Shown here: piece by piece, positions 1 through 43,985 of the stretch
Position numbering within the stretch: position 1 is the stretch's first letter
Layout: each line of letters opens with the position of its first letter
Assembly: GCA_029568995.1 (NCBI GenBank)
Contig: JAKPYU010000272.1
Coordinates: forward strand, 1-43,985
Direction of reading: 5' to 3'
Length of the DNA stretch: 43,985 bases
Source: Candidatus Omnitrophota bacterium
Lineage (GTDB): Bacteria; Hinthialibacterota; Hinthialibacteria; Hinthialibacterales; JAKPRU01
Notes under the pieces: model-generated
Database searches by the model: none
What the model was told of the DNA's origin: nothing
The model's input: only the letters and a program-made list of their open reading frames with translations
Translations under genes and position numbers: made by a program

Positions 1-1259
1 TCCTGCGCCAGAAGGACAATGTTCACCGCATGGCGGAATCCGTCCACATCAAACTGCCCATCCGAACGCTGAAACCCCAGCAAATTCAGCGAGGCCAGGT
101 TACAGGCGGAGTTGTCCAGGAACATGAATTCCGAACAGGGATTCGAGGCATTGATGGGGCCGGTTACCGGGCAGGTATGCCACTTGTTCACCGTCGAATG
201 GAACTGCATCCCCGGATCGCCGCACACATGCGTTCCCTCGGAGATCATGCGCATCAAGTCCTGCGCGCGAAAAGTATCCATGATCTCGCCGGTGACCACC
301 GCGCGGGTGTTCCATGGCAGGTCTTTCTCGACAGCGACCATGAACTCATCGGTCACCCGGACACTGTTATTGGAGTTCTGGAAAAACACCGAGGAATAGG
401 CTTCCCCATTGAAAGATCCATCGTATCCCTGTTCGATCAACGCCCACGCCTTCTTCTCTTCGGTGACCTTGCAGTTGATAAATTCGACAATATCCGGATG
501 GTCAATATTCAGAATAACCATCTTGGCGGCGCGACGGGTTTTGCCGCCGGACTTGATGACTCCCGCAAACGCGTCGTATCCCTTCATAAATGAGACCGGC
601 CCGGAGGCCGTTCCACCCCCGGTTACGTGCTCCTTGGAGGAACGCAAGGTTGAAAAGTTCGTCCCCGTGCCGGAACCGTATTTGAATAACATCCCCTCGA
701 TCTTCGCCAGGTTCAGAATCGATTCCATGGTGTCTTGAATGGAATTGATGAAACACGCCGAACACTGCGGATGCTCTTCCACCCCCAGGTTGAACCAGAC
801 CGGGCTGTTGAACGAGGCTTTCTGAGTCAGCAGGAGAGCGGTCAGTTCATCCGCAAAGGCTTGCCCATCCTCTTCCGTGGCAAAATAGCCCTGTTTCGTG
901 CCCCACTCGTGCAGAGTCCGCACGACTCGGCCGATCAGCTCCCGGATACTCTTTTCCCTGCCTGGCGTGCCGACCTTGCCGCGAAAGTACTTCGAGACCA
1001 CCACATTCGTGGCCATCTGCGACCAGAAAGAGGGGACCTCGACATTCTCCTGTTCGAATACCACCTCGCCTTTTTCATTCGTAATGGTGGCTTTGCGGGT
1101 TTCCCACTTGACTTGATCGAAAGGATTCCGCCCGGGCGAAGTCCATCGCCTCGGAACCTGCAATCCGCTTTCCACGGGGACAATCCCCACGGCGGACGCG
1201 CCTTCGTGCCCATTGGTCTGAACCAAATCGCCGTTTTCGGTAATTGCCAATTCACCCAC
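1..1259 (-). CDS. nrdJ: Class II (adenosylcobalamin-dependent) ribonucleotide reductase, 5' part
   Basis: Reduces ribonucleotides to deoxyribonucleotides through a B12-generated thiyl radical, so it works with or without oxygen; cytoplasmic. The 419 visible residues carry family blocks SFNSPVWFN (about 149-157), QCSACFIN (165-172), a glycine-rich GSGTGTN, the KSGGKTRRAAKMV stretch and the active-site triad NPCSE (Asn373, Cys375, Glu377). The gene runs off the left edge, so the C-terminal half is missing only because of the window. The start is a GTG at 1259: the frame closes a few codons upstream, no in-frame ATG fits, and GGAGAGAGA lies just 5' of it. It is transcribed from a promoter near 1400 flanked by NrdR boxes. 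Family assignment is from motif recognition and is secure. Confidence 0.93.
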   Translation of the reverse strand, partial: MGELAITENGDLVQTNGHEGASAVGIVPVESGLQVPRRWTSPGRNPFDQVKWETRKATITNEKGEVVFEQENVEVPSFWSQMATNVVVSKYFRGKVGTPGREKSIRELIGRVVRTLHEWGTKQGYFATEEDGQAFADELTALLLTQKASFNSPVWFNLGVEEHPQCSACFINSIQDTMESILNLAKIEGMLFKYGSGTGTNFSTLRSSKEHVTGGGTASGPVSFMKGYDAFAGVIKSGGKTRRAAKMVILNIDHPDIVEFINCKVTEEKKAWALIEQGYDGSFNGEAYSSVFFQNSNNSVRVTDEFMVAVEKDLPWNTRAVVTGEIMDTFRAQDLMRMISEGTHVCGDPGMQFHSTVNKWHTCPVTGPINASNPCSEFMFLDNSACNLASLNLLGFQRSDGQFDVDGFRHAVNIVLLAQ

Positions 1260-1333
1260 GATTCTCTCTCCGATCCCTCAACACGTATTTATCGGCCCGC
1301 AATGCGAGCCGGCCACCACGAGCAGTAGAAGCG

Positions 1334-1363
1334 AAAAAAACACACCCTCACACCGAGTGTGTT
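1334..1363 (-). terminator. Terminator-like hairpin in the nrdJ leader (possible attenuator)
   Basis: On the minus strand AACACAC (1363-1357) pairs perfectly with GTGTGTT (1345-1339) around an 11-nt loop and runs into a T tract (1340-1334). This is the form of an intrinsic terminator, but it lies about 75 nt upstream of the nrdJ start and downstream of its promoter. An alternative hairpin pairs the same CACAC arm (1361-1357) with GTGTG (1353-1349) over a 3-nt loop. The two folds exclude each other. The stem is short, so termination efficiency is uncertain. Confidence 0.5.
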
Positions 1364-1397
1364 CAAAAAACAGTCAGTCCATCTTCAGGTGAACTTC

Positions 1398-1426
1398 ACC
1401 ATACGAGTTCTCGGACCGCCTGTCAA
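1398..1426 (-). promoter_or_regulatory. nrdJ sigma70-type promoter
   Basis: Reading the minus strand: TTGACA (1426-1421), 17 bp spacer, TATGGT (1403-1398). The expected transcription start is near 1391, giving a leader of about 130 nt. A 13-bp palindrome, GGTGAACTTCACC (1388-1400), overlaps the -10 and the start point. Confidence 0.75.
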
Positions 1427-1433
1427 GCTTTTT

Positions 1434-1449
1434 TTACAACATATCGTGC
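1434..1449. promoter_or_regulatory. NrdR box 1 (proximal)
   Basis: TTACAACATATCGTGC fits the NrdR box consensus acaCwAtATaTwGtgt at about 12 of 16 positions, including C-A-A, ATAT and the final GTG. It lies 7 bp upstream of the nrdJ -35. NrdR is the ATP-cone/zinc-ribbon repressor of ribonucleotide reductase genes. Confidence 0.75.
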
Positions 1450-1465
1450 TTTTTTTATGTCCAGT

Positions 1466-1481
1466 CACCTATATGTTGTAA
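1466..1481. promoter_or_regulatory. NrdR box 2 (distal)
   Basis: CACCTATATGTTGTAA matches the NrdR core CwAtATaTwG at 9 of 10 positions. It is offset by exactly 32 bp (three helical turns) from box 1, the spacing typical of tandem NrdR boxes. The stretch from 1482 to 1611 holds no gene that I can support, only a small GACGG/CCGTC hairpin (1559-1572). Confidence 0.75.
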
Positions 1482-1611
1482 AATGAACATCTGGCAGAAG
1501 AGGAACTAACCACCTTGGCTTACTTGATTTAGGTCCGAAAACCTCCAATAGAATCACGACGGATTCCCGTCAGATCGCGGTGGTTCGGACGGCAAAAAGA
1601 GATTCTGCGGG

Positions 1612-2091
1612 CTACTTGTCCAGCGAGGTGTGGCGCAGATCGACATGAAGTCCCCAAGGGTACGGTTTCACGAAATCGAAGAGGGAACGGGCGATGGTTT
1701 CAAAGGTTCCTGGAGGGATATTTGCTGGTTGGCGAATGTCGGCGGCACAACATGTAAGAGTTGATTTTACAGGTAGATACATCAGGTCTCCGAGTCGCTC
1801 CAGCAGTACGGGGTATTTCTGAAAATCCTCTTCGTCCGGGCCGCAGAGGAGATGACGGCTCATAAGGCAGATCTCCTCCGCCCACCTTTCACCATATTGC
1901 TGCCGGTAGATGCGCCGATGTTCCGACCAGGTCCGACAGGAAGAGGTGACCTGCAACGGAGTGCCCAGCCGGATGCGCAGTTGCTCCAGTCGCAGCGGCA
2001 ACAAGGGGTGAATGCACACCAGCCCGGTGGCTTTATCCTCAAATTCCGAGAGAAGGAAATGCTCTGTCAGGCGGATCTCGTTGCGCCTCAT
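1612..2091 (-). CDS. Peptidase M15-like phage endolysin candidate
   Basis: A 159-residue protein at the 3' end of the phage-like operon; its ATG overlaps the stop of the preceding gene (ATGA). It opens with LTEHFLLSEFE, the entry signature of phage M15-type D-Ala-D-Ala or endolysin peptidases. It then has an 'LRIRLGTPLQVTSSCRTW' stretch like the substrate-binding segment, SRH, CAADI and GLHVDLR. The His, Asp and His of the last three are plausible zinc ligands. Such enzymes cut peptidoglycan cross-links at host lysis. The spacing of the first ligand is unusual because the loop between SRH and CAADI is long, so catalytic competence is not certain. Confidence 0.6.
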   Translation of the reverse strand: MRRNEIRLTEHFLLSEFEDKATGLVCIHPLLPLRLEQLRIRLGTPLQVTSSCRTWSEHRRIYRQQYGERWAEEICLMSRHLLCGPDEEDFQKYPVLLERLGDLMYLPVKSTLTCCAADIRQPANIPPGTFETIARSLFDFVKPYPWGLHVDLRHTSLDK

Positions 2092-2399
2092 TCTTTCACC
2101 CGGACTGCAATCGGTTCGAGATTCTCCACCTGAAGGCTTTCACTCTGCAGCCGCAGGCGGCCTTTCAGGATTCCCACTTGGGCTGTATCGGCGGCGTCCA
2201 CTGTATAAGCGGCCTTTCCTGCCGGTGAGTCGATGTTCTCACACAGGCTCCGATCTGCGTTCAGAATCTCCCCGTCGGATTCCAGAAGAAAATGGACCTC
2301 GCGGTCTGTGAGATCGATGGGATTGCCTTCATGGTCCTGGCAGGTGAATCGCAACTGGATCCCGTGATCGTTTCGGGTCAACAGAATGGTCGTGGTCAT
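2088..2399 (-). CDS. BppU-like baseplate N-terminal / Ig-like phage protein
   Basis: A 103-residue protein starting MTTTILLTRNDHGIQLRF. The layout 'I.LTRND.G..L.F...D..GNPIDLTDREVHFLLES...G' followed by 'GKAAYTVDAADTAQVGILKGRLRLQ' resembles the small Ig-like domain at the N-terminus of phage baseplate upper proteins (BppU/DUF2479 type). The domain probably decorates or anchors a virion or fibre. The start at 2399 has GGAGAG upstream; an in-frame extension is open but lacks a ribosome site. It overlaps the endolysin gene by 4 bp. Confidence 0.5.
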   Translation of the reverse strand: MTTTILLTRNDHGIQLRFTCQDHEGNPIDLTDREVHFLLESDGEILNADRSLCENIDSPAGKAAYTVDAADTAQVGILKGRLRLQSESLQVENLEPIAVRVKE

Positions 2400-2415
2400 G
2401 TTTCGAACTCTCCAA

Positions 2416-2577
2416 TCACGCAAGGAAATAGACGAAATGCACACTGTTCTCGGGGAACCGGACAGTCACCTCGACCGCGGGTATCGCTCCATCGGAGGTG
2501 AGAGGTGCAGACAGAGACATCCGTCCGGTCTCCTCCTCTTCGCAGGTCAGTGCGGGATCGCCTTTCGGATCAACCAT
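2416..2577 (-). CDS. Small phage-cassette protein, 53 aa, unknown
   Basis: An acidic 53-residue protein starting MVDPKGDPALTCEEEE and ending in an aromatic/hydrophobic HFVYFLA. I recognise no family. Support comes from a good ribosome site (GAGGAGAC, 5 nt before the ATG), its fit between neighbours in the same direction, and a 16-bp gap to the next gene. It may be a structural accessory protein. Confidence 0.55.
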   Translation of the reverse strand: MVDPKGDPALTCEEEETGRMSLSAPLTSDGAIPAVEVTVRFPENSVHFVYFLA

Positions 2578-2621
2578 CTTTGTCTCCTCAGAGAATATTC
2601 GTGTTTCAACAAGACCGTTGG

Positions 2622-2867
2622 TTAGAAGGGCCACCAGGATTTCCCGAACAGGCCGATAAATGCCCCGGCGGCGGCTCCGAGAAGCGAGGCTGTGATTTTG
2701 ATCGCCGCAATATCGCTTCGGTTCTTCAACACCATGGATTCGGTCCGCGCGAAATCGCGCTGGATATCGCGCAACAACATCTGGATGCCTTCCACGCGCG
2801 CAGTCACATGCTCGATGGCCGTGCGCAATTCCACATATTCGGGGCTGTAGGTCGGCCTTCGGTTCAT
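2622..2867 (-). CDS. XhlA-like phage lysis-associated membrane protein
   Basis: An 81-residue protein. The N-terminal 55 residues form a heptad-rich helix (VELRTAIEHVTARVEGIQMLLRDI). One transmembrane segment follows (ITASLLGAAAGAFIGLFG), then a short C-terminal tail. This is the architecture of XhlA/haemolysin-type proteins that sit beside holin and endolysin genes in prophages. The ribosome site GGAGGGG lies 6 nt before the ATG, which directly follows the stop of the fibre gene. Role in lysis is inferred from architecture and position, not from a catalytic motif. Confidence 0.6.
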   Translation of the reverse strand: MNRRPTYSPEYVELRTAIEHVTARVEGIQMLLRDIQRDFARTESMVLKNRSDIAAIKITASLLGAAAGAFIGLFGKSWWPF

Positions 2868-5192
2868 TCAATTCCCCTCCGATTCCTGCGTCGCACTCAC
2901 GGGAGTAGCCGTTGCGGTCGGCATCGGCGTGAATGCCGGGGCAGGCGTGGCGGTCGGAGTCGCAAGTGGAATCCCGGCGTCCACGAGACTCCGCTCCAGC
3001 GCGTCAATCCGATCCAGAAGCGCCATCTGCGCGGCGAATGCCAAGCCGAGTCCGTCGCTCAGGCTGATGGACAGACCATCCGGTGAGATGATGGACTGAG
3101 GGGCCTGCTCAACCAAATAACCTAGCCGTTTCCGGTGAGTATTCGGTTCCCCCTTATAGCGGAAGTAACAGAGAGGGGCGTTCTGCAATTCACCAAGGAT
3201 TGACGAGCGATCCTCCGGAGTCAGAGGCTCAATATCTTTCTTGAATTTCGCCGCGCTCCAGACATCCCAGCCATCGGCACGCGCGTTGCCGTGCCCTACC
3301 CCGATTTCCAGGACCCGTTGCGGCTCCTCCGTGCCGAGGCCGAGGTATCCTCCCTGGTAGTGCATTCCCGATTCGTCTTCTTCCCACGCCGACAGCAGAT
3401 ACCTTCGACCATTCCCATCGAGAAAATACAGCGCATTCGTGTCGAAATACCCGTCCGGATAGGGAGAGGTCGGCGGTGTAAAGGATTCTGTCCAGCGGGC
3501 AATGCCCTTGCTGAAACGGAATTCGTCGATCCATCCTTTCCAATAGTCCTGGTTGTACTCGCCCATCCGTCCCACGGCAAACCGGGAAGAAGAATTGTTC
3601 ACTGTCACGCCCGTGACAGTCGCGGTAGCCGAATTGACACCGTCCACAAACAGGCGCAAATAATCCCCGCTTCGAGAAAAAGCGACATGGTGCCAATTCG
3701 CGTCCGTGATCGCCGAAGTATGCTGCAAGGTGGTGTAAGAGCTTCCGTAATAGATTCCCCCCTCAACAAGATTGGTGTTTCGCATCAACAGGTAGACGCC
3801 GCCGTTCGCCGGTGCGTCAATGTACTGACCACAGAAATACCGATACGCGCCGGTTCCGCCATCGCGTTTGAACCAGAAATCGACGGTGAAGTCATCGCCT
3901 CCCACGTTCCAGTCCGCGTGATCCGGCGCGTCGATGTAATCGTTCGTCCCGTCGAACTTCGCGCTGCTCGTTCCGAACTTGAACGCGTCGGTATCGGTTT
4001 GAGCGCCATTGTATGCTGTCATGACGTGGGCGGAGATTGCGCTATCGCTGAACGAAGTCGCTCCGTCGGCACCGTCCGTATGCAGCAACAGAGATGTATA
4101 CGGTGCGATTTGTCCGACCAGCCTGGGCGCTGAGAAGATCTTCCCGTACTGGGAACTGCTTGTCGGATCGACGGTCTGGTTACTCAGGCTTAGCACGCCG
4201 TCCAGTGTCAGTTTCTCATTCGTTTCGGACGTGGCGATCCCGACATTCCCGCTGACATTGGAGAGTACATTGTTCCCGGAGACAGTCCATCCGAAATCCG
4301 AACTGCCGGTACTATTCAGATTCCCGATCCAGGCGCTGTCCGCCACCAGCGAGTAGCCCGCAGGAGGATCGTCCGTCGCCCCGAACACGGCACTTGGCGC
4401 TTTCATACGGCCTTCCACGGTCAGGTCGCCGGGATCGGCGTCCAGAACCATGGCATCCTCGTTCGTATCGGAATGGAACCTGATATAGCGATCCGAGAAG
4501 ACATCGAGATCGTTCGGCGAGATCGAGATTTTGTAGTTCGGATAATATAGGTAGATTTTGTCGCCGGGTTGTTGCTCAACAAATCGAAATGCGGTCACGG
4601 CATAAATGCTCGCCCCCGCGGTGACGTTGTTTTTCGCCACGATATCGCCTTCATCTCCCAGAATTTGAAACAGATCCTCTGCCGTGTCGGAGTGGAATTT
4701 GATATTTCGATCCGAGGTAACGTCCAGGTCGAACGGGGAGAGGCCGATTTTGTACGAATGCGACCAGAACGTGATTTTGTCGCCGAGAACATCATCAAAG
4801 CCGACTGTGGTTCCCAGCTGAATAAACGCAGTGGCCGGGGCTTCCGGAGAGACCCCATAGTTCGGGTCAATACGGATATCATAGCCGTTGGTCGTAATCC
4901 ACAATTTTTCCTGGACATCGTCGGCCAGGAATATCCTTGCCGCAGTGTCGCTTCCATTCACAACCAATGTGGCGGCCATCACCTGCGAGGTCGCCGCAAC
5001 GATGTCGCCGGTAGAGGCATCCCCGGTGTTTCGGAGATAGACATCCTCAATCTGGCTGGGGTGAATGAGTGTCCGCGCCATGATTACCGGGGCCACTCCA
5101 ATAATCGCGCAAATCGATAGCATAACCGCCAGGCACCGGCCCTTTCCACACAACGAAATGAAATGACTACTTGTCGGACTGTTTGTCATCAT
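2868..5192 (-). CDS. LamG + peptidase S74 (chaperone) fibre-like protein with signal peptide
   Basis: A 774-residue protein. Residues 1-39 look like a Sec signal peptide (hydrophobic 22-37, then MA). Two copies of a repeat follow at about 136-196 and 208-270, sharing GDKI, 'YKI..SP.DLDV.SDR.I.FHSDT'. A LamG/concanavalin-like domain spans about 365-575. A C-terminal S74 intramolecular chaperone spans about 612-735 (SAAKFKKDI, GYLVEQAPQSI, then a short coiled coil). A Pro/Thr-rich tail ends the protein. S74 domains trimerise fibres or spikes and then cleave themselves off. Its position in the cassette says receptor-binding fibre; the signal peptide says export. The 44-aa gene upstream overlaps its start. 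Confidence 0.8.
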   Translation of the reverse strand: MMTNSPTSSHFISLCGKGRCLAVMLSICAIIGVAPVIMARTLIHPSQIEDVYLRNTGDASTGDIVAATSQVMAATLVVNGSDTAARIFLADDVQEKLWITTNGYDIRIDPNYGVSPEAPATAFIQLGTTVGFDDVLGDKITFWSHSYKIGLSPFDLDVTSDRNIKFHSDTAEDLFQILGDEGDIVAKNNVTAGASIYAVTAFRFVEQQPGDKIYLYYPNYKISISPNDLDVFSDRYIRFHSDTNEDAMVLDADPGDLTVEGRMKAPSAVFGATDDPPAGYSLVADSAWIGNLNSTGSSDFGWTVSGNNVLSNVSGNVGIATSETNEKLTLDGVLSLSNQTVDPTSSSQYGKIFSAPRLVGQIAPYTSLLLHTDGADGATSFSDSAISAHVMTAYNGAQTDTDAFKFGTSSAKFDGTNDYIDAPDHADWNVGGDDFTVDFWFKRDGGTGAYRYFCGQYIDAPANGGVYLLMRNTNLVEGGIYYGSSYTTLQHTSAITDANWHHVAFSRSGDYLRLFVDGVNSATATVTGVTVNNSSSRFAVGRMGEYNQDYWKGWIDEFRFSKGIARWTESFTPPTSPYPDGYFDTNALYFLDGNGRRYLLSAWEEDESGMHYQGGYLGLGTEEPQRVLEIGVGHGNARADGWDVWSAAKFKKDIEPLTPEDRSSILGELQNAPLCYFRYKGEPNTHRKRLGYLVEQAPQSIISPDGLSISLSDGLGLAFAAQMALLDRIDALERSLVDAGIPLATPTATPAPAFTPMPTATATPVSATQESEGN

Positions 5193-5301
5193 TATTCTCT
5201 CGGTTTCCTTCCTCGCTGACCTTTTGACTCAATGCTTCTTCGATACAATTGAAAATGAGCGGGATGAGCAGTTTGAGAAATCGACGCAGAAACGGATTCA
5301 T
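5167..5301 (-). CDS. Small 44-aa membrane-active protein
   Basis: Starts MNPFLRRFLKLLIPLIFNC, a basic amphipathic segment of about 15 hydrophobic residues, followed by a very polar acidic tail ending DDKQSDK. GGAG lies 10 nt upstream of the ATG at 5301. Its end overlaps the start of the fibre gene by 26 bp, a sign of translational coupling. No family recognised; it could be a small holin-like or regulatory peptide. The evidence is the ribosome site and the context only. Confidence 0.5.
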   Translation of the reverse strand: MNPFLRRFLKLLIPLIFNCIEEALSQKVSEEGNRENNDDKQSDK

Positions 5302-5307
5302 GATTCT

Positions 5308-6099
5308 TTACTCCTGTTCGATGAGATATCGGTGTTGAATGATCGAACCTGTCGGTGGTGGACCGTGAAAGACGTAACCCCGACAGGCTTCTTCTTCTGT
5401 GTAATCTGTGGTAACCGCCTGCAAGACTCCGTTCAGGAACACCTCCAGAGTTCCCGATTGGAACTGCAGAGCTGTGCTGAAATGAACATTCTCCCCGTCA
5501 GGAATCTCCGGCGGTGTGCGGTCCACGGAATGACGGTGCGACGGCCCGGCGCTCACCAGAGCACGAAGGTCGGTGATGTATCCGTTCACACCATCGTCCG
5601 TTTCTTTGATGGTGGTGCATCCCGGACGAAGATAGATTTCCGCCAGGGCCACGGTGTCAGCCGGAATAGCGGGAGCGACCGGCGATGCGCCTTCCGTACC
5701 GGTTGCGATTGCGGCCTCACCGTCCTGGGAAACGTAGATGACGTCGAGGCGGGGAGCCGAGACGGGAGGCTCAATCATCCCTTCGTCGGGAAGCGTCTCA
5801 ATTGTAGTTCTGGCAACAACGTAAGGATGAACGATTCCCACCCCGGCCAGGATGCGCACGGTCATATTCGGAGTCGGCTGAGCGATAACCTTCAGCGATC
5901 CGCCGGAGCCGGTGTCCAACACGGCGTTCCGATCCAGGTTCACGAGACGGGAAATCGCACGATTTAAAGCCTCCAGGGAGGCGTCCACATTTCCGTTCCA
6001 GCGGTTCAGTTTCACCGAAGATACGGGAACTTCACCATAAATAAACAAAGATGAACTGTGCGATTCTCGCGTTGCGTCGTATTTCCCCAAGTTCGCCAT
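5308..6099 (-). CDS. Phage tail/receptor-binding structural protein
   Basis: A 263-residue protein. The N-terminal part (about 25-180) has the order common to phage baseplate and fibre-attachment proteins: an 'MTVRILAGVGIVHPYVV' block, 'APRLDVIYVSQDGEAAIATG', 'ASPVAPAIPADTVALAEIYL', then 'YITDLRA'. The C-terminal part (about 205-263) has 'GTLEVFLNGVLQAVTTDY', like a small beta domain repeated in other phage fibres. It probably connects or forms the adsorption apparatus. It lies 8 bp downstream of the protease-like gene, in the same operon. Confidence 0.6.
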   Translation of the reverse strand: MANLGKYDATRESHSSSLFIYGEVPVSSVKLNRWNGNVDASLEALNRAISRLVNLDRNAVLDTGSGGSLKVIAQPTPNMTVRILAGVGIVHPYVVARTTIETLPDEGMIEPPVSAPRLDVIYVSQDGEAAIATGTEGASPVAPAIPADTVALAEIYLRPGCTTIKETDDGVNGYITDLRALVSAGPSHRHSVDRTPPEIPDGENVHFSTALQFQSGTLEVFLNGVLQAVTTDYTEEEACRGYVFHGPPPTGSIIQHRYLIEQE

Positions 6100-6107
6100 G
6101 GGACTCT

Positions 6108-7049
6108 TTACTCCAGTCGTTGGATTGTCAATGCCGGGACTTCCGTCTCCTCGCTGGTCACGAGGAAATTCGGCAGACCGATCATGCGAGAGGCAACCGA
6201 GTCAGCATGACAGGTGACCAGGACTCCACCGAGCGATAAAAGATGGCGCGGCTCACAGCCGCATGAGACGGCCTGTTCCAGATCGTCTACCCACACATGG
6301 GTTGCAGATCCCTGCAGAGCCGCCAATTCTTCCGGGGTCGCCTCTCTCACATCGGAGAGGAGTTCCGCCCGGTAGAGAAGATCGAAGAGCGGATTGCCGT
6401 CTTGCCAGATGCAAAGAATCGCCTCATCATCCATATCGGCGGCGATGCTCCGCGCTCCGGCAACGACAGCTCCCTCATCCGCGCCCTTGTAGACCAACGA
6501 ACCTTCAAGGACGTCTACTACCTCATCAATAAGACAAATACATCGGCTATCCTCAACCTGCTCGCCCGGACGATGCCCGCACACCCCGTCTTCTTTTCCG
6601 CAGATCGAGCAGCGCCAATGCCGATATCGCCAGGCAATGGAAACCTCCCGGTAAATGCCGCCGTCGATGTTCAACAGGAGGTCGGTTGCCCCGCTGGTCT
6701 TCCGCAGCCAATAGAACCAAGCCTGCACCCAATGCGAAGGCTCGCCACCCGGCCCCGGTTTTTGCACAACGGCCGCTTTGAAGAACCGCGCCAGGGGGAG
6801 CGAACGCCTGTCGTGCCCCCCGATCACAGATTGCCCAACGACCAGGCGGCTAATCTGTTCCAGCGCCGGTGGGGTAAACTGTGACCAATCGGTCTCGCAA
6901 GGCTGATCCGAGCAGAGATACATGCTGCGGATGTAGACATCCTCCAATTGAAGAGGCATCTGCGCAAGCGCATTGATCGCAGCGAGATCCGCCCCCACAC
7001 CGCTGAAATGGCTATCCGTCAGTTCCGCCGCTCGATAAGAATGGTACAT
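6108..7049 (-). CDS. Prohead-protease-like phage protein with zinc-knuckle-like cluster
   Basis: A 313-residue protein starting MYHSYRAAELTD, chosen for the strong GGAGGT site 5 nt upstream. It has the block order of capsid maturation serine proteases: 'EDVYIRSMYLCSD', 'VVGQSVIGGHDRR' (candidate catalytic His), 'GIYREVSIAW' (candidate Ser) and 'VLEGSLVYKGADEGA'. Between the last two lies a Cys/His cluster, CSICG...CGH...C, probably metal-binding. These enzymes cleave scaffold and capsid precursors. Its place after the distal-tail gene rather than before the capsid gene is unusual. The C-terminal third (from about 235) is unrecognised. Confidence 0.55.
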   Translation of the reverse strand: MYHSYRAAELTDSHFSGVGADLAAINALAQMPLQLEDVYIRSMYLCSDQPCETDWSQFTPPALEQISRLVVGQSVIGGHDRRSLPLARFFKAAVVQKPGPGGEPSHWVQAWFYWLRKTSGATDLLLNIDGGIYREVSIAWRYRHWRCSICGKEDGVCGHRPGEQVEDSRCICLIDEVVDVLEGSLVYKGADEGAVVAGARSIAADMDDEAILCIWQDGNPLFDLLYRAELLSDVREATPEELAALQGSATHVWVDDLEQAVSCGCEPRHLLSLGGVLVTCHADSVASRMIGLPNFLVTSEETEVPALTIQRLE

Positions 7050-7062
7050 TGCAGACCTCCGT

Positions 7063-7743
7063 TCACACCCATAGATCCCGATATTGAATTTCCCATGCAC
7101 CGTCTACAGTAGCCTCACTGTGCAGAGTTACCGTGATCCATCCGCTCGAAAGCCGGGGAAATTCATCTACCAGATTTGTGACGTTCTCTTCGCTGTTCAA
7201 CAGGGCTATCCCCCGTTCGCAATCAATTGTGAGTATGTCCCCGGAGTTCAACGATCCGCTGTAGTTCAATACTTCCGCACCGATGTCGATACGGAATCCC
7301 GTCATTGCCTCTTCCGGCTGAACTTGAAACAACGGCGGCGTCAAGTGGTTGCCGCGATTGAGGATGTAAAGAGAATTACCCGGGGGCGATATATCCGCGT
7401 TAAGGCGGTGGAGCACATCGCTGCGCTCAAAACGGTCAATCGTCAGCACCTTCAGGGAGATTCGAGCCGCATCTTCTCGCGGGGACGGCACAACGGACAA
7501 CTCGCGTCGCCGACCCTCGAAGAATCGTCCGGGATGAAGGCAGAGGACCGCCTCTCCGCGATCCAGGCGCTCGACTTCCTGCTCGAATATCTCTATCTGT
7601 CTTCGCAATGCGATTGGATTGTCGGGATCGGACAGAATGGCTTCGATCACGATTTCGCGCCGCTCTTTCGAAAGCGCCTCCATGGTAGCCGATCGCCACC
7701 AGGAGGAATCTTCGGGAAACAGAAAGGTTCCAATCCGGATCAT
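7063..7743 (-). CDS. Distal tail protein (Dit)-like phage protein
   Basis: A 226-residue protein starting MIRIGTFLFPEDSS with AGGAAAG upstream. The C-terminal half resembles siphovirus distal tail proteins: 'MTGFRIDIGAEVLNYSGSLNSGDILTID' followed by 'LVDEFPRLSSGWITVTL' and the ending 'AWEIQYRDLWV'. Dit proteins form the hub between tail tube and adsorption apparatus. The N-terminal half is helical with charged heptads. It is followed 13 bp later by the protease-like gene. Confidence 0.55.
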   Translation of the reverse strand: MIRIGTFLFPEDSSWWRSATMEALSKERREIVIEAILSDPDNPIALRRQIEIFEQEVERLDRGEAVLCLHPGRFFEGRRRELSVVPSPREDAARISLKVLTIDRFERSDVLHRLNADISPPGNSLYILNRGNHLTPPLFQVQPEEAMTGFRIDIGAEVLNYSGSLNSGDILTIDCERGIALLNSEENVTNLVDEFPRLSSGWITVTLHSEATVDGAWEIQYRDLWV

Positions 7744-7781
7744 TCTTCTACTTTCCTGTTGCGCCGAACGGAGTGTCCGAA

Positions 7782-8171
7782 TCAGCGCGGGCATTCCATG
7801 GCCCAGGGCAGCGGGCTGGGATTCTTCAAGTAAGGCTGCAGGCGGCTCCAGGCTTGCAGTTCTTCCAGGGAGGCCAGGGCGAGATATCGCTCTGCCCGAT
7901 CTTTGCTTTCCAAGGAAATTTCAGGGGTTCTATAGGGTTGTTGATTGATCTCTCTGGAGACCGCCAGCAGCCTGATAATTTCCGCCATGGCGAGATCCGT
8001 TTCCGCTTCCACGACGGGCAAAGGCGGCTCGATCTCGGAGACTTCGATAATCGCGTCCGTCACTCGCAGGTGCGCCGTGTCAATGCATCGGCTAACCAGA
8101 TCGGACGGAACCTCGTCGAACAGACGCATCAGGCCCCGTTGGCGGACAAGGGTTTCATTGGTAAACGCCAT
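7782..8171 (-). CDS. Phage head-completion/connector-like protein, 129 aa
   Basis: Starts MAFTNETLVRQRGL with GAGAGAGAGG upstream. The protein is mostly helical, with an 'AETDLAMAEIIRLLAVSREI' segment and a C-terminal 'SLESKDRAERYLALASLEELQ'. Small helical proteins directly after the major capsid gene are usually head-tail connectors (DUF1320/gp6 class), and the residue pattern is compatible with that. I do not see a decisive motif. A long palindrome (8204-8239) lies in the gap between it and the capsid gene. Confidence 0.4.
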   Translation of the reverse strand: MAFTNETLVRQRGLMRLFDEVPSDLVSRCIDTAHLRVTDAIIEVSEIEPPLPVVEAETDLAMAEIIRLLAVSREINQQPYRTPEISLESKDRAERYLALASLEELQAWSRLQPYLKNPSPLPWAMECPR

Positions 8172-8203
8172 GGCAGATTCCTCTCTCTCCAAGTGTCTCA
8201 GGC

Positions 8204-8239
8204 AATGGTAGGGGCGACGCATGCGTCGCCCCTACCATT
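8204..8239. repeat. 36-bp perfect palindrome in the capsid operon
   Basis: Bases 8204-8221 and 8222-8239 are exact reverse complements with no loop; the centre is GACGCATGCGTC and the ends are AATGGTAGGGGCG. It belongs to the dispersed GGGGCG...CGCCCC family also seen near 11430 and 40710. As RNA it would form a very stable hairpin between the capsid gene and its downstream neighbour. Confidence 0.9.
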
Positions 8240-8246
8240 AGAAAGA

Positions 8247-9311
8247 TTATGTGTGAACGGTGTCGAGGACCTTGCAGGCCGACCGAATCAGCTTTGCAAA
8301 ACCGGCCACTTCCGAGATAGCCGTACCTTCGATCTGCTGACGAATCAGCCGTTCGCTTTCGGTCATCACCTCGGTTTCGTATACCTCTTCCAGCGCAAAC
8401 CGGCGGTCCAGACCGACGATCAGGTCATCGGCTACCGAATCATCTACCAGGATCTCGGCCCCGAACAACTTGATCATTTCACCGGACTTCTGGAATTTCT
8501 CGGCGACAAGAGGTTCTTTGAATTCATCCAGGCCCAGGATGGTTTTCGCCATCGCCTGGCTGATTACGAGGACGTTCATCTCGTACGGGTCAAGGGAGAG
8601 TTTGAACTCCACCAAGTCCTCATACGTGAGCGTGCCGCTGGCGGCGGTTTCCATGACGGAAGCCGCGTTGTCGTTCCCGTCGCCGTTGATGAGGACTCCG
8701 ATGGCATCGGCGAACTTGTCACGCTGAATCTGGACTCCAACCGCGCGGAGGAAGTACGCGATCACATTCGCGTGTTTCCGGCGGATGGCCTCGTACGTGG
8801 CCTCCAGGTAGCGGCCGTACTTGGAGAGTTGGATGGAATGTTCCGCCGTTTCCAGTTCGATCTTCGGAAGGGCCGCACCTTCGGCGACTTTCGCAAGACG
8901 TTTGTCGCTGTCGGAGAGCACCGAATCGTCCATGTAAATCGCCTTGTAGGTGTTGTCGTCTACGCGGGTACGATTTGCGACGATCTTGCCCAGCTTGGTA
9001 AAATCGTCCTTGCCGATCCGCACGGAGCGGGCGACAAATTCAGGGAACAGGACGGCGCTTTCCTGGGTGGCAAAGAATCGGTCGATGATACTGGATTCGG
9101 GACCGCTGACCTTGATGCCCGCCAGGGCCAGCTGCCGCTCGAACGCATCCAGGGCCGATTCCGCACCGGAGGGATCGAGTTCCTCCAGGTAACTTGAGAG
9201 AGGAACGCCGCGCTGCCGGGCTTCGCTATACAATCCGGGATGCAGTGGAATTCCGGCGGCGCGCTGCAATTCCGAGGGTAATCCCGTTCGTTGTTCTTCA
9301 GGAATCAACAT
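8247..9311 (-). CDS. Phage major capsid protein (HK97-type family)
   Basis: A 354-residue protein starting MLIPEEQRTG with AGGAGA 7 nt upstream. The N-terminal helix region 'YSEARQRGVPLSSYLEELDPS...LDAFERQLALAGIKV' and 'ATQESAVLFPEFVARSVRIG' are hallmarks of a widespread prophage major capsid family. Further matches are 'VAEGAALPKIELETAEHSIQLSKYGRYLEATYEAIRR', 'AIGVLINGDGN' and 'LTYEDLVEF'. It forms the icosahedral shell. It appears full length and undamaged, and lies between a decoration-like protein and a connector-like protein. Confidence 0.85.
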   Translation of the reverse strand: MLIPEEQRTGLPSELQRAAGIPLHPGLYSEARQRGVPLSSYLEELDPSGAESALDAFERQLALAGIKVSGPESSIIDRFFATQESAVLFPEFVARSVRIGKDDFTKLGKIVANRTRVDDNTYKAIYMDDSVLSDSDKRLAKVAEGAALPKIELETAEHSIQLSKYGRYLEATYEAIRRKHANVIAYFLRAVGVQIQRDKFADAIGVLINGDGNDNAASVMETAASGTLTYEDLVEFKLSLDPYEMNVLVISQAMAKTILGLDEFKEPLVAEKFQKSGEMIKLFGAEILVDDSVADDLIVGLDRRFALEEVYETEVMTESERLIRQQIEGTAISEVAGFAKLIRSACKVLDTVHT

Positions 9312-9354
9312 AGTCAATTCTCCTTGAATGAATGGCTGATTGAGTTGAATGCGA

Positions 9355-9768
9355 TCAACCCAGAAGGATATCGCAGGTGTGATTGGTGGAATCCACCGCG
9401 ATGACCGTACCGCGTGCCGGATTTCCTCCGGCGGGGACATCAGAACCTTCGGCAATAGCGGGAGCCTGGTAGACTTTCCCCGCACCGTCCACGACTACAC
9501 CGTTCCCGACGACGGGTTCGGTCTCGCCGGTATTGACAGCAAACCGGGCAACGCCGGCAATCTGTACTGTCGCAAGACCGTCGCCGACATGTTCCAGCCT
9601 TCCGAGCAGCACCCCGCCGTCCGAGCCGTGATCGACCTCGTTGCTCGCGGACAGGGATACCGCGTCGCACAAGTTGTCTGTCGTGAGGTCATACGCCCCA
9701 GCGGTGGTGTCGATCTGGAACGTGGCGTACAAGGCCCCGACACCGTTGTTATCTACGGACCGTGCCAT
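9355..9768 (-). CDS. Capsid decoration-like protein (DUF2190-type)
   Basis: A 137-residue beta-rich protein just upstream of the capsid gene. The segment 'LEHVGDGLATVQIAGVARFAVNTG...VVGNGVVVDGAGKVYQA' resembles phage capsid-cement proteins, whose 'G.....V.V.G...V' strands sit on the outside of the head. The ATG at 9768 has AGGAG upstream and lies inside the end of the preceding gene (20-bp overlap). The family call is moderate; position and fold pattern both support it. Confidence 0.5.
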   Translation of the reverse strand: MARSVDNNGVGALYATFQIDTTAGAYDLTTDNLCDAVSLSASNEVDHGSDGGVLLGRLEHVGDGLATVQIAGVARFAVNTGETEPVVGNGVVVDGAGKVYQAPAIAEGSDVPAGGNPARGTVIAVDSTNHTCDILLG

Positions 9769-10273
9769 GTGTGTTCTCCTTGTCAGTGAATGGAATGTGG
9801 GAATGAGGCGATTCGCCTCGAAGACGATATTCGTTCAGGAAATCCGTGGACCCATCAACCGCCGCCTGTCGATCGGTAGTCAACGAATGTGGACGTGTGG
9901 GAAACAGAAGCCGGAACTCCTCGGAGATCCGTTCATGCAAACAAGTCAACTCATGAACCGGCAGGTCCAGCCTGGCGAGATGCTTCTGCAGATCCGACAG
10001 TCGCTCTTCATTGCCCGTGGTGAGAACAATCGTACGCATCCGCGTTTCGGTCTCCCTGCGGAGCCGCTGAAGAGACTGCTCTCCCAATTCGAGCAAATCG
10101 TGTCGTTGTTCCTGACCGGCTTCGAGGGCGTTCCGCTCCTTCTCCAACGCGCTGCATTGCTGCCGGAGCGTCCAGAGATCCCGGGATTGTTCGGCGAAGG
10201 CATAAGCCAGACGCCTGACTTGCAGCATTCCCATTCGCAGTGACTCGTTTCGGTTGGTGGCAGGCTGTTCCAT
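9749..10273 (-). CDS. Coiled-coil phage-cassette protein, 174 aa
   Basis: First gene of the phage-like operon. Residues about 20-125 form long charged helices (LWTLRQQCSALEKERNALEAGQEQRHDLLEL), a coiled coil. The C-terminal 45 residues are polar and probably unstructured. Its place directly before decoration and capsid genes would fit a scaffolding or capsid-assembly protein, but no sequence motif confirms this. GGAAAG precedes the ATG. No clear sigma70 promoter was found in the 158-bp gap upstream, which it shares with the divergent glycosyltransferase gene. Confidence 0.55.
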   Translation of the reverse strand: MEQPATNRNESLRMGMLQVRRLAYAFAEQSRDLWTLRQQCSALEKERNALEAGQEQRHDLLELGEQSLQRLRRETETRMRTIVLTTGNEERLSDLQKHLARLDLPVHELTCLHERISEEFRLLFPTRPHSLTTDRQAAVDGSTDFLNEYRLRGESPHSHIPFTDKENTHGTVRR

Positions 10274-10373
10274 CGTCTTTCCTTTTTTTTTCAGTTGCCG
10301 TTCTATTTATTGCTGAAATGGCGCAGATTTCCCGGTTTTCCGGGGAGGGACACGAAAAACGGACCGGCTGTTA

Positions 10374-10402
10374 TTGGCATTCGGAAATAGACTTGCTATG
10401 CT
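10374..10402 (+). promoter_or_regulatory. Promoter of the GT2 glycosyltransferase gene
   Basis: TTGGCA (10374-10379), 17 bp, TATGCT (10397-10402), then GGAGG at 10420-10424 and the ATG at 10432. A CCCGG/CCGGG hairpin lies upstream near 10331-10344. Confidence 0.65.
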
Positions 10403-10431
10403 CGAATGACTACAGAATCGGAGGATTTCCG

Positions 10432-11394
10432 ATGGCAGAGCAATCCCACACTGTGGACATTTCCGTTGTGATTCCGGTATTCAACGAGGAATCGAATTTA
10501 GCGCCGCTTCATTCCGCACTCGTGGCCGCGCTTGAACCGCTCGACAAGGCTTATGAAGTGTTGTACATCGACGATGGAAGCACAGATGGCTCGCTCGACA
10601 CCCTCCGCGAATTAGCACGCCAGGACGCCCGGATTCGGGTGCTGGTCTTTCGGAAAAACTTCGGGCAGACGGCGGCCATGGCGGCGGGAATCGACTTTGC
10701 CAAAGGGGAGACGATTGTCACGCTGGACGCCGACCTGCAGAACGACCCCGTCGATATCCCCATCCTGATCGAGAAGATGTCCGAGGGATACGAAATTGTC
10801 TGCGGATGGCGGAAAGACCGCCGAGATTCCCTGCTTCGGCGGTTTTCCTCCTGGACAGCCAATCGGCTTGTGAGGGCTGTGTCCGGCTTGCCATTACACG
10901 ATATCGGCTGTACGCTGCGCGCCTGCAAGGCGGACCTGCTGAAAGAGGTCTCCCTGTATGGCGAAATGCATCGCTTCCTGCCGGTGTATGGCCGTCAACT
11001 CGGAGCACGGATCTGCGAAATACCGGTTCACCACCATCCACGTCAACACGGGAAAGCAAAGTACGGGCTGGAGCGCACACCGAAAGTGCTGCTCGATTTG
11101 CTGGTTCTGAAGTTAATGGGGAGCTATATCACGCGGCCCATTCATTTCTTCGGGGCCATCGGCGGGATGTTTATGGGGGGTGGATTCCTGTGCGGTGTGT
11201 GGGTATTGGCAGACAAATTCCTCAACGACCAGAAAGCGCACCGAAATCCGGTTTTGCTGCTGGCCGTATTTCTGGCGTTGCTCGGCGCACAAATGATTAT
11301 GCTGGGATTGCTCGCCGAATTGCTGACTCGCATCTACCACGAGTCTCGGCAGAAGCCGATTTACCGGATTCGGGAGACGCTGCATTTTCCGTGA
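10432..11394 (+). CDS. GT2 polyprenol-phosphate glycosyltransferase (DPM1/GtrB-like)
   Basis: A 320-residue membrane glycosyltransferase. Residues 1-230 form a GT-A domain: 'ISVVIPVFNEE', DDGSTD (47-52) and the metal-binding DADLQ (99-103), with 'FGQTAAMAAGIDFA' between them. Two transmembrane helices follow (about 240-262 and 276-300) and then a short C-terminal tail. Such enzymes load a sugar from a nucleotide donor onto undecaprenyl or polyprenyl phosphate at the inner face of the membrane, for later use in lipid A, O-antigen or protein glycosylation. The sugar cannot be read from the sequence. The start is fixed by GGAGG 7 nt upstream. Confidence 0.87.
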   Translation: MAEQSHTVDISVVIPVFNEESNLAPLHSALVAALEPLDKAYEVLYIDDGSTDGSLDTLRELARQDARIRVLVFRKNFGQTAAMAAGIDFAKGETIVTLDADLQNDPVDIPILIEKMSEGYEIVCGWRKDRRDSLLRRFSSWTANRLVRAVSGLPLHDIGCTLRACKADLLKEVSLYGEMHRFLPVYGRQLGARICEIPVHHHPRQHGKAKYGLERTPKVLLDLLVLKLMGSYITRPIHFFGAIGGMFMGGGFLCGVWVLADKFLNDQKAHRNPVLLLAVFLALLGAQMIMLGLLAELLTRIYHESRQKPIYRIRETLHFP

Positions 11395-11404
11395 AATCGA
11401 AGGC

Positions 11405-11451
11405 GGCAGCTGCGCTGCCGCACTCCAAGGGCGCACAGCCGTGCGCCCCTA
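11405..11451. repeat. Dispersed hairpin pair at the ftsK 3' end
   Basis: Two perfect hairpins in tandem: GGCAGC-TGC-GCTGCC (11405-11419) and GGGCGCAC-AGCC-GTGCGCCC (11429-11448). The second is followed by CTA (11449-11451), which is the ftsK stop codon on the minus strand. The element separates the convergent ends of the glycosyltransferase and ftsK genes and could act as a two-way mRNA end, although neither side has a T tract. Confidence 0.75.
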
Positions 11452-13815
11452 CGGTGTTTTATGCAGTATGATTTCGCGCGGTTTGCTGCCACGCGGTGGA
11501 CCGACTATCTGCTTGTCTTCCATCAGGTCCAGAAGGCGAGCGGCTCTGCCATAGCCGATTTTCATGCGACGCTGAAGCAGGGATGTGGATGCGGAGTCAT
11601 TCTCCAGCACAATCCGCACCGCTTCGTCGAACAGCTCGTCATAGTCGTCATCATCAGAGAATTCGCCATACTCGCTCTCTCTGTCATCTTCAATAGGAAC
11701 AAACTCGTCCTGGATGTACTGCACCTCTTGCTGATCTTTCACAAAATCTACGAGACAGGCCACCTCTTCACTGGAGACAAAACATCCCTGAAGGCGTTCC
11801 GGTCGGCCCGCCCCACCGGGGGTGAACAGCATATCCCCGCGCCCCATCAGCGACTCCGCGCCTTTCATATCGAGAATGGTTCGTGAATCCGTTGTGGAAG
11901 AAACCTGGAAGGCAATCCGCGCAGGAAAATTATTCTTAATGACGCCGGTTAATACATCTACGGAAGGACGTTGGGTTGCCAATACCAGGTGAATCCCTAC
12001 CGCACGGGCCATGGCAGCAAGCCGGGCAATCATGGATTCCACCTCCGCGCGGGCAATCATCATCAGGTCGGCTAATTCATCAATCAGGATGACGATATAC
12101 GGCAAGAACGACGGGAGAACGACGATTTCCTCGTTGGCGTAGTCCTGCTTGCGTCTTTCGTTGTATTCGCCGATATTGCGCACACCGGCATGTTTCAGGT
12201 AACGGTAGCGATTCTCCATTTCCTCTACCGCCCAGCGCAGTGCGGCTCCCGCGCGTTTCGGGTCGGTTACCACGGGAGACAGCAGATGCGGAATGTCACG
12301 ATACAGGGCCAATTCGACCTGCTTGGGATCGATCAGCAGCAGTTTGACCTCATGCGGTGCGGCATTGTAAAGAATGGAGCTGATAATGGAATTGACACAG
12401 ACCGATTTCCCGGAACCGGTCGCACCGGCAACCAACAGGTGCGGGGCTTGGCGGAGATCGAAACTGAACGGCTCGCCGGTAATGGTTTTTCCCAGCGCGA
12501 TCTTGAGTTTACTCGGATGTCGCTGGTAGACGTCCGATCCCAACACATCGCGGAGAAACACATCGGAACGGTGCTTGTTCGGAACCTCCACACCCACGGT
12601 TCCCTTGCCGGGAATCGGGGCCACAATCCGCACGGTGCAGGCCTTGAGCGCACGGGTGATATCGTTCGCCAGGTTCTCGATCCGGCTGATCTTGATGCCG
12701 GGGGCCGGTTCGAGTTCATAGCAGGTAATGGTCGGACCGTAGTTCACTTCCACCACACGGGCAGAGATTCCGAAGTCGTTCAGAGTACTTTCCAAAACTC
12801 GGGAATTGTGAAGGATCTCGTCCCGCGCCAAGTCCGGCTGCCCGCCTGCGGATTTTTTCAACAGCGCAAGAGGGGGAAGCTGATAGTTCTCATTATTGGG
12901 AGTCTCAACGTAATTGACGCTCCGGTCGCGTTCCTGGGAGTGGCGGGTGTCGTTGGTTACAATCAGTGGTTCCAGTTCCTCAACACCCCTGCGTTTCTTT
13001 TTCGACGCTCCATTTCTGGGTGCGGGGGACGGCTCCTCATTGAATTCCTGAAAATTGGATTCACTCTCAAGTTCCTCAATGGTTTTCAGGGGAGGAAGCA
13101 GGGTGGAATCAAAGGAATTCTTTGTCCGGATGGAAGGTTCCACGTCAAATGGTTCCAGGGGTTCCAGATCGTGCTCGATGTCTTCTTCATCCACCGGGCG
13201 ACGCCATCGGTCATAGAGATCCGCGCCTGTCCGATACGAGCCGCGTAACAGGTCGGAAATGAGAAACGGTGTGGCCAGAAGAAAGCCAACCACCCAGACC
13301 GCCACATTGACAATCATCCCTCCTACTTCCCCAAGGGCAAGAACCCGGTGAGCCAGGAAAAAACCGAGTGCCCCACCGCTATGCCAAGCCGATTCCACCG
13401 AATCGGCGCAGTCACTCAGAAGACGGAATGCCGCCAGGAAGGAACAACTGGACGCCAGCAAAAGCACAATTCCGGCGTACTCCGCCCAGCCGATCTGCCA
13501 ACGCCGAATCCCGCGAAATCGGCACACCGCGATATACCCGATGGCAATCGGAAGCGCCATTCCACACCAACCGAATAAGGCAAAACAGGCATAGGCCAGA
13601 TAAGCACCCGGTTTGCCGATCCAGTTCCGAATCGCCGCGCCGCTATCCTGCGATCCGGCGGCACCGGCGACATCGGCGGGATCGGCGGTCAACAGGGCAA
13701 GCGCTAAGATAATCGCCGTGGCAAATAGAATCAGAGAGGAAATCTCCTTGCGGCGCGGTTCCTCGATCTCGTTCCACGCCTCTGACAGAACCTCGTGCGG
13801 GCGGATGCTCGGCAT
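11449..13815 (-). CDS. ftsK: DNA translocase FtsK/SpoIIIE
   Basis: A 788-residue septal DNA pump that clears and resolves chromosomes at division. Residues 25-190 hold about four or five transmembrane helices. A charged linker runs over about 200-320, short compared with the Escherichia coli protein. The motor follows: alpha/beta domains from about 325, Walker A GATGSGKS (464-471), Walker B LLLIDPK (492-498), DELADLMM and 'VLATQRPSVDVLTGVIKNN'. The C-terminal gamma winged helix is present ('SLLQRRMKIGYGRAARLLDLME'), so DNA-polarity reading is expected. The start at 13815 has AGGAG 7 nt upstream; an in-frame extension to 13875 lacks this. The stop codon lies in a dispersed hairpin repeat. Confidence 0.93.
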   Translation of the reverse strand: MPSIRPHEVLSEAWNEIEEPRRKEISSLILFATAIILALALLTADPADVAGAAGSQDSGAAIRNWIGKPGAYLAYACFALFGWCGMALPIAIGYIAVCRFRGIRRWQIGWAEYAGIVLLLASSCSFLAAFRLLSDCADSVESAWHSGGALGFFLAHRVLALGEVGGMIVNVAVWVVGFLLATPFLISDLLRGSYRTGADLYDRWRRPVDEEDIEHDLEPLEPFDVEPSIRTKNSFDSTLLPPLKTIEELESESNFQEFNEEPSPAPRNGASKKKRRGVEELEPLIVTNDTRHSQERDRSVNYVETPNNENYQLPPLALLKKSAGGQPDLARDEILHNSRVLESTLNDFGISARVVEVNYGPTITCYELEPAPGIKISRIENLANDITRALKACTVRIVAPIPGKGTVGVEVPNKHRSDVFLRDVLGSDVYQRHPSKLKIALGKTITGEPFSFDLRQAPHLLVAGATGSGKSVCVNSIISSILYNAAPHEVKLLLIDPKQVELALYRDIPHLLSPVVTDPKRAGAALRWAVEEMENRYRYLKHAGVRNIGEYNERRKQDYANEEIVVLPSFLPYIVILIDELADLMMIARAEVESMIARLAAMARAVGIHLVLATQRPSVDVLTGVIKNNFPARIAFQVSSTTDSRTILDMKGAESLMGRGDMLFTPGGAGRPERLQGCFVSSEEVACLVDFVKDQQEVQYIQDEFVPIEDDRESEYGEFSDDDDYDELFDEAVRIVLENDSASTSLLQRRMKIGYGRAARLLDLMEDKQIVGPPRGSKPREIILHKTP

Positions 13816-13878
13816 GACACCACTCCTGGGCATAAATCTTCCGTGATTCGCAACAACCGGGTTGCGAACGTGCACGAT

Positions 13879-14028
13879 GAGCCGAACCGGCAGAAAATGC
13901 CCGGTCGGCTCTCCGCCCTCAAACAGTCCTCAAGGAGGGTTCGCTATCGGCGAACCAGCATGACGTGCGGTGAACAACACAAATCAAAGAAATCAGGAAC
14001 CGGCGGCAGAACCGCCCGATTCATTATA
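13879..14028 (-). other. Structured region upstream of ftsK, with a TATAAT -10
   Basis: Part of a 499-bp gap (13816-14314) without a supportable gene. On the minus strand TATAAT (14028-14023) would start a leader of about 200 nt to ftsK. In order, the leader would contain a GGCGG/CCGCC hairpin (14016-14002), a perfect GGTTCGC/GCGAACC hairpin (13956-13938) and a 14-bp stem with two mismatches (13911-13879). No good -35 is visible. It could be an ftsK leader or a separate small RNA; no known RNA family was recognised. Confidence 0.35.
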
Positions 14029-14132
14029 GGTATCGGCATCGCCAACCGATTCCTGAGCTGTGTCCCGGAACTGAACTGCTTTGCAGATTCACATTCTCTC
14101 TATGCACAGGCTTGAAGCCCGTGCCACCCGGA

Positions 14133-14168
14133 AATCCCTCACCCCAACCCTCTCCCGGAGGGAGAGGG
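14133..14168. repeat. Dispersed CCCTCACCC...GGGAGAGGG repeat
   Basis: CCCTCACCCCAACCCTCTCCC continues into a perfect 9-bp hairpin, CCCTCTCCC (14148-14156) with GGGAGAGGG (14160-14168), loop GGA. A second, inverted copy lies at 36132-36161. This repeat type is widespread in intergenic DNA of many bacteria. Confidence 0.7.
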
Positions 14169-14314
14169 AGAAAGAAATGCCCCTCTCCCAGATCAGAGGG
14201 AAAAAAGAGTACACCGGCACCCTGCCGGTAACCTTTTCGGGGTGGCATTACGTCAAATCAATTCAATCTCAGGACAATGAAAGTATATCGCAATCCCTCT
14301 GAAACGCCAACTAT

Positions 14315-14878
14315 TCATTCCGCAACGACGGTAAATGCCTGCTTTCCGAGCAGTTTTTCCTCCGCGCTGTACACCCGGCATTCCCACACGCCCAGCGAAG
14401 GAACGCTGTCGATCCTTTTGACGCTGTAGGTTCGGAACGCAGGTGCGGTTCCCACAGGAAGTTTGATCACCAGCGCCGCCCGGACATCTTTCAATTCACG
14501 AAGATCCTCCGTCCGGTTTAGAAGATCGTCCAGCGAATACTTTTCGGTTGTGCGAGCCTCGCTGTCATAAACCGAAACCTGAATCTCCTCTGTTGCCGAG
14601 GCGACTTGTTCATCACCCCGATACAACCAGACGTGATAAATATAAGTTTTCCCGGCGGATTTGAGAGTGGTCGCGCAAACCATCCGAGCACTCTCAGAAC
14701 GCTTCACGGTTGCCTGCTCGACCGGCAGCTTGTTCGCCACCGCCCGGCTTGCTTTGTCAAAACCGGTTCCCAGCTCCAGTGAGACCAGCTCCGCCCCTTG
14801 CGCCTGGATATCGTTTGCAGTGAGAATCAGAAGACAGACCGATGCGATTGAGAAAAGAATTCGGATAGCGCGATTCAT
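14315..14878 (-). CDS. Exported DUF2914-like protein
   Basis: A 187-residue protein with a signal peptide (MNRAIRILFSIASVCLLILTANDIQA). The mature part contains 'KTYIYHVWLYRGDEQVASATEEIQVSVYDSEARTTEKYSL' and ends 'LGVWECRVYSAEEKLLGKQAFTVV'. That is the H.W...G ... G.W.V.V....G..L....F.V pattern of the periplasmic beta-sandwich DUF2914. Its molecular function is unknown. The start at 14878 has GGGAGGAC upstream. The frame is open far upstream, but that part runs antisense to the glycosyltransferase gene and has no signal peptide. It is transcribed divergently from the CgeB-like gene. Confidence 0.7.
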   Translation of the reverse strand: MNRAIRILFSIASVCLLILTANDIQAQGAELVSLELGTGFDKASRAVANKLPVEQATVKRSESARMVCATTLKSAGKTYIYHVWLYRGDEQVASATEEIQVSVYDSEARTTEKYSLDDLLNRTEDLRELKDVRAALVIKLPVGTAPAFRTYSVKRIDSVPSLGVWECRVYSAEEKLLGKQAFTVVAE

Positions 14879-14980
14879 TGTTCCGTCCTCCCGTGCGTGA
14901 GATTCGTTGCAGCCACAATGCAAGGATAGCACATTCCAAGGGAGTCCGTTACCGATGCGGAGGTTGGGAGTCAAACCGAT

Positions 14981-16912
14981 ATGGATGCCGGACCAGGCCA
15001 TACGAACACAAGCCCGTGGATTCCGTTCGAGCGTCTTCCGAAGGGGCGATTTCAGGAGAACCTGGCCCTCCTGAAGAGAACACATCCCGAACTGGCTCCA
15101 CTCTTCACCGCCAAGCCATCCCGACCGGTTGAGGTTCGACAAGACGAGTTTCCCTGGATGGCCTGCCGTATGCTCACTCCTCAAGGCTGGATCCCCATCC
15201 ATGGAAACAATATGCCGGTCGCACGGGAGATTGACCGACTGATGATTCAGGTCCCAAGATTCTGGGATTGGGGCGGTCAAGTTCTTTATCTCTATCAGGC
15301 AGGTATGGGGCTTACAATCGCCACGAATCGGCATTATCTGGATCAGGACCCCTCGCGACGGATTGTTGTGATCCAGGACGAGCTCAGCCCACTGTTTGCA
15401 GGCATGGCTCTGTATGATTTCCGGAACCTGTTTGAATCGGAACAGATCTTGTGGTTTCTCGGTCCTGAGATTCACAAGGAATTACCCGCGCGCCTTCTGG
15501 AACATCATCTTGCCGAACAGGTTTACTACACGATTGCGGGAGGATCTGCACTGGCAGACCAACCCGGATTTCCGTCATTATCTGGTTTAACGGAGATCAT
15601 ACGGAGTTCTCACAACACCCATCATCAATCCCAGACCGCCAACAGCCGGTTGGAGATCCGACGTTATTATCAGGACCATGATCTTTTTCGCATCCGTAAG
15701 GTGTTGGGACTGAATTTCTATCCCCGGCGGCCAGGCGGCTGGATACTCAAATCCATCACCGATGCCATGCAACGGCTTGGCCTGGAGGTACAGATCTGTG
15801 AGGAAACCGCGCAGTATCCGGACAAGTCGGTATTCCAGCATCACATTCTTCATCGTATCGCGGAAACGAAACCGGATCTGCTGGTCACGATCATGTTCGG
15901 TTCCTCGGAATACCTGCTTCCGGAGGTCTTCGACGAGCTGCCGATTCCACGAGCGGTCTATATGGTGGATCACGAGCTACCCACCTGGGGGAAATTCGGT
16001 CGCTACGACCTGGTGGTCCTGCCGATGGCGGAAATGAGTGGGGTCCTTGAGCAATACACCCACGTGGAGACAGATTTCCTTCCCATTGTCGCCCATTTCA
16101 GCCGGAGCGGAAGGAAAAGAGCGGATCTTGAAGTCCCGCTGTCCTTTGTGGGAGGAATCACCAGCATCCCGCCGGAAGACTTCCAGACGAAGAAGACAGA
16201 ACTGGAACGTGCCTATCCGGGGCTGTGGGAGGTTGTCGAGGAATTGGTCCGGGGCATGATTCGCTGCGAACGTCAGGCAACACTGTGTGAGATGGTGGAC
16301 AGGGCTGTCAAAAACTTCGATCCGCCGCTTTCCCTCCAGGCGCGATGGGCTGTGCTGTTTCTGGCGAACCGGATGAGTTCGGATCTCTATCGTCAGCGAT
16401 TGCTGGAATCTATTGTGAGATTCCAACCGTGGATCTTCGCGGGAGATGCTTCCTCATTGAATCCACGATCCCCGCTGCTCCCGCACCTGAAGGGCAGAAT
16501 CGAACCGAATTCTCTTCCCGATTTGTATGCCTCCAGCGCGATCAATCTCAATCTTCACGCGCCAGGGAATACGCATACACCGAGCGACCGCGTATTCAAT
16601 GTCGCACGGGCGGGTGGATTTCAACTCTGCGATCCCTTGCTTAATCTCAGCGATTTCTATTCCGTTCCGGATGAAGTCCCGACCTTCTGCAGCGAGGAAG
16701 ATCTGGCGGAAAAGATCGCTTACTACTTGAATCATCCCCGTGAACGGGAAGAATCAGCCGCGCGGAGCTGCGTTCGAACAGAAAAACACTATCATTATGA
16801 AAACTGGGTTCGCGGTCTGTTCGAGATCGTTCAACATCGTTTGCGCGGGCGATTCGATCACAGTCGAGAGTTGGACCTGCCGTTCAGGATCACAGAGGAC
16901 CATTCCGAATAA
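14981..16912 (+). CDS. Two-domain CgeB-like glycosyltransferase
   Basis: A 643-residue cytoplasmic protein. The N-terminal region (about 20-210) resembles the DUF115/Maf type found in flagellin and surface glycosylation: 'LYLYQAGMGLTIATNRHYLDQDPSRRIVVIQDE..PLFAG'. The C-terminal region (about 245-640) resembles CgeB/Glyco_trans_1_2 proteins: 'DLLVTIMFGSSEYLLPEVFDELPIPRAVYMVDHE', 'FVGGITS', and the sugar-nucleotide end 'YASSAINLNLHAPG....SDRVFNVARAGGFQLCD' with 'YYLNHPREREESAARS'. It probably glycosylates a surface protein or polysaccharide. GGAGGTTGGGAG precedes the ATG. The small membrane protein gene starts 6 bp after its stop. Confidence 0.72.
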   Translation: MDAGPGHTNTSPWIPFERLPKGRFQENLALLKRTHPELAPLFTAKPSRPVEVRQDEFPWMACRMLTPQGWIPIHGNNMPVAREIDRLMIQVPRFWDWGGQVLYLYQAGMGLTIATNRHYLDQDPSRRIVVIQDELSPLFAGMALYDFRNLFESEQILWFLGPEIHKELPARLLEHHLAEQVYYTIAGGSALADQPGFPSLSGLTEIIRSSHNTHHQSQTANSRLEIRRYYQDHDLFRIRKVLGLNFYPRRPGGWILKSITDAMQRLGLEVQICEETAQYPDKSVFQHHILHRIAETKPDLLVTIMFGSSEYLLPEVFDELPIPRAVYMVDHELPTWGKFGRYDLVVLPMAEMSGVLEQYTHVETDFLPIVAHFSRSGRKRADLEVPLSFVGGITSIPPEDFQTKKTELERAYPGLWEVVEELVRGMIRCERQATLCEMVDRAVKNFDPPLSLQARWAVLFLANRMSSDLYRQRLLESIVRFQPWIFAGDASSLNPRSPLLPHLKGRIEPNSLPDLYASSAINLNLHAPGNTHTPSDRVFNVARAGGFQLCDPLLNLSDFYSVPDEVPTFCSEEDLAEKIAYYLNHPREREESAARSCVRTEKHYHYENWVRGLFEIVQHRLRGRFDHSRELDLPFRITEDHSE

Positions 16913-16918
16913 ACCGGG

Positions 16919-17311
16919 ATGAAACACGAAGGACTGACTTTCATGACTCCACTTCTTCTTTCCGCACTGGTCGCGCCGGGATTGGGACAGATTTATCGAC
17001 GCGAATTCCTCAAAGGCATTCTCATCCTCTGCTGCTGCCTGGTGGGGTTTATCTGGTTGTTTGTGGATCTTTGTTCTTTTGTGCTGTCCAGCATTCAGAA
17101 CACGCCTCTGCTTCCATCGGATGACCTCGTTGAGCGGACAGTGGAGATCCGCCGGTCTTTCAGCGTATGGGATTTGAAGGGGCCGGTTTTTCTGATTCTC
17201 GGTTCTTACTTATGGGGAGTAATTGACATCCTATGGGGATCGCGGAAAAAGAAGTCCGCCGAATTGCAGGGACCGGGCGAACAGGATAACTGTCATTCCG
17301 AACGAATGTGA
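16919..17311 (+). CDS. Small membrane protein (TM2/DUF5683-like), repeat-derived C-terminus
   Basis: A 130-residue protein, 6 bp behind the CgeB-like gene. It begins with 'LLLSALVAPGLGQIYRREFLKGILI', the P.GLGQ.Y.....G pattern of TM2-like membrane proteins. It has two or three transmembrane helices (about 9-50 and 88-103) and a basic segment GSRKKK. An internal ATG at 16943 has a better ribosome site (GAAGGA) and may be the true start. The last residues DNCHSERM and the stop codon are encoded by the left arm of a dispersed palindromic repeat, so the original C-terminus was probably different. Confidence 0.65.
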   Translation: MKHEGLTFMTPLLLSALVAPGLGQIYRREFLKGILILCCCLVGFIWLFVDLCSFVLSSIQNTPLLPSDDLVERTVEIRRSFSVWDLKGPVFLILGSYLWGVIDILWGSRKKKSAELQGPGEQDNCHSERM

Positions 17312-17381
17312 GGAATCTCGATTCTTCGATGAGATTTCTCCCTTCGGTCGAAATGACAGGTGCGTCGGTCGAAATAACAGG
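17291..17381. repeat. MITE-like palindromic repeat, GTCATTCCGAA family
   Basis: Left arm from 17291 (TGTCATTCCGAACGAATGTG) continuing to AGGAATCTCG. The right arm GATGAGATTTCTCCCTTCGG ends in TCGAAATGACA (17358), forming an imperfect inverted repeat. A partial second right arm (GTCGGTCGAAATAACA) follows to 17381. This kind of repeat is common between genes in many bacterial phyla. Confidence 0.75.
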
Positions 17382-17423
17382 ATGGTTGGAATCATCCCAC
17401 ACGGTTGAAAAGGCAGAGTCCCC

Positions 17424-19373
17424 ATGCGAAAAAAATCCCTCTTCTTTTTCTTGCTCGTGGCAATAAGTTCCTCCCACCTCATTGCCGAGATCGTCGTTTC
17501 CGAACGAAAACCCCTGTTGAAAGAGGTTTCACTCGGTACGCCGGTGGTGGCCCACACACTTTGGGGCAGTGTGGTGGCTCGCGATCCCGTGGATCGTCAT
17601 CCCCTTCTGGTGACCGGCACCTGGTCCGCCGGGGGAGATGCGCCGGTTTTCATTTTCGATTTCAAGTCGAACACCCTGGAGAGAGTCCCCGTCGATACGC
17701 AAGGTACGTATGGCCTCGTGCAGGGACCGGATGGGTGGATCTATATCGGAACCGTAACAGATGGAAGCCTGTATCGGTATCACCTTGAGAAGAAGACGCT
17801 TGAGAATCTTGGCAGGCCCGCTCCCACGGAAGTCTGGCTTTACAATCTGGTCAATATCGACAATCGGTACATACTGGGCGGCACTTATGGCGGTGGCCGG
17901 CTGGCCGGTTTCGATCTTCAGAAAGGAGAATTGGTGGACTTCGGTGCAATGAATCCGCCGGAATGTTACGTGAGCGGAACCGCACCCGGACCGAACGGAA
18001 CCGTCTATTGCGGGATCGCCAGCCATGCTCAGCTGGTTCATTTCAATCCGCAAACCGGCGAACGAACGAAATTGCTGCCCGAACAATACCTGGAGAACTC
18101 GTTTGTCAATCAACTCCTGCGGGAGGGACCGTATCTCTACGCGCTCCTGCTTTTCGATAATCGAATCATCGTATTTGACACACGGACGAATGAGATGATT
18201 CGTGATTTCGGCCCGGGGAGCTCGATGATCGGAACGGATGGCGTTGTCTGTGTGAATGCGGCAGGAACCACAGGGAGATGGAATTTTGAGAAGGGAGAGT
18301 GGATTGAGACAATCCAGCTTCCTCCCGGCACAAGAGATATCTCCTCGGAGGGAATTGCTTTCACATATCAGGAGGGGCTTTTTGCGGCCGTAGATCTCAC
18401 AACAGGAAAAATAGTGGGCCAGGCAGAGGTCGGTGCGGGTGGAAACGGGCAGGACGTCTTTGCGCTGCACACCGGGCCGGACGGTTCTGTCTACGGCAGT
18501 TCCTATAACTTGCACCATATTTTCCGCACGGAGATCCAAACGGGAATCACAACCGACCTCGGCAATCCCATCCCCCCACAGAGCGGCGAGGTGTACGCCT
18601 TCGCAAACAGCGGTTCCCTGATGTACATGGCGTCCTATACGTATGCCCGCCTATCGGTTTACGACACGAGCAAAGAATGGAATCCGGGCGTAAATCCGCG
18701 CCTGTTGGGGGAACTGGGGCACGAGCAATACCGCACTCCCGGACTGGTCATCGGACCGGATGAAAAATTGTATATCGGCAGTATTCCGGCCTATGGCAAG
18801 ATCGGCGGCGCTTTATCGATCTACGATCCGGAAACCGATCGGATCGAAGTTTTTCGCAACATCATCCCAAACCAGAGCATCGCCTGCCTGATTTCGGATA
18901 CTCAAAAGAACCGGATTCTCGGCGGCAGCTGGATCATCGCCGGGGGAGGGGTCGATTCACCGGAAAGAGATGCACACCTGTTCGCCTGGGATTGCGCAGA
19001 GAAACGGCTGGTAGCGGATCTTATCCCCGTACCGGGATCGGGGATCGTGAATCATCTCCACCTGTTGCCGGACGGGACAGTATTGGCCGCGTGCGGCGAC
19101 CGATTGATCCAGGTGGATTCTGAGATCGGCAAGGTTCTTCGCAATGACCCTGGGCCTGGAGGCGGGATTACCGGCATCGCTTCATTTGCGGGAACACTCT
19201 ACACGAACAGTGGAGCAGGATTGCTTTCATTCGATCCCGACACGTGGTCTGCAACGAAAATTGGGCACGGTGGAGTTCTTCTCACCTTCGACGCGCTGGG
19301 ACACGCCTATTACGCGCGAGGTCCGGAACTTCTGCGAACAACGATTCTATCCATCGACCAACCAGGTGAGTGA
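17424..19373 (+). CDS. Secreted beta-propeller protein
   Basis: A 649-residue exported protein: signal peptide MRKKSLFFFLLVAISSSHLIA, then repeated propeller blades of the type 'G.DG..Y.G......L..Y......'. Examples are 'LVQGPDGWIYIGTVTDGSLYRYHLEKKTLE', 'GPNGTVYCGIASHAQLVHFNPQTGE', 'TGPDGSVYGSSYNLHHIFR' and 'IGPDEKLYIGSIPAYGKIGGALSIYDPETDRI'. About seven to nine such units span the protein. No catalytic residues can be named; lyases and SMP-30-like lactonases use this fold, but so do binding proteins. Function is unknown. It is preceded by a dispersed repeat, so it probably has its own promoter. Confidence 0.7.
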   Translation: MRKKSLFFFLLVAISSSHLIAEIVVSERKPLLKEVSLGTPVVAHTLWGSVVARDPVDRHPLLVTGTWSAGGDAPVFIFDFKSNTLERVPVDTQGTYGLVQGPDGWIYIGTVTDGSLYRYHLEKKTLENLGRPAPTEVWLYNLVNIDNRYILGGTYGGGRLAGFDLQKGELVDFGAMNPPECYVSGTAPGPNGTVYCGIASHAQLVHFNPQTGERTKLLPEQYLENSFVNQLLREGPYLYALLLFDNRIIVFDTRTNEMIRDFGPGSSMIGTDGVVCVNAAGTTGRWNFEKGEWIETIQLPPGTRDISSEGIAFTYQEGLFAAVDLTTGKIVGQAEVGAGGNGQDVFALHTGPDGSVYGSSYNLHHIFRTEIQTGITTDLGNPIPPQSGEVYAFANSGSLMYMASYTYARLSVYDTSKEWNPGVNPRLLGELGHEQYRTPGLVIGPDEKLYIGSIPAYGKIGGALSIYDPETDRIEVFRNIIPNQSIACLISDTQKNRILGGSWIIAGGGVDSPERDAHLFAWDCAEKRLVADLIPVPGSGIVNHLHLLPDGTVLAACGDRLIQVDSEIGKVLRNDPGPGGGITGIASFAGTLYTNSGAGLLSFDPDTWSATKIGHGGVLLTFDALGHAYYARGPELLRTTILSIDQPGE

Positions 19374-19408
19374 AACAGTGTCACCGATGACATAAATCAC
19401 GATTGCGC

Positions 19409-20470
19409 TCAACTTGAAAACTGATGGATCAGATCGCACAGCCGGATCTTCATCGTAGACGTATGACCGGTCTGAGAACGAATCGGACACTTTTTCCCCG
19501 GAAACGGCACAGCCGGCGCAGATTTGGACGAGGGACCGGCATCCAAGGCATACTGGGGGGAGCGGCTCATCGCCTGATACGCATCGATCAGCAATTGCGC
19601 CGGTTTGGCCCACCTCAAAATTCCGGAGAAATCCGCATCATTCGCCACGGCGGGATTGCCACGTGCAATGACATCCCGATAGATCCGCTGAAAAGAGGGA
19701 GAGAAAGCGACTATCAGCTCTTCAATTCCCTGTTTCTGAATCCTCCTGGAAAGGGCATCTGCCAGGATTTGTTCGGTCTCACGATCTTTCGGAGCAATCA
19801 ATCGCCCCCAGATATCATCCTGTGCAAGGGGCGTTGTATGACGTTCCAGAAAATGCTCCAGGGCAGCGGCGGAATCGCTGATCGTGGTGTCGCACAGTTC
19901 GCAGCGGAAAATGTCGCGCACTTCGCTGGTATACCGTTGCATCCAAAGATCCAGGATGACATCCGGGTCGTCTTCCAGGATAAATGACTGGCTGATATGC
20001 GTTCCTCCGTGTGCTTTGGAGCGGTGCGGAGCACGGATCTTCGTGTATTCCGTGTCCCAGAATCCGCATTCCTCATCCGGGCACAAGTAAATCTCTTCAG
20101 GCGGATCGGGAATAACATTCTCCCGCTGAGTTACGGCCAGGGCACAACGCTCGGCATGGGTTGCGAGATCTCTCTTCTCTATCCATTGATAGCACTTCCC
20201 ACACTTGAAGAACTCTCCGAATCCCGCAAGCCACATCAGGAAACCGAATCCCAGCCAATACGCCTCCAGGAATTCCTCCAGGGTTGGTGGACGCCCCTCC
20301 GCCCGACGGGTCCGATCCCATTCCCGAAGCGGTGCAATCGCCAGGGGATGCAGCGCATCGACAAAATGAACTCTCTGGTTTCTCTGAAGAGAATACTGTT
20401 GTTGCTGGGCGACAATCAAATGACAAATCAAAGCGGAATCCGCTTGCAAAGGCTCGGTCGAATTGGGCAT
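19409..20470 (-). CDS. Protein with three C2H2/C2HC-type zinc-finger-like motifs
   Basis: A 353-residue cytoplasmic protein. Three well-formed metal sites are seen: C90-x2-C93-x11-H105-x3-C109; C130-x4-C135-x13-H149-x4-H154; C190-x2-C193-x12-H206-x4-H211. The third matches a classical C2H2 finger. The N-terminal 80 residues are helical with one hydrophobic stretch (YWLGFGFLMWLAGFGEFF). The C-terminal part is helical with a polar, Ser/Pro-rich end. I recognise no family. It may bind nucleic acid or protein. It lies convergent to the propeller gene and 67 bp from the end of thiG on the same strand. Confidence 0.65.
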   Translation of the reverse strand: MPNSTEPLQADSALICHLIVAQQQQYSLQRNQRVHFVDALHPLAIAPLREWDRTRRAEGRPPTLEEFLEAYWLGFGFLMWLAGFGEFFKCGKCYQWIEKRDLATHAERCALAVTQRENVIPDPPEEIYLCPDEECGFWDTEYTKIRAPHRSKAHGGTHISQSFILEDDPDVILDLWMQRYTSEVRDIFRCELCDTTISDSAAALEHFLERHTTPLAQDDIWGRLIAPKDRETEQILADALSRRIQKQGIEELIVAFSPSFQRIYRDVIARGNPAVANDADFSGILRWAKPAQLLIDAYQAMSRSPQYALDAGPSSKSAPAVPFPGKKCPIRSQTGHTSTMKIRLCDLIHQFSS

Positions 20471-20537
20471 CGATGGATGCGTTCACCTCGGTTGAGAATT
20501 CAGGACAAGGTGCCCCGATGGAATCGGCATAATCCGT

Positions 20538-21305
20538 TCAAAAATCCAGCAGGGGGCTGCTGGCGGTTGCATACAACTTGCGCGGGATTCGTCCGGCAAG
20601 ATAGGCCTCCCGGCCCGCGATAGCGGCATGTTTCATGGCGCGAGCCATGCGTACCGGATCCTTCGCACCCGCTATACCGGTATTCAATAGAACCGCATCC
20701 GCCCCCAATTCCATGGCGCGGGAAACATCCGAAGCCGTTCCCACTCCCGCATCGACAATAATGGGGGTCGTGGCCTGTTCCAGGATGATCCGGATATTGT
20801 TCGGATTGAGAATCCCCTGCCCCGAACCGATGGGCGCACCCGCGGGCATCACCACCGTTGCCCCGGCTTCCGCCAGGCGTTTCGCCACCACCGGATCGTC
20901 GCTGGTGTACGCCATCACCGTAAATCCTTCTTTCACAAGAACTTGCGTCGCCTCCAGGCTGCCCACCGGGTCCGGCAGAAGCGTGTCACGATCACCCAAC
21001 ACCTCCAGCTTAATCAGGTTCCCAATGCCCATTTCCCGCCCCAGGCGAGCCACACGAATCGCATCTTCTGCGCTATAGCATCCTGCCGTGTTTGGTAAAA
21101 TGACATATTTCTTCGGATCGACATGATTCATTAGATGGTCTTTGGCATCGAAATCCACCCGACGCAGCGCCACCGTGACCATCTCGGTTCCGGATTCCGC
21201 CAGCGCACGTTCCATCAGCTCAAAGGTCTCGTATTTCCCCGTTCCCACAATGAGTCTGGAGTGGAGCGTTATTTCGCCTACTTTCAAAACATCCGCATTC
21301 GGCAT
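20538..21305 (-). CDS. thiG: Thiazole synthase ThiG
   Basis: A 255-residue TIM-barrel enzyme. It builds the thiazole phosphate of thiamine from deoxyxylulose phosphate, dehydroglycine and ThiS thiocarboxylate. Seen: '[32 protein letters not shown]', '[13 protein letters not shown]', '[11 protein letters not shown]' with the imine-forming Lys, '[13 protein letters not shown]', '[31 protein letters not shown]'. Length is normal. The ATG at 21305 follows AGGAAA; the frame also allows a TTG overlapping the thiS stop. It lies 23 bp after thiS, so the pair is one transcript. Confidence 0.95.
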
Positions 21306-21328
21306 GATGGATATCCATTTCCTTTCTA

Positions 21329-21529
21329 TCAACCGCCGCCGACAAATTGCAGGATTTCGATTGCGTCGTTCGGCCGCAAGTGAAGCTCGGCAAATCGGTC
21401 CTTTTTCACTATTACCCGGTTGATCTCGACCGCAATTCGCTGCGGATGGACATCCAGATGACCCAGAAGGCCCTCCACGGTCAATCCGTCGGGTATCTCC
21501 CGTTCTTTGCCGTTCAGTATCACTCTCAT
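21329..21529 (-). CDS. thiS: Sulfur carrier protein ThiS
   Basis: A 66-residue ubiquitin-like carrier: [15 protein letters not shown], '[27 protein letters not shown]', '[16 protein letters not shown]'. The C-terminal Gly-Gly is adenylated by ThiF and then thiocarboxylated to supply sulfur to ThiG. ThiF is not in this window. The start at 21529 is the only ATG that gives the normal family length. No TPP riboswitch motif was seen upstream; instead there is a promoter with an adjacent palindrome. Confidence 0.9.
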
Positions 21530-21550
21530 GATTCCGGATCTCTGAAATTC

Positions 21551-21592
21551 ATTCTCCATCCGGAATCCACTCGGGTCAACGGAACTTCCGTT
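21551..21592 (-). promoter_or_regulatory. thiSG promoter with adjacent 15-bp palindrome
   Basis: Minus strand TTGACC (21579-21574), 17 bp, GAGAAT (21556-21551). Directly upstream and touching the -35 is the perfect palindrome AACGGAACTTCCGTT (21578-21592), a candidate operator. The predicted leader is only about 15 nt, too short for a riboswitch. Confidence 0.45.
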
Positions 21593-21672
21593 CCGGCATT
21601 GCATGACGAGTGGACATGAACAGATTTCACCGGGTTTCCGGAAGATTCTTTTGAAGAAGGCACGCCATTGGT

Positions 21673-21701
21673 TAGACAAAAGATTGTCGCTAAGATATAT
21701 A
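21673..21701 (+). promoter_or_regulatory. Promoter of the M36-like protease gene
   Basis: TAGACA (21673-21678), 17 bp, TATATA (21696-21701). The predicted start near 21708 gives a 26-nt leader containing GGAG before the ATG at 21734. This supports the downstream ATG rather than the longer frame. Confidence 0.55.
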
Positions 21702-21733
21702 TTTTGATGAACAGAAAGGGTCCTCTGGAGAAA

Positions 21734-24529
21734 ATGGATCGGGTACGTTCCGCGCTTTTCTTCTCTTTGGCACTGCTCCTGTTACCTTCGTCTGGCCGAG
21801 CTGCCGCGCCGACCAACGGGGCGGTATCTCAGTCTGTGACAGCCCTGCAATCTGCCAGTCAGGCCAAATGGACTGTCATCTGGTCCGGGGATTGCGTGCG
21901 TCAATTGATCGCCGGGTCCGTCCAGATGTACGGAACCGATGCCGTCGATGCCGGCAGACGATTCCTGGAGGCCCATGGTGGAGTCGTTGGACTGACCGAT
22001 CCTGCAACCGAAACTCGGCTGCGCTCGGTCAAACAGGGAAAAGCCATAACCCGTTTGGACTACGACCAACTTTACCGAGGGCTTCGTGTGATTGACGGGC
22101 GCCTCGTTCTCACAGTGGATGGTGCAGGTTCCGTGCGGAGCCTATGTAGCTCCCTGCAGCCTCTGGTGGGAACAAGCACACGGCGGTCCAGTACGATGAT
22201 CGCCTCCGAGGAGGCGATCACGGCAGCAATGCAGGGTCTTCGGATCCAGTCAGTTCGCAGTCCGGCTTCCGCCGAACGCGCAATCTGGTCGGCGAACGGA
22301 ACCCCAAAGGAAATCTGGGAAGTCCGCATCCCGGCTTCCCAACCGCTGGGCGATTTCCGGGTCCTGGTGGATGCCGAAACGGGACACCTGCTTCGAAAAT
22401 GGGACTTTCTCTGTCACGCAGACGGTGTCGGACTGGTTTTCGATCCGAATCCGATCGTCACCATGAAAGATTTCACTCTATGCGATTTGGGAAACGCTCC
22501 GGATGCCGTCCCGCAGGAGGCCTATAAAACCGTGACCCTGAGAGACATCGACTCGTCCGGATACCTTTCCGGGCCGTATGTCAATGTCATCGGAGTCGCC
22601 GATCGCGCGTGGGAACCCGAATTGAAATACCTGTATGATCGAAGCGACAGCTGGTTTGAACAGGTGATGGTGTATTACCATATCGACCGGAGCCACCGAT
22701 ATCTCACCAGCCTGGGTTACGATTCCGTGGCGAACTTCCCACTTACGGCAATCGCGAACAATCACCCGGAGGACCAGTCCTTTTACAGCGATTATCTGCG
22801 CCGGGTCACGTTCGGGACCGGTGGAGTCGATGACGCCGAAGATGCGGATATTATCCTGCATGAATACGGCCATGTTATTCAGCACGATCAGATCCCCGAA
22901 TTCGGCTCGATTGACGAATCCATTTGCCTCGGCGAAGGATTCGCCGATTATTGGGCCTTCACAAACGACACTGATGGTACGTTCCATCACGAACTGATCG
23001 GAGAGTGGGACGCCACCTCTTATTCGGATACCGATCCACCTTACTTGCGCCGGGTGGATGAGGACCTGCGATATCCCGACGATCTGGTCGGTGAATTCCA
23101 CGAGGACGGGCGAATCTGGTCCCGATCGCTCTATGGAATCTGGAACTCCCTCGGCAAAACCGTCGCCGATACGCTTGTATTGGAGTCCCATTTTACGTTG
23201 GGTCCGGACGCTTCCATGTTTGAGGGAGCACAGGCCATTTACGAAGCCGACCGGATTCTTTATGAGGGTGCGCATCTGGAGGTACTTTTCCGTCTCTTCG
23301 ACCAGCGCGGACTGGCCGCGACAACCTTGTCGAAAACACATATCAACACACTTGCGGGAGAATCCGTAGTCGTTCCGTATAGTCGGGCCATCCTGGGTGG
23401 TTCGGCACAATTTCGATGGGAACAGATTTCCGGTCCATTTCCGTTAAATTTTGTGGTAACCGATGAGTCGCTTTCGTTTACCGCTCCCGAACCGCCCGAA
23501 GGAACTCTCATGTCGGATCTGGTCTTCCGCCTGTTCGCGGAGCAGAATGGAAATCCCTTATCCCACAACGACCTCACCGTAACCGTCTTCGGGGATGGCG
23601 TGTTGTTCGATGCTCCCGACAATCCTGTTTCGATTCCGGACGACTATGACAAGGGAGTTACCCGGACCGTTTATTTCTCGGGCACCGGACCGGTCTCCCA
23701 GATTCTGCTGTATGTGGATGTCGACCATACTTACCGGGGCGATCTGCGAGTCGAATTAACATCCCCGTTGGGAACCCGCTGCACCCTGGTCCCGGCATCC
23801 TCCAAACCCGGCAAGGATCTGGAAGTTCTCTTTTATGCAAACAAGACAACGACGGACCTAACTGAAATCCGCTCGTTTCTGGGGGAGGAAGCACACGGGA
23901 CCTGGAAACTCACAATCACCGACACCGCCGAGGCAGATACGGGAACTCTGCAACGCTGGGCGCTCGGCATCCTGACCACCGATTCCGTGGAACCTTCGCC
24001 GTATCCTATCCGATTCCGGAGCGACAATGTGCTGTATCGAGAGCAGTTCGAACACACGCAGCTTGGAGATATCGGCTATCTTGCCTATCCGGGCGGATTC
24101 GAAAAGACATCTCCGGCTGGAACCGCTGCCTTGGGCACACCCGGCTGGGCCGATCCTTCGGGCCGCACCGGCGGCAGTCTTGTTCTGAGTGCCGATCCGG
24201 GTGAAGTCATCACGGTCATCCTGGACTCGGTAAAGCCCGTCCGGACGGATACGGCGGTCTTTCTTTCCGTCCGAGTCACCAGTTCCGGCCCCGGAGCCAC
24301 CGTGGTCGCTGCATTAGTCGAACAGACATTCGATGGCAGTATCGGCTATTTTTCACGAATCGACAGTGAGGTCTATCGGGACTCCTGGTCAACTATCTAC
24401 GCCTATTTTATGCCCCAATCCGGCGGTGTTCTGCCGATTCTTCAAATCGCCAATTGCTCAGGAATCGATAATGTCTCCGTGGCATTCGATGACTTGACCA
24501 TCTATCCCGTGACAATTACCGATGAGTAA
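21734..24529 (+). CDS. Secreted M36 (fungalysin)-like zinc metalloprotease
   Basis: A 931-residue exported protease: signal peptide MDRVRSALFFSLALLLLPSSGRAAA, then an FTP-type inhibitory propeptide ('LDYDQLYRGLRVIDGRLVLTVDGAGSVRSL'). The catalytic domain has HEYGH (376-380) and the third ligand Glu401 in 'GEGFADYW'. A P/proprotein-convertase-type beta domain follows at about 645-755 ('VSQILLYVDVDHTYRGDLRVELTSPLGT', 'GTWKLTITDTAEADTGTLQRWALGI'). A C-terminal jelly-roll-like region ends the protein. The active-site set is complete, so activity is expected after propeptide removal. Overall it resembles M36/M4-type secreted proteases with accessory domains. Confidence 0.85.
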   Translation: MDRVRSALFFSLALLLLPSSGRAAAPTNGAVSQSVTALQSASQAKWTVIWSGDCVRQLIAGSVQMYGTDAVDAGRRFLEAHGGVVGLTDPATETRLRSVKQGKAITRLDYDQLYRGLRVIDGRLVLTVDGAGSVRSLCSSLQPLVGTSTRRSSTMIASEEAITAAMQGLRIQSVRSPASAERAIWSANGTPKEIWEVRIPASQPLGDFRVLVDAETGHLLRKWDFLCHADGVGLVFDPNPIVTMKDFTLCDLGNAPDAVPQEAYKTVTLRDIDSSGYLSGPYVNVIGVADRAWEPELKYLYDRSDSWFEQVMVYYHIDRSHRYLTSLGYDSVANFPLTAIANNHPEDQSFYSDYLRRVTFGTGGVDDAEDADIILHEYGHVIQHDQIPEFGSIDESICLGEGFADYWAFTNDTDGTFHHELIGEWDATSYSDTDPPYLRRVDEDLRYPDDLVGEFHEDGRIWSRSLYGIWNSLGKTVADTLVLESHFTLGPDASMFEGAQAIYEADRILYEGAHLEVLFRLFDQRGLAATTLSKTHINTLAGESVVVPYSRAILGGSAQFRWEQISGPFPLNFVVTDESLSFTAPEPPEGTLMSDLVFRLFAEQNGNPLSHNDLTVTVFGDGVLFDAPDNPVSIPDDYDKGVTRTVYFSGTGPVSQILLYVDVDHTYRGDLRVELTSPLGTRCTLVPASSKPGKDLEVLFYANKTTTDLTEIRSFLGEEAHGTWKLTITDTAEADTGTLQRWALGILTTDSVEPSPYPIRFRSDNVLYREQFEHTQLGDIGYLAYPGGFEKTSPAGTAALGTPGWADPSGRTGGSLVLSADPGEVITVILDSVKPVRTDTAVFLSVRVTSSGPGATVVAALVEQTFDGSIGYFSRIDSEVYRDSWSTIYAYFMPQSGGVLPILQIANCSGIDNVSVAFDDLTIYPVTITDE

Positions 24530-24565
24530 TCCGAGGCCCATAGCCGGGATACCCGTGCCGCAACG

Positions 24566-26263
24566 TTACACTTCTGCCTCCAGCACTACCAGCCAGTCAT
24601 GAACTTCACCAGGGTGGCGCGGAGCACGCCACGAGCCATCGGCTTCCGGTTTCACTTTGCCGATGGGAATCCCTTCCCCGCGGATCGGATCAAAGAAATA
24701 TGCGCGATATGATTGCTCCGCTTCGATGCCTCGAATCTTCGGCGGATCCCACATCAGCGGTGAATAGAGAATCCGCAGTTTTCCGGGAATACCCGATGCA
24801 ATACACGAATACGGCTTGGAAGGATCGTATTCCGGTTCCACCCATTCGGGACGCCGCTCCAGTTTCCACCAGGGAAATATCTTCATGAATTTCTTGCCGA
24901 TTCCCATCTGCGCCGAACCGGGAAGGCGATACGCTTCCTGCCAGGGCGTGTTGCCCCAGGACCTTCCATGCGGAGAGTTCCCGTAAGGCTGATCGGGCGT
25001 ACTCATTTGCCAGATCCCATTCGCGCCGTATGTGTGTCCCGCCGAGCCGTTCAATACCGACGCATAAAAACTCATCCGCTCGATATTCTGCCAACATCGC
25101 CCCATGATCCCCTCATAGTTCACCTCCCCGACAACCACCGGCATGACTGGTTCGCTTCCATACGACTGAATCACAGACTTTGCGGTATACGGAACCGTAT
25201 CCAGATCGCTGTGCCCGGTCTGAAGCATGTCGAAATCGAGTAAACTCGGATCTTCCACCATCTCCCGCCCGAAGCGAGTGGGATGAATGGTGATCATATT
25301 GTGGAATCCGTCCAGTTCGCGTACGAATCGGGTTACTTCGGTCCAGCCTTTCAGTTGTTCCTGGGCATCCTTCTCCTTGGTCTCCGAGAGATAAAACGGC
25401 ATAGTTCCCTCACCGGCAATACACCAGGCAACCGGGTAGGCCCCATAGCGCGCAACAAGATACCTCCAGAATCGCTTACACCCGTCCACGCCAATGCGTG
25501 GCAGGTAATACCCCCACATCCCGACGATACACGGCATAAATCCCATTTCAACCAAGCCGATAATTTTCCGATCTGCATCGTCGAAATAACCTGGATTAAC
25601 GGACTCGAAGCCGGATGTAAATGGAAATCCGGCGGGATTCTGTCCCCGTGGATCGTTCTCTTCCATATCGGGATAGGGTCCGGCAACGATTTGAATAACG
25701 TTGAATCCCTTTCGTTTTCGGTCTTCGGCCAGGGTCCGGAATCCGTCGGGATAATCCAGCCGCGAACACAGCCCCATCCACCAGGTATCTCCAAGCCAGA
25801 AGAACGGCGTGCCGTCTTCATGTTCAAAATGACGTTTGTCTTCCGCTACACGAACGCGCCCATGGTAAAACAAGGGATTCCTTCCCCTGTATTCACATAC
25901 CGTCATTGTGCCGCGTTGACCGCTCAGGCCCGTATCATTCGCATTCGAGCAGGCTGTCACATATCGGTATTCACCCGGCTTCGATGCCGAAACACGCGCC
26001 TTCCAGGTTCGGCCACCCGCCCAGAATGCCGGATGCACGATTGTTTTATCCCCCGGCCCGATCATCTCTATATTGCATTCCACATCGCGATACGGATCTT
26101 TATAGTCCTGCGTGGACTGGAATTCTATCTCGACCACTTCATTGCTTACGATGGTTTGCTCCATGTTCTCCTCTCCTGAAACCGGAACACCGGCCAGCAG
26201 AAATGTGCTTCCCGTGGCGGAAATTCGCGCAAATTCTCTGCGGGTAATGCGATGGTTCTGCAT
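24566..26263 (-). CDS. Tat-exported DUF4038/GH140-like glycoside hydrolase
   Basis: A 565-residue protein. The N-terminus MQNHRITRREFARISATGS is a twin-arginine signal. Residues about 35-125 resemble the DUF5060 beta domain that precedes these enzymes ('VEIEFQSTQDYKDPYRDVECNIEMIGPGD.TIVHPAFWAGGRTWKARVSASKPGEYRYV'). The TIM barrel follows: 'FEHEDGTPFFWLGDTWWMGLCSRL', 'KGFNVIQIVAGPYP', candidate acid Glu in 'WCIAGEGTMP' and candidate nucleophile Glu in 'MPVVVGEVNYEG'. GH140 includes apiosidases of pectin breakdown; related families have other substrates, so only the enzyme class is claimed. The frame is open to 26287, but the ATG at 26263 places the Tat motif correctly. Confidence 0.75.
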   Translation of the reverse strand: MQNHRITRREFARISATGSTFLLAGVPVSGEENMEQTIVSNEVVEIEFQSTQDYKDPYRDVECNIEMIGPGDKTIVHPAFWAGGRTWKARVSASKPGEYRYVTACSNANDTGLSGQRGTMTVCEYRGRNPLFYHGRVRVAEDKRHFEHEDGTPFFWLGDTWWMGLCSRLDYPDGFRTLAEDRKRKGFNVIQIVAGPYPDMEENDPRGQNPAGFPFTSGFESVNPGYFDDADRKIIGLVEMGFMPCIVGMWGYYLPRIGVDGCKRFWRYLVARYGAYPVAWCIAGEGTMPFYLSETKEKDAQEQLKGWTEVTRFVRELDGFHNMITIHPTRFGREMVEDPSLLDFDMLQTGHSDLDTVPYTAKSVIQSYGSEPVMPVVVGEVNYEGIMGRCWQNIERMSFYASVLNGSAGHTYGANGIWQMSTPDQPYGNSPHGRSWGNTPWQEAYRLPGSAQMGIGKKFMKIFPWWKLERRPEWVEPEYDPSKPYSCIASGIPGKLRILYSPLMWDPPKIRGIEAEQSYRAYFFDPIRGEGIPIGKVKPEADGSWRAPRHPGEVHDWLVVLEAEV

Positions 26264-26341
26264 AGTTGATTCTTTCTTGATCCTCACCCCCTGCCCACCT
26301 CTCCGCTGAAATCCGGTGGCAGTACGTATGACATTCTGAAT

Positions 26342-26713
26342 TCAATCCTCTCGATCGGCCTCATTTTCACTCTTGAGTTCTCTACTAACGATCATCAATG
26401 CGGATCGCAGTTCCGGAAGGTCCCTCCGAGAAATTTGCCAAACCAATCTCAGGTCAATTCCAAAATACTCATGCACAATGCGATGACACAGCCCGATGAT
26501 CTTTCTCCAATGAATCTCCGAGTGCTGTAACCGGAAATCCCCTGGAAGACGGCTTGCTGCCTCTCCAATGATTTCGAAGTTTCGAACAACCGCATCGGAG
26601 GTCTTGTCGTCCGTCAGAAAGGAACCGAGATCCATGTCTCTGGTGAAACGCTCGATTTTTTCGACCGCTTCCAGGATGTCCTCGATCAAGACAGTCACCG
26701 GCCTTCTAAACAT
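26342..26713 (-). CDS. hepT: HepT-like HEPN protein with altered catalytic motif
   Basis: A 123-residue HEPN-fold protein (DUF86). 'VVRNFEIIGEAASRLP' and 'GLCHRIVHEYFGIDLRLVW' are diagnostic. The HepT ribonuclease motif is R-x4-H-x-Y, but here the Arg position is Cys76, while His81 and Tyr83 remain. Tyr83 is the expected site of AMP transfer by the partner MntA. The codon is TGT, one transition from the usual CGT. The start overlaps the end of the mntA gene by 8 bp, the standard type VII toxin-antitoxin arrangement. It may be inactive as a nuclease. Confidence 0.85.
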   Translation of the reverse strand: MFRRPVTVLIEDILEAVEKIERFTRDMDLGSFLTDDKTSDAVVRNFEIIGEAASRLPGDFRLQHSEIHWRKIIGLCHRIVHEYFGIDLRLVWQISRRDLPELRSALMIVSRELKSENEADRED

Positions 26714-26996
26714 ACAGCAATTCCCGCTCGATCACCGTCCAGTGATTCGGCTTAACCGCACCTCTCGAGACAACTTCGGTGGGGATACCTAACGAGGATT
26801 CAATGTCTTCCGCCAGAGTGACAAATTCCAGACCGATGCTCGCATCGACCTCAACCAGGATATCCACATCACTGCTCTCTCGCTGGTCCCCTCGCGCAAA
26901 TGAACCGAACAGCGCAAGAGATTTCAGCCCGAAACGCCTCTCCCAACCGGGCTTCTTCTCGGCAAGAACAGAGAGTATCTCTTCACGTGTTTTCAT
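26706..26996 (-). CDS. mntA: MntA-like minimal nucleotidyltransferase antitoxin
   Basis: A 96-residue minimal nucleotidyltransferase starting MKTREEILSVLAEKKPG, chosen for GGAGAGG 5 nt upstream. It has 'GSFARGDQRESSDVD', an exact GSx10DxD motif (Gly31, Ser32, Asp43, Asp45), and the usual continuation 'ILVEVDASIGLEFVTLAEDIESSLGIPTEVV'. In type VII systems MntA adds AMP units to a Tyr of HepT and so silences it. Here the enzyme looks intact, whereas the partner lacks its catalytic Arg. Confidence 0.85.
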   Translation of the reverse strand: MKTREEILSVLAEKKPGWERRFGLKSLALFGSFARGDQRESSDVDILVEVDASIGLEFVTLAEDIESSLGIPTEVVSRGAVKPNHWTVIERELLYV

Positions 26997-27210
26997 GGCA
27001 TCCTCTCCATCGTGCCCCTCTACCGACTTGGGACATCGCTCATACACGGTCGTCCATTGGAATCTCCTGGAATTCCTGCCGGAATCTTCCTCTTCGAATT
27101 CTCCCGTTCCAAGATACCGGATGTCAATAGGAATAAAACGATTCTCCTCCCCCCTACACCAACTCCGGGAGCAAGATGCCTCCGCTCCCTTCTCTTTGTA
27201 ACCTCTTTCG

Positions 27211-27240
27211 TCGCCATTCCGACGAAAGCCGGAATCCAGA
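27211..27240. repeat. Dispersed ATTCCGACGAAAGCCGGAAT repeat
   Basis: TTCCG...CGGAA inverted ends (27218-27233) inside 'CGCCATTCCGACGAAAGC' and 'CGGAATCCAGA'. It matches a short palindromic repeat found between genes of very many bacteria. It lies in the 256-bp gap 26997-27252; I see no gene in that gap. Confidence 0.6.
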
Positions 27241-27252
27241 CCACTCTCTGAC

Positions 27253-28692
27253 TTACTCCTGAACGCTCCTCGCAGACCTTCCTCTTAAAGCAGCCACCGT
27301 CAGACCAATGGCGCAAATCGTGAACATGATCCCATTCGGTGTGCGGCCGGTCCACTCCGCCCAGGGCCACGGATAATGGAAAAACGCAAAGTTCAGGAAG
27401 AAATACATCCAGGTGTTCAATAGCAGCACACGACGAGTAAAATCGCGTCCAATCTGTCCCGCCATTCCTTTTTGTGCAAACCAGATAGACACCGCCAGCG
27501 CAATCAGCAGCGGAATGATCAGGTAGACAATCCACCCCAGAGTCGGGTCGATGGCAGGCTTCTCATACACCAGCTCCTTGATAGTCTTACCCGCAATGGG
27601 GACAAGCGTAACCGGCAGCACCAGGAAATACGGCCACCAGCGGCCACCGACAATGGCGGCCATCGGAATAATCCCCATGACCAGACCAAAGCCGTACAAC
27701 CGTCCCAGCAGTCGAAACTCCAGAAACTCCGCGCCGACCAGGAACGCAACATGAACGACAAACAGGGTCCATTCCATCCCAGACGGAATCACTTCCTTGT
27801 CCGCATCGGCGTATGGCTGAATGCGTTTTCGATTAAGCCAGAGGCCAAGTCCCAGTATGCCGCCCATCGTCGCGCCGAACGTGGTCTCCATCCAGTTCCA
27901 CCAGTTCATGTGGGGATCGAGCACCGCCCAGAATCCCGTCTTGAATGATTCCACATTCCACACATGGTAAGCCTGAAGAGACTGCCCAAATGGAAATCCG
28001 ATTGCGCCGCCCAGAATCCCCCAAAGCGCGAGATTGCGAGCCAGGCGGTCCTTGTGGAACCAATGGACATAGGCAATGGCCGCCAGAAGAGCAAACCATA
28101 GTCCGCCCCAGCACTCCCGGCGCGGGAGCAGGTCGGCCTTATCCGGCTGCCAGTACCAGTCACCGGAAAAATAGATCGGGGGAAGGATTCTGCGGTCGGG
28201 ATAGAATGGACTGTTCAAGATATCGATCCCGATGTGATACGCGCCCAGCATGGCAAACATCAACAGCAGCATATCCCGGAAACGATACCGAATACCGCCG
28301 AGTCCCATGCCGAAGAACACTCCAGCAAGGCCAATCCAGACCGCGCCTTTGATGGAGAGTCCCAGCATCCCCCACCGGAACGCCGCCCAGTTGCCGACGA
28401 GGCCCGGATCATGGGTCAATCCGACCGTCTGCCCGTAGGTCATCGAGCCGCCAAAACAAATCCCGACCGTGCCGATGGCTGCCGCACGTGCTGTCCACAA
28501 TGCAGGCGCGCCTTTGCAGAACAAATGCGTCAGCACAAGAGTGACCAGCAACCCGGCAATCATCGCGCCGGTTTCATGCCCGTATTGCCCGCGAATGCCC
28601 CACCCCATGCCGCCCGCCATGGCCGCAAACAGGACCGGTTCCCACCAGCCGACTTCTCGTTCCGAATGGTTGTTTATCTCGTTGGGCATCAT
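27253..28692 (-). CDS. Polytopic membrane protein, unknown function
   Basis: A 479-residue integral membrane protein with about 11-13 hydrophobic helices. Glycine- and aromatic-rich motifs are 'MAGGMGWGIRGQYGHETGAMIAG', 'GICFGGSMTYGQTVGL', 'GLAGVFFGMGLGG', 'GILGGAIGFPFGQSLQAYHVWN' and 'TTFGATMGGILGLGLWLN'. Repeated G-x-G-x3-G pairs in the first and second halves suggest an internal duplication, as in transporters. I recognise no named family. The start MMPNEINNHSERE follows AAGGTGGTG. A promoter with an overlapping palindromic operator lies about 70 bp upstream. Confidence 0.7.
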   Translation of the reverse strand: MMPNEINNHSEREVGWWEPVLFAAMAGGMGWGIRGQYGHETGAMIAGLLVTLVLTHLFCKGAPALWTARAAAIGTVGICFGGSMTYGQTVGLTHDPGLVGNWAAFRWGMLGLSIKGAVWIGLAGVFFGMGLGGIRYRFRDMLLLMFAMLGAYHIGIDILNSPFYPDRRILPPIYFSGDWYWQPDKADLLPRRECWGGLWFALLAAIAYVHWFHKDRLARNLALWGILGGAIGFPFGQSLQAYHVWNVESFKTGFWAVLDPHMNWWNWMETTFGATMGGILGLGLWLNRKRIQPYADADKEVIPSGMEWTLFVVHVAFLVGAEFLEFRLLGRLYGFGLVMGIIPMAAIVGGRWWPYFLVLPVTLVPIAGKTIKELVYEKPAIDPTLGWIVYLIIPLLIALAVSIWFAQKGMAGQIGRDFTRRVLLLNTWMYFFLNFAFFHYPWPWAEWTGRTPNGIMFTICAIGLTVAALRGRSARSVQE

Positions 28693-28742
28693 CACACCAC
28701 CTTGACCTGAGTATGGGAATTCTCTCCACAAGGGAGGTCTGC

Positions 28743-28786
28743 GTTTTGTCGGACAAAACCTTAATCCCCATCGCAAGGTAAGTCAA
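28743..28786 (-). promoter_or_regulatory. Promoter with overlapping 17-bp operator palindrome
   Basis: Minus strand TTGACT (28786-28781), 17 bp, TAAGGT (28763-28758). The perfect palindrome GTTTTGTCGGACAAAAC (28759-28743; arms of 8, one central base) overlaps the -10 and covers the start point. A bound repressor there would block initiation of the membrane protein gene. Confidence 0.5.
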
Positions 28787-28839
28787 TCCCGTTTGGACAA
28801 CGGTCCCGTCTTTGAAATCAATGAGGAACAAGAGAAGAA

Positions 28840-29460
28840 TCAGTTCGCGAAACTCGGCGGGCAGGTCCCGTTGTACAACTTTCCATCCAGAATCAGTCCC
28901 TTGGCAACCGAACAATCCCCGCCATACCAGTAGATATCCCCGCCGCTCTTGAGACCGTTCGATGAGGAGTATGTGTTGTTCACCCCGGCCTTTTGAGGCC
29001 CCGTGAACGGATTGGATGACGTGATCCCGTCCACCACTCCATTCGGTCCCACAGTAAAGATGTTATACGCCACATTCTTCATTCCACGTTTCCCGGTTCC
29101 CGTTTCATAAACCTGTGGCGTCGCATGTTCCGTCTTGTCTTCCAGGCGCTCAAAGGGATCTGTCGGGATGGATGACATATATGCCACGGGCGTCGTCAGC
29201 CAGAAGACTCCCGCCTCCGCCCAGCCACGTTCATACGGATGGTCTTCGGATTCGTTCGGATACGCTCCGCCGTTGTCAAGCGCATACATCTCGTTCGCCA
29301 TGGCAATCGCCTTGATATCGGAATAAGCCTTGGAGACTTTTGCTCGCACACGGGCATTCATGAAATTCGGCACGGCAATCGCCGCCAGAATCCCGATGAT
29401 CGCCACGACGATGAGTAGTTCGATCAGGGTGAATGCCCGTTTTCGTATTTGTCGGTACAT
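28840..29460 (-). CDS. Type II secretion pseudopilin (GspG-like)
   Basis: A 206-residue prepilin. The short basic leader MYRQIRKRA is followed by FTLIELLIVVAIIGILAAIAVPNF, the class III signal with Phe+1 and Glu+5 cut by prepilin peptidase. The body has 'KAYSDIKAIAMANEMYALDNGGAYPNE' and 'LTTPVAYMSSIPTDPFE', typical of the abundant pseudopilin-like proteins of PVC-related and candidate phyla. The ATG at 29460 is preceded by AAGGAGGAAA; a longer ATG frame would place this ribosome site inside the gene. It follows the SGNH hydrolase gene by 11 bp. Confidence 0.85.
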   Translation of the reverse strand: MYRQIRKRAFTLIELLIVVAIIGILAAIAVPNFMNARVRAKVSKAYSDIKAIAMANEMYALDNGGAYPNESEDHPYERGWAEAGVFWLTTPVAYMSSIPTDPFERLEDKTEHATPQVYETGTGKRGMKNVAYNIFTVGPNGVVDGITSSNPFTGPQKAGVNNTYSSSNGLKSGGDIYWYGGDCSVAKGLILDGKLYNGTCPPSFAN

Positions 29461-29471
29461 TTTCCTCCTTA

Positions 29472-30179
29472 TCATTGTTTCCCGCCTTCATCTGCATCCT
29501 GACGGTCAACAAGATATCTTAGAATCGCGTCCCCGACACGTTGGCCCAGAAGAATGTTCCCTTTGCTGTTGAAGTGCACACCATCGCCAGCATGAACATC
29601 CGAAAACGGCTCCATCAAGCCGTAAAGATCATTGACCTCGATCCCGCGATCCTTCGCAAAATCGGTGGCAATTCGGTTGCGTTCCTTGGTTCTTTCCGTT
29701 CTCTCCAGGGCTTGAGCGGAAGCGTCGCGAGATTGAATCGGAGTTGTTGTCGCCCAGATCAAGACCGCCCCCTTTGAATACTCTTTCAGCATCGCGAAAA
29801 GCGCGGTGAGACTGTCCCGATACTGTTGTTCGGTATATCCCCACCCATGCAGGCCATTGTTGATCTGAATGACCTTGAAGGAATATCGCTTCAGCAAAAT
29901 CTCAAGTTCCGCAAGATAATCCGGATTTCCCATAAACATGGACGTGGCGTAGCGCGTGCAGTTCGCCTTGTCGGCAAGACGCTTTTCAACTTCGCTATAA
30001 TATCCCTTGACGATGGAATCCCCCACCAGAAGGACACGAGGCAAATTGTCCTTGTTTGCATTCACAACCCAGATATCCGTCCATTCGATGCGCTCCAGGG
30101 TCGGTTCCTCACCGAGAGTGGCATGGTCCATCCCTGCGATGATTATCGCAAACACGAGCAATAAGAACCTCTTCCGCAT
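29472..30179 (-). CDS. Exported SGNH/GDSL hydrolase
   Basis: A 235-residue esterase-like protein with signal peptide MRKRFLLLVFAIIIAGMDHATLG. Block I is 'RVLLVGDSIVKGYY' (nucleophile Ser in GDS), block III 'IQINNGLHGWGY' (Asn), block V 'VHAGDGVHFNSKG' (Asp and His). The four catalytic and oxyanion positions are therefore present. Such enzymes deacylate carbohydrates or lipids. An acetyl-carbohydrate role fits the glycoside hydrolases around it, but this is inference. The start has AGAGGAAAG upstream. Confidence 0.82.
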   Translation of the reverse strand: MRKRFLLLVFAIIIAGMDHATLGEEPTLERIEWTDIWVVNANKDNLPRVLLVGDSIVKGYYSEVEKRLADKANCTRYATSMFMGNPDYLAELEILLKRYSFKVIQINNGLHGWGYTEQQYRDSLTALFAMLKEYSKGAVLIWATTTPIQSRDASAQALERTERTKERNRIATDFAKDRGIEVNDLYGLMEPFSDVHAGDGVHFNSKGNILLGQRVGDAILRYLVDRQDADEGGKQ

Positions 30180-30239
30180 TGCTTTCCTCTCTGATCCCAT
30201 CCAACCGTTCAAGTCGGGCATCTGTCCGATTTTGGGAGC

Positions 30240-30248
30240 ATTATAGCA
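30240..30248 (-). promoter_or_regulatory. Extended -10 promoter of the SGNH-pseudopilin operon
   Basis: On the minus strand TG-C-TATAAT (30248-30240) gives a perfect -10 with the extended TGn element and no good -35, which such promoters do not need. The predicted start is near 30233, 54 nt before the SGNH ATG. Confidence 0.55.
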
Positions 30249-30321
30249 CTCCTGGACATTCTTATCCTTCTTATTGTCAAATGCCAATACAAACTCCACA
30301 GGACGGGAGGTAGTCCCTGCA

Positions 30322-32868
30322 ATGAGAAAATCCGGCCCATTTTTCGCTCACCATCAATGCCTTCTGATCCTGGTTGCTCTGACCTCGTTCTCTGCCGGAT
30401 ATGCCCAGGAAACCTCGGAGAAGGATTCGATTGCGTTACCCGATGGATTCCGGTTCGAGCGGGATGTCCGGTACGGGACCGAGTCGGAATTACAGCGTTT
30501 GGATATTCTGTATCCTGTCGATCCCGCGAAGCGAATTCCGGCAATTGTGATGATTCATGGAGGCGGCTGGTATACCGGCGGCAAAGGTGGCCTCAAAACC
30601 CTCCGGATGATGTGCGACTTCGCTAAGGCCGGTTACGCGCCTCTTTCGATTGATTACAGGCTGTCCGACGAAGCGGTTTTCCCTGCTGCGGTTGAAGACT
30701 GCAAACGTGCAGTTCGATGGCTGCGTGCGCAAGCGGACCGGTATGGCGTCGATCCCGCGCGGGTGGGTGCGATCGGCGCTTCCGCAGGCGGGCATCTGTC
30801 CGCCATGCTTGCAGTGACGACTCCAAGAGATGGTTTCGAAGGAGAGGACAACGAATCGGATCGGTCAAGTGCCGTGCAGGCTTCTGTTCCCATCTGCGCA
30901 CCTTTCGATCTCCGTGTTCCTTTGACGAAGAATCTGGCAAACCAGGACGATCCCCTGGTGGTTCGTTTTCTTGGAGGCTCACTGGCCCAAAAAGCCGATG
31001 CGGCCTATCGGGCATCGCCCATTACCTGCGTTCGTTCTGATCTGCCTCCGATGCTGATCATTCATGGAACAGCGGACAATCGTGTGGATGTCACGCAGTC
31101 AATCTCCATGGCCGATGCTCTCCGGGAAACTGGTGCGCCCTGCGAGCTGATCCTCGTGGAAGGGGGCAAACATGGAATGGATATTGTGCGAGACCGTGAG
31201 GTCTTTGAGAAAATCCTGGTTTTCTTTGAAAAGCATCTCAAGGCAGATAGGAATCTCACCACGCATGATTCGGGATTGGTGGCCCGATCCGAAGATCTTC
31301 GCTGGTGGCGCGATGCAAAACTCGGCCTTTTTGTCCATTGGGGACCTGTCAGCTTAAAAGGTCAGGAAATCAGTTGGTCTCGTGCCGGTCTACGACGGGG
31401 GCTTCCGGACCTGCTCCCGGGAACGATTCCCGTATCCGAATACGACCGTCTCTATCTTGACTTTAATCCCGTCCGGTTCGATGCGACAGAATGGGTGAAC
31501 ATCGCCAGAGATGCCGGAATGAAATACATGGTGTTTACAGCAAAACACCATGACGGCTTCTGTATGTTCGACAGCCAACTCACCGATTACAAGATCACCA
31601 ACTCGCCTTACCACAAGGATATTTGCGCCGAACTGGCTGAAGCGTGCCATGACAACGGATTACACCTGGGTTTCTACTATTCATTACCGGACTGGTATCA
31701 CCCCGCATTTCGGACCGACCAACACGCGCAATACGTCAAGTACCTGCACGGACAGATCGCGGAACTGTGCAAAAACTACGGTTCTGTCGATCTGATCTGG
31801 TTTGACGGAGGAAAGCAGGGTGGCCCCGATGCGTGGGATGCACCACGTCTCATCCAAATGATTCGAGACCTTCAGCCTCGTGTGCTCATCAACAATCGGA
31901 GCGGAATCCCTGCGGATTTCGACACGCCGGAACAAGTCATCGGACGCATCGAACCGGACCGGCCCTGGGAATCCTGCATCACGCTGGGCCAGCAGTGGTC
32001 CTGGAAACCCAATGACCGAATCAAATCCGCGGAGGATTGCATCAAGTTGCTTGTCCGTTGCGCGGGGGGAGGTGGCAATATGATGCTGAATGTGGGTCCG
32101 ATGCCGACCGGCGAAATCGAACCTCGACAAGTTCAACAGCTTCGAGAAATCGGCGCCTGGCTGCACCGTTACGGAGAGTCCATCTATGCAACGGAAGGTG
32201 GCCCTTTCGCTCCGAGCTATTGGGGCGTGAGTACTTTCAGAGAGAAAAAAATCTATGTGCATATTCTTGGAGGTTGGGAGGCATCATTGAGATTGCCGCC
32301 CATTGAACGGACCATCATGTCCGGCAGATTACTCGACAGGGGTGAGGTTAAAGTAGTCCAGTCGGGAGACGGGATCACCATTGATGTTCCTTCCGAATAC
32401 CGTAAGTCCCCAGTCACAATTGTCGAACTGACACTGGATGGTCTTGCACAAGACATCCCCTATAAGTCTGCCGGGATGGAAACGCCTGTCGGAGCCACAG
32501 CGAAGGCTTCAAACGTCCGTCGAAACGAAGAACAATATGCACCCGACATGGCAGTCGATGAGAGTCCGTTGACCCGGTGGGCTACTGACGATGGGATCAC
32601 CCAGGCATGGCTGGAAATCCATCTGCCTGCTCCCATCACATTCGATGTCATCATGATCGATGAAGCATTCGGTCCACGTATTGAGGAATTCCAAATTCAA
32701 TCGAGACAGGGAACCGATTGGAAGACCTTTTGTTCAGGGACAAGGATTGACCGCAACTGGGCAAGGAAGTTCCCTCCAGTGACCACACAGGACTTGCGTA
32801 TGGAAATCTCGAAAGCCGGCGACGGACCCACTATCCGGGATATCCGGTTCCACGTGATCGAACAGTAG
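30322..32868 (+). CDS. Fusion of acetylesterase, GH29 alpha-L-fucosidase and F5/8-type C domain
   Basis: An 848-residue exported multidomain enzyme. The signal peptide ends near GYA (28). Residues 40-305 are an alpha/beta-hydrolase esterase of the BD-FAE/lipase class: oxyanion HGGGW (79-83), nucleophile Ser154 in GASAG, Asp252 in HGTADNR, His284 in GGKHGM. Residues about 325-700 are GH29: 'LGLFVHWGPVS', 'FTAKHHDGFCMFDS', 'HLGFYYSLPDWYHP' and nucleophile Asp495 in 'LIWFDGG', ending 'NMMLNVGPMPTGEI'. Residues about 705-848 resemble an F5/8 type C (CBM32) domain. The frame is unbroken across all three. It probably deacetylates and defucosylates one glycan. The ATG follows GGGAGG. Confidence 0.9.
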   Translation: MRKSGPFFAHHQCLLILVALTSFSAGYAQETSEKDSIALPDGFRFERDVRYGTESELQRLDILYPVDPAKRIPAIVMIHGGGWYTGGKGGLKTLRMMCDFAKAGYAPLSIDYRLSDEAVFPAAVEDCKRAVRWLRAQADRYGVDPARVGAIGASAGGHLSAMLAVTTPRDGFEGEDNESDRSSAVQASVPICAPFDLRVPLTKNLANQDDPLVVRFLGGSLAQKADAAYRASPITCVRSDLPPMLIIHGTADNRVDVTQSISMADALRETGAPCELILVEGGKHGMDIVRDREVFEKILVFFEKHLKADRNLTTHDSGLVARSEDLRWWRDAKLGLFVHWGPVSLKGQEISWSRAGLRRGLPDLLPGTIPVSEYDRLYLDFNPVRFDATEWVNIARDAGMKYMVFTAKHHDGFCMFDSQLTDYKITNSPYHKDICAELAEACHDNGLHLGFYYSLPDWYHPAFRTDQHAQYVKYLHGQIAELCKNYGSVDLIWFDGGKQGGPDAWDAPRLIQMIRDLQPRVLINNRSGIPADFDTPEQVIGRIEPDRPWESCITLGQQWSWKPNDRIKSAEDCIKLLVRCAGGGGNMMLNVGPMPTGEIEPRQVQQLREIGAWLHRYGESIYATEGGPFAPSYWGVSTFREKKIYVHILGGWEASLRLPPIERTIMSGRLLDRGEVKVVQSGDGITIDVPSEYRKSPVTIVELTLDGLAQDIPYKSAGMETPVGATAKASNVRRNEEQYAPDMAVDESPLTRWATDDGITQAWLEIHLPAPITFDVIMIDEAFGPRIEEFQIQSRQGTDWKTFCSGTRIDRNWARKFPPVTTQDLRMEISKAGDGPTIRDIRFHVIEQ

Positions 32869-32920
32869 GTTTCGATTTCGACTTGCGCAAATGTTCTTGA
32901 CCTGATCTCGCCTGTCAGGA

Positions 32921-33559
32921 TTAGAAAAAGGAATGCTGCTGGCCGAGCACCCAGAGCATCGTCTCGCTTTTCTCCGTGATGGGATGGGCCTTCCATACAT
33001 CCCCATTACTGACCAGACCGTTCGATGGATTATACGCTGCGTATGGATCGTGACTGTTGGACCAGTGCATGTCCACATAGTCTTTATCGGGGCCGGACGA
33101 GAAAAAAACCCAGAAAGAACCGGCATTGGCGGGATCGTTGGCACATCCGCCATCTCCGTAGTTATAGAAAAGCCCCGGCAGGAAAGGATCCATGGGAATG
33201 CCGCCGATATAGGCCACGGGCGTCGTGAGATATTCAAAAATTTGTCCGTTATGCAGGGGGTCGTAGCAACCGCTCGGTAATCCTGCTTGTTCGCAAGTCT
33301 TGCCCCAGTATTTGTAGCCGCCGGGGAAATTGCAGTTCGGATCGGGACCGCCGTCGTTCCCGTCGATCATCCACAAGCCGGTGTCCATTTTTCGGATGAT
33401 ATTCTGATCGTGAAGCATGGTAATATCGGCGAAGCATCGAGCGACGTTGGATCGCAGACGGGCGTTCATGAAATTCGGCACGGCAATCGCCGCCAGAATT
33501 CCGATGATCGCCACGACGATCAACAATTCGATCAGCGTGAACGCTCTGATCATCCTCAT
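32921..33559 (-). CDS. Type II secretion pseudopilin, second copy
   Basis: A 212-residue prepilin: leader MRMIRA, then FTLIELLIVVAIIGILAAIAVPNF, identical over 24 residues to the pseudopilin encoded at 28840-29460. The bodies diverge: this one has 'RCFADITMLHDQNIIRKMDTGLWMIDGNDGGPD' and several cysteines, plus 'LTTPVAYIGGIPMDPF'. It is probably a minor pseudopilin or surface pilin. The ATG at 33559 follows GAGGTGCGG. It converges on the fucosidase fusion and diverges from the GH95-like gene. Confidence 0.83.
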   Translation of the reverse strand: MRMIRAFTLIELLIVVAIIGILAAIAVPNFMNARLRSNVARCFADITMLHDQNIIRKMDTGLWMIDGNDGGPDPNCNFPGGYKYWGKTCEQAGLPSGCYDPLHNGQIFEYLTTPVAYIGGIPMDPFLPGLFYNYGDGGCANDPANAGSFWVFFSSGPDKDYVDMHWSNSHDPYAAYNPSNGLVSNGDVWKAHPITEKSETMLWVLGQQHSFF

Positions 33560-33626
33560 GATCCGCACCTCGATTCTTCCACCCCTTCTCCCGGTTGAAG
33601 TCAAACGCAGGAGATGAGACAATTCT

Positions 33627-33656
33627 ATTGTATGAGGAAATGGAATGCAATGTCGA
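33627..33656 (-). promoter_or_regulatory. Promoter of the second pseudopilin gene
   Basis: Minus strand TCGACA (33656-33651), 18 bp, TACAAT (33632-33627). The -35 lies inside the first codons of the divergent GH95-like gene, so the two transcription units overlap at their 5' ends. The leader is about 60 nt. Confidence 0.6.
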
Positions 33657-36050
33657 AATCTTTCTGAAAGGACCCTCGCCGTGTATCATTGCCTTCGAAT
33701 CTTTCTGCAGACACTTGCCATTCTGTCGCTCTTCTGCCTGTCCGCCTTTGCCGTTGATAGTGCCTCACCCGCGCTTGGACTCGAACCGGGGGACCTGCAA
33801 CTATGTAATGACGATCTGGGGATCATCCTCTGGGGACCGGATCATGCCCCCACTCTGAGCGTTGGGAAAAGCGACATCTGGGACCGTCGCCTCCCGAAAG
33901 AATCCAAACCGGTCATGACTCTGCGCCGAATGATCGAACTCGCGATGGACGGGGATAAGTCGATCCTGAACGGGACCGCCTATTACACGGTCTACAATTC
34001 CTACGATTTTCCCTGTCCGAAACCGGCAGGCCAGATCATCTTCAATTTAAATTTCATGAAAACCGATCCGGGTGCAAACGAGGCCGGAATTCTCCGGGCA
34101 GACCATGGCAAACATGACCTGCAGATCCACGCAATTCGGGGAAACAAGGAAATCCATCTGAAGATATTCGTGAGTTCGGTGCGGAATCTCATTGTCATCG
34201 AAGGGTCCGGCACAGGTCTTGAGCGGGGAGATATGTCCGTTCGGCTTTATCGGCATCGGGATACCATCGTTCCGGGAGGAGAACGCCATCCCACATTATC
34301 CGGCAAGATCTCCGGAACCGATTTCGAGCAATTACCTTTTCCCCGAGTCGGGGCCGAGAAGAATGTTCTCTGGCTGGCACAGGATTTCGCTGCGGATCTG
34401 ACTTTCCCAGACGGCTTCGGCTCCATTCTGGCCGCCCGTGTGCAGGGAGTCCAATACACTTCTGAGGTCCGGGCGGAACAGACTGGTTTGGGAACTCCGT
34501 TGATTACGGAAAAGGAAGGTCGGTTGTCTCACGGAATCACCAAGCGCTATACGCCAATTAACGAGGCGGCGGGTTCCGCCGTGACCGCCAACCTTGAGGC
34601 CATCGATGGACCGTTCCAGATCTACGCCACTGTAACGACGACACAGAACGATCCGTCACCCCTGGATCGGGCCATCCGCGATTTACGATCGGCGGTCAGA
34701 TCGGGAACCGGGAAACTCCGCGCACAGCATGAAAAACAACTGGAGTCATACGCGGAACGCCCTCATGTGCGCGCCTGGTCCAAAGACGGGCGTCTGAAGA
34801 TCGACCAAGCCGTGGGCGGCAATCCATATCGCCTGCGCCTGGCAGGGTATTACGGAGACATCCCCCTGTGCTCGGTCGATACCACCAAATTCTGTTTCCA
34901 GGATTCCTCTCGGTGGCACGCCGATTTCCATTTCAATGAAATTGAGGCGACCTCGCTTTGCATCCTGCGTCAGTTCGAATCCATGGACCCGTATCTGAAC
35001 ATGATCGCCACTATGCTGCCCATGGCACAGGCCAATGCGCGAGAGGTCTATGAGTGCGCGGGCGCGATGTATCCGTTGGTTCATTACCCGCTCAAGGCTG
35101 AGACGGTAATCCATACCCATCTGACATGGGAACAGAGCATGGAGATCACCGCCCTGCTCTTCAAACCGTTCTGGCTGCGCTTTCTGTACACATGGGACCT
35201 GGATTATCTGCGCAACCTGGCTTACCCGGTCATGCGCGAGGGCGCTCGTTTTTACACCGATTTTCTGAAAAAAAGTGACGACGGTCTGTATCATGTCTAC
35301 CCGACCGTCTCGCCGGAACATCGGGGAATTACGGAAGGATTGAAGTACAATCGGGACAGCCAGTCCGGTATTACTCTCATCCGTTACCTTCTCCGTGCTA
35401 CGGCTAAAGCCTCCGAACTTCTCGACTGCGACCGTGAAGAGGCGGAACGCTGGAGAGAAATCGCCGAGCACTTGCCCCCATACCCCACAGTGGACACACC
35501 CGAAGGCCCGATCTTTATCGACGTCGCCGGAGCGCAACCCATGGAATACAACATCGCCGTGCCGTTAAGCGCCGTGTTCTGGGGAGATGACATCGGCCTG
35601 GATTCCCCGCCGGAGCAGGTGGAACTGGCGAAACGGACCCTGCGCCTGATCAACGTCTGGGAACCGCATCGAGGGTATCTGATCGGCGTGCGCGCGCGAT
35701 TGGGGATTTATCGGGAAGAGGATGGAATCAGCGTGCAGCACGTGCTGCAGTCTCACACGGGAGTTATTCGGGTGTTTCCCGCAGTGCCGAACGATTTTGA
35801 GGGCGGTTTCGAAAATCTGGGGGCACAGGGAGGATTCATCATCTCCTCGGAGCGAACTCCCTCGGGAGTTCGCTTCGTACAGATCGAATCCCTGGCGGAG
35901 AACGATTGTGCCGTCGCAAATCCCTGGCCCGCAAAGTCCGTTCGAGTCACCGATGAGACCGACAATCGGTCATCTCTCTTGAATGAAGATAAGGGAGTCT
36001 TGCACTTTCAAAGCGCGAAGAACCATGTCTACCGACTCACCGCAGAATAG
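33645..36050 (+). CDS. GH95-like six-hairpin glycosidase (fucosidase/galactosidase class)
   Basis: An 801-residue exported enzyme; the signal peptide ends near SAFA. The N-terminal half is a beta-supersandwich. The (alpha/alpha)6 barrel has GH95-type landmarks: 'WHADFHFNEIEATS', 'YPLVHYPLKAE', 'WLRFLYTWDLDYLRNLAYPVMREGARFYTDFL', 'VYPTVSPEHR', and near the end 'VQHVLQSHTGVIRVFPAVP'. GH95 enzymes remove alpha-1,2-linked L-fucose or L-galactose by inversion. Assignment to the exact family is less sure than to the clan. The ATG at 33645 has GAGGAA nearby; a GTG at 33681 with AAAGGA upstream would give a shorter, more usual signal peptide. Confidence 0.75.
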   Translation: MQCRNLSERTLAVYHCLRIFLQTLAILSLFCLSAFAVDSASPALGLEPGDLQLCNDDLGIILWGPDHAPTLSVGKSDIWDRRLPKESKPVMTLRRMIELAMDGDKSILNGTAYYTVYNSYDFPCPKPAGQIIFNLNFMKTDPGANEAGILRADHGKHDLQIHAIRGNKEIHLKIFVSSVRNLIVIEGSGTGLERGDMSVRLYRHRDTIVPGGERHPTLSGKISGTDFEQLPFPRVGAEKNVLWLAQDFAADLTFPDGFGSILAARVQGVQYTSEVRAEQTGLGTPLITEKEGRLSHGITKRYTPINEAAGSAVTANLEAIDGPFQIYATVTTTQNDPSPLDRAIRDLRSAVRSGTGKLRAQHEKQLESYAERPHVRAWSKDGRLKIDQAVGGNPYRLRLAGYYGDIPLCSVDTTKFCFQDSSRWHADFHFNEIEATSLCILRQFESMDPYLNMIATMLPMAQANAREVYECAGAMYPLVHYPLKAETVIHTHLTWEQSMEITALLFKPFWLRFLYTWDLDYLRNLAYPVMREGARFYTDFLKKSDDGLYHVYPTVSPEHRGITEGLKYNRDSQSGITLIRYLLRATAKASELLDCDREEAERWREIAEHLPPYPTVDTPEGPIFIDVAGAQPMEYNIAVPLSAVFWGDDIGLDSPPEQVELAKRTLRLINVWEPHRGYLIGVRARLGIYREEDGISVQHVLQSHTGVIRVFPAVPNDFEGGFENLGAQGGFIISSERTPSGVRFVQIESLAENDCAVANPWPAKSVRVTDETDNRSSLLNEDKGVLHFQSAKNHVYRLTAE

Positions 36051-36060
36051 CGGAGTGTCG

Positions 36061-36102
36061 ATTACGGATTACGGATTGTGGATTGTGGATTGTGGATTGT
36101 GG
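36061..36102. repeat. Heptad tandem repeat ATTRYGG x6
   Basis: Six direct 7-bp units: ATTACGG twice, then ATTGTGG four times, ending in AATGCG. Located 10 bp after the GH95-like stop codon. Units are contiguous, with no spacers. Probably a simple slippage repeat. Confidence 0.85.
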
Positions 36103-36131
36103 AATGCGAACTGAAAACGACACAGGCGATC

Positions 36132-36161
36132 CCCTCTCCCTCCGAGAGAGGGTCAGGGTGA
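36132..36161. repeat. Dispersed CCCTCTC...GAGAGGG repeat, inverted copy
   Basis: CCCTCTC (36132-36138) pairs with GAGAGGG (36146-36152) and continues TCAGGGTGAGGG. It is the reverse-oriented relative of the element at 14133-14168 and lies between the GH95-like gene and a minus-strand small gene. Confidence 0.65.
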
Positions 36162-36182
36162 GGGAAATCCAGACCTTGACTC

Positions 36183-36503
36183 TCACTCCTCCGCCTTCCG
36201 TCGCAGGTTCTTGACCGCCTGACGAAGACGGATCTTGTCGATGTCAATCTCCAGGTTCTCTCGTCGATACGGCTGGGCGAAACGCATCAGATTGTGCCGC
36301 TTGGCATACCAATCCTGAATTGCAACTGTGCGGCCGGTCATAATACGGCAGACCACTTTCGGAACAAACACATAATTCTCCGGCTGCTCACGGTCCGGTC
36401 CCTTTGCGCCGAAAAAACAAATATGGTAGTACCGGTCGGTCTCCTCTTCGAGAATCCCGTTCAGAAGAATTTCCTCGATTTTCATGGACCCGATATGCTT
36501 CAT
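36183..36503 (-). CDS. Conserved-looking 106-aa protein, unknown
   Basis: A charged soluble protein: 'MKIEEILLNGILEEETDRYYHICFFGAKGPDREQPENYVFVPKVVCRIMTG', then a basic C-terminal helix 'DKIRLRQAVKNLRRKAEE'. No family recognised. The alternating hydrophobic pattern in the first 60 residues suggests a small beta-fold. Either the ATG at 36503 (AGGA close upstream) or the one at 36485 could be used. Divergent from the WYL-like gene across a 112-bp gap. Confidence 0.55.
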   Translation of the reverse strand: MKHIGSMKIEEILLNGILEEETDRYYHICFFGAKGPDREQPENYVFVPKVVCRIMTGRTVAIQDWYAKRHNLMRFAQPYRRENLEIDIDKIRLRQAVKNLRRKAEE

Positions 36504-36615
36504 TTTCCTGGTCCTTATGATAACAAAAGAGCGCTGCCGTGCAATAATTCATTTCCCTCCCGATCTTCCGATTTCATTCTATACTATCTTCGAAATCCGG
36601 ATTCGAGAGGTTGTT

Positions 36616-36918
36616 ATGGTTGGTTTTCTCTTTCAGGCAGTAATGCGAAAACAGATGGTGCGTTTTCTCTATCGGGGGATGTACCGCCATGTAACCCCCG
36701 TGCGAATCGAGGCCACCGATAATGGCGCGGTGCTGTGCGGCCTGGAACACGGCAGCCCCATCACCCGCCGGTACAATGTAGGCGAGATGATCGGCCTGTC
36801 CGTTGTCGACGATCCCAATACACCGGAGGCAAAGCGTCATACGCCTTGGGTGGTCGGCGAAGAGATTGATGCGAAATTAACTTTGGAGGAAAAGCTGCGC
36901 AAACACGGATTTCACTGA
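36616..36918 (+). CDS. Small WYL-domain-like protein
   Basis: A 100-residue protein starting MVGFLFQAVMRKQMVRFLYRGMYRHVTPVRIEATDNGAVLCGLE and continuing 'ITRRYNVGEMIGLSVVDD'. The pattern 'V.F.YRG..R.V.P..I......G..L.G......RRYNV..M.GL' resembles an isolated WYL domain (SH3-like, ligand- or nucleic-acid-sensing) without a DNA-binding helix-turn-helix. GAGAGG lies 5 nt upstream of the ATG, and a possible -10 (TATACT) lies about 30 bp further up. The stop is 1 bp from the end of the convergent pgeF gene. Family call is tentative. Confidence 0.55.
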   Translation: MVGFLFQAVMRKQMVRFLYRGMYRHVTPVRIEATDNGAVLCGLEHGSPITRRYNVGEMIGLSVVDDPNTPEAKRHTPWVVGEEIDAKLTLEEKLRKHGFH

Positions 36919-36919
36919 T

Positions 36920-37690
36920 TCACTCCACGATGGTCAACGCGGAGAGGTTATGCCCCGTTCCTGCCCCGTCTCGCCGATAGGAGAAATATCCTTTCCCGCA
37001 TAATGTGCAATCCCCGGAAATTTCGATATTTTCCGGGCGTATTCCCTCCGCCAGGGCGATTCGTCGATTGATTTCCTTCAAATTGATGTTCCCGGACCGG
37101 TCAAGCCAGTAAGGCTCCCAGCCGGGAAACGACTCCCGAAACTGTGCAATCACTTCCGGCCCCACCTCAAAACAGCAGCAACCGATGCCGGGCCCGATCC
37201 AGACCAGAAGATCTCCCGGATCGGTGTTGAAACACTCGTGCATTCTTCGAACCGTCTCCGCAACAATACTTCCCGCCGTCCCCCGCCACCCCGCATGAGC
37301 CAGTCCAATTGCATGGTTATGCGGATCGACCAGGAATATCGGAATGCAATCCGCCACAAGAATAGATATCGGAACATTCGTCGTATCCGTCACCATTGCA
37401 TCCCCATTCCCAACCTGAGAAATATTGGGGAATGCCCCCTTTCCCCGATCCGCTCTTGTCACGCGGAAAACCGTTGCGCTGTGAACCTGGTACACATGCG
37501 TGAAATGGGCGGGATTCACTCCGAGCAATTCCCCCGCAAGCGCCCTGGCTTGGCGAACCTGGGATTCCGTACCGGATTTGAAACTGAGATTGTCCGCCGG
37601 GTCCGGTTTCCCATCGCGCCAGGATGGAGCCAATACCCCATGGCGAATCCACGAGATTCCCTGAAAAATCCGCGCCTCAACTAGTCGCAT
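36920..37690 (-). CDS. pgeF: Purine nucleoside phosphorylase / YfiH-family protein
   Basis: A 256-residue cytoplasmic protein of the YfiH (Cu-oxidase_4) family. Family enzymes phosphorolyse or deaminate purine nucleosides, and one role is peptidoglycan editing. Seen: 'NLSFKSGTE', 'HVYQVHSATVFRV', 'ISILVADCIPIFL', 'IGLAHAGWRGTAGSIV', 'WIGPGIGCCCFEVG', 'CTLCGKGYFSYRRDGAGTGHNLS'. The His, Cys and His metal ligands in QVHS, ADC and HAGWRG are in place. Length is normal. The ATG follows AAAGGGGTG. Probably co-transcribed with the URO-D-like gene 22 bp upstream. Confidence 0.9.
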   Translation of the reverse strand: MRLVEARIFQGISWIRHGVLAPSWRDGKPDPADNLSFKSGTESQVRQARALAGELLGVNPAHFTHVYQVHSATVFRVTRADRGKGAFPNISQVGNGDAMVTDTTNVPISILVADCIPIFLVDPHNHAIGLAHAGWRGTAGSIVAETVRRMHECFNTDPGDLLVWIGPGIGCCCFEVGPEVIAQFRESFPGWEPYWLDRSGNINLKEINRRIALAEGIRPENIEISGDCTLCGKGYFSYRRDGAGTGHNLSALTIVE

Positions 37691-37711
37691 AATTCACCCC
37701 TTTGTATCGAC

Positions 37712-38887
37712 TCACGAGTAAACTCCATACTCCTGCAACGCTTCCCACATCGCCATGAGATTCTCCGGCGGCACTTCGCCCTGAATGTTGTGGATCGTAT
37801 TGAACACATACCCGCCCCCCGGCGCAAGCGCCTCCACATTCCGTCTCACATTCTCACGAACCTGCTCCGGCGTCCCGGACGGCAAGATCCCCTGGGTATC
37901 CACTCCCCCGCCCCAGAATGTGAACCGGGACCCGAAATCCCGTTTCAGCGCATGTGGCTCCATCTCAGGAACTGTGGTGTGGACGGGATTGAGGATGTCA
38001 ATCCCCAGCTCATCAAAATCCGGTAGGAACGGACGGATGTTGCCGCAGGAGTGAAACAGGATATAACGATCCTCTCCCGGCGCTTTGGTCTCCTCCAGCT
38101 TCCGGCGCAGGAAACCGAACAATTTTAATTCCTTCGGCTTCACCAATTCCCGGTATTTCTCTGGGGAAATCAGTTGAGATTCCTGCGTTCCGAAATCATC
38201 GGCTTCATGGACAATGTCGATCACATCCCCCAAGGCATCCAGCGCCATTTCCCAGAATCGGATTTTCAAATCCAGGATTTTCTCCATGACCGCTTCGGCA
38301 ACCTTTGGCGCGATAAGAATATCGCACAGAAAGTTCTCCATGCCCCGCACACGCTCGCCCATCTCGACCAGGCCCGCACAAAACCCTTTCAGGATCACAA
38401 CCTTCCCTTCCCGGCGAAACTGCATGGCTCGTTCACGCAAGCCTTCCAGCCGCTCCGGCAGGTCCGACTTGGGCCAGGAATGATTCTGCACCGCCTCCAC
38501 AGTGGTTTCGGCATCGTCAATCGGGCTTTTCACAAGCGAATACCAATGACCCCCGTCTTTGGGAAACTCCAACACAAGCCCCCAGTCATCCACATATCTC
38601 CAGCGGTCGCCGACATCCTCACTCGTAATATTCCAATTACTGCCCGTCAGGGGAAACAGCCCGCGCGTGTCGATTTCAAGCCGCTTGAAAATGTCCTCAT
38701 CGGGAATCACGATCTGCTGCACCACGTCCGAGAATCTCGGCCGCACTTCCGGCAAATCCAGGTATGCCCGAAGGTTTCGATACGCCCGAACATGAATCCC
38801 GCTCACATTGGTTCCAGCCATATCAAACGGGACTTTATCCGGTTCCCGGTGACGAAGCGTTGTCAGGACTCGCTCACGTGAATTCAT
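37712..38887 (-). CDS. Uroporphyrinogen decarboxylase-like (URO-D superfamily) protein
   Basis: A 391-residue TIM-barrel protein: 'MNSRERVLTTLRHREPDKVPFDMAGTNVSGIHVRAYRNLRAYL', 'ILKGFCAGLVEMGERVRGMENFL', 'IVHEADDFGTQESQLISPEKYRELVKPKEL', 'ILFHSCGNIRPFLPDFDELGIDILNPVH' and 'GGGVDTQGILPSGTPEQVRENVRRNVEALAPGGGYVFNTIHNIQ'. The HSCG and 'GVDTQ' motifs belong to the corrinoid methyltransferase and decarboxylase branches, not to canonical HemE. The real substrate is unknown; O-demethylation or a methyl transfer is possible. The start has GAGGTGGAG upstream. Confidence 0.8.
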   Translation of the reverse strand: MNSRERVLTTLRHREPDKVPFDMAGTNVSGIHVRAYRNLRAYLDLPEVRPRFSDVVQQIVIPDEDIFKRLEIDTRGLFPLTGSNWNITSEDVGDRWRYVDDWGLVLEFPKDGGHWYSLVKSPIDDAETTVEAVQNHSWPKSDLPERLEGLRERAMQFRREGKVVILKGFCAGLVEMGERVRGMENFLCDILIAPKVAEAVMEKILDLKIRFWEMALDALGDVIDIVHEADDFGTQESQLISPEKYRELVKPKELKLFGFLRRKLEETKAPGEDRYILFHSCGNIRPFLPDFDELGIDILNPVHTTVPEMEPHALKRDFGSRFTFWGGGVDTQGILPSGTPEQVRENVRRNVEALAPGGGYVFNTIHNIQGEVPPENLMAMWEALQEYGVYS

Positions 38888-38944
38888 TCGTTCTCCACCT
38901 CGCGGAAATTCGTTCTAACCCCATCCGAACAGGAGCGGAATTCC

Positions 38945-39112
38945 GTCATTGCGAGCGAAGCGTGGCAATCTCATCGTTGGAGGGTGCAAGCCTGAGATCG
39001 CCACGTTTTGGCTCCTTCGTAGACTCAGGACCCGAAACTCGCGATGACGTAACAAGGACCGCACTTTCTTCACCCCAATCACCGGCCCCGCCGGAGGGAG
39101 GCTCGCGATGAC
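38945..39112. repeat. MITE-like palindromic repeats, GTCATTGCGAG family
   Basis: The left arm GTCATTGCGAGCGAAGCG (38945-38962), followed by TGGCAATCTCA, faces TGAGATCGCCACG and two right-end copies of CTCGCGATGAC (39038-39048 and 39102-39112). They look like one complete and one partial degenerate element. They fill most of the 384-bp gap between the URO-D-like gene and proS; the rest of the gap (39113-39271) has no gene and no convincing promoter. Confidence 0.75.
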
Positions 39113-39271
39113 ACAACGAAGAGAAACATCCTGCAAGACGGTCTCAACGACAGGACTCTATGATTATCGCATTTCGCGCCTCAGGCAACCGGTCACCACT
39201 ATTGACCGGACCCGGTTTTGTCGCCACGATTTTCTTCTCCATAGCGAGACTGCCGAAACGAGGGATTTCTT

Positions 39272-40702
39272 ATGGCAAAACGAACGATCACTCCACGATC
39301 CGAGGATTACTCCCAGTGGTATGTCGATGTGGTTCTGCAAGCGCAAATGGCCGATTACGCGCCGGTGAAGGGCTGCATGGTCATCCGTCCGAATGGATAC
39401 GCAATCTGGGAGAAAATGCAGGCCGCACTCGATGGCATGTTCAAAGAGACTGGCCACCAGAACGCCTATTTTCCTCTATTGATCCCGGAGAGTTTCCTGC
39501 ACAAAGAAGCGGAACACGTGGAGGGATTCTCCCCGGAGTGCGCCGTGGTCACTCACGGCGGCGGCAAGCCGCTGGAGGAACCGCTGGTCATCCGTCCCAC
39601 ATCGGAGACCATCATCTGGGCGATGTACAAGAAGTGGATCGACTCTCATCGCGATTTGCCCCTGCTCTATAACCAGTGGGCCAACGTCGTTCGCTGGGAA
39701 ATGCGCACCCGCCTGTTCCTGCGCACCACGGAATTCCTCTGGCAGGAGGGACACACCGCTCATGCAACCGATGAGGAGGCGGAAGAAGAAACCCTGCGGA
39801 TGCTCGGCGTCTATCGGAAATTCGCCGAGGAATACATGGCCATGCCTGTGATCTGCGGCCGCAAAACCGAGAAAGAAAAATTCGCCGGGGCCGTGCGGAC
39901 TTACTGTATCGAGGCCATGATGCAGGATGGCCGCGCCTTGCAGGCCGGAACTTCCCACAATCTCGGCCAGAACTTCGCCAAGGCCTTTGATGTAACCTTC
40001 CAGGACGAACAGGGCCAACGCCAGTATGTCTACGCCACCAGTTGGGGAGTCTCCACCCGGCTGATCGGCGGAGTGATTATGACTCATAGCGATGATGACG
40101 GCCTCGTGGTTCCGCCCCGTCTGGCCCCGCTGCCCGTGGTCATCGTTCCGATATGGCCGAAAGAGGAACTGCGACCGACAGTCCTCGAAGGAATCGAGAG
40201 AATCACACGGGATTGGCGTGATCTGAAATTCCATGTCGATGCCCGCGAGGGATACAAACCGGGATTCAAGTACAACGAGTGGGAGGTTCGCGGCGTTCCC
40301 ATTCGCGTGGAAGTCGGTCCCCGTGACCTCGAAAAGGAACAGGTCGTGTTTGTCCGCCGGGACAACGGTGAAAAGGTCTTTGTACCGGCATCCGAGGCGC
40401 GGGCAAGAATCGACGAGGTTTTGAATTCCATGCAGACAGGTCTTTTTGAGAACGCCCGGAAACGCATGGAAGATCGCACAGTCGGCATTGATGATTACGA
40501 AGAGATGAAACGGATGAACGAGGAGAACAGCGGTTTCTTCTGGGCACACTGGTGCGGCGAGCGTGCCTGCGAGGACCGCTTGCAGGAAGAAACCAAGGCC
40601 ACCATTCGATGCCTCCCGTTCGACCGACCGAAAGAGCCGGGGAAATGCCTCCTGTGCGGAAACCCCTCGCCCGAACGGGTCCTTATGGCAAAAGCGTATT
40701 GA
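39272..40702 (+). CDS. proS: Prolyl-tRNA synthetase, archaeal/eukaryal type
   Basis: A 476-residue class II synthetase that charges tRNA-Pro. Motif 2 region '[28 protein letters not shown]' and motif 3 region '[29 protein letters not shown]' are clear. The anticodon-binding domain begins near 287. The C-terminal zinc domain has four Cys (CGERAC...CLLC) and ends in the Tyr typical of this type. The bacterial-type editing insertion is absent. This ProS form occurs in scattered bacterial lineages through old transfer. The ATG follows a GAGGG site. Confidence 0.95.
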
Positions 40703-40703
40703 T

Positions 40704-40732
40704 AGGAGCGGGGGCGTCTCGCCCCCGACATG
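40704..40732 (+). promoter_or_regulatory. Ribosome site separated from the start codon by a GC hairpin
   Basis: AGGAG (40704-40708) is followed by GGGGGCG (40710-40716), loop TCT, CGCCCCC (40720-40726), then GAC and ATG (40730). In linear distance the ribosome site is 21 nt from the ATG; with the 17-nt hairpin folded, the effective gap is about 4 nt (10 nt to the ATG at 40736). The hairpin belongs to the same GGGGCG/CGCCCC repeat family as the one at 8204. Confidence 0.5.
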
Positions 40733-41590
40733 ACTATGAAGCTAGGTATTCTCACCGATTTCTCCGAAGAACGGATTCGCCTGGCGGGAACGGTCGGATT
40801 CGACTGTGTCAGCATCCTGGCCGACCCCCGCAACAAGGCGGGAAAACTCATTGCCACGCAAGGAGGCCGTCAAAAAATTCTGGAAACCTGCCAAAAATAC
40901 AATGTGGAGATCCGTGCGATCACCGCATATCGTCTGTATATAGATCCCAACCCAAAAGTGCGCCGAGATGCGGCAGCCTGGTTTCGAACCGTGGTGAAAG
41001 CAGCCTGCGAAATGGGAGTATCCGTCATCCCCGCACTGACCGGACGCGATCCGTCAAAGTCCATCGAAGAAAGCATTCCGCAGTTCCAGAAAATCTGGAC
41101 GCCGTTGGCCCAATTCGCAGAGGATCATGGGGTCAAAGTCGCTTTCGAAAATTGGCCCGGTGGCTGGGATATCAACCATGGCATCAACATCGCCGTTTGC
41201 CCAAAGGCCTGGCGACTCATGTTCGACGCGGTTCCGAGTAAGGCGCTCGGACTGGAATTCGACCCGTCACACCTCTATTGGCAGCAGATTGACTTTGTTC
41301 GCGCTGTCCATGAATTCGGATCGCGCATTTACCACGTGCATCTGAAAGACACGGAGATCCTGAAGGACAATCTGTACGAGACAGGAATCACACGTGGGTC
41401 CTTTCGATTCCGAATCCCCGGATGGGGAGAGATCGACTGGCCTGCTTTCTTCACTGCGCTTGTGGAAATCCGGTATCGGGGCGGGATGGTGATCGAGCAC
41501 GAAGATCCGGTTTTCAGCGGCAAGGACTTCGACGAAGGATTTCGGCTGGGATACCGGTTTCTTAAGCCGCTGATCCCGCAGTTGGTTTGA
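40730..41590 (+). CDS. Sugar phosphate isomerase/epimerase-like TIM barrel
   Basis: A 286-residue protein of the AP-endonuclease-2/xylose-isomerase-like family: 'KLGILTDFSEERIRLAGTVGFDCVSIL', 'VKVAFENWPGG' (metal Glu), 'LGLEFDPSHLYWQQ' (Asp and His), 'IYHVHLKDTEI' (His, Asp) and 'GMVIEHEDPVFSG' (Glu). The metal site is complete, so isomerase, epimerase or dehydratase activity on a sugar or inositol is plausible; the substrate is not readable. The ATGs at 40730 and 40736 are both possible, and the second matches the usual start MKLGILTD. It lies 27 bp after proS and is probably co-transcribed. Confidence 0.82.
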   Translation: MTMKLGILTDFSEERIRLAGTVGFDCVSILADPRNKAGKLIATQGGRQKILETCQKYNVEIRAITAYRLYIDPNPKVRRDAAAWFRTVVKAACEMGVSVIPALTGRDPSKSIEESIPQFQKIWTPLAQFAEDHGVKVAFENWPGGWDINHGINIAVCPKAWRLMFDAVPSKALGLEFDPSHLYWQQIDFVRAVHEFGSRIYHVHLKDTEILKDNLYETGITRGSFRFRIPGWGEIDWPAFFTALVEIRYRGGMVIEHEDPVFSGKDFDEGFRLGYRFLKPLIPQLV

Positions 41591-41604
41591 GGGGATAACA
41601 AATG

Positions 41605-41634
41605 GAGGTCGGAAGATCGGTCCGACAACGTCGA
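41605..41634. terminator. Stem-loop between convergent genes
   Basis: GTCGGA (41611-41616) and TCCGAC (41624-41629) can pair around AGATCGG; AGGTCG and CGACCT form outer, competing arms. It lies between the ends of the isomerase-like and orphan DHp genes. No T tract follows on either strand, so intrinsic termination is weakly supported. Confidence 0.3.
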
Positions 41635-41636
41635 CC

Positions 41637-41834
41637 TTACCTGACCGCCGCACCTTCCCAGATGTCACTCAGCATTCTCAGCATTTCACGAGACCGATTC
41701 AGAATCACATCAACCGCTTCACGCTGGTCCGGGGTCATCGCCCCGTAATCTCCGGCCTGAAGGGCTTCCGCATATCCGATGACCACAGTCAGCGGAGTCT
41801 TGAGACTATGAACTTCCTGGTCGTTTAGAGACAT
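41637..41834 (-). CDS. Orphan histidine-kinase dimerisation/phospho-acceptor (HisKA) domain, 65 aa
   Basis: The whole protein is a single DHp helical hairpin: MSLNDQEVHSLKTPLTVVIGYAEALQ, a connecting loop, then helix 2 'PDQREAVDVILNRSREMLRMLSDIWEG'. HSLKTPL matches the H-box HELRTPL with the phospho-acceptor His kept (His9). No ATPase domain follows; the next DNA is the end of the convergent isomerase gene. It has its own promoter overlapping the end of the large kinase gene. The ATG at 41834 follows GGTGG; a TTG at 41855 is also open. It could accept or pass on phosphate, or pair with full kinases. Confidence 0.7.
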   Translation of the reverse strand: MSLNDQEVHSLKTPLTVVIGYAEALQAGDYGAMTPDQREAVDVILNRSREMLRMLSDIWEGAAVR

Positions 41835-41876
41835 TTTCCACCCAACTTCTTTCAATTCAGAATTGCATCAACATTC

Positions 41877-41906
41877 ATTATACTCCCAAACAGATCTGCT
41901 ATGCAA
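41877..41906 (-). promoter_or_regulatory. Promoter of the orphan HisKA gene
   Basis: Minus strand TTGCAT (41906-41901), 18 bp, perfect TATAAT (41882-41877). The -35 lies over the last codons of the upstream kinase gene. The predicted start near 41870 gives a leader of about 36 nt. Confidence 0.6.
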
Positions 41907-43985
41907 ATCCATTTTCAGGCTTTGCAGGAGCGAAAACTGCCTGGGAATCCATATTGCGGGCCATCTCCCCGGACACAAGGGGAAGGGTAAACTGAACAGC
42001 CGTTCCCCGACCGGTCCCTCTGCTTTCAATCCAGATACGACCTCCCATCAACTTGACCAGCTGTTTGCAGATCGCCAAGCCCAATCCGGTGCCCCCGTGT
42101 GAGCGTGTTGATAACCCATCCACTTGCCGAAACGCCTCAAAAACCAGGTCCTGCATGTCCTTGGGAATTCCGATTCCGGTGTCCCGCACTTCGACCTGCA
42201 CATAGCCCGGTTCCTGCTCGTAGACCGCCCGAACCATGATGTGGCCTTCCGGCGTAAACTTGATGGCATTCGATACCAGGTTCAGCAGAACTCGAATCAC
42301 TTTCTCCCGGTCCCCGTAAATGGGGGGTCTCTCCGGCGAGATCTTCTCAAACTCCAACAGAAGCCCTTTTTCCCGCGCCTGCACATGACTGATGGAGCGA
42401 ACCTCCGAAAACACTTCATCAAGCGAGACCGACTGGAGATGAACCGGCACTTCCGAAGATTCCAACTTGGCGATGTCCAGTATGTCATTGATCAGTCCCA
42501 GAAGATGTCGGGAACTTCGGTGGATACTCCCCAGGAATTCCATGGCCTCGTCCCGTGGCAAAACCGGTTCCTCCAGAAGAAGGGTCGTAAATCCGAGAAT
42601 CGAATTCAGCGGGGTTCGAAGTTCATGCGATGTATTCGCCAGGAATTCATCCTTGACCTTGGCAAGCCGTTCCAACCGTTCGTTTAACAGGGTCAATTCC
42701 TGGTTATCCTGCAGGATCCGTTCCTCCAGAAGACGGCGCTCTGTGATATTCCGCATGACACCAAGAAGTCCCGTGGAACTGTCCTGCAACTGGAGCGGTT
42801 TTTCAGTAACCTCAAACAGAACACGCCGCTGCTGAAAATCATAAATCTCCAGCAGGTACGGTTTGCCGTCCCGCAACTCGGAAGATTGTCCCTGTTTCTC
42901 GGTCAGGATCTTGTTGAGCGGATTATCGGTGAGATATTTCTGCCGGTTCACCGCAAATTCCTCGATCCCATATCCAAGCGTTTCTTCAAAAGACTTGTTG
43001 CAATACAGGTAAGCCCCTCGGTTATCTGCCATGTAGACGATATCGTTGATCTCTCCAACGCTCTCCAGCAAGAACCGATATCGCTGCTCCCGATCGGCCA
43101 GTTCATTGAACATCCGCCTGCGTTCCGTCAGATCTCGAAGCATGAACAAGACATGCGTATGCCCCTTGTGTGTAAGGACTTTCCCACGCATTTCCGCCCA
43201 CACGACACGTCCGGTCAATGAGATCAACTGGACTTCTTCGACCACGGTTTCCCCCTGCTGGCTTCTCCGAAGGAGATGGTCGAACTTGCTCCGACTTTCG
43301 AGGCCGACCAGATCCCTCAGACAGTGACGGCTGATATCTTCCGATGCAATGTCCAGCATAAGACAAACGGTGCGGTTACCGGAAATCATCTTCCCATCCT
43401 GCAGCGACACAAGCGCCACAGCATATTCCGCCTCCTCGCACGGCTGGCTCCCCGGTTCTTCCAGCGAGGAATAGACCGAGAAGAGACGCATGTTCGATAG
43501 GGCCGGTCCCAGGTGCTGTGCAAGCAGGAGCAGCACCCTCTCATGCTCACTCTGAAATGCATGAGACTTCCTGGCAAACAAGGCCAGGACTCCCACAAAC
43601 CTCTTGTTGTCCCGCAAGGGCACGGCGACACAAGAGTTGACCCGGGCCATTTCCAACACCATCCGCTCCGCCGGGTCCAATACCTCCAAACTCTCCGCAA
43701 CCCATTTGATATCCCCCTGCAGCGCCCGAATCAGCAGGCTGGTTGGCGACGAGGACACCGGCAACAGGTCCAAGTGAGGTACGGTCTCCGTGGATACATA
43801 GAGATGAAGTGTCTCATCCAGCTCGTCCCGCGCAAAAAGGATCGCCTCGTCATGAGGGACCATGATGCGAAGATGCCCGGAAAGCTCCCGCAAACCCCTC
43901 CGCATATCCAGGCTGGATCGGAAAGAACCAACCCAGAAAGCCAACTGTGTCTCTTCTTCACTCCGACGATAAATGCTGACACGCC
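41899..43985 (-). CDS. GAF/PAS hybrid sensor histidine kinase, N-terminus beyond the window
   Basis: The reading frame is open to the right edge ('VSIYRRSEEETQLAFWVGSF'), so the true start is outside. Counting from the codon at 43944, residues 20-160 are a GAF-like domain ('SCVAVPLRDNKRFVGVLALFARKSHAF'). Residues 175-275 are a first PAS ('GRVVWAEMRGKVL...LRDLTERR') and about 285-405 a second PAS with PAC end ('GLLGVMRNITERR'). A coiled linker precedes HisKA with SHELRTPL (His440). HATPase N box 'NLVSNAIKFT' (about 555), G1 DTGIGIP and G2 GGTGLGLAI follow. There are no transmembrane helices in the visible part, so it is probably a cytoplasmic sensor. There is no receiver domain. Confidence 0.9.
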   Translation of the reverse strand, partial: RVSIYRRSEEETQLAFWVGSFRSSLDMRRGLRELSGHLRIMVPHDEAILFARDELDETLHLYVSTETVPHLDLLPVSSSPTSLLIRALQGDIKWVAESLEVLDPAERMVLEMARVNSCVAVPLRDNKRFVGVLALFARKSHAFQSEHERVLLLLAQHLGPALSNMRLFSVYSSLEEPGSQPCEEAEYAVALVSLQDGKMISGNRTVCLMLDIASEDISRHCLRDLVGLESRSKFDHLLRRSQQGETVVEEVQLISLTGRVVWAEMRGKVLTHKGHTHVLFMLRDLTERRRMFNELADREQRYRFLLESVGEINDIVYMADNRGAYLYCNKSFEETLGYGIEEFAVNRQKYLTDNPLNKILTEKQGQSSELRDGKPYLLEIYDFQQRRVLFEVTEKPLQLQDSSTGLLGVMRNITERRLLEERILQDNQELTLLNERLERLAKVKDEFLANTSHELRTPLNSILGFTTLLLEEPVLPRDEAMEFLGSIHRSSRHLLGLINDILDIAKLESSEVPVHLQSVSLDEVFSEVRSISHVQAREKGLLLEFEKISPERPPIYGDREKVIRVLLNLVSNAIKFTPEGHIMVRAVYEQEPGYVQVEVRDTGIGIPKDMQDLVFEAFRQVDGLSTRSHGGTGLGLAICKQLVKLMGGRIWIESRGTGRGTAVQFTLPLVSGEMARNMDSQAVFAPAKPENGFA

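Follow-up and report, generated by a model that had tools for sequence, protein, structure and literature searches.

A phage-derived cassette between host genes

The stretch analysed here (the window) comprises 43,985 nucleotides of the MAG of an uncultured Omnitrophota bacterium (807 contigs, 7% contamination). On its minus strand, from position 10273 to 1612, the ORF list and family profiles revealed 13 intact phage-derived genes, all co-directional and lying between host genes, which bears out the gene count and orientation given in the initial annotation. From the upstream to the downstream flank, the features are:

11449..13815, minus strand: ftsK, host gene; same neighbourhood in the genome of another species, G001
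10318..11394, plus strand: glycosyltransferase, host gene, divergent, upstream flank
9749..10273, minus strand: g01, 174 aa, coiled-coil-rich, directly upstream of the decoration and capsid genes
9355..9768, minus strand: g02, decoration-like head protein (phrog_4588 virion structural protein, E=9.5e-5)
8247..9311, minus strand: g03, HK97-like major capsid protein, 354 aa (PHROG 3922 major head protein, E=4.1e-82; Pfam Phage_capsid_4)
7782..8171, minus strand: g04, head-tail adaptor-like, without a direct family match
7063..7743, minus strand: g05, Dit-like hub (SPP1_Dit, E=3.5e-9)
6108..7049, minus strand: g06, putative head maturation (prohead) protease (phrog_16951, E=6e-34)
5308..6099, minus strand: g07, baseplate or fibre-attachment protein, DUF4815-like (E=8.8e-5, under the Pfam cut-off)
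5167..5301, minus strand: small ORF, 44 aa, hydrophobic stretch; homologous ORF in genus member L095
2868..5192, minus strand: g08, fibre/adhesin-like, with a LamG domain, an S74-like C-terminal region and a signal-peptide-like N-terminal segment
2622..2867, minus strand: g09, 81 aa, holin-like by hydropathy, one C-terminal hydrophobic stretch
2416..2577, minus strand: g10, 53 aa, small ORF kept in the genus
2088..2399, minus strand: g11, 103 aa, Ig-like/baseplate-associated small protein (phrog_1084, E=0.01; Invasin_D3, weak)
1612..2091, minus strand: g12, M15-peptidase-like, endolysin candidate (phrog_894 endolysin, E=2.1e-4)
3..1259, minus strand: nrdJ, host gene, downstream flank; same flank in G001

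The family matches of g03, g02 and g05 uphold the HK97-type capsid and the decoration- and Dit-like proteins named in the initial annotation. The Dit assignment extends to structure, with g05 matching SPP1 Dit (2x8k) in both profile (E=1.9e-8) and Foldseek (E=5.9e-11) comparisons; capsid and portal profiles found no relative among solved structures. The connector call at 7782–8171 is one of similarity: g04 lacks a direct family match, its class orthologues resemble Zixibacteriota proteins, and one relative of the latter shows weak Mu Gp36 and head-tail adaptor matches. Family profile searches with g01 gave nothing above the cut-off. Its position is kept in those genomes of families f1 and f2 whose contigs extend that far (27–80% identity), and the protein may be a scaffold or a small terminase.

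The predicted fold of g06 resembles viral prohead serine proteases (best E=1.2e-14 in a viral fold library, although a search of the PDB returned no significant match), and His79 and Ser137 are invariant. By this predicted fold, g06 is a prohead protease, which would give the previously unnamed PHROG 16951 its name. On this point the initial annotation is corrected: the prohead protease is this gene, and the S74-like domain of the fibre is weak (Peptidase_S74 scores 16.5 bits, the cut-off being 22).

Directly after the protease, g07 occurs in every capsid-bearing genome of the class. The LamG domain of g08 (Laminin_G_3, E=1e-19) with its S74-like region, together with the holin/M15-like pair, accounts for the fibre-like protein and lysis pair described earlier. 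The zinc motif of g12 is incomplete (CCAAD where H..G.A.D is expected, WGLHVD being retained), as is the M15 motif in f1; no endolysin was recognised in f2, the family in which g11 is conserved. The fibre proteins carry signal-like N-termini, a result that is suggestive only, since the rule was home-made and phage contigs also give 0–4 hits each.

Base composition is level across both cassette borders, and promoter and terminator scans gave results near chance level. The earlier delimitation by nrdJ and glycosyltransferase/ftsK was confirmed, both flanks consisting of host genes. In a second genus member the cassette genes are intact, in the same order and between the same flanks, which argues against a chance arrangement. 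A search of relatives for the nrdJ–cassette–ftsK order, as the initial annotation had advised, found ftsK–glycosyltransferase–cassette–nrdJ in G001, where it stands on an independent contig of 68 kb.

Portal and terminase genes at separate loci

Profile searches and the gene list showed no terminase, portal, tape measure, integrase or tRNA in the window. The corresponding statement of the initial annotation is true of the locus only; its claim that packaging genes are missing proved wrong genome-wide. A search elsewhere in the genome located a single portal gene on contig C124, alone among host genes (profile E=2.6e-135; phrog_3753 E=7e-48), and a lone gene for the large terminase subunit (TerL) on contig C42 beside ftsH (E=1.4e-274; phrog_2 E=8e-35). 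A Zixibacteriota profile, used first, gave weak hits only, and following these up led to the lineage's own terminase. Its Walker A (GRGAGKS), Walker B (VILDEA) and nuclease motifs (GADLAL and HDD) are intact, solved TerL structures match it in the nuclease domain, and it adjoins ftsH in all three genus members. Integrase and replication genes were recognised neither in the window nor in the portal and terminase neighbourhoods.

Within the class, G002 (1270 contigs) yielded no portal, and G004 and G011 no terminase of either type. Hits in G009 were an ordinary lambda-type portal and terminase and were rejected, as were the G011 terminase-search hits. Small paralogues (137–178 aa) of the terminase N-terminal domain occur in G007 and G008. 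A winged helix fused to the N-terminus of the f1 terminase was suspected but not retained, the Pfam matches being weak (HTH_11 E=0.068, MarR E=0.023).

One terminase type occurs in f1/f2 and another in f4, and the gene (dN/dS 0.15–0.18) evolves faster than that of the capsid; for both reasons we infer, rather than observe, its partnership with the capsid. With the portal on C124, TerL on C42 and the prohead protease g06, the kit for building, maturing and filling a capsid is, by gene content, complete but split over three loci.

A PF10145 tape measure is absent from 12 of the 14 class genomes and lies only on other contigs in the remaining two; no tape measure or tube linked to the element was found. 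Given this absence, a short tail, or none, is probable for the particle. A PF05065 search of the host's own genome missed the cassette capsid and returned a siphophage on contig C59 that is unrelated to it.

Vertical inheritance and purifying selection

The capsid gene is present in single copy in 13 of the 14 class genomes versus 4 of 131 others, and the class capsids form one clade (support 99). Pairwise distances are strongly correlated (rpoB–capsid r=0.927, rpoB–portal r=0.899, capsid–portal r=0.927; Mantel p=0.0001 each), and rpoB, capsid and portal give the same f1, f2 and f4 groupings in a class across which rpoB differs by up to 39%. Between G000 and G001, dN/dS was 0.050 for the capsid, 0.051 for the portal, 0.048 for nrdJ and 0.059 for ftsK, with similar dS, so that the dN/dS check proposed for the capsid places it level with flanking host genes. 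Values for g01 (0.27), g02 (0.105) and g09 (0.025) complete a range of 0.025–0.27 over every gene measured, in agreement with the earlier view that the genes are undamaged.

Cassette flanks are fixed within families. The portal and terminase are unlinked to the cassette in f1/f2; in sister families the portal lies inside one contiguous cassette, which in one family also holds the terminase. In f4 the contiguous cassette runs from the portal to a phrog_38 terminase, with host genes on its flanks.

A probable dispersed gene transfer agent-like element

We consider it likely that an ancient GTA-like element, domesticated by the host, is spread over three or more chromosomal loci, with the cassette as its locus for head, hub and fibres. 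Particles of gene transfer agents package random host DNA, in amounts below those of the genes encoding them, and deliver it to recipient cells. Four hallmarks of such agents are found in these genes: a host-encoded, caudovirus-derived capsid, portal and terminase; descent with host genomes (rpoB against capsid r=0.93, against portal r=0.90); intact genes under purifying selection; and a cluster devoid of autonomous replication and integration functions. Among the readings listed in the initial annotation, a gene transfer agent with scattered genes is the one favoured by the vertical inheritance, the purifying selection and the separate loci of the single-copy portal and terminase. The bacterium probably builds small capsids that would convey fragments of its own DNA to other cells; particle formation, DNA packaging, the short tail, release and transfer are all read from gene content. 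In the proposed cycle, the cassette would supply the prohead (capsid, decoration protein, candidate scaffold g01 and protease g06), which the C124 portal and C42 terminase would fill with host chromosomal DNA. The adaptor, Dit hub and fibres would close a short-tailed or tail-less particle, which lysis would release for uptake by relatives.

A domesticated capsid or adhesive particle that packages no DNA (a protein compartment, decoy or adhesion particle), with portal and terminase as unrelated leftovers, appears unlikely. It would suit the unlinked portal and terminase of f1/f2, the terminase not found in G004 and G011 and the signal-like N-termini of the fibres, but the portal is constrained like the capsid and tracks it in distance, portal, capsid and terminase are contiguous in f4, and a prohead protease fits the maturation of a DNA-filled head. 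Domestication itself, as the initial annotation had it, is retained; the capsid particle alone is an incomplete account, since packaging genes exist. We regard as very unlikely a phage satellite that relies on a helper for packaging or tail genes: the locus is without packaging genes and the assembly holds C59, yet capsid, protease, hub and fibres are encoded by the locus itself, which has no integrase or replication genes and occupies host-conserved fixed positions inherited with the host, and the portal and terminase are chromosomal.

The remaining readings, like the satellite, are disfavoured. Decay of a prophage, or a recent partial deletion, would explain genes spread over loci and the absent tube, but is highly improbable given intact ORFs under constraint across so divergent a class. 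A prophage would also bring a full lysogenic set with integrase and a sporadic spread, and no relative has a full prophage at the site, where G001 carries the same cassette and flanks. Equally remote is a compact phage or plasmid-like virus of the lineage that is still mobile, against which the class-wide fixed positions argue: IMG/VR contigs and records of gut phages do contain capsid relatives (29–43% identity), but viral contigs of 34–68 kb reach at most about 34% capsid identity, replication and integration genes are absent, and the capsid tree is host-congruent. Finally, the many contigs and the contamination of the MAG might point to misassembly or a binning artefact, a possibility that the independent G001 contig and the uniform composition reduce to a negligible one.

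A further, more doubtful extension of the GTA-like reading is that such an agent is typical of the whole phylum-level lineage and older than its families, forms a tube-less particle, has terminase and portal each as free-standing host genes, and bears fibres with Sec-type signal peptides; export of these adhesins would come first, and they would join the particle later, in the envelope or on lysis.

If the GTA-like reading is true, capsid-mediated gene exchange would be a conserved trait across a poorly known lineage as a whole, with Zixibacteriota and Clostridia holding relatives, and gene transfer agents would span a wider range than is now known. It would also show how GTA loci escape notice: with the packaging genes placed singly between host genes, a scan of one locus reveals nothing but a "crippled prophage". 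The element also offers a testable model of how a dispersed and probably tube-less machine might package DNA.

Comparison with known systems

Encapsulins are HK97-fold shell proteins fixed in bacterial chromosomes, as the cassette capsid is. Their loci pair the shell with a cargo protein and are without packaging or tail-derived genes, unlike here, where portal, terminase, protease, Dit hub and fibre genes are all present. Zixibacteriota relatives have capsid, decoration, protease-like and portal families in common with the element and, on the complete chromosome CP070839, a capsid locus about 1.3 Mb from a portal and terminase locus. They differ in having the protease before the capsid, a large protein after it, another terminase and no recognised Dit; a literature search found no paper on these GTA-like relatives.

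RcGTA likewise has its parts at separate loci, and bears a siphovirus-like tail with a tape measure, which was not found here. The capsid profile matched no solved structure, though the library includes the RcGTA virion. As in RcGTA-type agents (Rhodogtaviriformidae) and other GTAs, the caudovirus-derived genes are inherited vertically, evolve with the host and are under purifying selection (PMC9662315).

In Clostridia/Oscillospiraceae, loci with the order terminase–portal–phrog_16951–decoration–capsid encode capsids 35–44% identical to that of the cassette. The two-operon FpGTA of Faecalibacterium prausnitzii, whose packaging is experimentally established, has its operons separated by about 125 kb, lacks replication genes and a visible tail, and is podovirus-like according to its authors (PMC12946183, Nat Commun 2026). 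The Omnitrophota element, predicted from its genes, belongs to another phylum and has its portal and terminase as single genes at two further loci. By analogy of layout, FpGTA would be the closest known system in its working: in both, a few capsid, portal, terminase, hub/fibre and lysis genes lie in separate units (operons there, three contigs here), with no recognised long tail or tape measure.

Gene order and flanks of the capsid cassette

The genome under study (G000) is metagenome-assembled and comprises 6.33 Mb in 807 contigs, and the window is the whole of one of them, C755. Its cassette comprises 13 co-directional minus-strand genes (10273 to 1612) between two sets of host genes:

3-1259, nrdJ, one border of the cassette
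Divergent glycosyltransferase/ftsK pair, the other border

GC content is unchanged across these borders. A profile search matched the capsid gene strongly to PHROG 3922 (E = 4e-82), and further genes encode decoration-like, Dit, LamG/S74-like fibre, holin-like and M15-like products. The window contains no recognisable terminase, portal, tape measure, integrase or tRNA. Gene calls and profile searches thus confirmed, for this locus, the co-directional capsid cassette without the first four of these that the initial annotation had described.

The nrdJ-cassette-ftsK order, which that annotation had proposed to look for in related genomes, was found in a second genus member (G001), where ftsK, glycosyltransferase, g01-g12 and nrdJ follow one another identically on an independent 68 kb contig. 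This recurrence speaks strongly against a mosaic assembly artefact. In f2, another family of the class (f1 being that of the window's genus), the cassette order is identical but lies between different host genes, and those flanks are common to several f2 genera. A recent deletion from a full prophage is likewise disfavoured, as none of the relatives examined carries a full prophage at either the f1 or the f2 site.

Inheritance and selection

Of the 14 class genomes, 13 carry a single copy of the capsid gene, and the exception is a fragmented genome; outside the class, just 4 of the 131 genomes sampled have it. In a tree of 89 capsids, those of the class form a single clade (support 99). Distances between genome pairs are concordant for rpoB, capsid and portal (r 0.90-0.93, Mantel p = 0.0001), and all three trees recover f1 and f2 as clades. 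The suggested dN/dS check of the capsid gene, between G000 and G001, gave 0.050 (portal 0.051), near flanking nrdJ (0.048) and ftsK (0.059) at similar dS; these values are those of a host gene set rather than of a phage. As a separate observation, the PF00562 match in rpoB of family f4 (G010, G012, G013; loci L177, L174, L175) is broken in two, which suggests a lineage-specific RpoB insertion of roughly 200 residues.

Portal and terminase at other loci

The packaging genes reported as missing are present elsewhere in the genome, with a portal on C124 and a terminase on C42. A portal profile search found exactly one portal in 12 of the 14 class genomes. It lies directly upstream of the capsid cassette in f4 and f5, and is solitary amid host genes in f1 and f2, including G000 (C124:1016-2323); in G006, portal and cassette share one contig, ~13 kb apart.

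The lineage-specific terminase large subunit is solitary on C42 and adjoins ftsH, as it does in both other genus members. It is a PHROG 2 member (E = 8e-35) with Walker A, Walker B and both nuclease motifs intact in all six copies examined, and its nuclease domain matches solved terminase structures. Family f4 has a PHROG 38 terminase instead, the last gene of a single contiguous cassette that host genes flank on either side. G001 holds two terminase copies, L149 (C16) and L153 (C74); the latter is probably cross-bin contamination, since its surroundings appear identical to those in G002. Short genes (137-178 aa) whose products have the same helical N-terminal domain as the solitary terminase occur singly at several genomic places in G007 and G008, and are possibly small-terminase-like or regulatory paralogues:

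L156:1306-1719, short terminase-N-domain gene
L160:1252-1719, short terminase-N-domain gene
L161:1480-1911, short terminase-N-domain gene
L155:1279-1728, short terminase-N-domain gene
L158:1237-1773, short terminase-N-domain gene

The common tape-measure type PF10145 is absent from 12 of the 14 class genomes, and none is linked to the element: its occurrences are always on other contigs (G000 C59 and C303, G012 C22). The contiguous f4 and Zixibacteriota cassettes likewise show nothing that is obviously a tube or tape measure. Among those other contigs, C59 (L182, G000:C59:1-13121) is a phage contig: it represents an unrelated siphophage in the same bin and encodes a portal, a protease, an HK97 capsid and a tape measure.

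Predicted functions of the cassette genes

Sequence, profile and predicted fold all identify g05 as Dit. g06 belongs to PHROG 16951, a family so far unnamed. Its model is confident over residues 21-180 (block means mostly 80-97 pLDDT) with a low-confidence C-terminus, and the predicted core resembles viral prohead serine proteases in fold searches (E down to 1.2e-14). Because one histidine and one serine are also invariant in an alignment that includes Zixibacteriota, g06 most probably acts as the head maturation protease. g12 is M15-like; its first zinc motif is non-canonical, and endolysin activity is therefore doubtful.

The N-termini of fibre genes from f1, f2, f4 and Zixibacteriota resemble Sec signal peptides:

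Window 2868-5192, fibre-like, Sec-signal-like start
L096-L101, L104, L036 and L144, fibre-like proteins, Sec-signal-like start

As the rule applied is crude and some genes of phage contigs also pass it, we treat these putative signals only as a lead. On the complete Zixibacteriota chromosome CP070839 (L144:11124-15391), three related signal-bearing proteins with a common 'YYQGQLTD'-type start follow the portal-terminase pair.

Proposed mechanism and comparison with known systems

The element is established at the level of gene identities, single copy, co-inheritance, constraint and dispersion, and the particle steps are those we infer. A prohead would assemble with g01 acting as scaffold or small terminase, and g06 would cleave during its maturation. 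The terminase would then fill the head with chromosomal DNA via the portal, adaptor and hub would close the filled particle, lysis would release it and the fibres would attach it.

In its sequence-testable features, the element agrees with how gene transfer agents (GTAs) are described (PMC9662315). We class it as GTA-like, with packaging and transfer as predicted functions. In the library searched, no paper joins 'gene transfer agent' with 'Zixibacteria', and the only two mentioning Hinthialibacter are not listed with GTA content; the lineage itself is probably Hinthialibacterota/OLB16 of GTDB.

The capsid, decoration, protease-family and portal genes recur in Zixibacteriota, and on CP070839 the capsid locus lies ~1.3 Mb from the portal-terminase locus. 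A Zixibacteriota-like cassette also appears inside a 'Thermoplasmata archaeon' MAG (L022), on a contig that is probably misbinned. In Oscillospiraceae and other Clostridia, the genes for terminase, portal, PHROG 16951, decoration and capsid follow one another. The GTA of Faecalibacterium (FpGTA), whose host in Clostridia is related to these capsid-bearing ones, has been shown to comprise two operons and to form ~40 nm capsids without visible tails that contain 8.4-8.9 kb of host DNA (PMC12946183); by description, it is the system to which we liken the element.

Follow-up and report, generated by a model that had tools for sequence, protein, structure and literature searches.

Spo0B of Bacillus is a dimerising helical hairpin that carries a phosphorelay histidine and has no known kinase activity, and it bears a degenerate ATPase-like domain in addition to the hairpin. 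Among full kinases, EnvZ has an aspartate directly after its phosphoacceptor histidine, i.e., at position H+1. According to the cited sections of a study of HisKA kinases, the acid at H+1 is required for kinase but not for phosphatase activity, while the Thr or Asn at H+4 is required for phosphatase but not for kinase activity (PMC3510030). The same sections give the DHp alone of EnvZ and of NtrB as sufficient for phosphatase activity and describe that activity as far weaker when the ATPase domain is missing (PMC3510030). Proteins with a HisKA domain and no ATPase domain have also been recorded in surveys. The 'phosphotransfer proteins' of P2CS are defined by HisKA or HPt with neither HATPase nor receiver (PMC2716373), one HisKA-only protein has been counted in Azospirillum brasilense CBG497 (PMC4618731), standalone HisKA proteins are mentioned for thermophilic cyanobacteria (PMC9953108), and archaeal HisKA proteins without HATPase have been discussed, with phosphatase activity suggested for them (PMC5847659). 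Such proteins are easily dismissed as incomplete kinases, and within the open-licence literature we found no characterised natural stand-alone HisKA protein.

The window, i.e., the whole 43,985-nt stretch of DNA analysed here, holds a new, conserved and unusually small example of this HisKA-only class. A preliminary description of the locus knew of no described system of this exact form, a claim that is not supported in view of the P2CS class, the A. brasilense CBG497 count and the archaeal proteins (PMC2716373, PMC4618731, PMC5847659). By domain content the 65-aa protein falls within the P2CS definition, which is that of a survey category, the likeness being one of class definition (PMC2716373). 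The archaeal proteins share with it a conserved histidine and the lack of HATPase, but in the account given of them they bear N-terminal PAS/GAF or other sensor domains, whereas the protein described here is the hairpin alone (PMC5847659). The isolated EnvZ and NtrB domains are bare DHp as here, but they are laboratory-made fragments of full kinases, and NtrB, unlike our protein, has an acid at H+1 (E140; PMC3510030). Since the protein is near the smallest possible size and is kept by selection beside one kinase, it is well suited to testing what a lone DHp does in nature, be it phosphatase, relay or kinase blocker.

The gene lies on the minus strand at 41637..41834 (coordinates including the stop), running from an ATG at 41834 through 65 codons down to 41637, and is supported by its frame, Pfam, alignment, simulation and a structure model. 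Just 5' of the ATG stands GGGTGG (41838..41843, minus strand), a weak, close Shine-Dalgarno-like stretch found by sequence and alignment that reads GGGTGA in the two relatives from the same genus. A 72-aa version starting from a TTG at 41855 was rejected because in both relatives a stop intervenes between the TTG position and the start codon, leaving an open frame of 66 aa. Neither flank of the gene matched an RNA family, and a hairpin 3' of it, suggested by eye, was dropped as the folds from three species disagreed.

Upstream lies the 3' part of a sensor histidine kinase gene (41899..43985, minus strand), whose frame leaves the contig end and whose domains, by the frame list and Pfam, are GAF, PAS, PAS, HisKA and HATPase_c, without a receiver. 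In full form this kinase has about 936 aa (G001). In its own assembly the kinase gene is divided between two contigs, with the N-terminal part at G000:C326:3943-4773 overlapping the window part, which ends at 43985, by about 45 query residues. Two convergent plus-strand genes, identified from the frame list and locus comparison, occupy the other side. The more distant (39272..40702), which we take to be a class II prolyl-tRNA synthetase-like gene, is conserved across the three species, and the nearer (40730..41590), presumably sugar isomerase-like, is broken in the two relatives whereas the DHp frame is intact there. In the relative locus L019 just a stretch resembling the C-terminal end of the isomerase is left, at 1296-1526 (minus strand) beside the prolyl-tRNA synthetase-like gene, which suggests that the isomerase-like gene was deleted in the relatives.

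Orthologs of the DHp gene were found in both of the other genus genomes examined, in the same place behind the same kinase and with exactly 65 codons, and the proteins are 85 and 86% identical to ours. Each relative differs from the window gene at 31 nucleotides, 21 or 22 of them at third codon positions, with no indel, giving dN/dS values of 0.12 and 0.10 (NG86). For comparison, dN/dS was 0.11 over 679 codons of the neighbouring kinase and 0.03 for the prolyl-tRNA synthetase-like gene. When the frame was evolved neutrally with the same number of changes as observed, none of 20,000 simulations altered as few residues as the 10 seen, and 11,273 acquired a stop. Residue changes are likewise few (12 of 64) in one reverse-strand frame of the alignment, which third-position changes would be expected to produce, yet that frame has stops in both sequences. 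The two relatives (L019 and L020) are one residue apart in this protein, therefore the conservation amounts in effect to one independent comparison. Judged by these alignments, the DHp frame is a true gene under purifying selection at the protein level, and that selection, by the same measure, is equal to that on the adjacent kinase.

These data also bear on whether the frame is left over from a lost kinase and either persists by chance or goes untranslated, an objection that the preliminary description had itself raised. Its shortness and a Pfam match limited to model positions 11-57 of 66 could be taken that way. The low dN/dS with its excess of third-position changes, the simulations, and the unchanged length and position across the three species all disfavour it, as does the finding, by reading the three forward frames, of no ATPase-like long frame in the 600 nt downstream. 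We regard the remnant explanation as nearly excluded.

As to what the protein is, the description of a 65-residue lone DHp hairpin with its histidine kept and no ATPase domain, encoded behind a large kinase, is borne out by the ATG frame, by Pfam and by the structure model. Pfam HisKA (PF00512) matches residues 9-58 with an E-value of 2.6e-11 and 43.8 bits against a cut-off of 26.9. At E-values up to 1 Pfam finds nothing else in the 65-aa protein, HATPase_c being absent and no Spo0B model matching. The AlphaFold2 monomer, made from a 17-row alignment, is a two-helix hairpin (helices 5-27 and 35-64; mean pLDDT 92). Its nearest structures by Foldseek are the DHp domains of RetS, GacS and ERS1, with E-values of 0.04 and weaker at probabilities near 1, and none had an E-value below 0.001. 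We consider it a dedicated DHp-only signalling protein, its probable targets being the proteins with which full kinases signal.

The residues around the histidine bear on how it might act. The phosphoacceptor His9 is invariant across the three orthologs and throughout the 19 rows of an alignment (A2) since superseded by A3, which omits rows L032 and L031. The H-box of the window protein reads H-S-L-K-T-P and the orthologs share H-[S/T]-L-K-T-P-L, so that H+4 is a threonine (Thr13) while H+1 is S, T and T in the three proteins, the usual (though not strictly defining) HisKA acid, E or D, being missing. Among the other HisKA domains of the same genome, H+1 is E or D in 28 of 29 and Q in the remaining one, and H+4 is T or N in 24 of 29; this reading covers 29 of 37 other HisKA matches, one of which (L053, D) was read by eye. 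A non-acidic H+1 also occurs in a kinase with a full-length frame (L012), where it is T, and in E. coli PhoQ, an active kinase, which has S and reads HSLKTPL.

Loss of the H+1 acid and retention of the H+4 threonine, taken together with the sufficiency of the bare EnvZ and NtrB DHp, lead us to suggest tentatively, from sequence features, that the protein could be a trans-acting phosphatase of response regulators. The 89 receiver-domain matches in the genome, i.e., many possible clients, point the same way, and this function has likewise been proposed for the archaeal proteins (PMC5847659). The weakening of DHp phosphatase activity without the ATPase domain counts against it, as do the retention in all three orthologs of the histidine, a residue that might be dispensable in a pure phosphatase, and the lack of a receiver on the window contig or of any obvious one among the frames listed beside the most similar kinase. 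Furthermore, the example of PhoQ means that loss of the acid is no proof of lost phosphorylation, and the inference is a lean.

The retained histidine and the PhoQ sequence, that of a full kinase, would also suit a phosphotransfer hub, in which His9 would receive its phosphoryl group either in trans from a kinase's ATPase domain, the neighbouring kinase being one candidate, or by reverse transfer from a phosphorylated receiver, and would then hand it on in the manner of Spo0B or an HPt protein. P2CS files such proteins under phosphotransfer proteins, and the gene is always found behind the same kinase. This reading is doubtful, as the acid missing here proved necessary for kinase function in the tested HisKA proteins (PMC3510030), the neighbouring kinase has an intact DHp of its own (HELRTP), and the locus has no receiver or hybrid partner.

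The fold matches raise a further explanation. RetS is thought to block GacS through a mixed DHp bundle, and the best matches to our model come from the RetS/GacS DHp co-complex, so that a small stand-alone protein adjoining a kinase might form mixed bundles with a full kinase and block or titrate it. In the stand-alone protein helix 1 is polar at its upper end, which argues against such pairing, and the DHp of the adjacent kinase is identical to it at only 15 of 48 locally aligned positions, ranking 12th among the 29 HisKA domains of the genome. The earlier suggestion that the protein could dimerise with kinases is thus without sequence support in the case of the adjacent one, and we judge a kinase blocker to be unlikely, favouring the phosphatase over both this and the hub. 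With the same rank, an origin of the orphan by duplication of the neighbouring DHp is unsupported as well.

The kinase of the genome most similar to the orphan is L037 (16 of 50 residues identical). A target sought through its neighbourhood was dropped, there being no obvious receiver or response regulator among the frames listed there, and all 89 receiver matches of the genome lie on contigs other than that of the window. Elsewhere in the same genome, a 298-aa frame (L047; G000:C44:5234-5797, minus strand) combines receiver and HisKA matches.

If the protein is a response-regulator phosphatase, two copies would pair into the usual four-helix dimer, which would dock the receiver domains of response regulators encoded elsewhere in the genome. 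Thr13 would then position the attacking water, the most likely net effect being removal of the phosphoryl group from the response regulator, and the pathway served by the adjacent kinase, or by a different one, would thereby gain a kinase-independent off-rate or a buffer. A narrower version of this, in which the locus is a genus-specific minimal switch with a bare DHp phosphatase acting in trans and genetically tied to one sensor kinase, is a rather speculative proposal. If true, two genes would separately encode the kinase half and the phosphatase half of what is normally one bifunctional enzyme.

The preliminary description had the gene driven by its own promoter, with a perfect TATAAT and a -35 over the kinase stop codon. 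Of this the TATAAT (41877..41882, minus strand) holds, being exact and aligned in all three species, and it remains a candidate -10 box without a good -35. The -35 over the kinase stop, TTGCAT in the window and TTGCAC in the relatives, agrees with TTGACA at only three of six positions, with an 18-nt spacer. The window contains five TATAAT against 5.2 expected, and a promoter scan found no minus-strand site. A promoter of its own is therefore possible, the pattern not being significant even though the alignment conserves the TATAAT, and the gap of 64 nt between the kinase stop and the DHp gene (51 nt in the relatives) is just as consistent with transcription of the two genes together.

The search for similar stand-alone DHp genes, which had been proposed as a check, found them behind the same kinase in both genus relatives, and no ortholog beyond the genus. 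None turned up at an E-value of 1e-3 in the phylum set (14 genomes), where the other matches listed lie in frames of at least 289 aa, and across 386 genomes at 1e-6 all but the three orthologs, among the matches listed, were in frames of at least 306 aa. A scan of genome contigs recovered the same two relatives plus a Paenibacillus match confined to residues 9-36, and the viral contigs searched gave no match. A plasmid search returned 22 records, none of which reached 60% identity, and most of the annotated ones are kinase-like.

The HisKA model itself gave 565 matches in the 14 phylum genomes. Short HisKA frames (<130 aa) made up four of the 326 matches in 10 genomes, a count that covers all but G004, G005, G008 and G013, and they comprise the three orthologs and a 108-aa protein of G009. 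This second stand-alone HisKA-like protein (L061 1928-2254, minus strand, contig 939) has an H-D-L-N-N box and a HisKA score of 26.4, just under the cut-off of 26.9, and comes from a genome in another family of the phylum. Two further proteins, from G010 (C15) and G011 (C2), also have a DHp without an ATPase domain, but it is fused to a receiver and the acid after the histidine is kept. One of the two has 226 aa (L064 640-1320, plus strand) and the other 160 aa as listed, the receiver being cut at its start (L062 1721-2203, plus strand).
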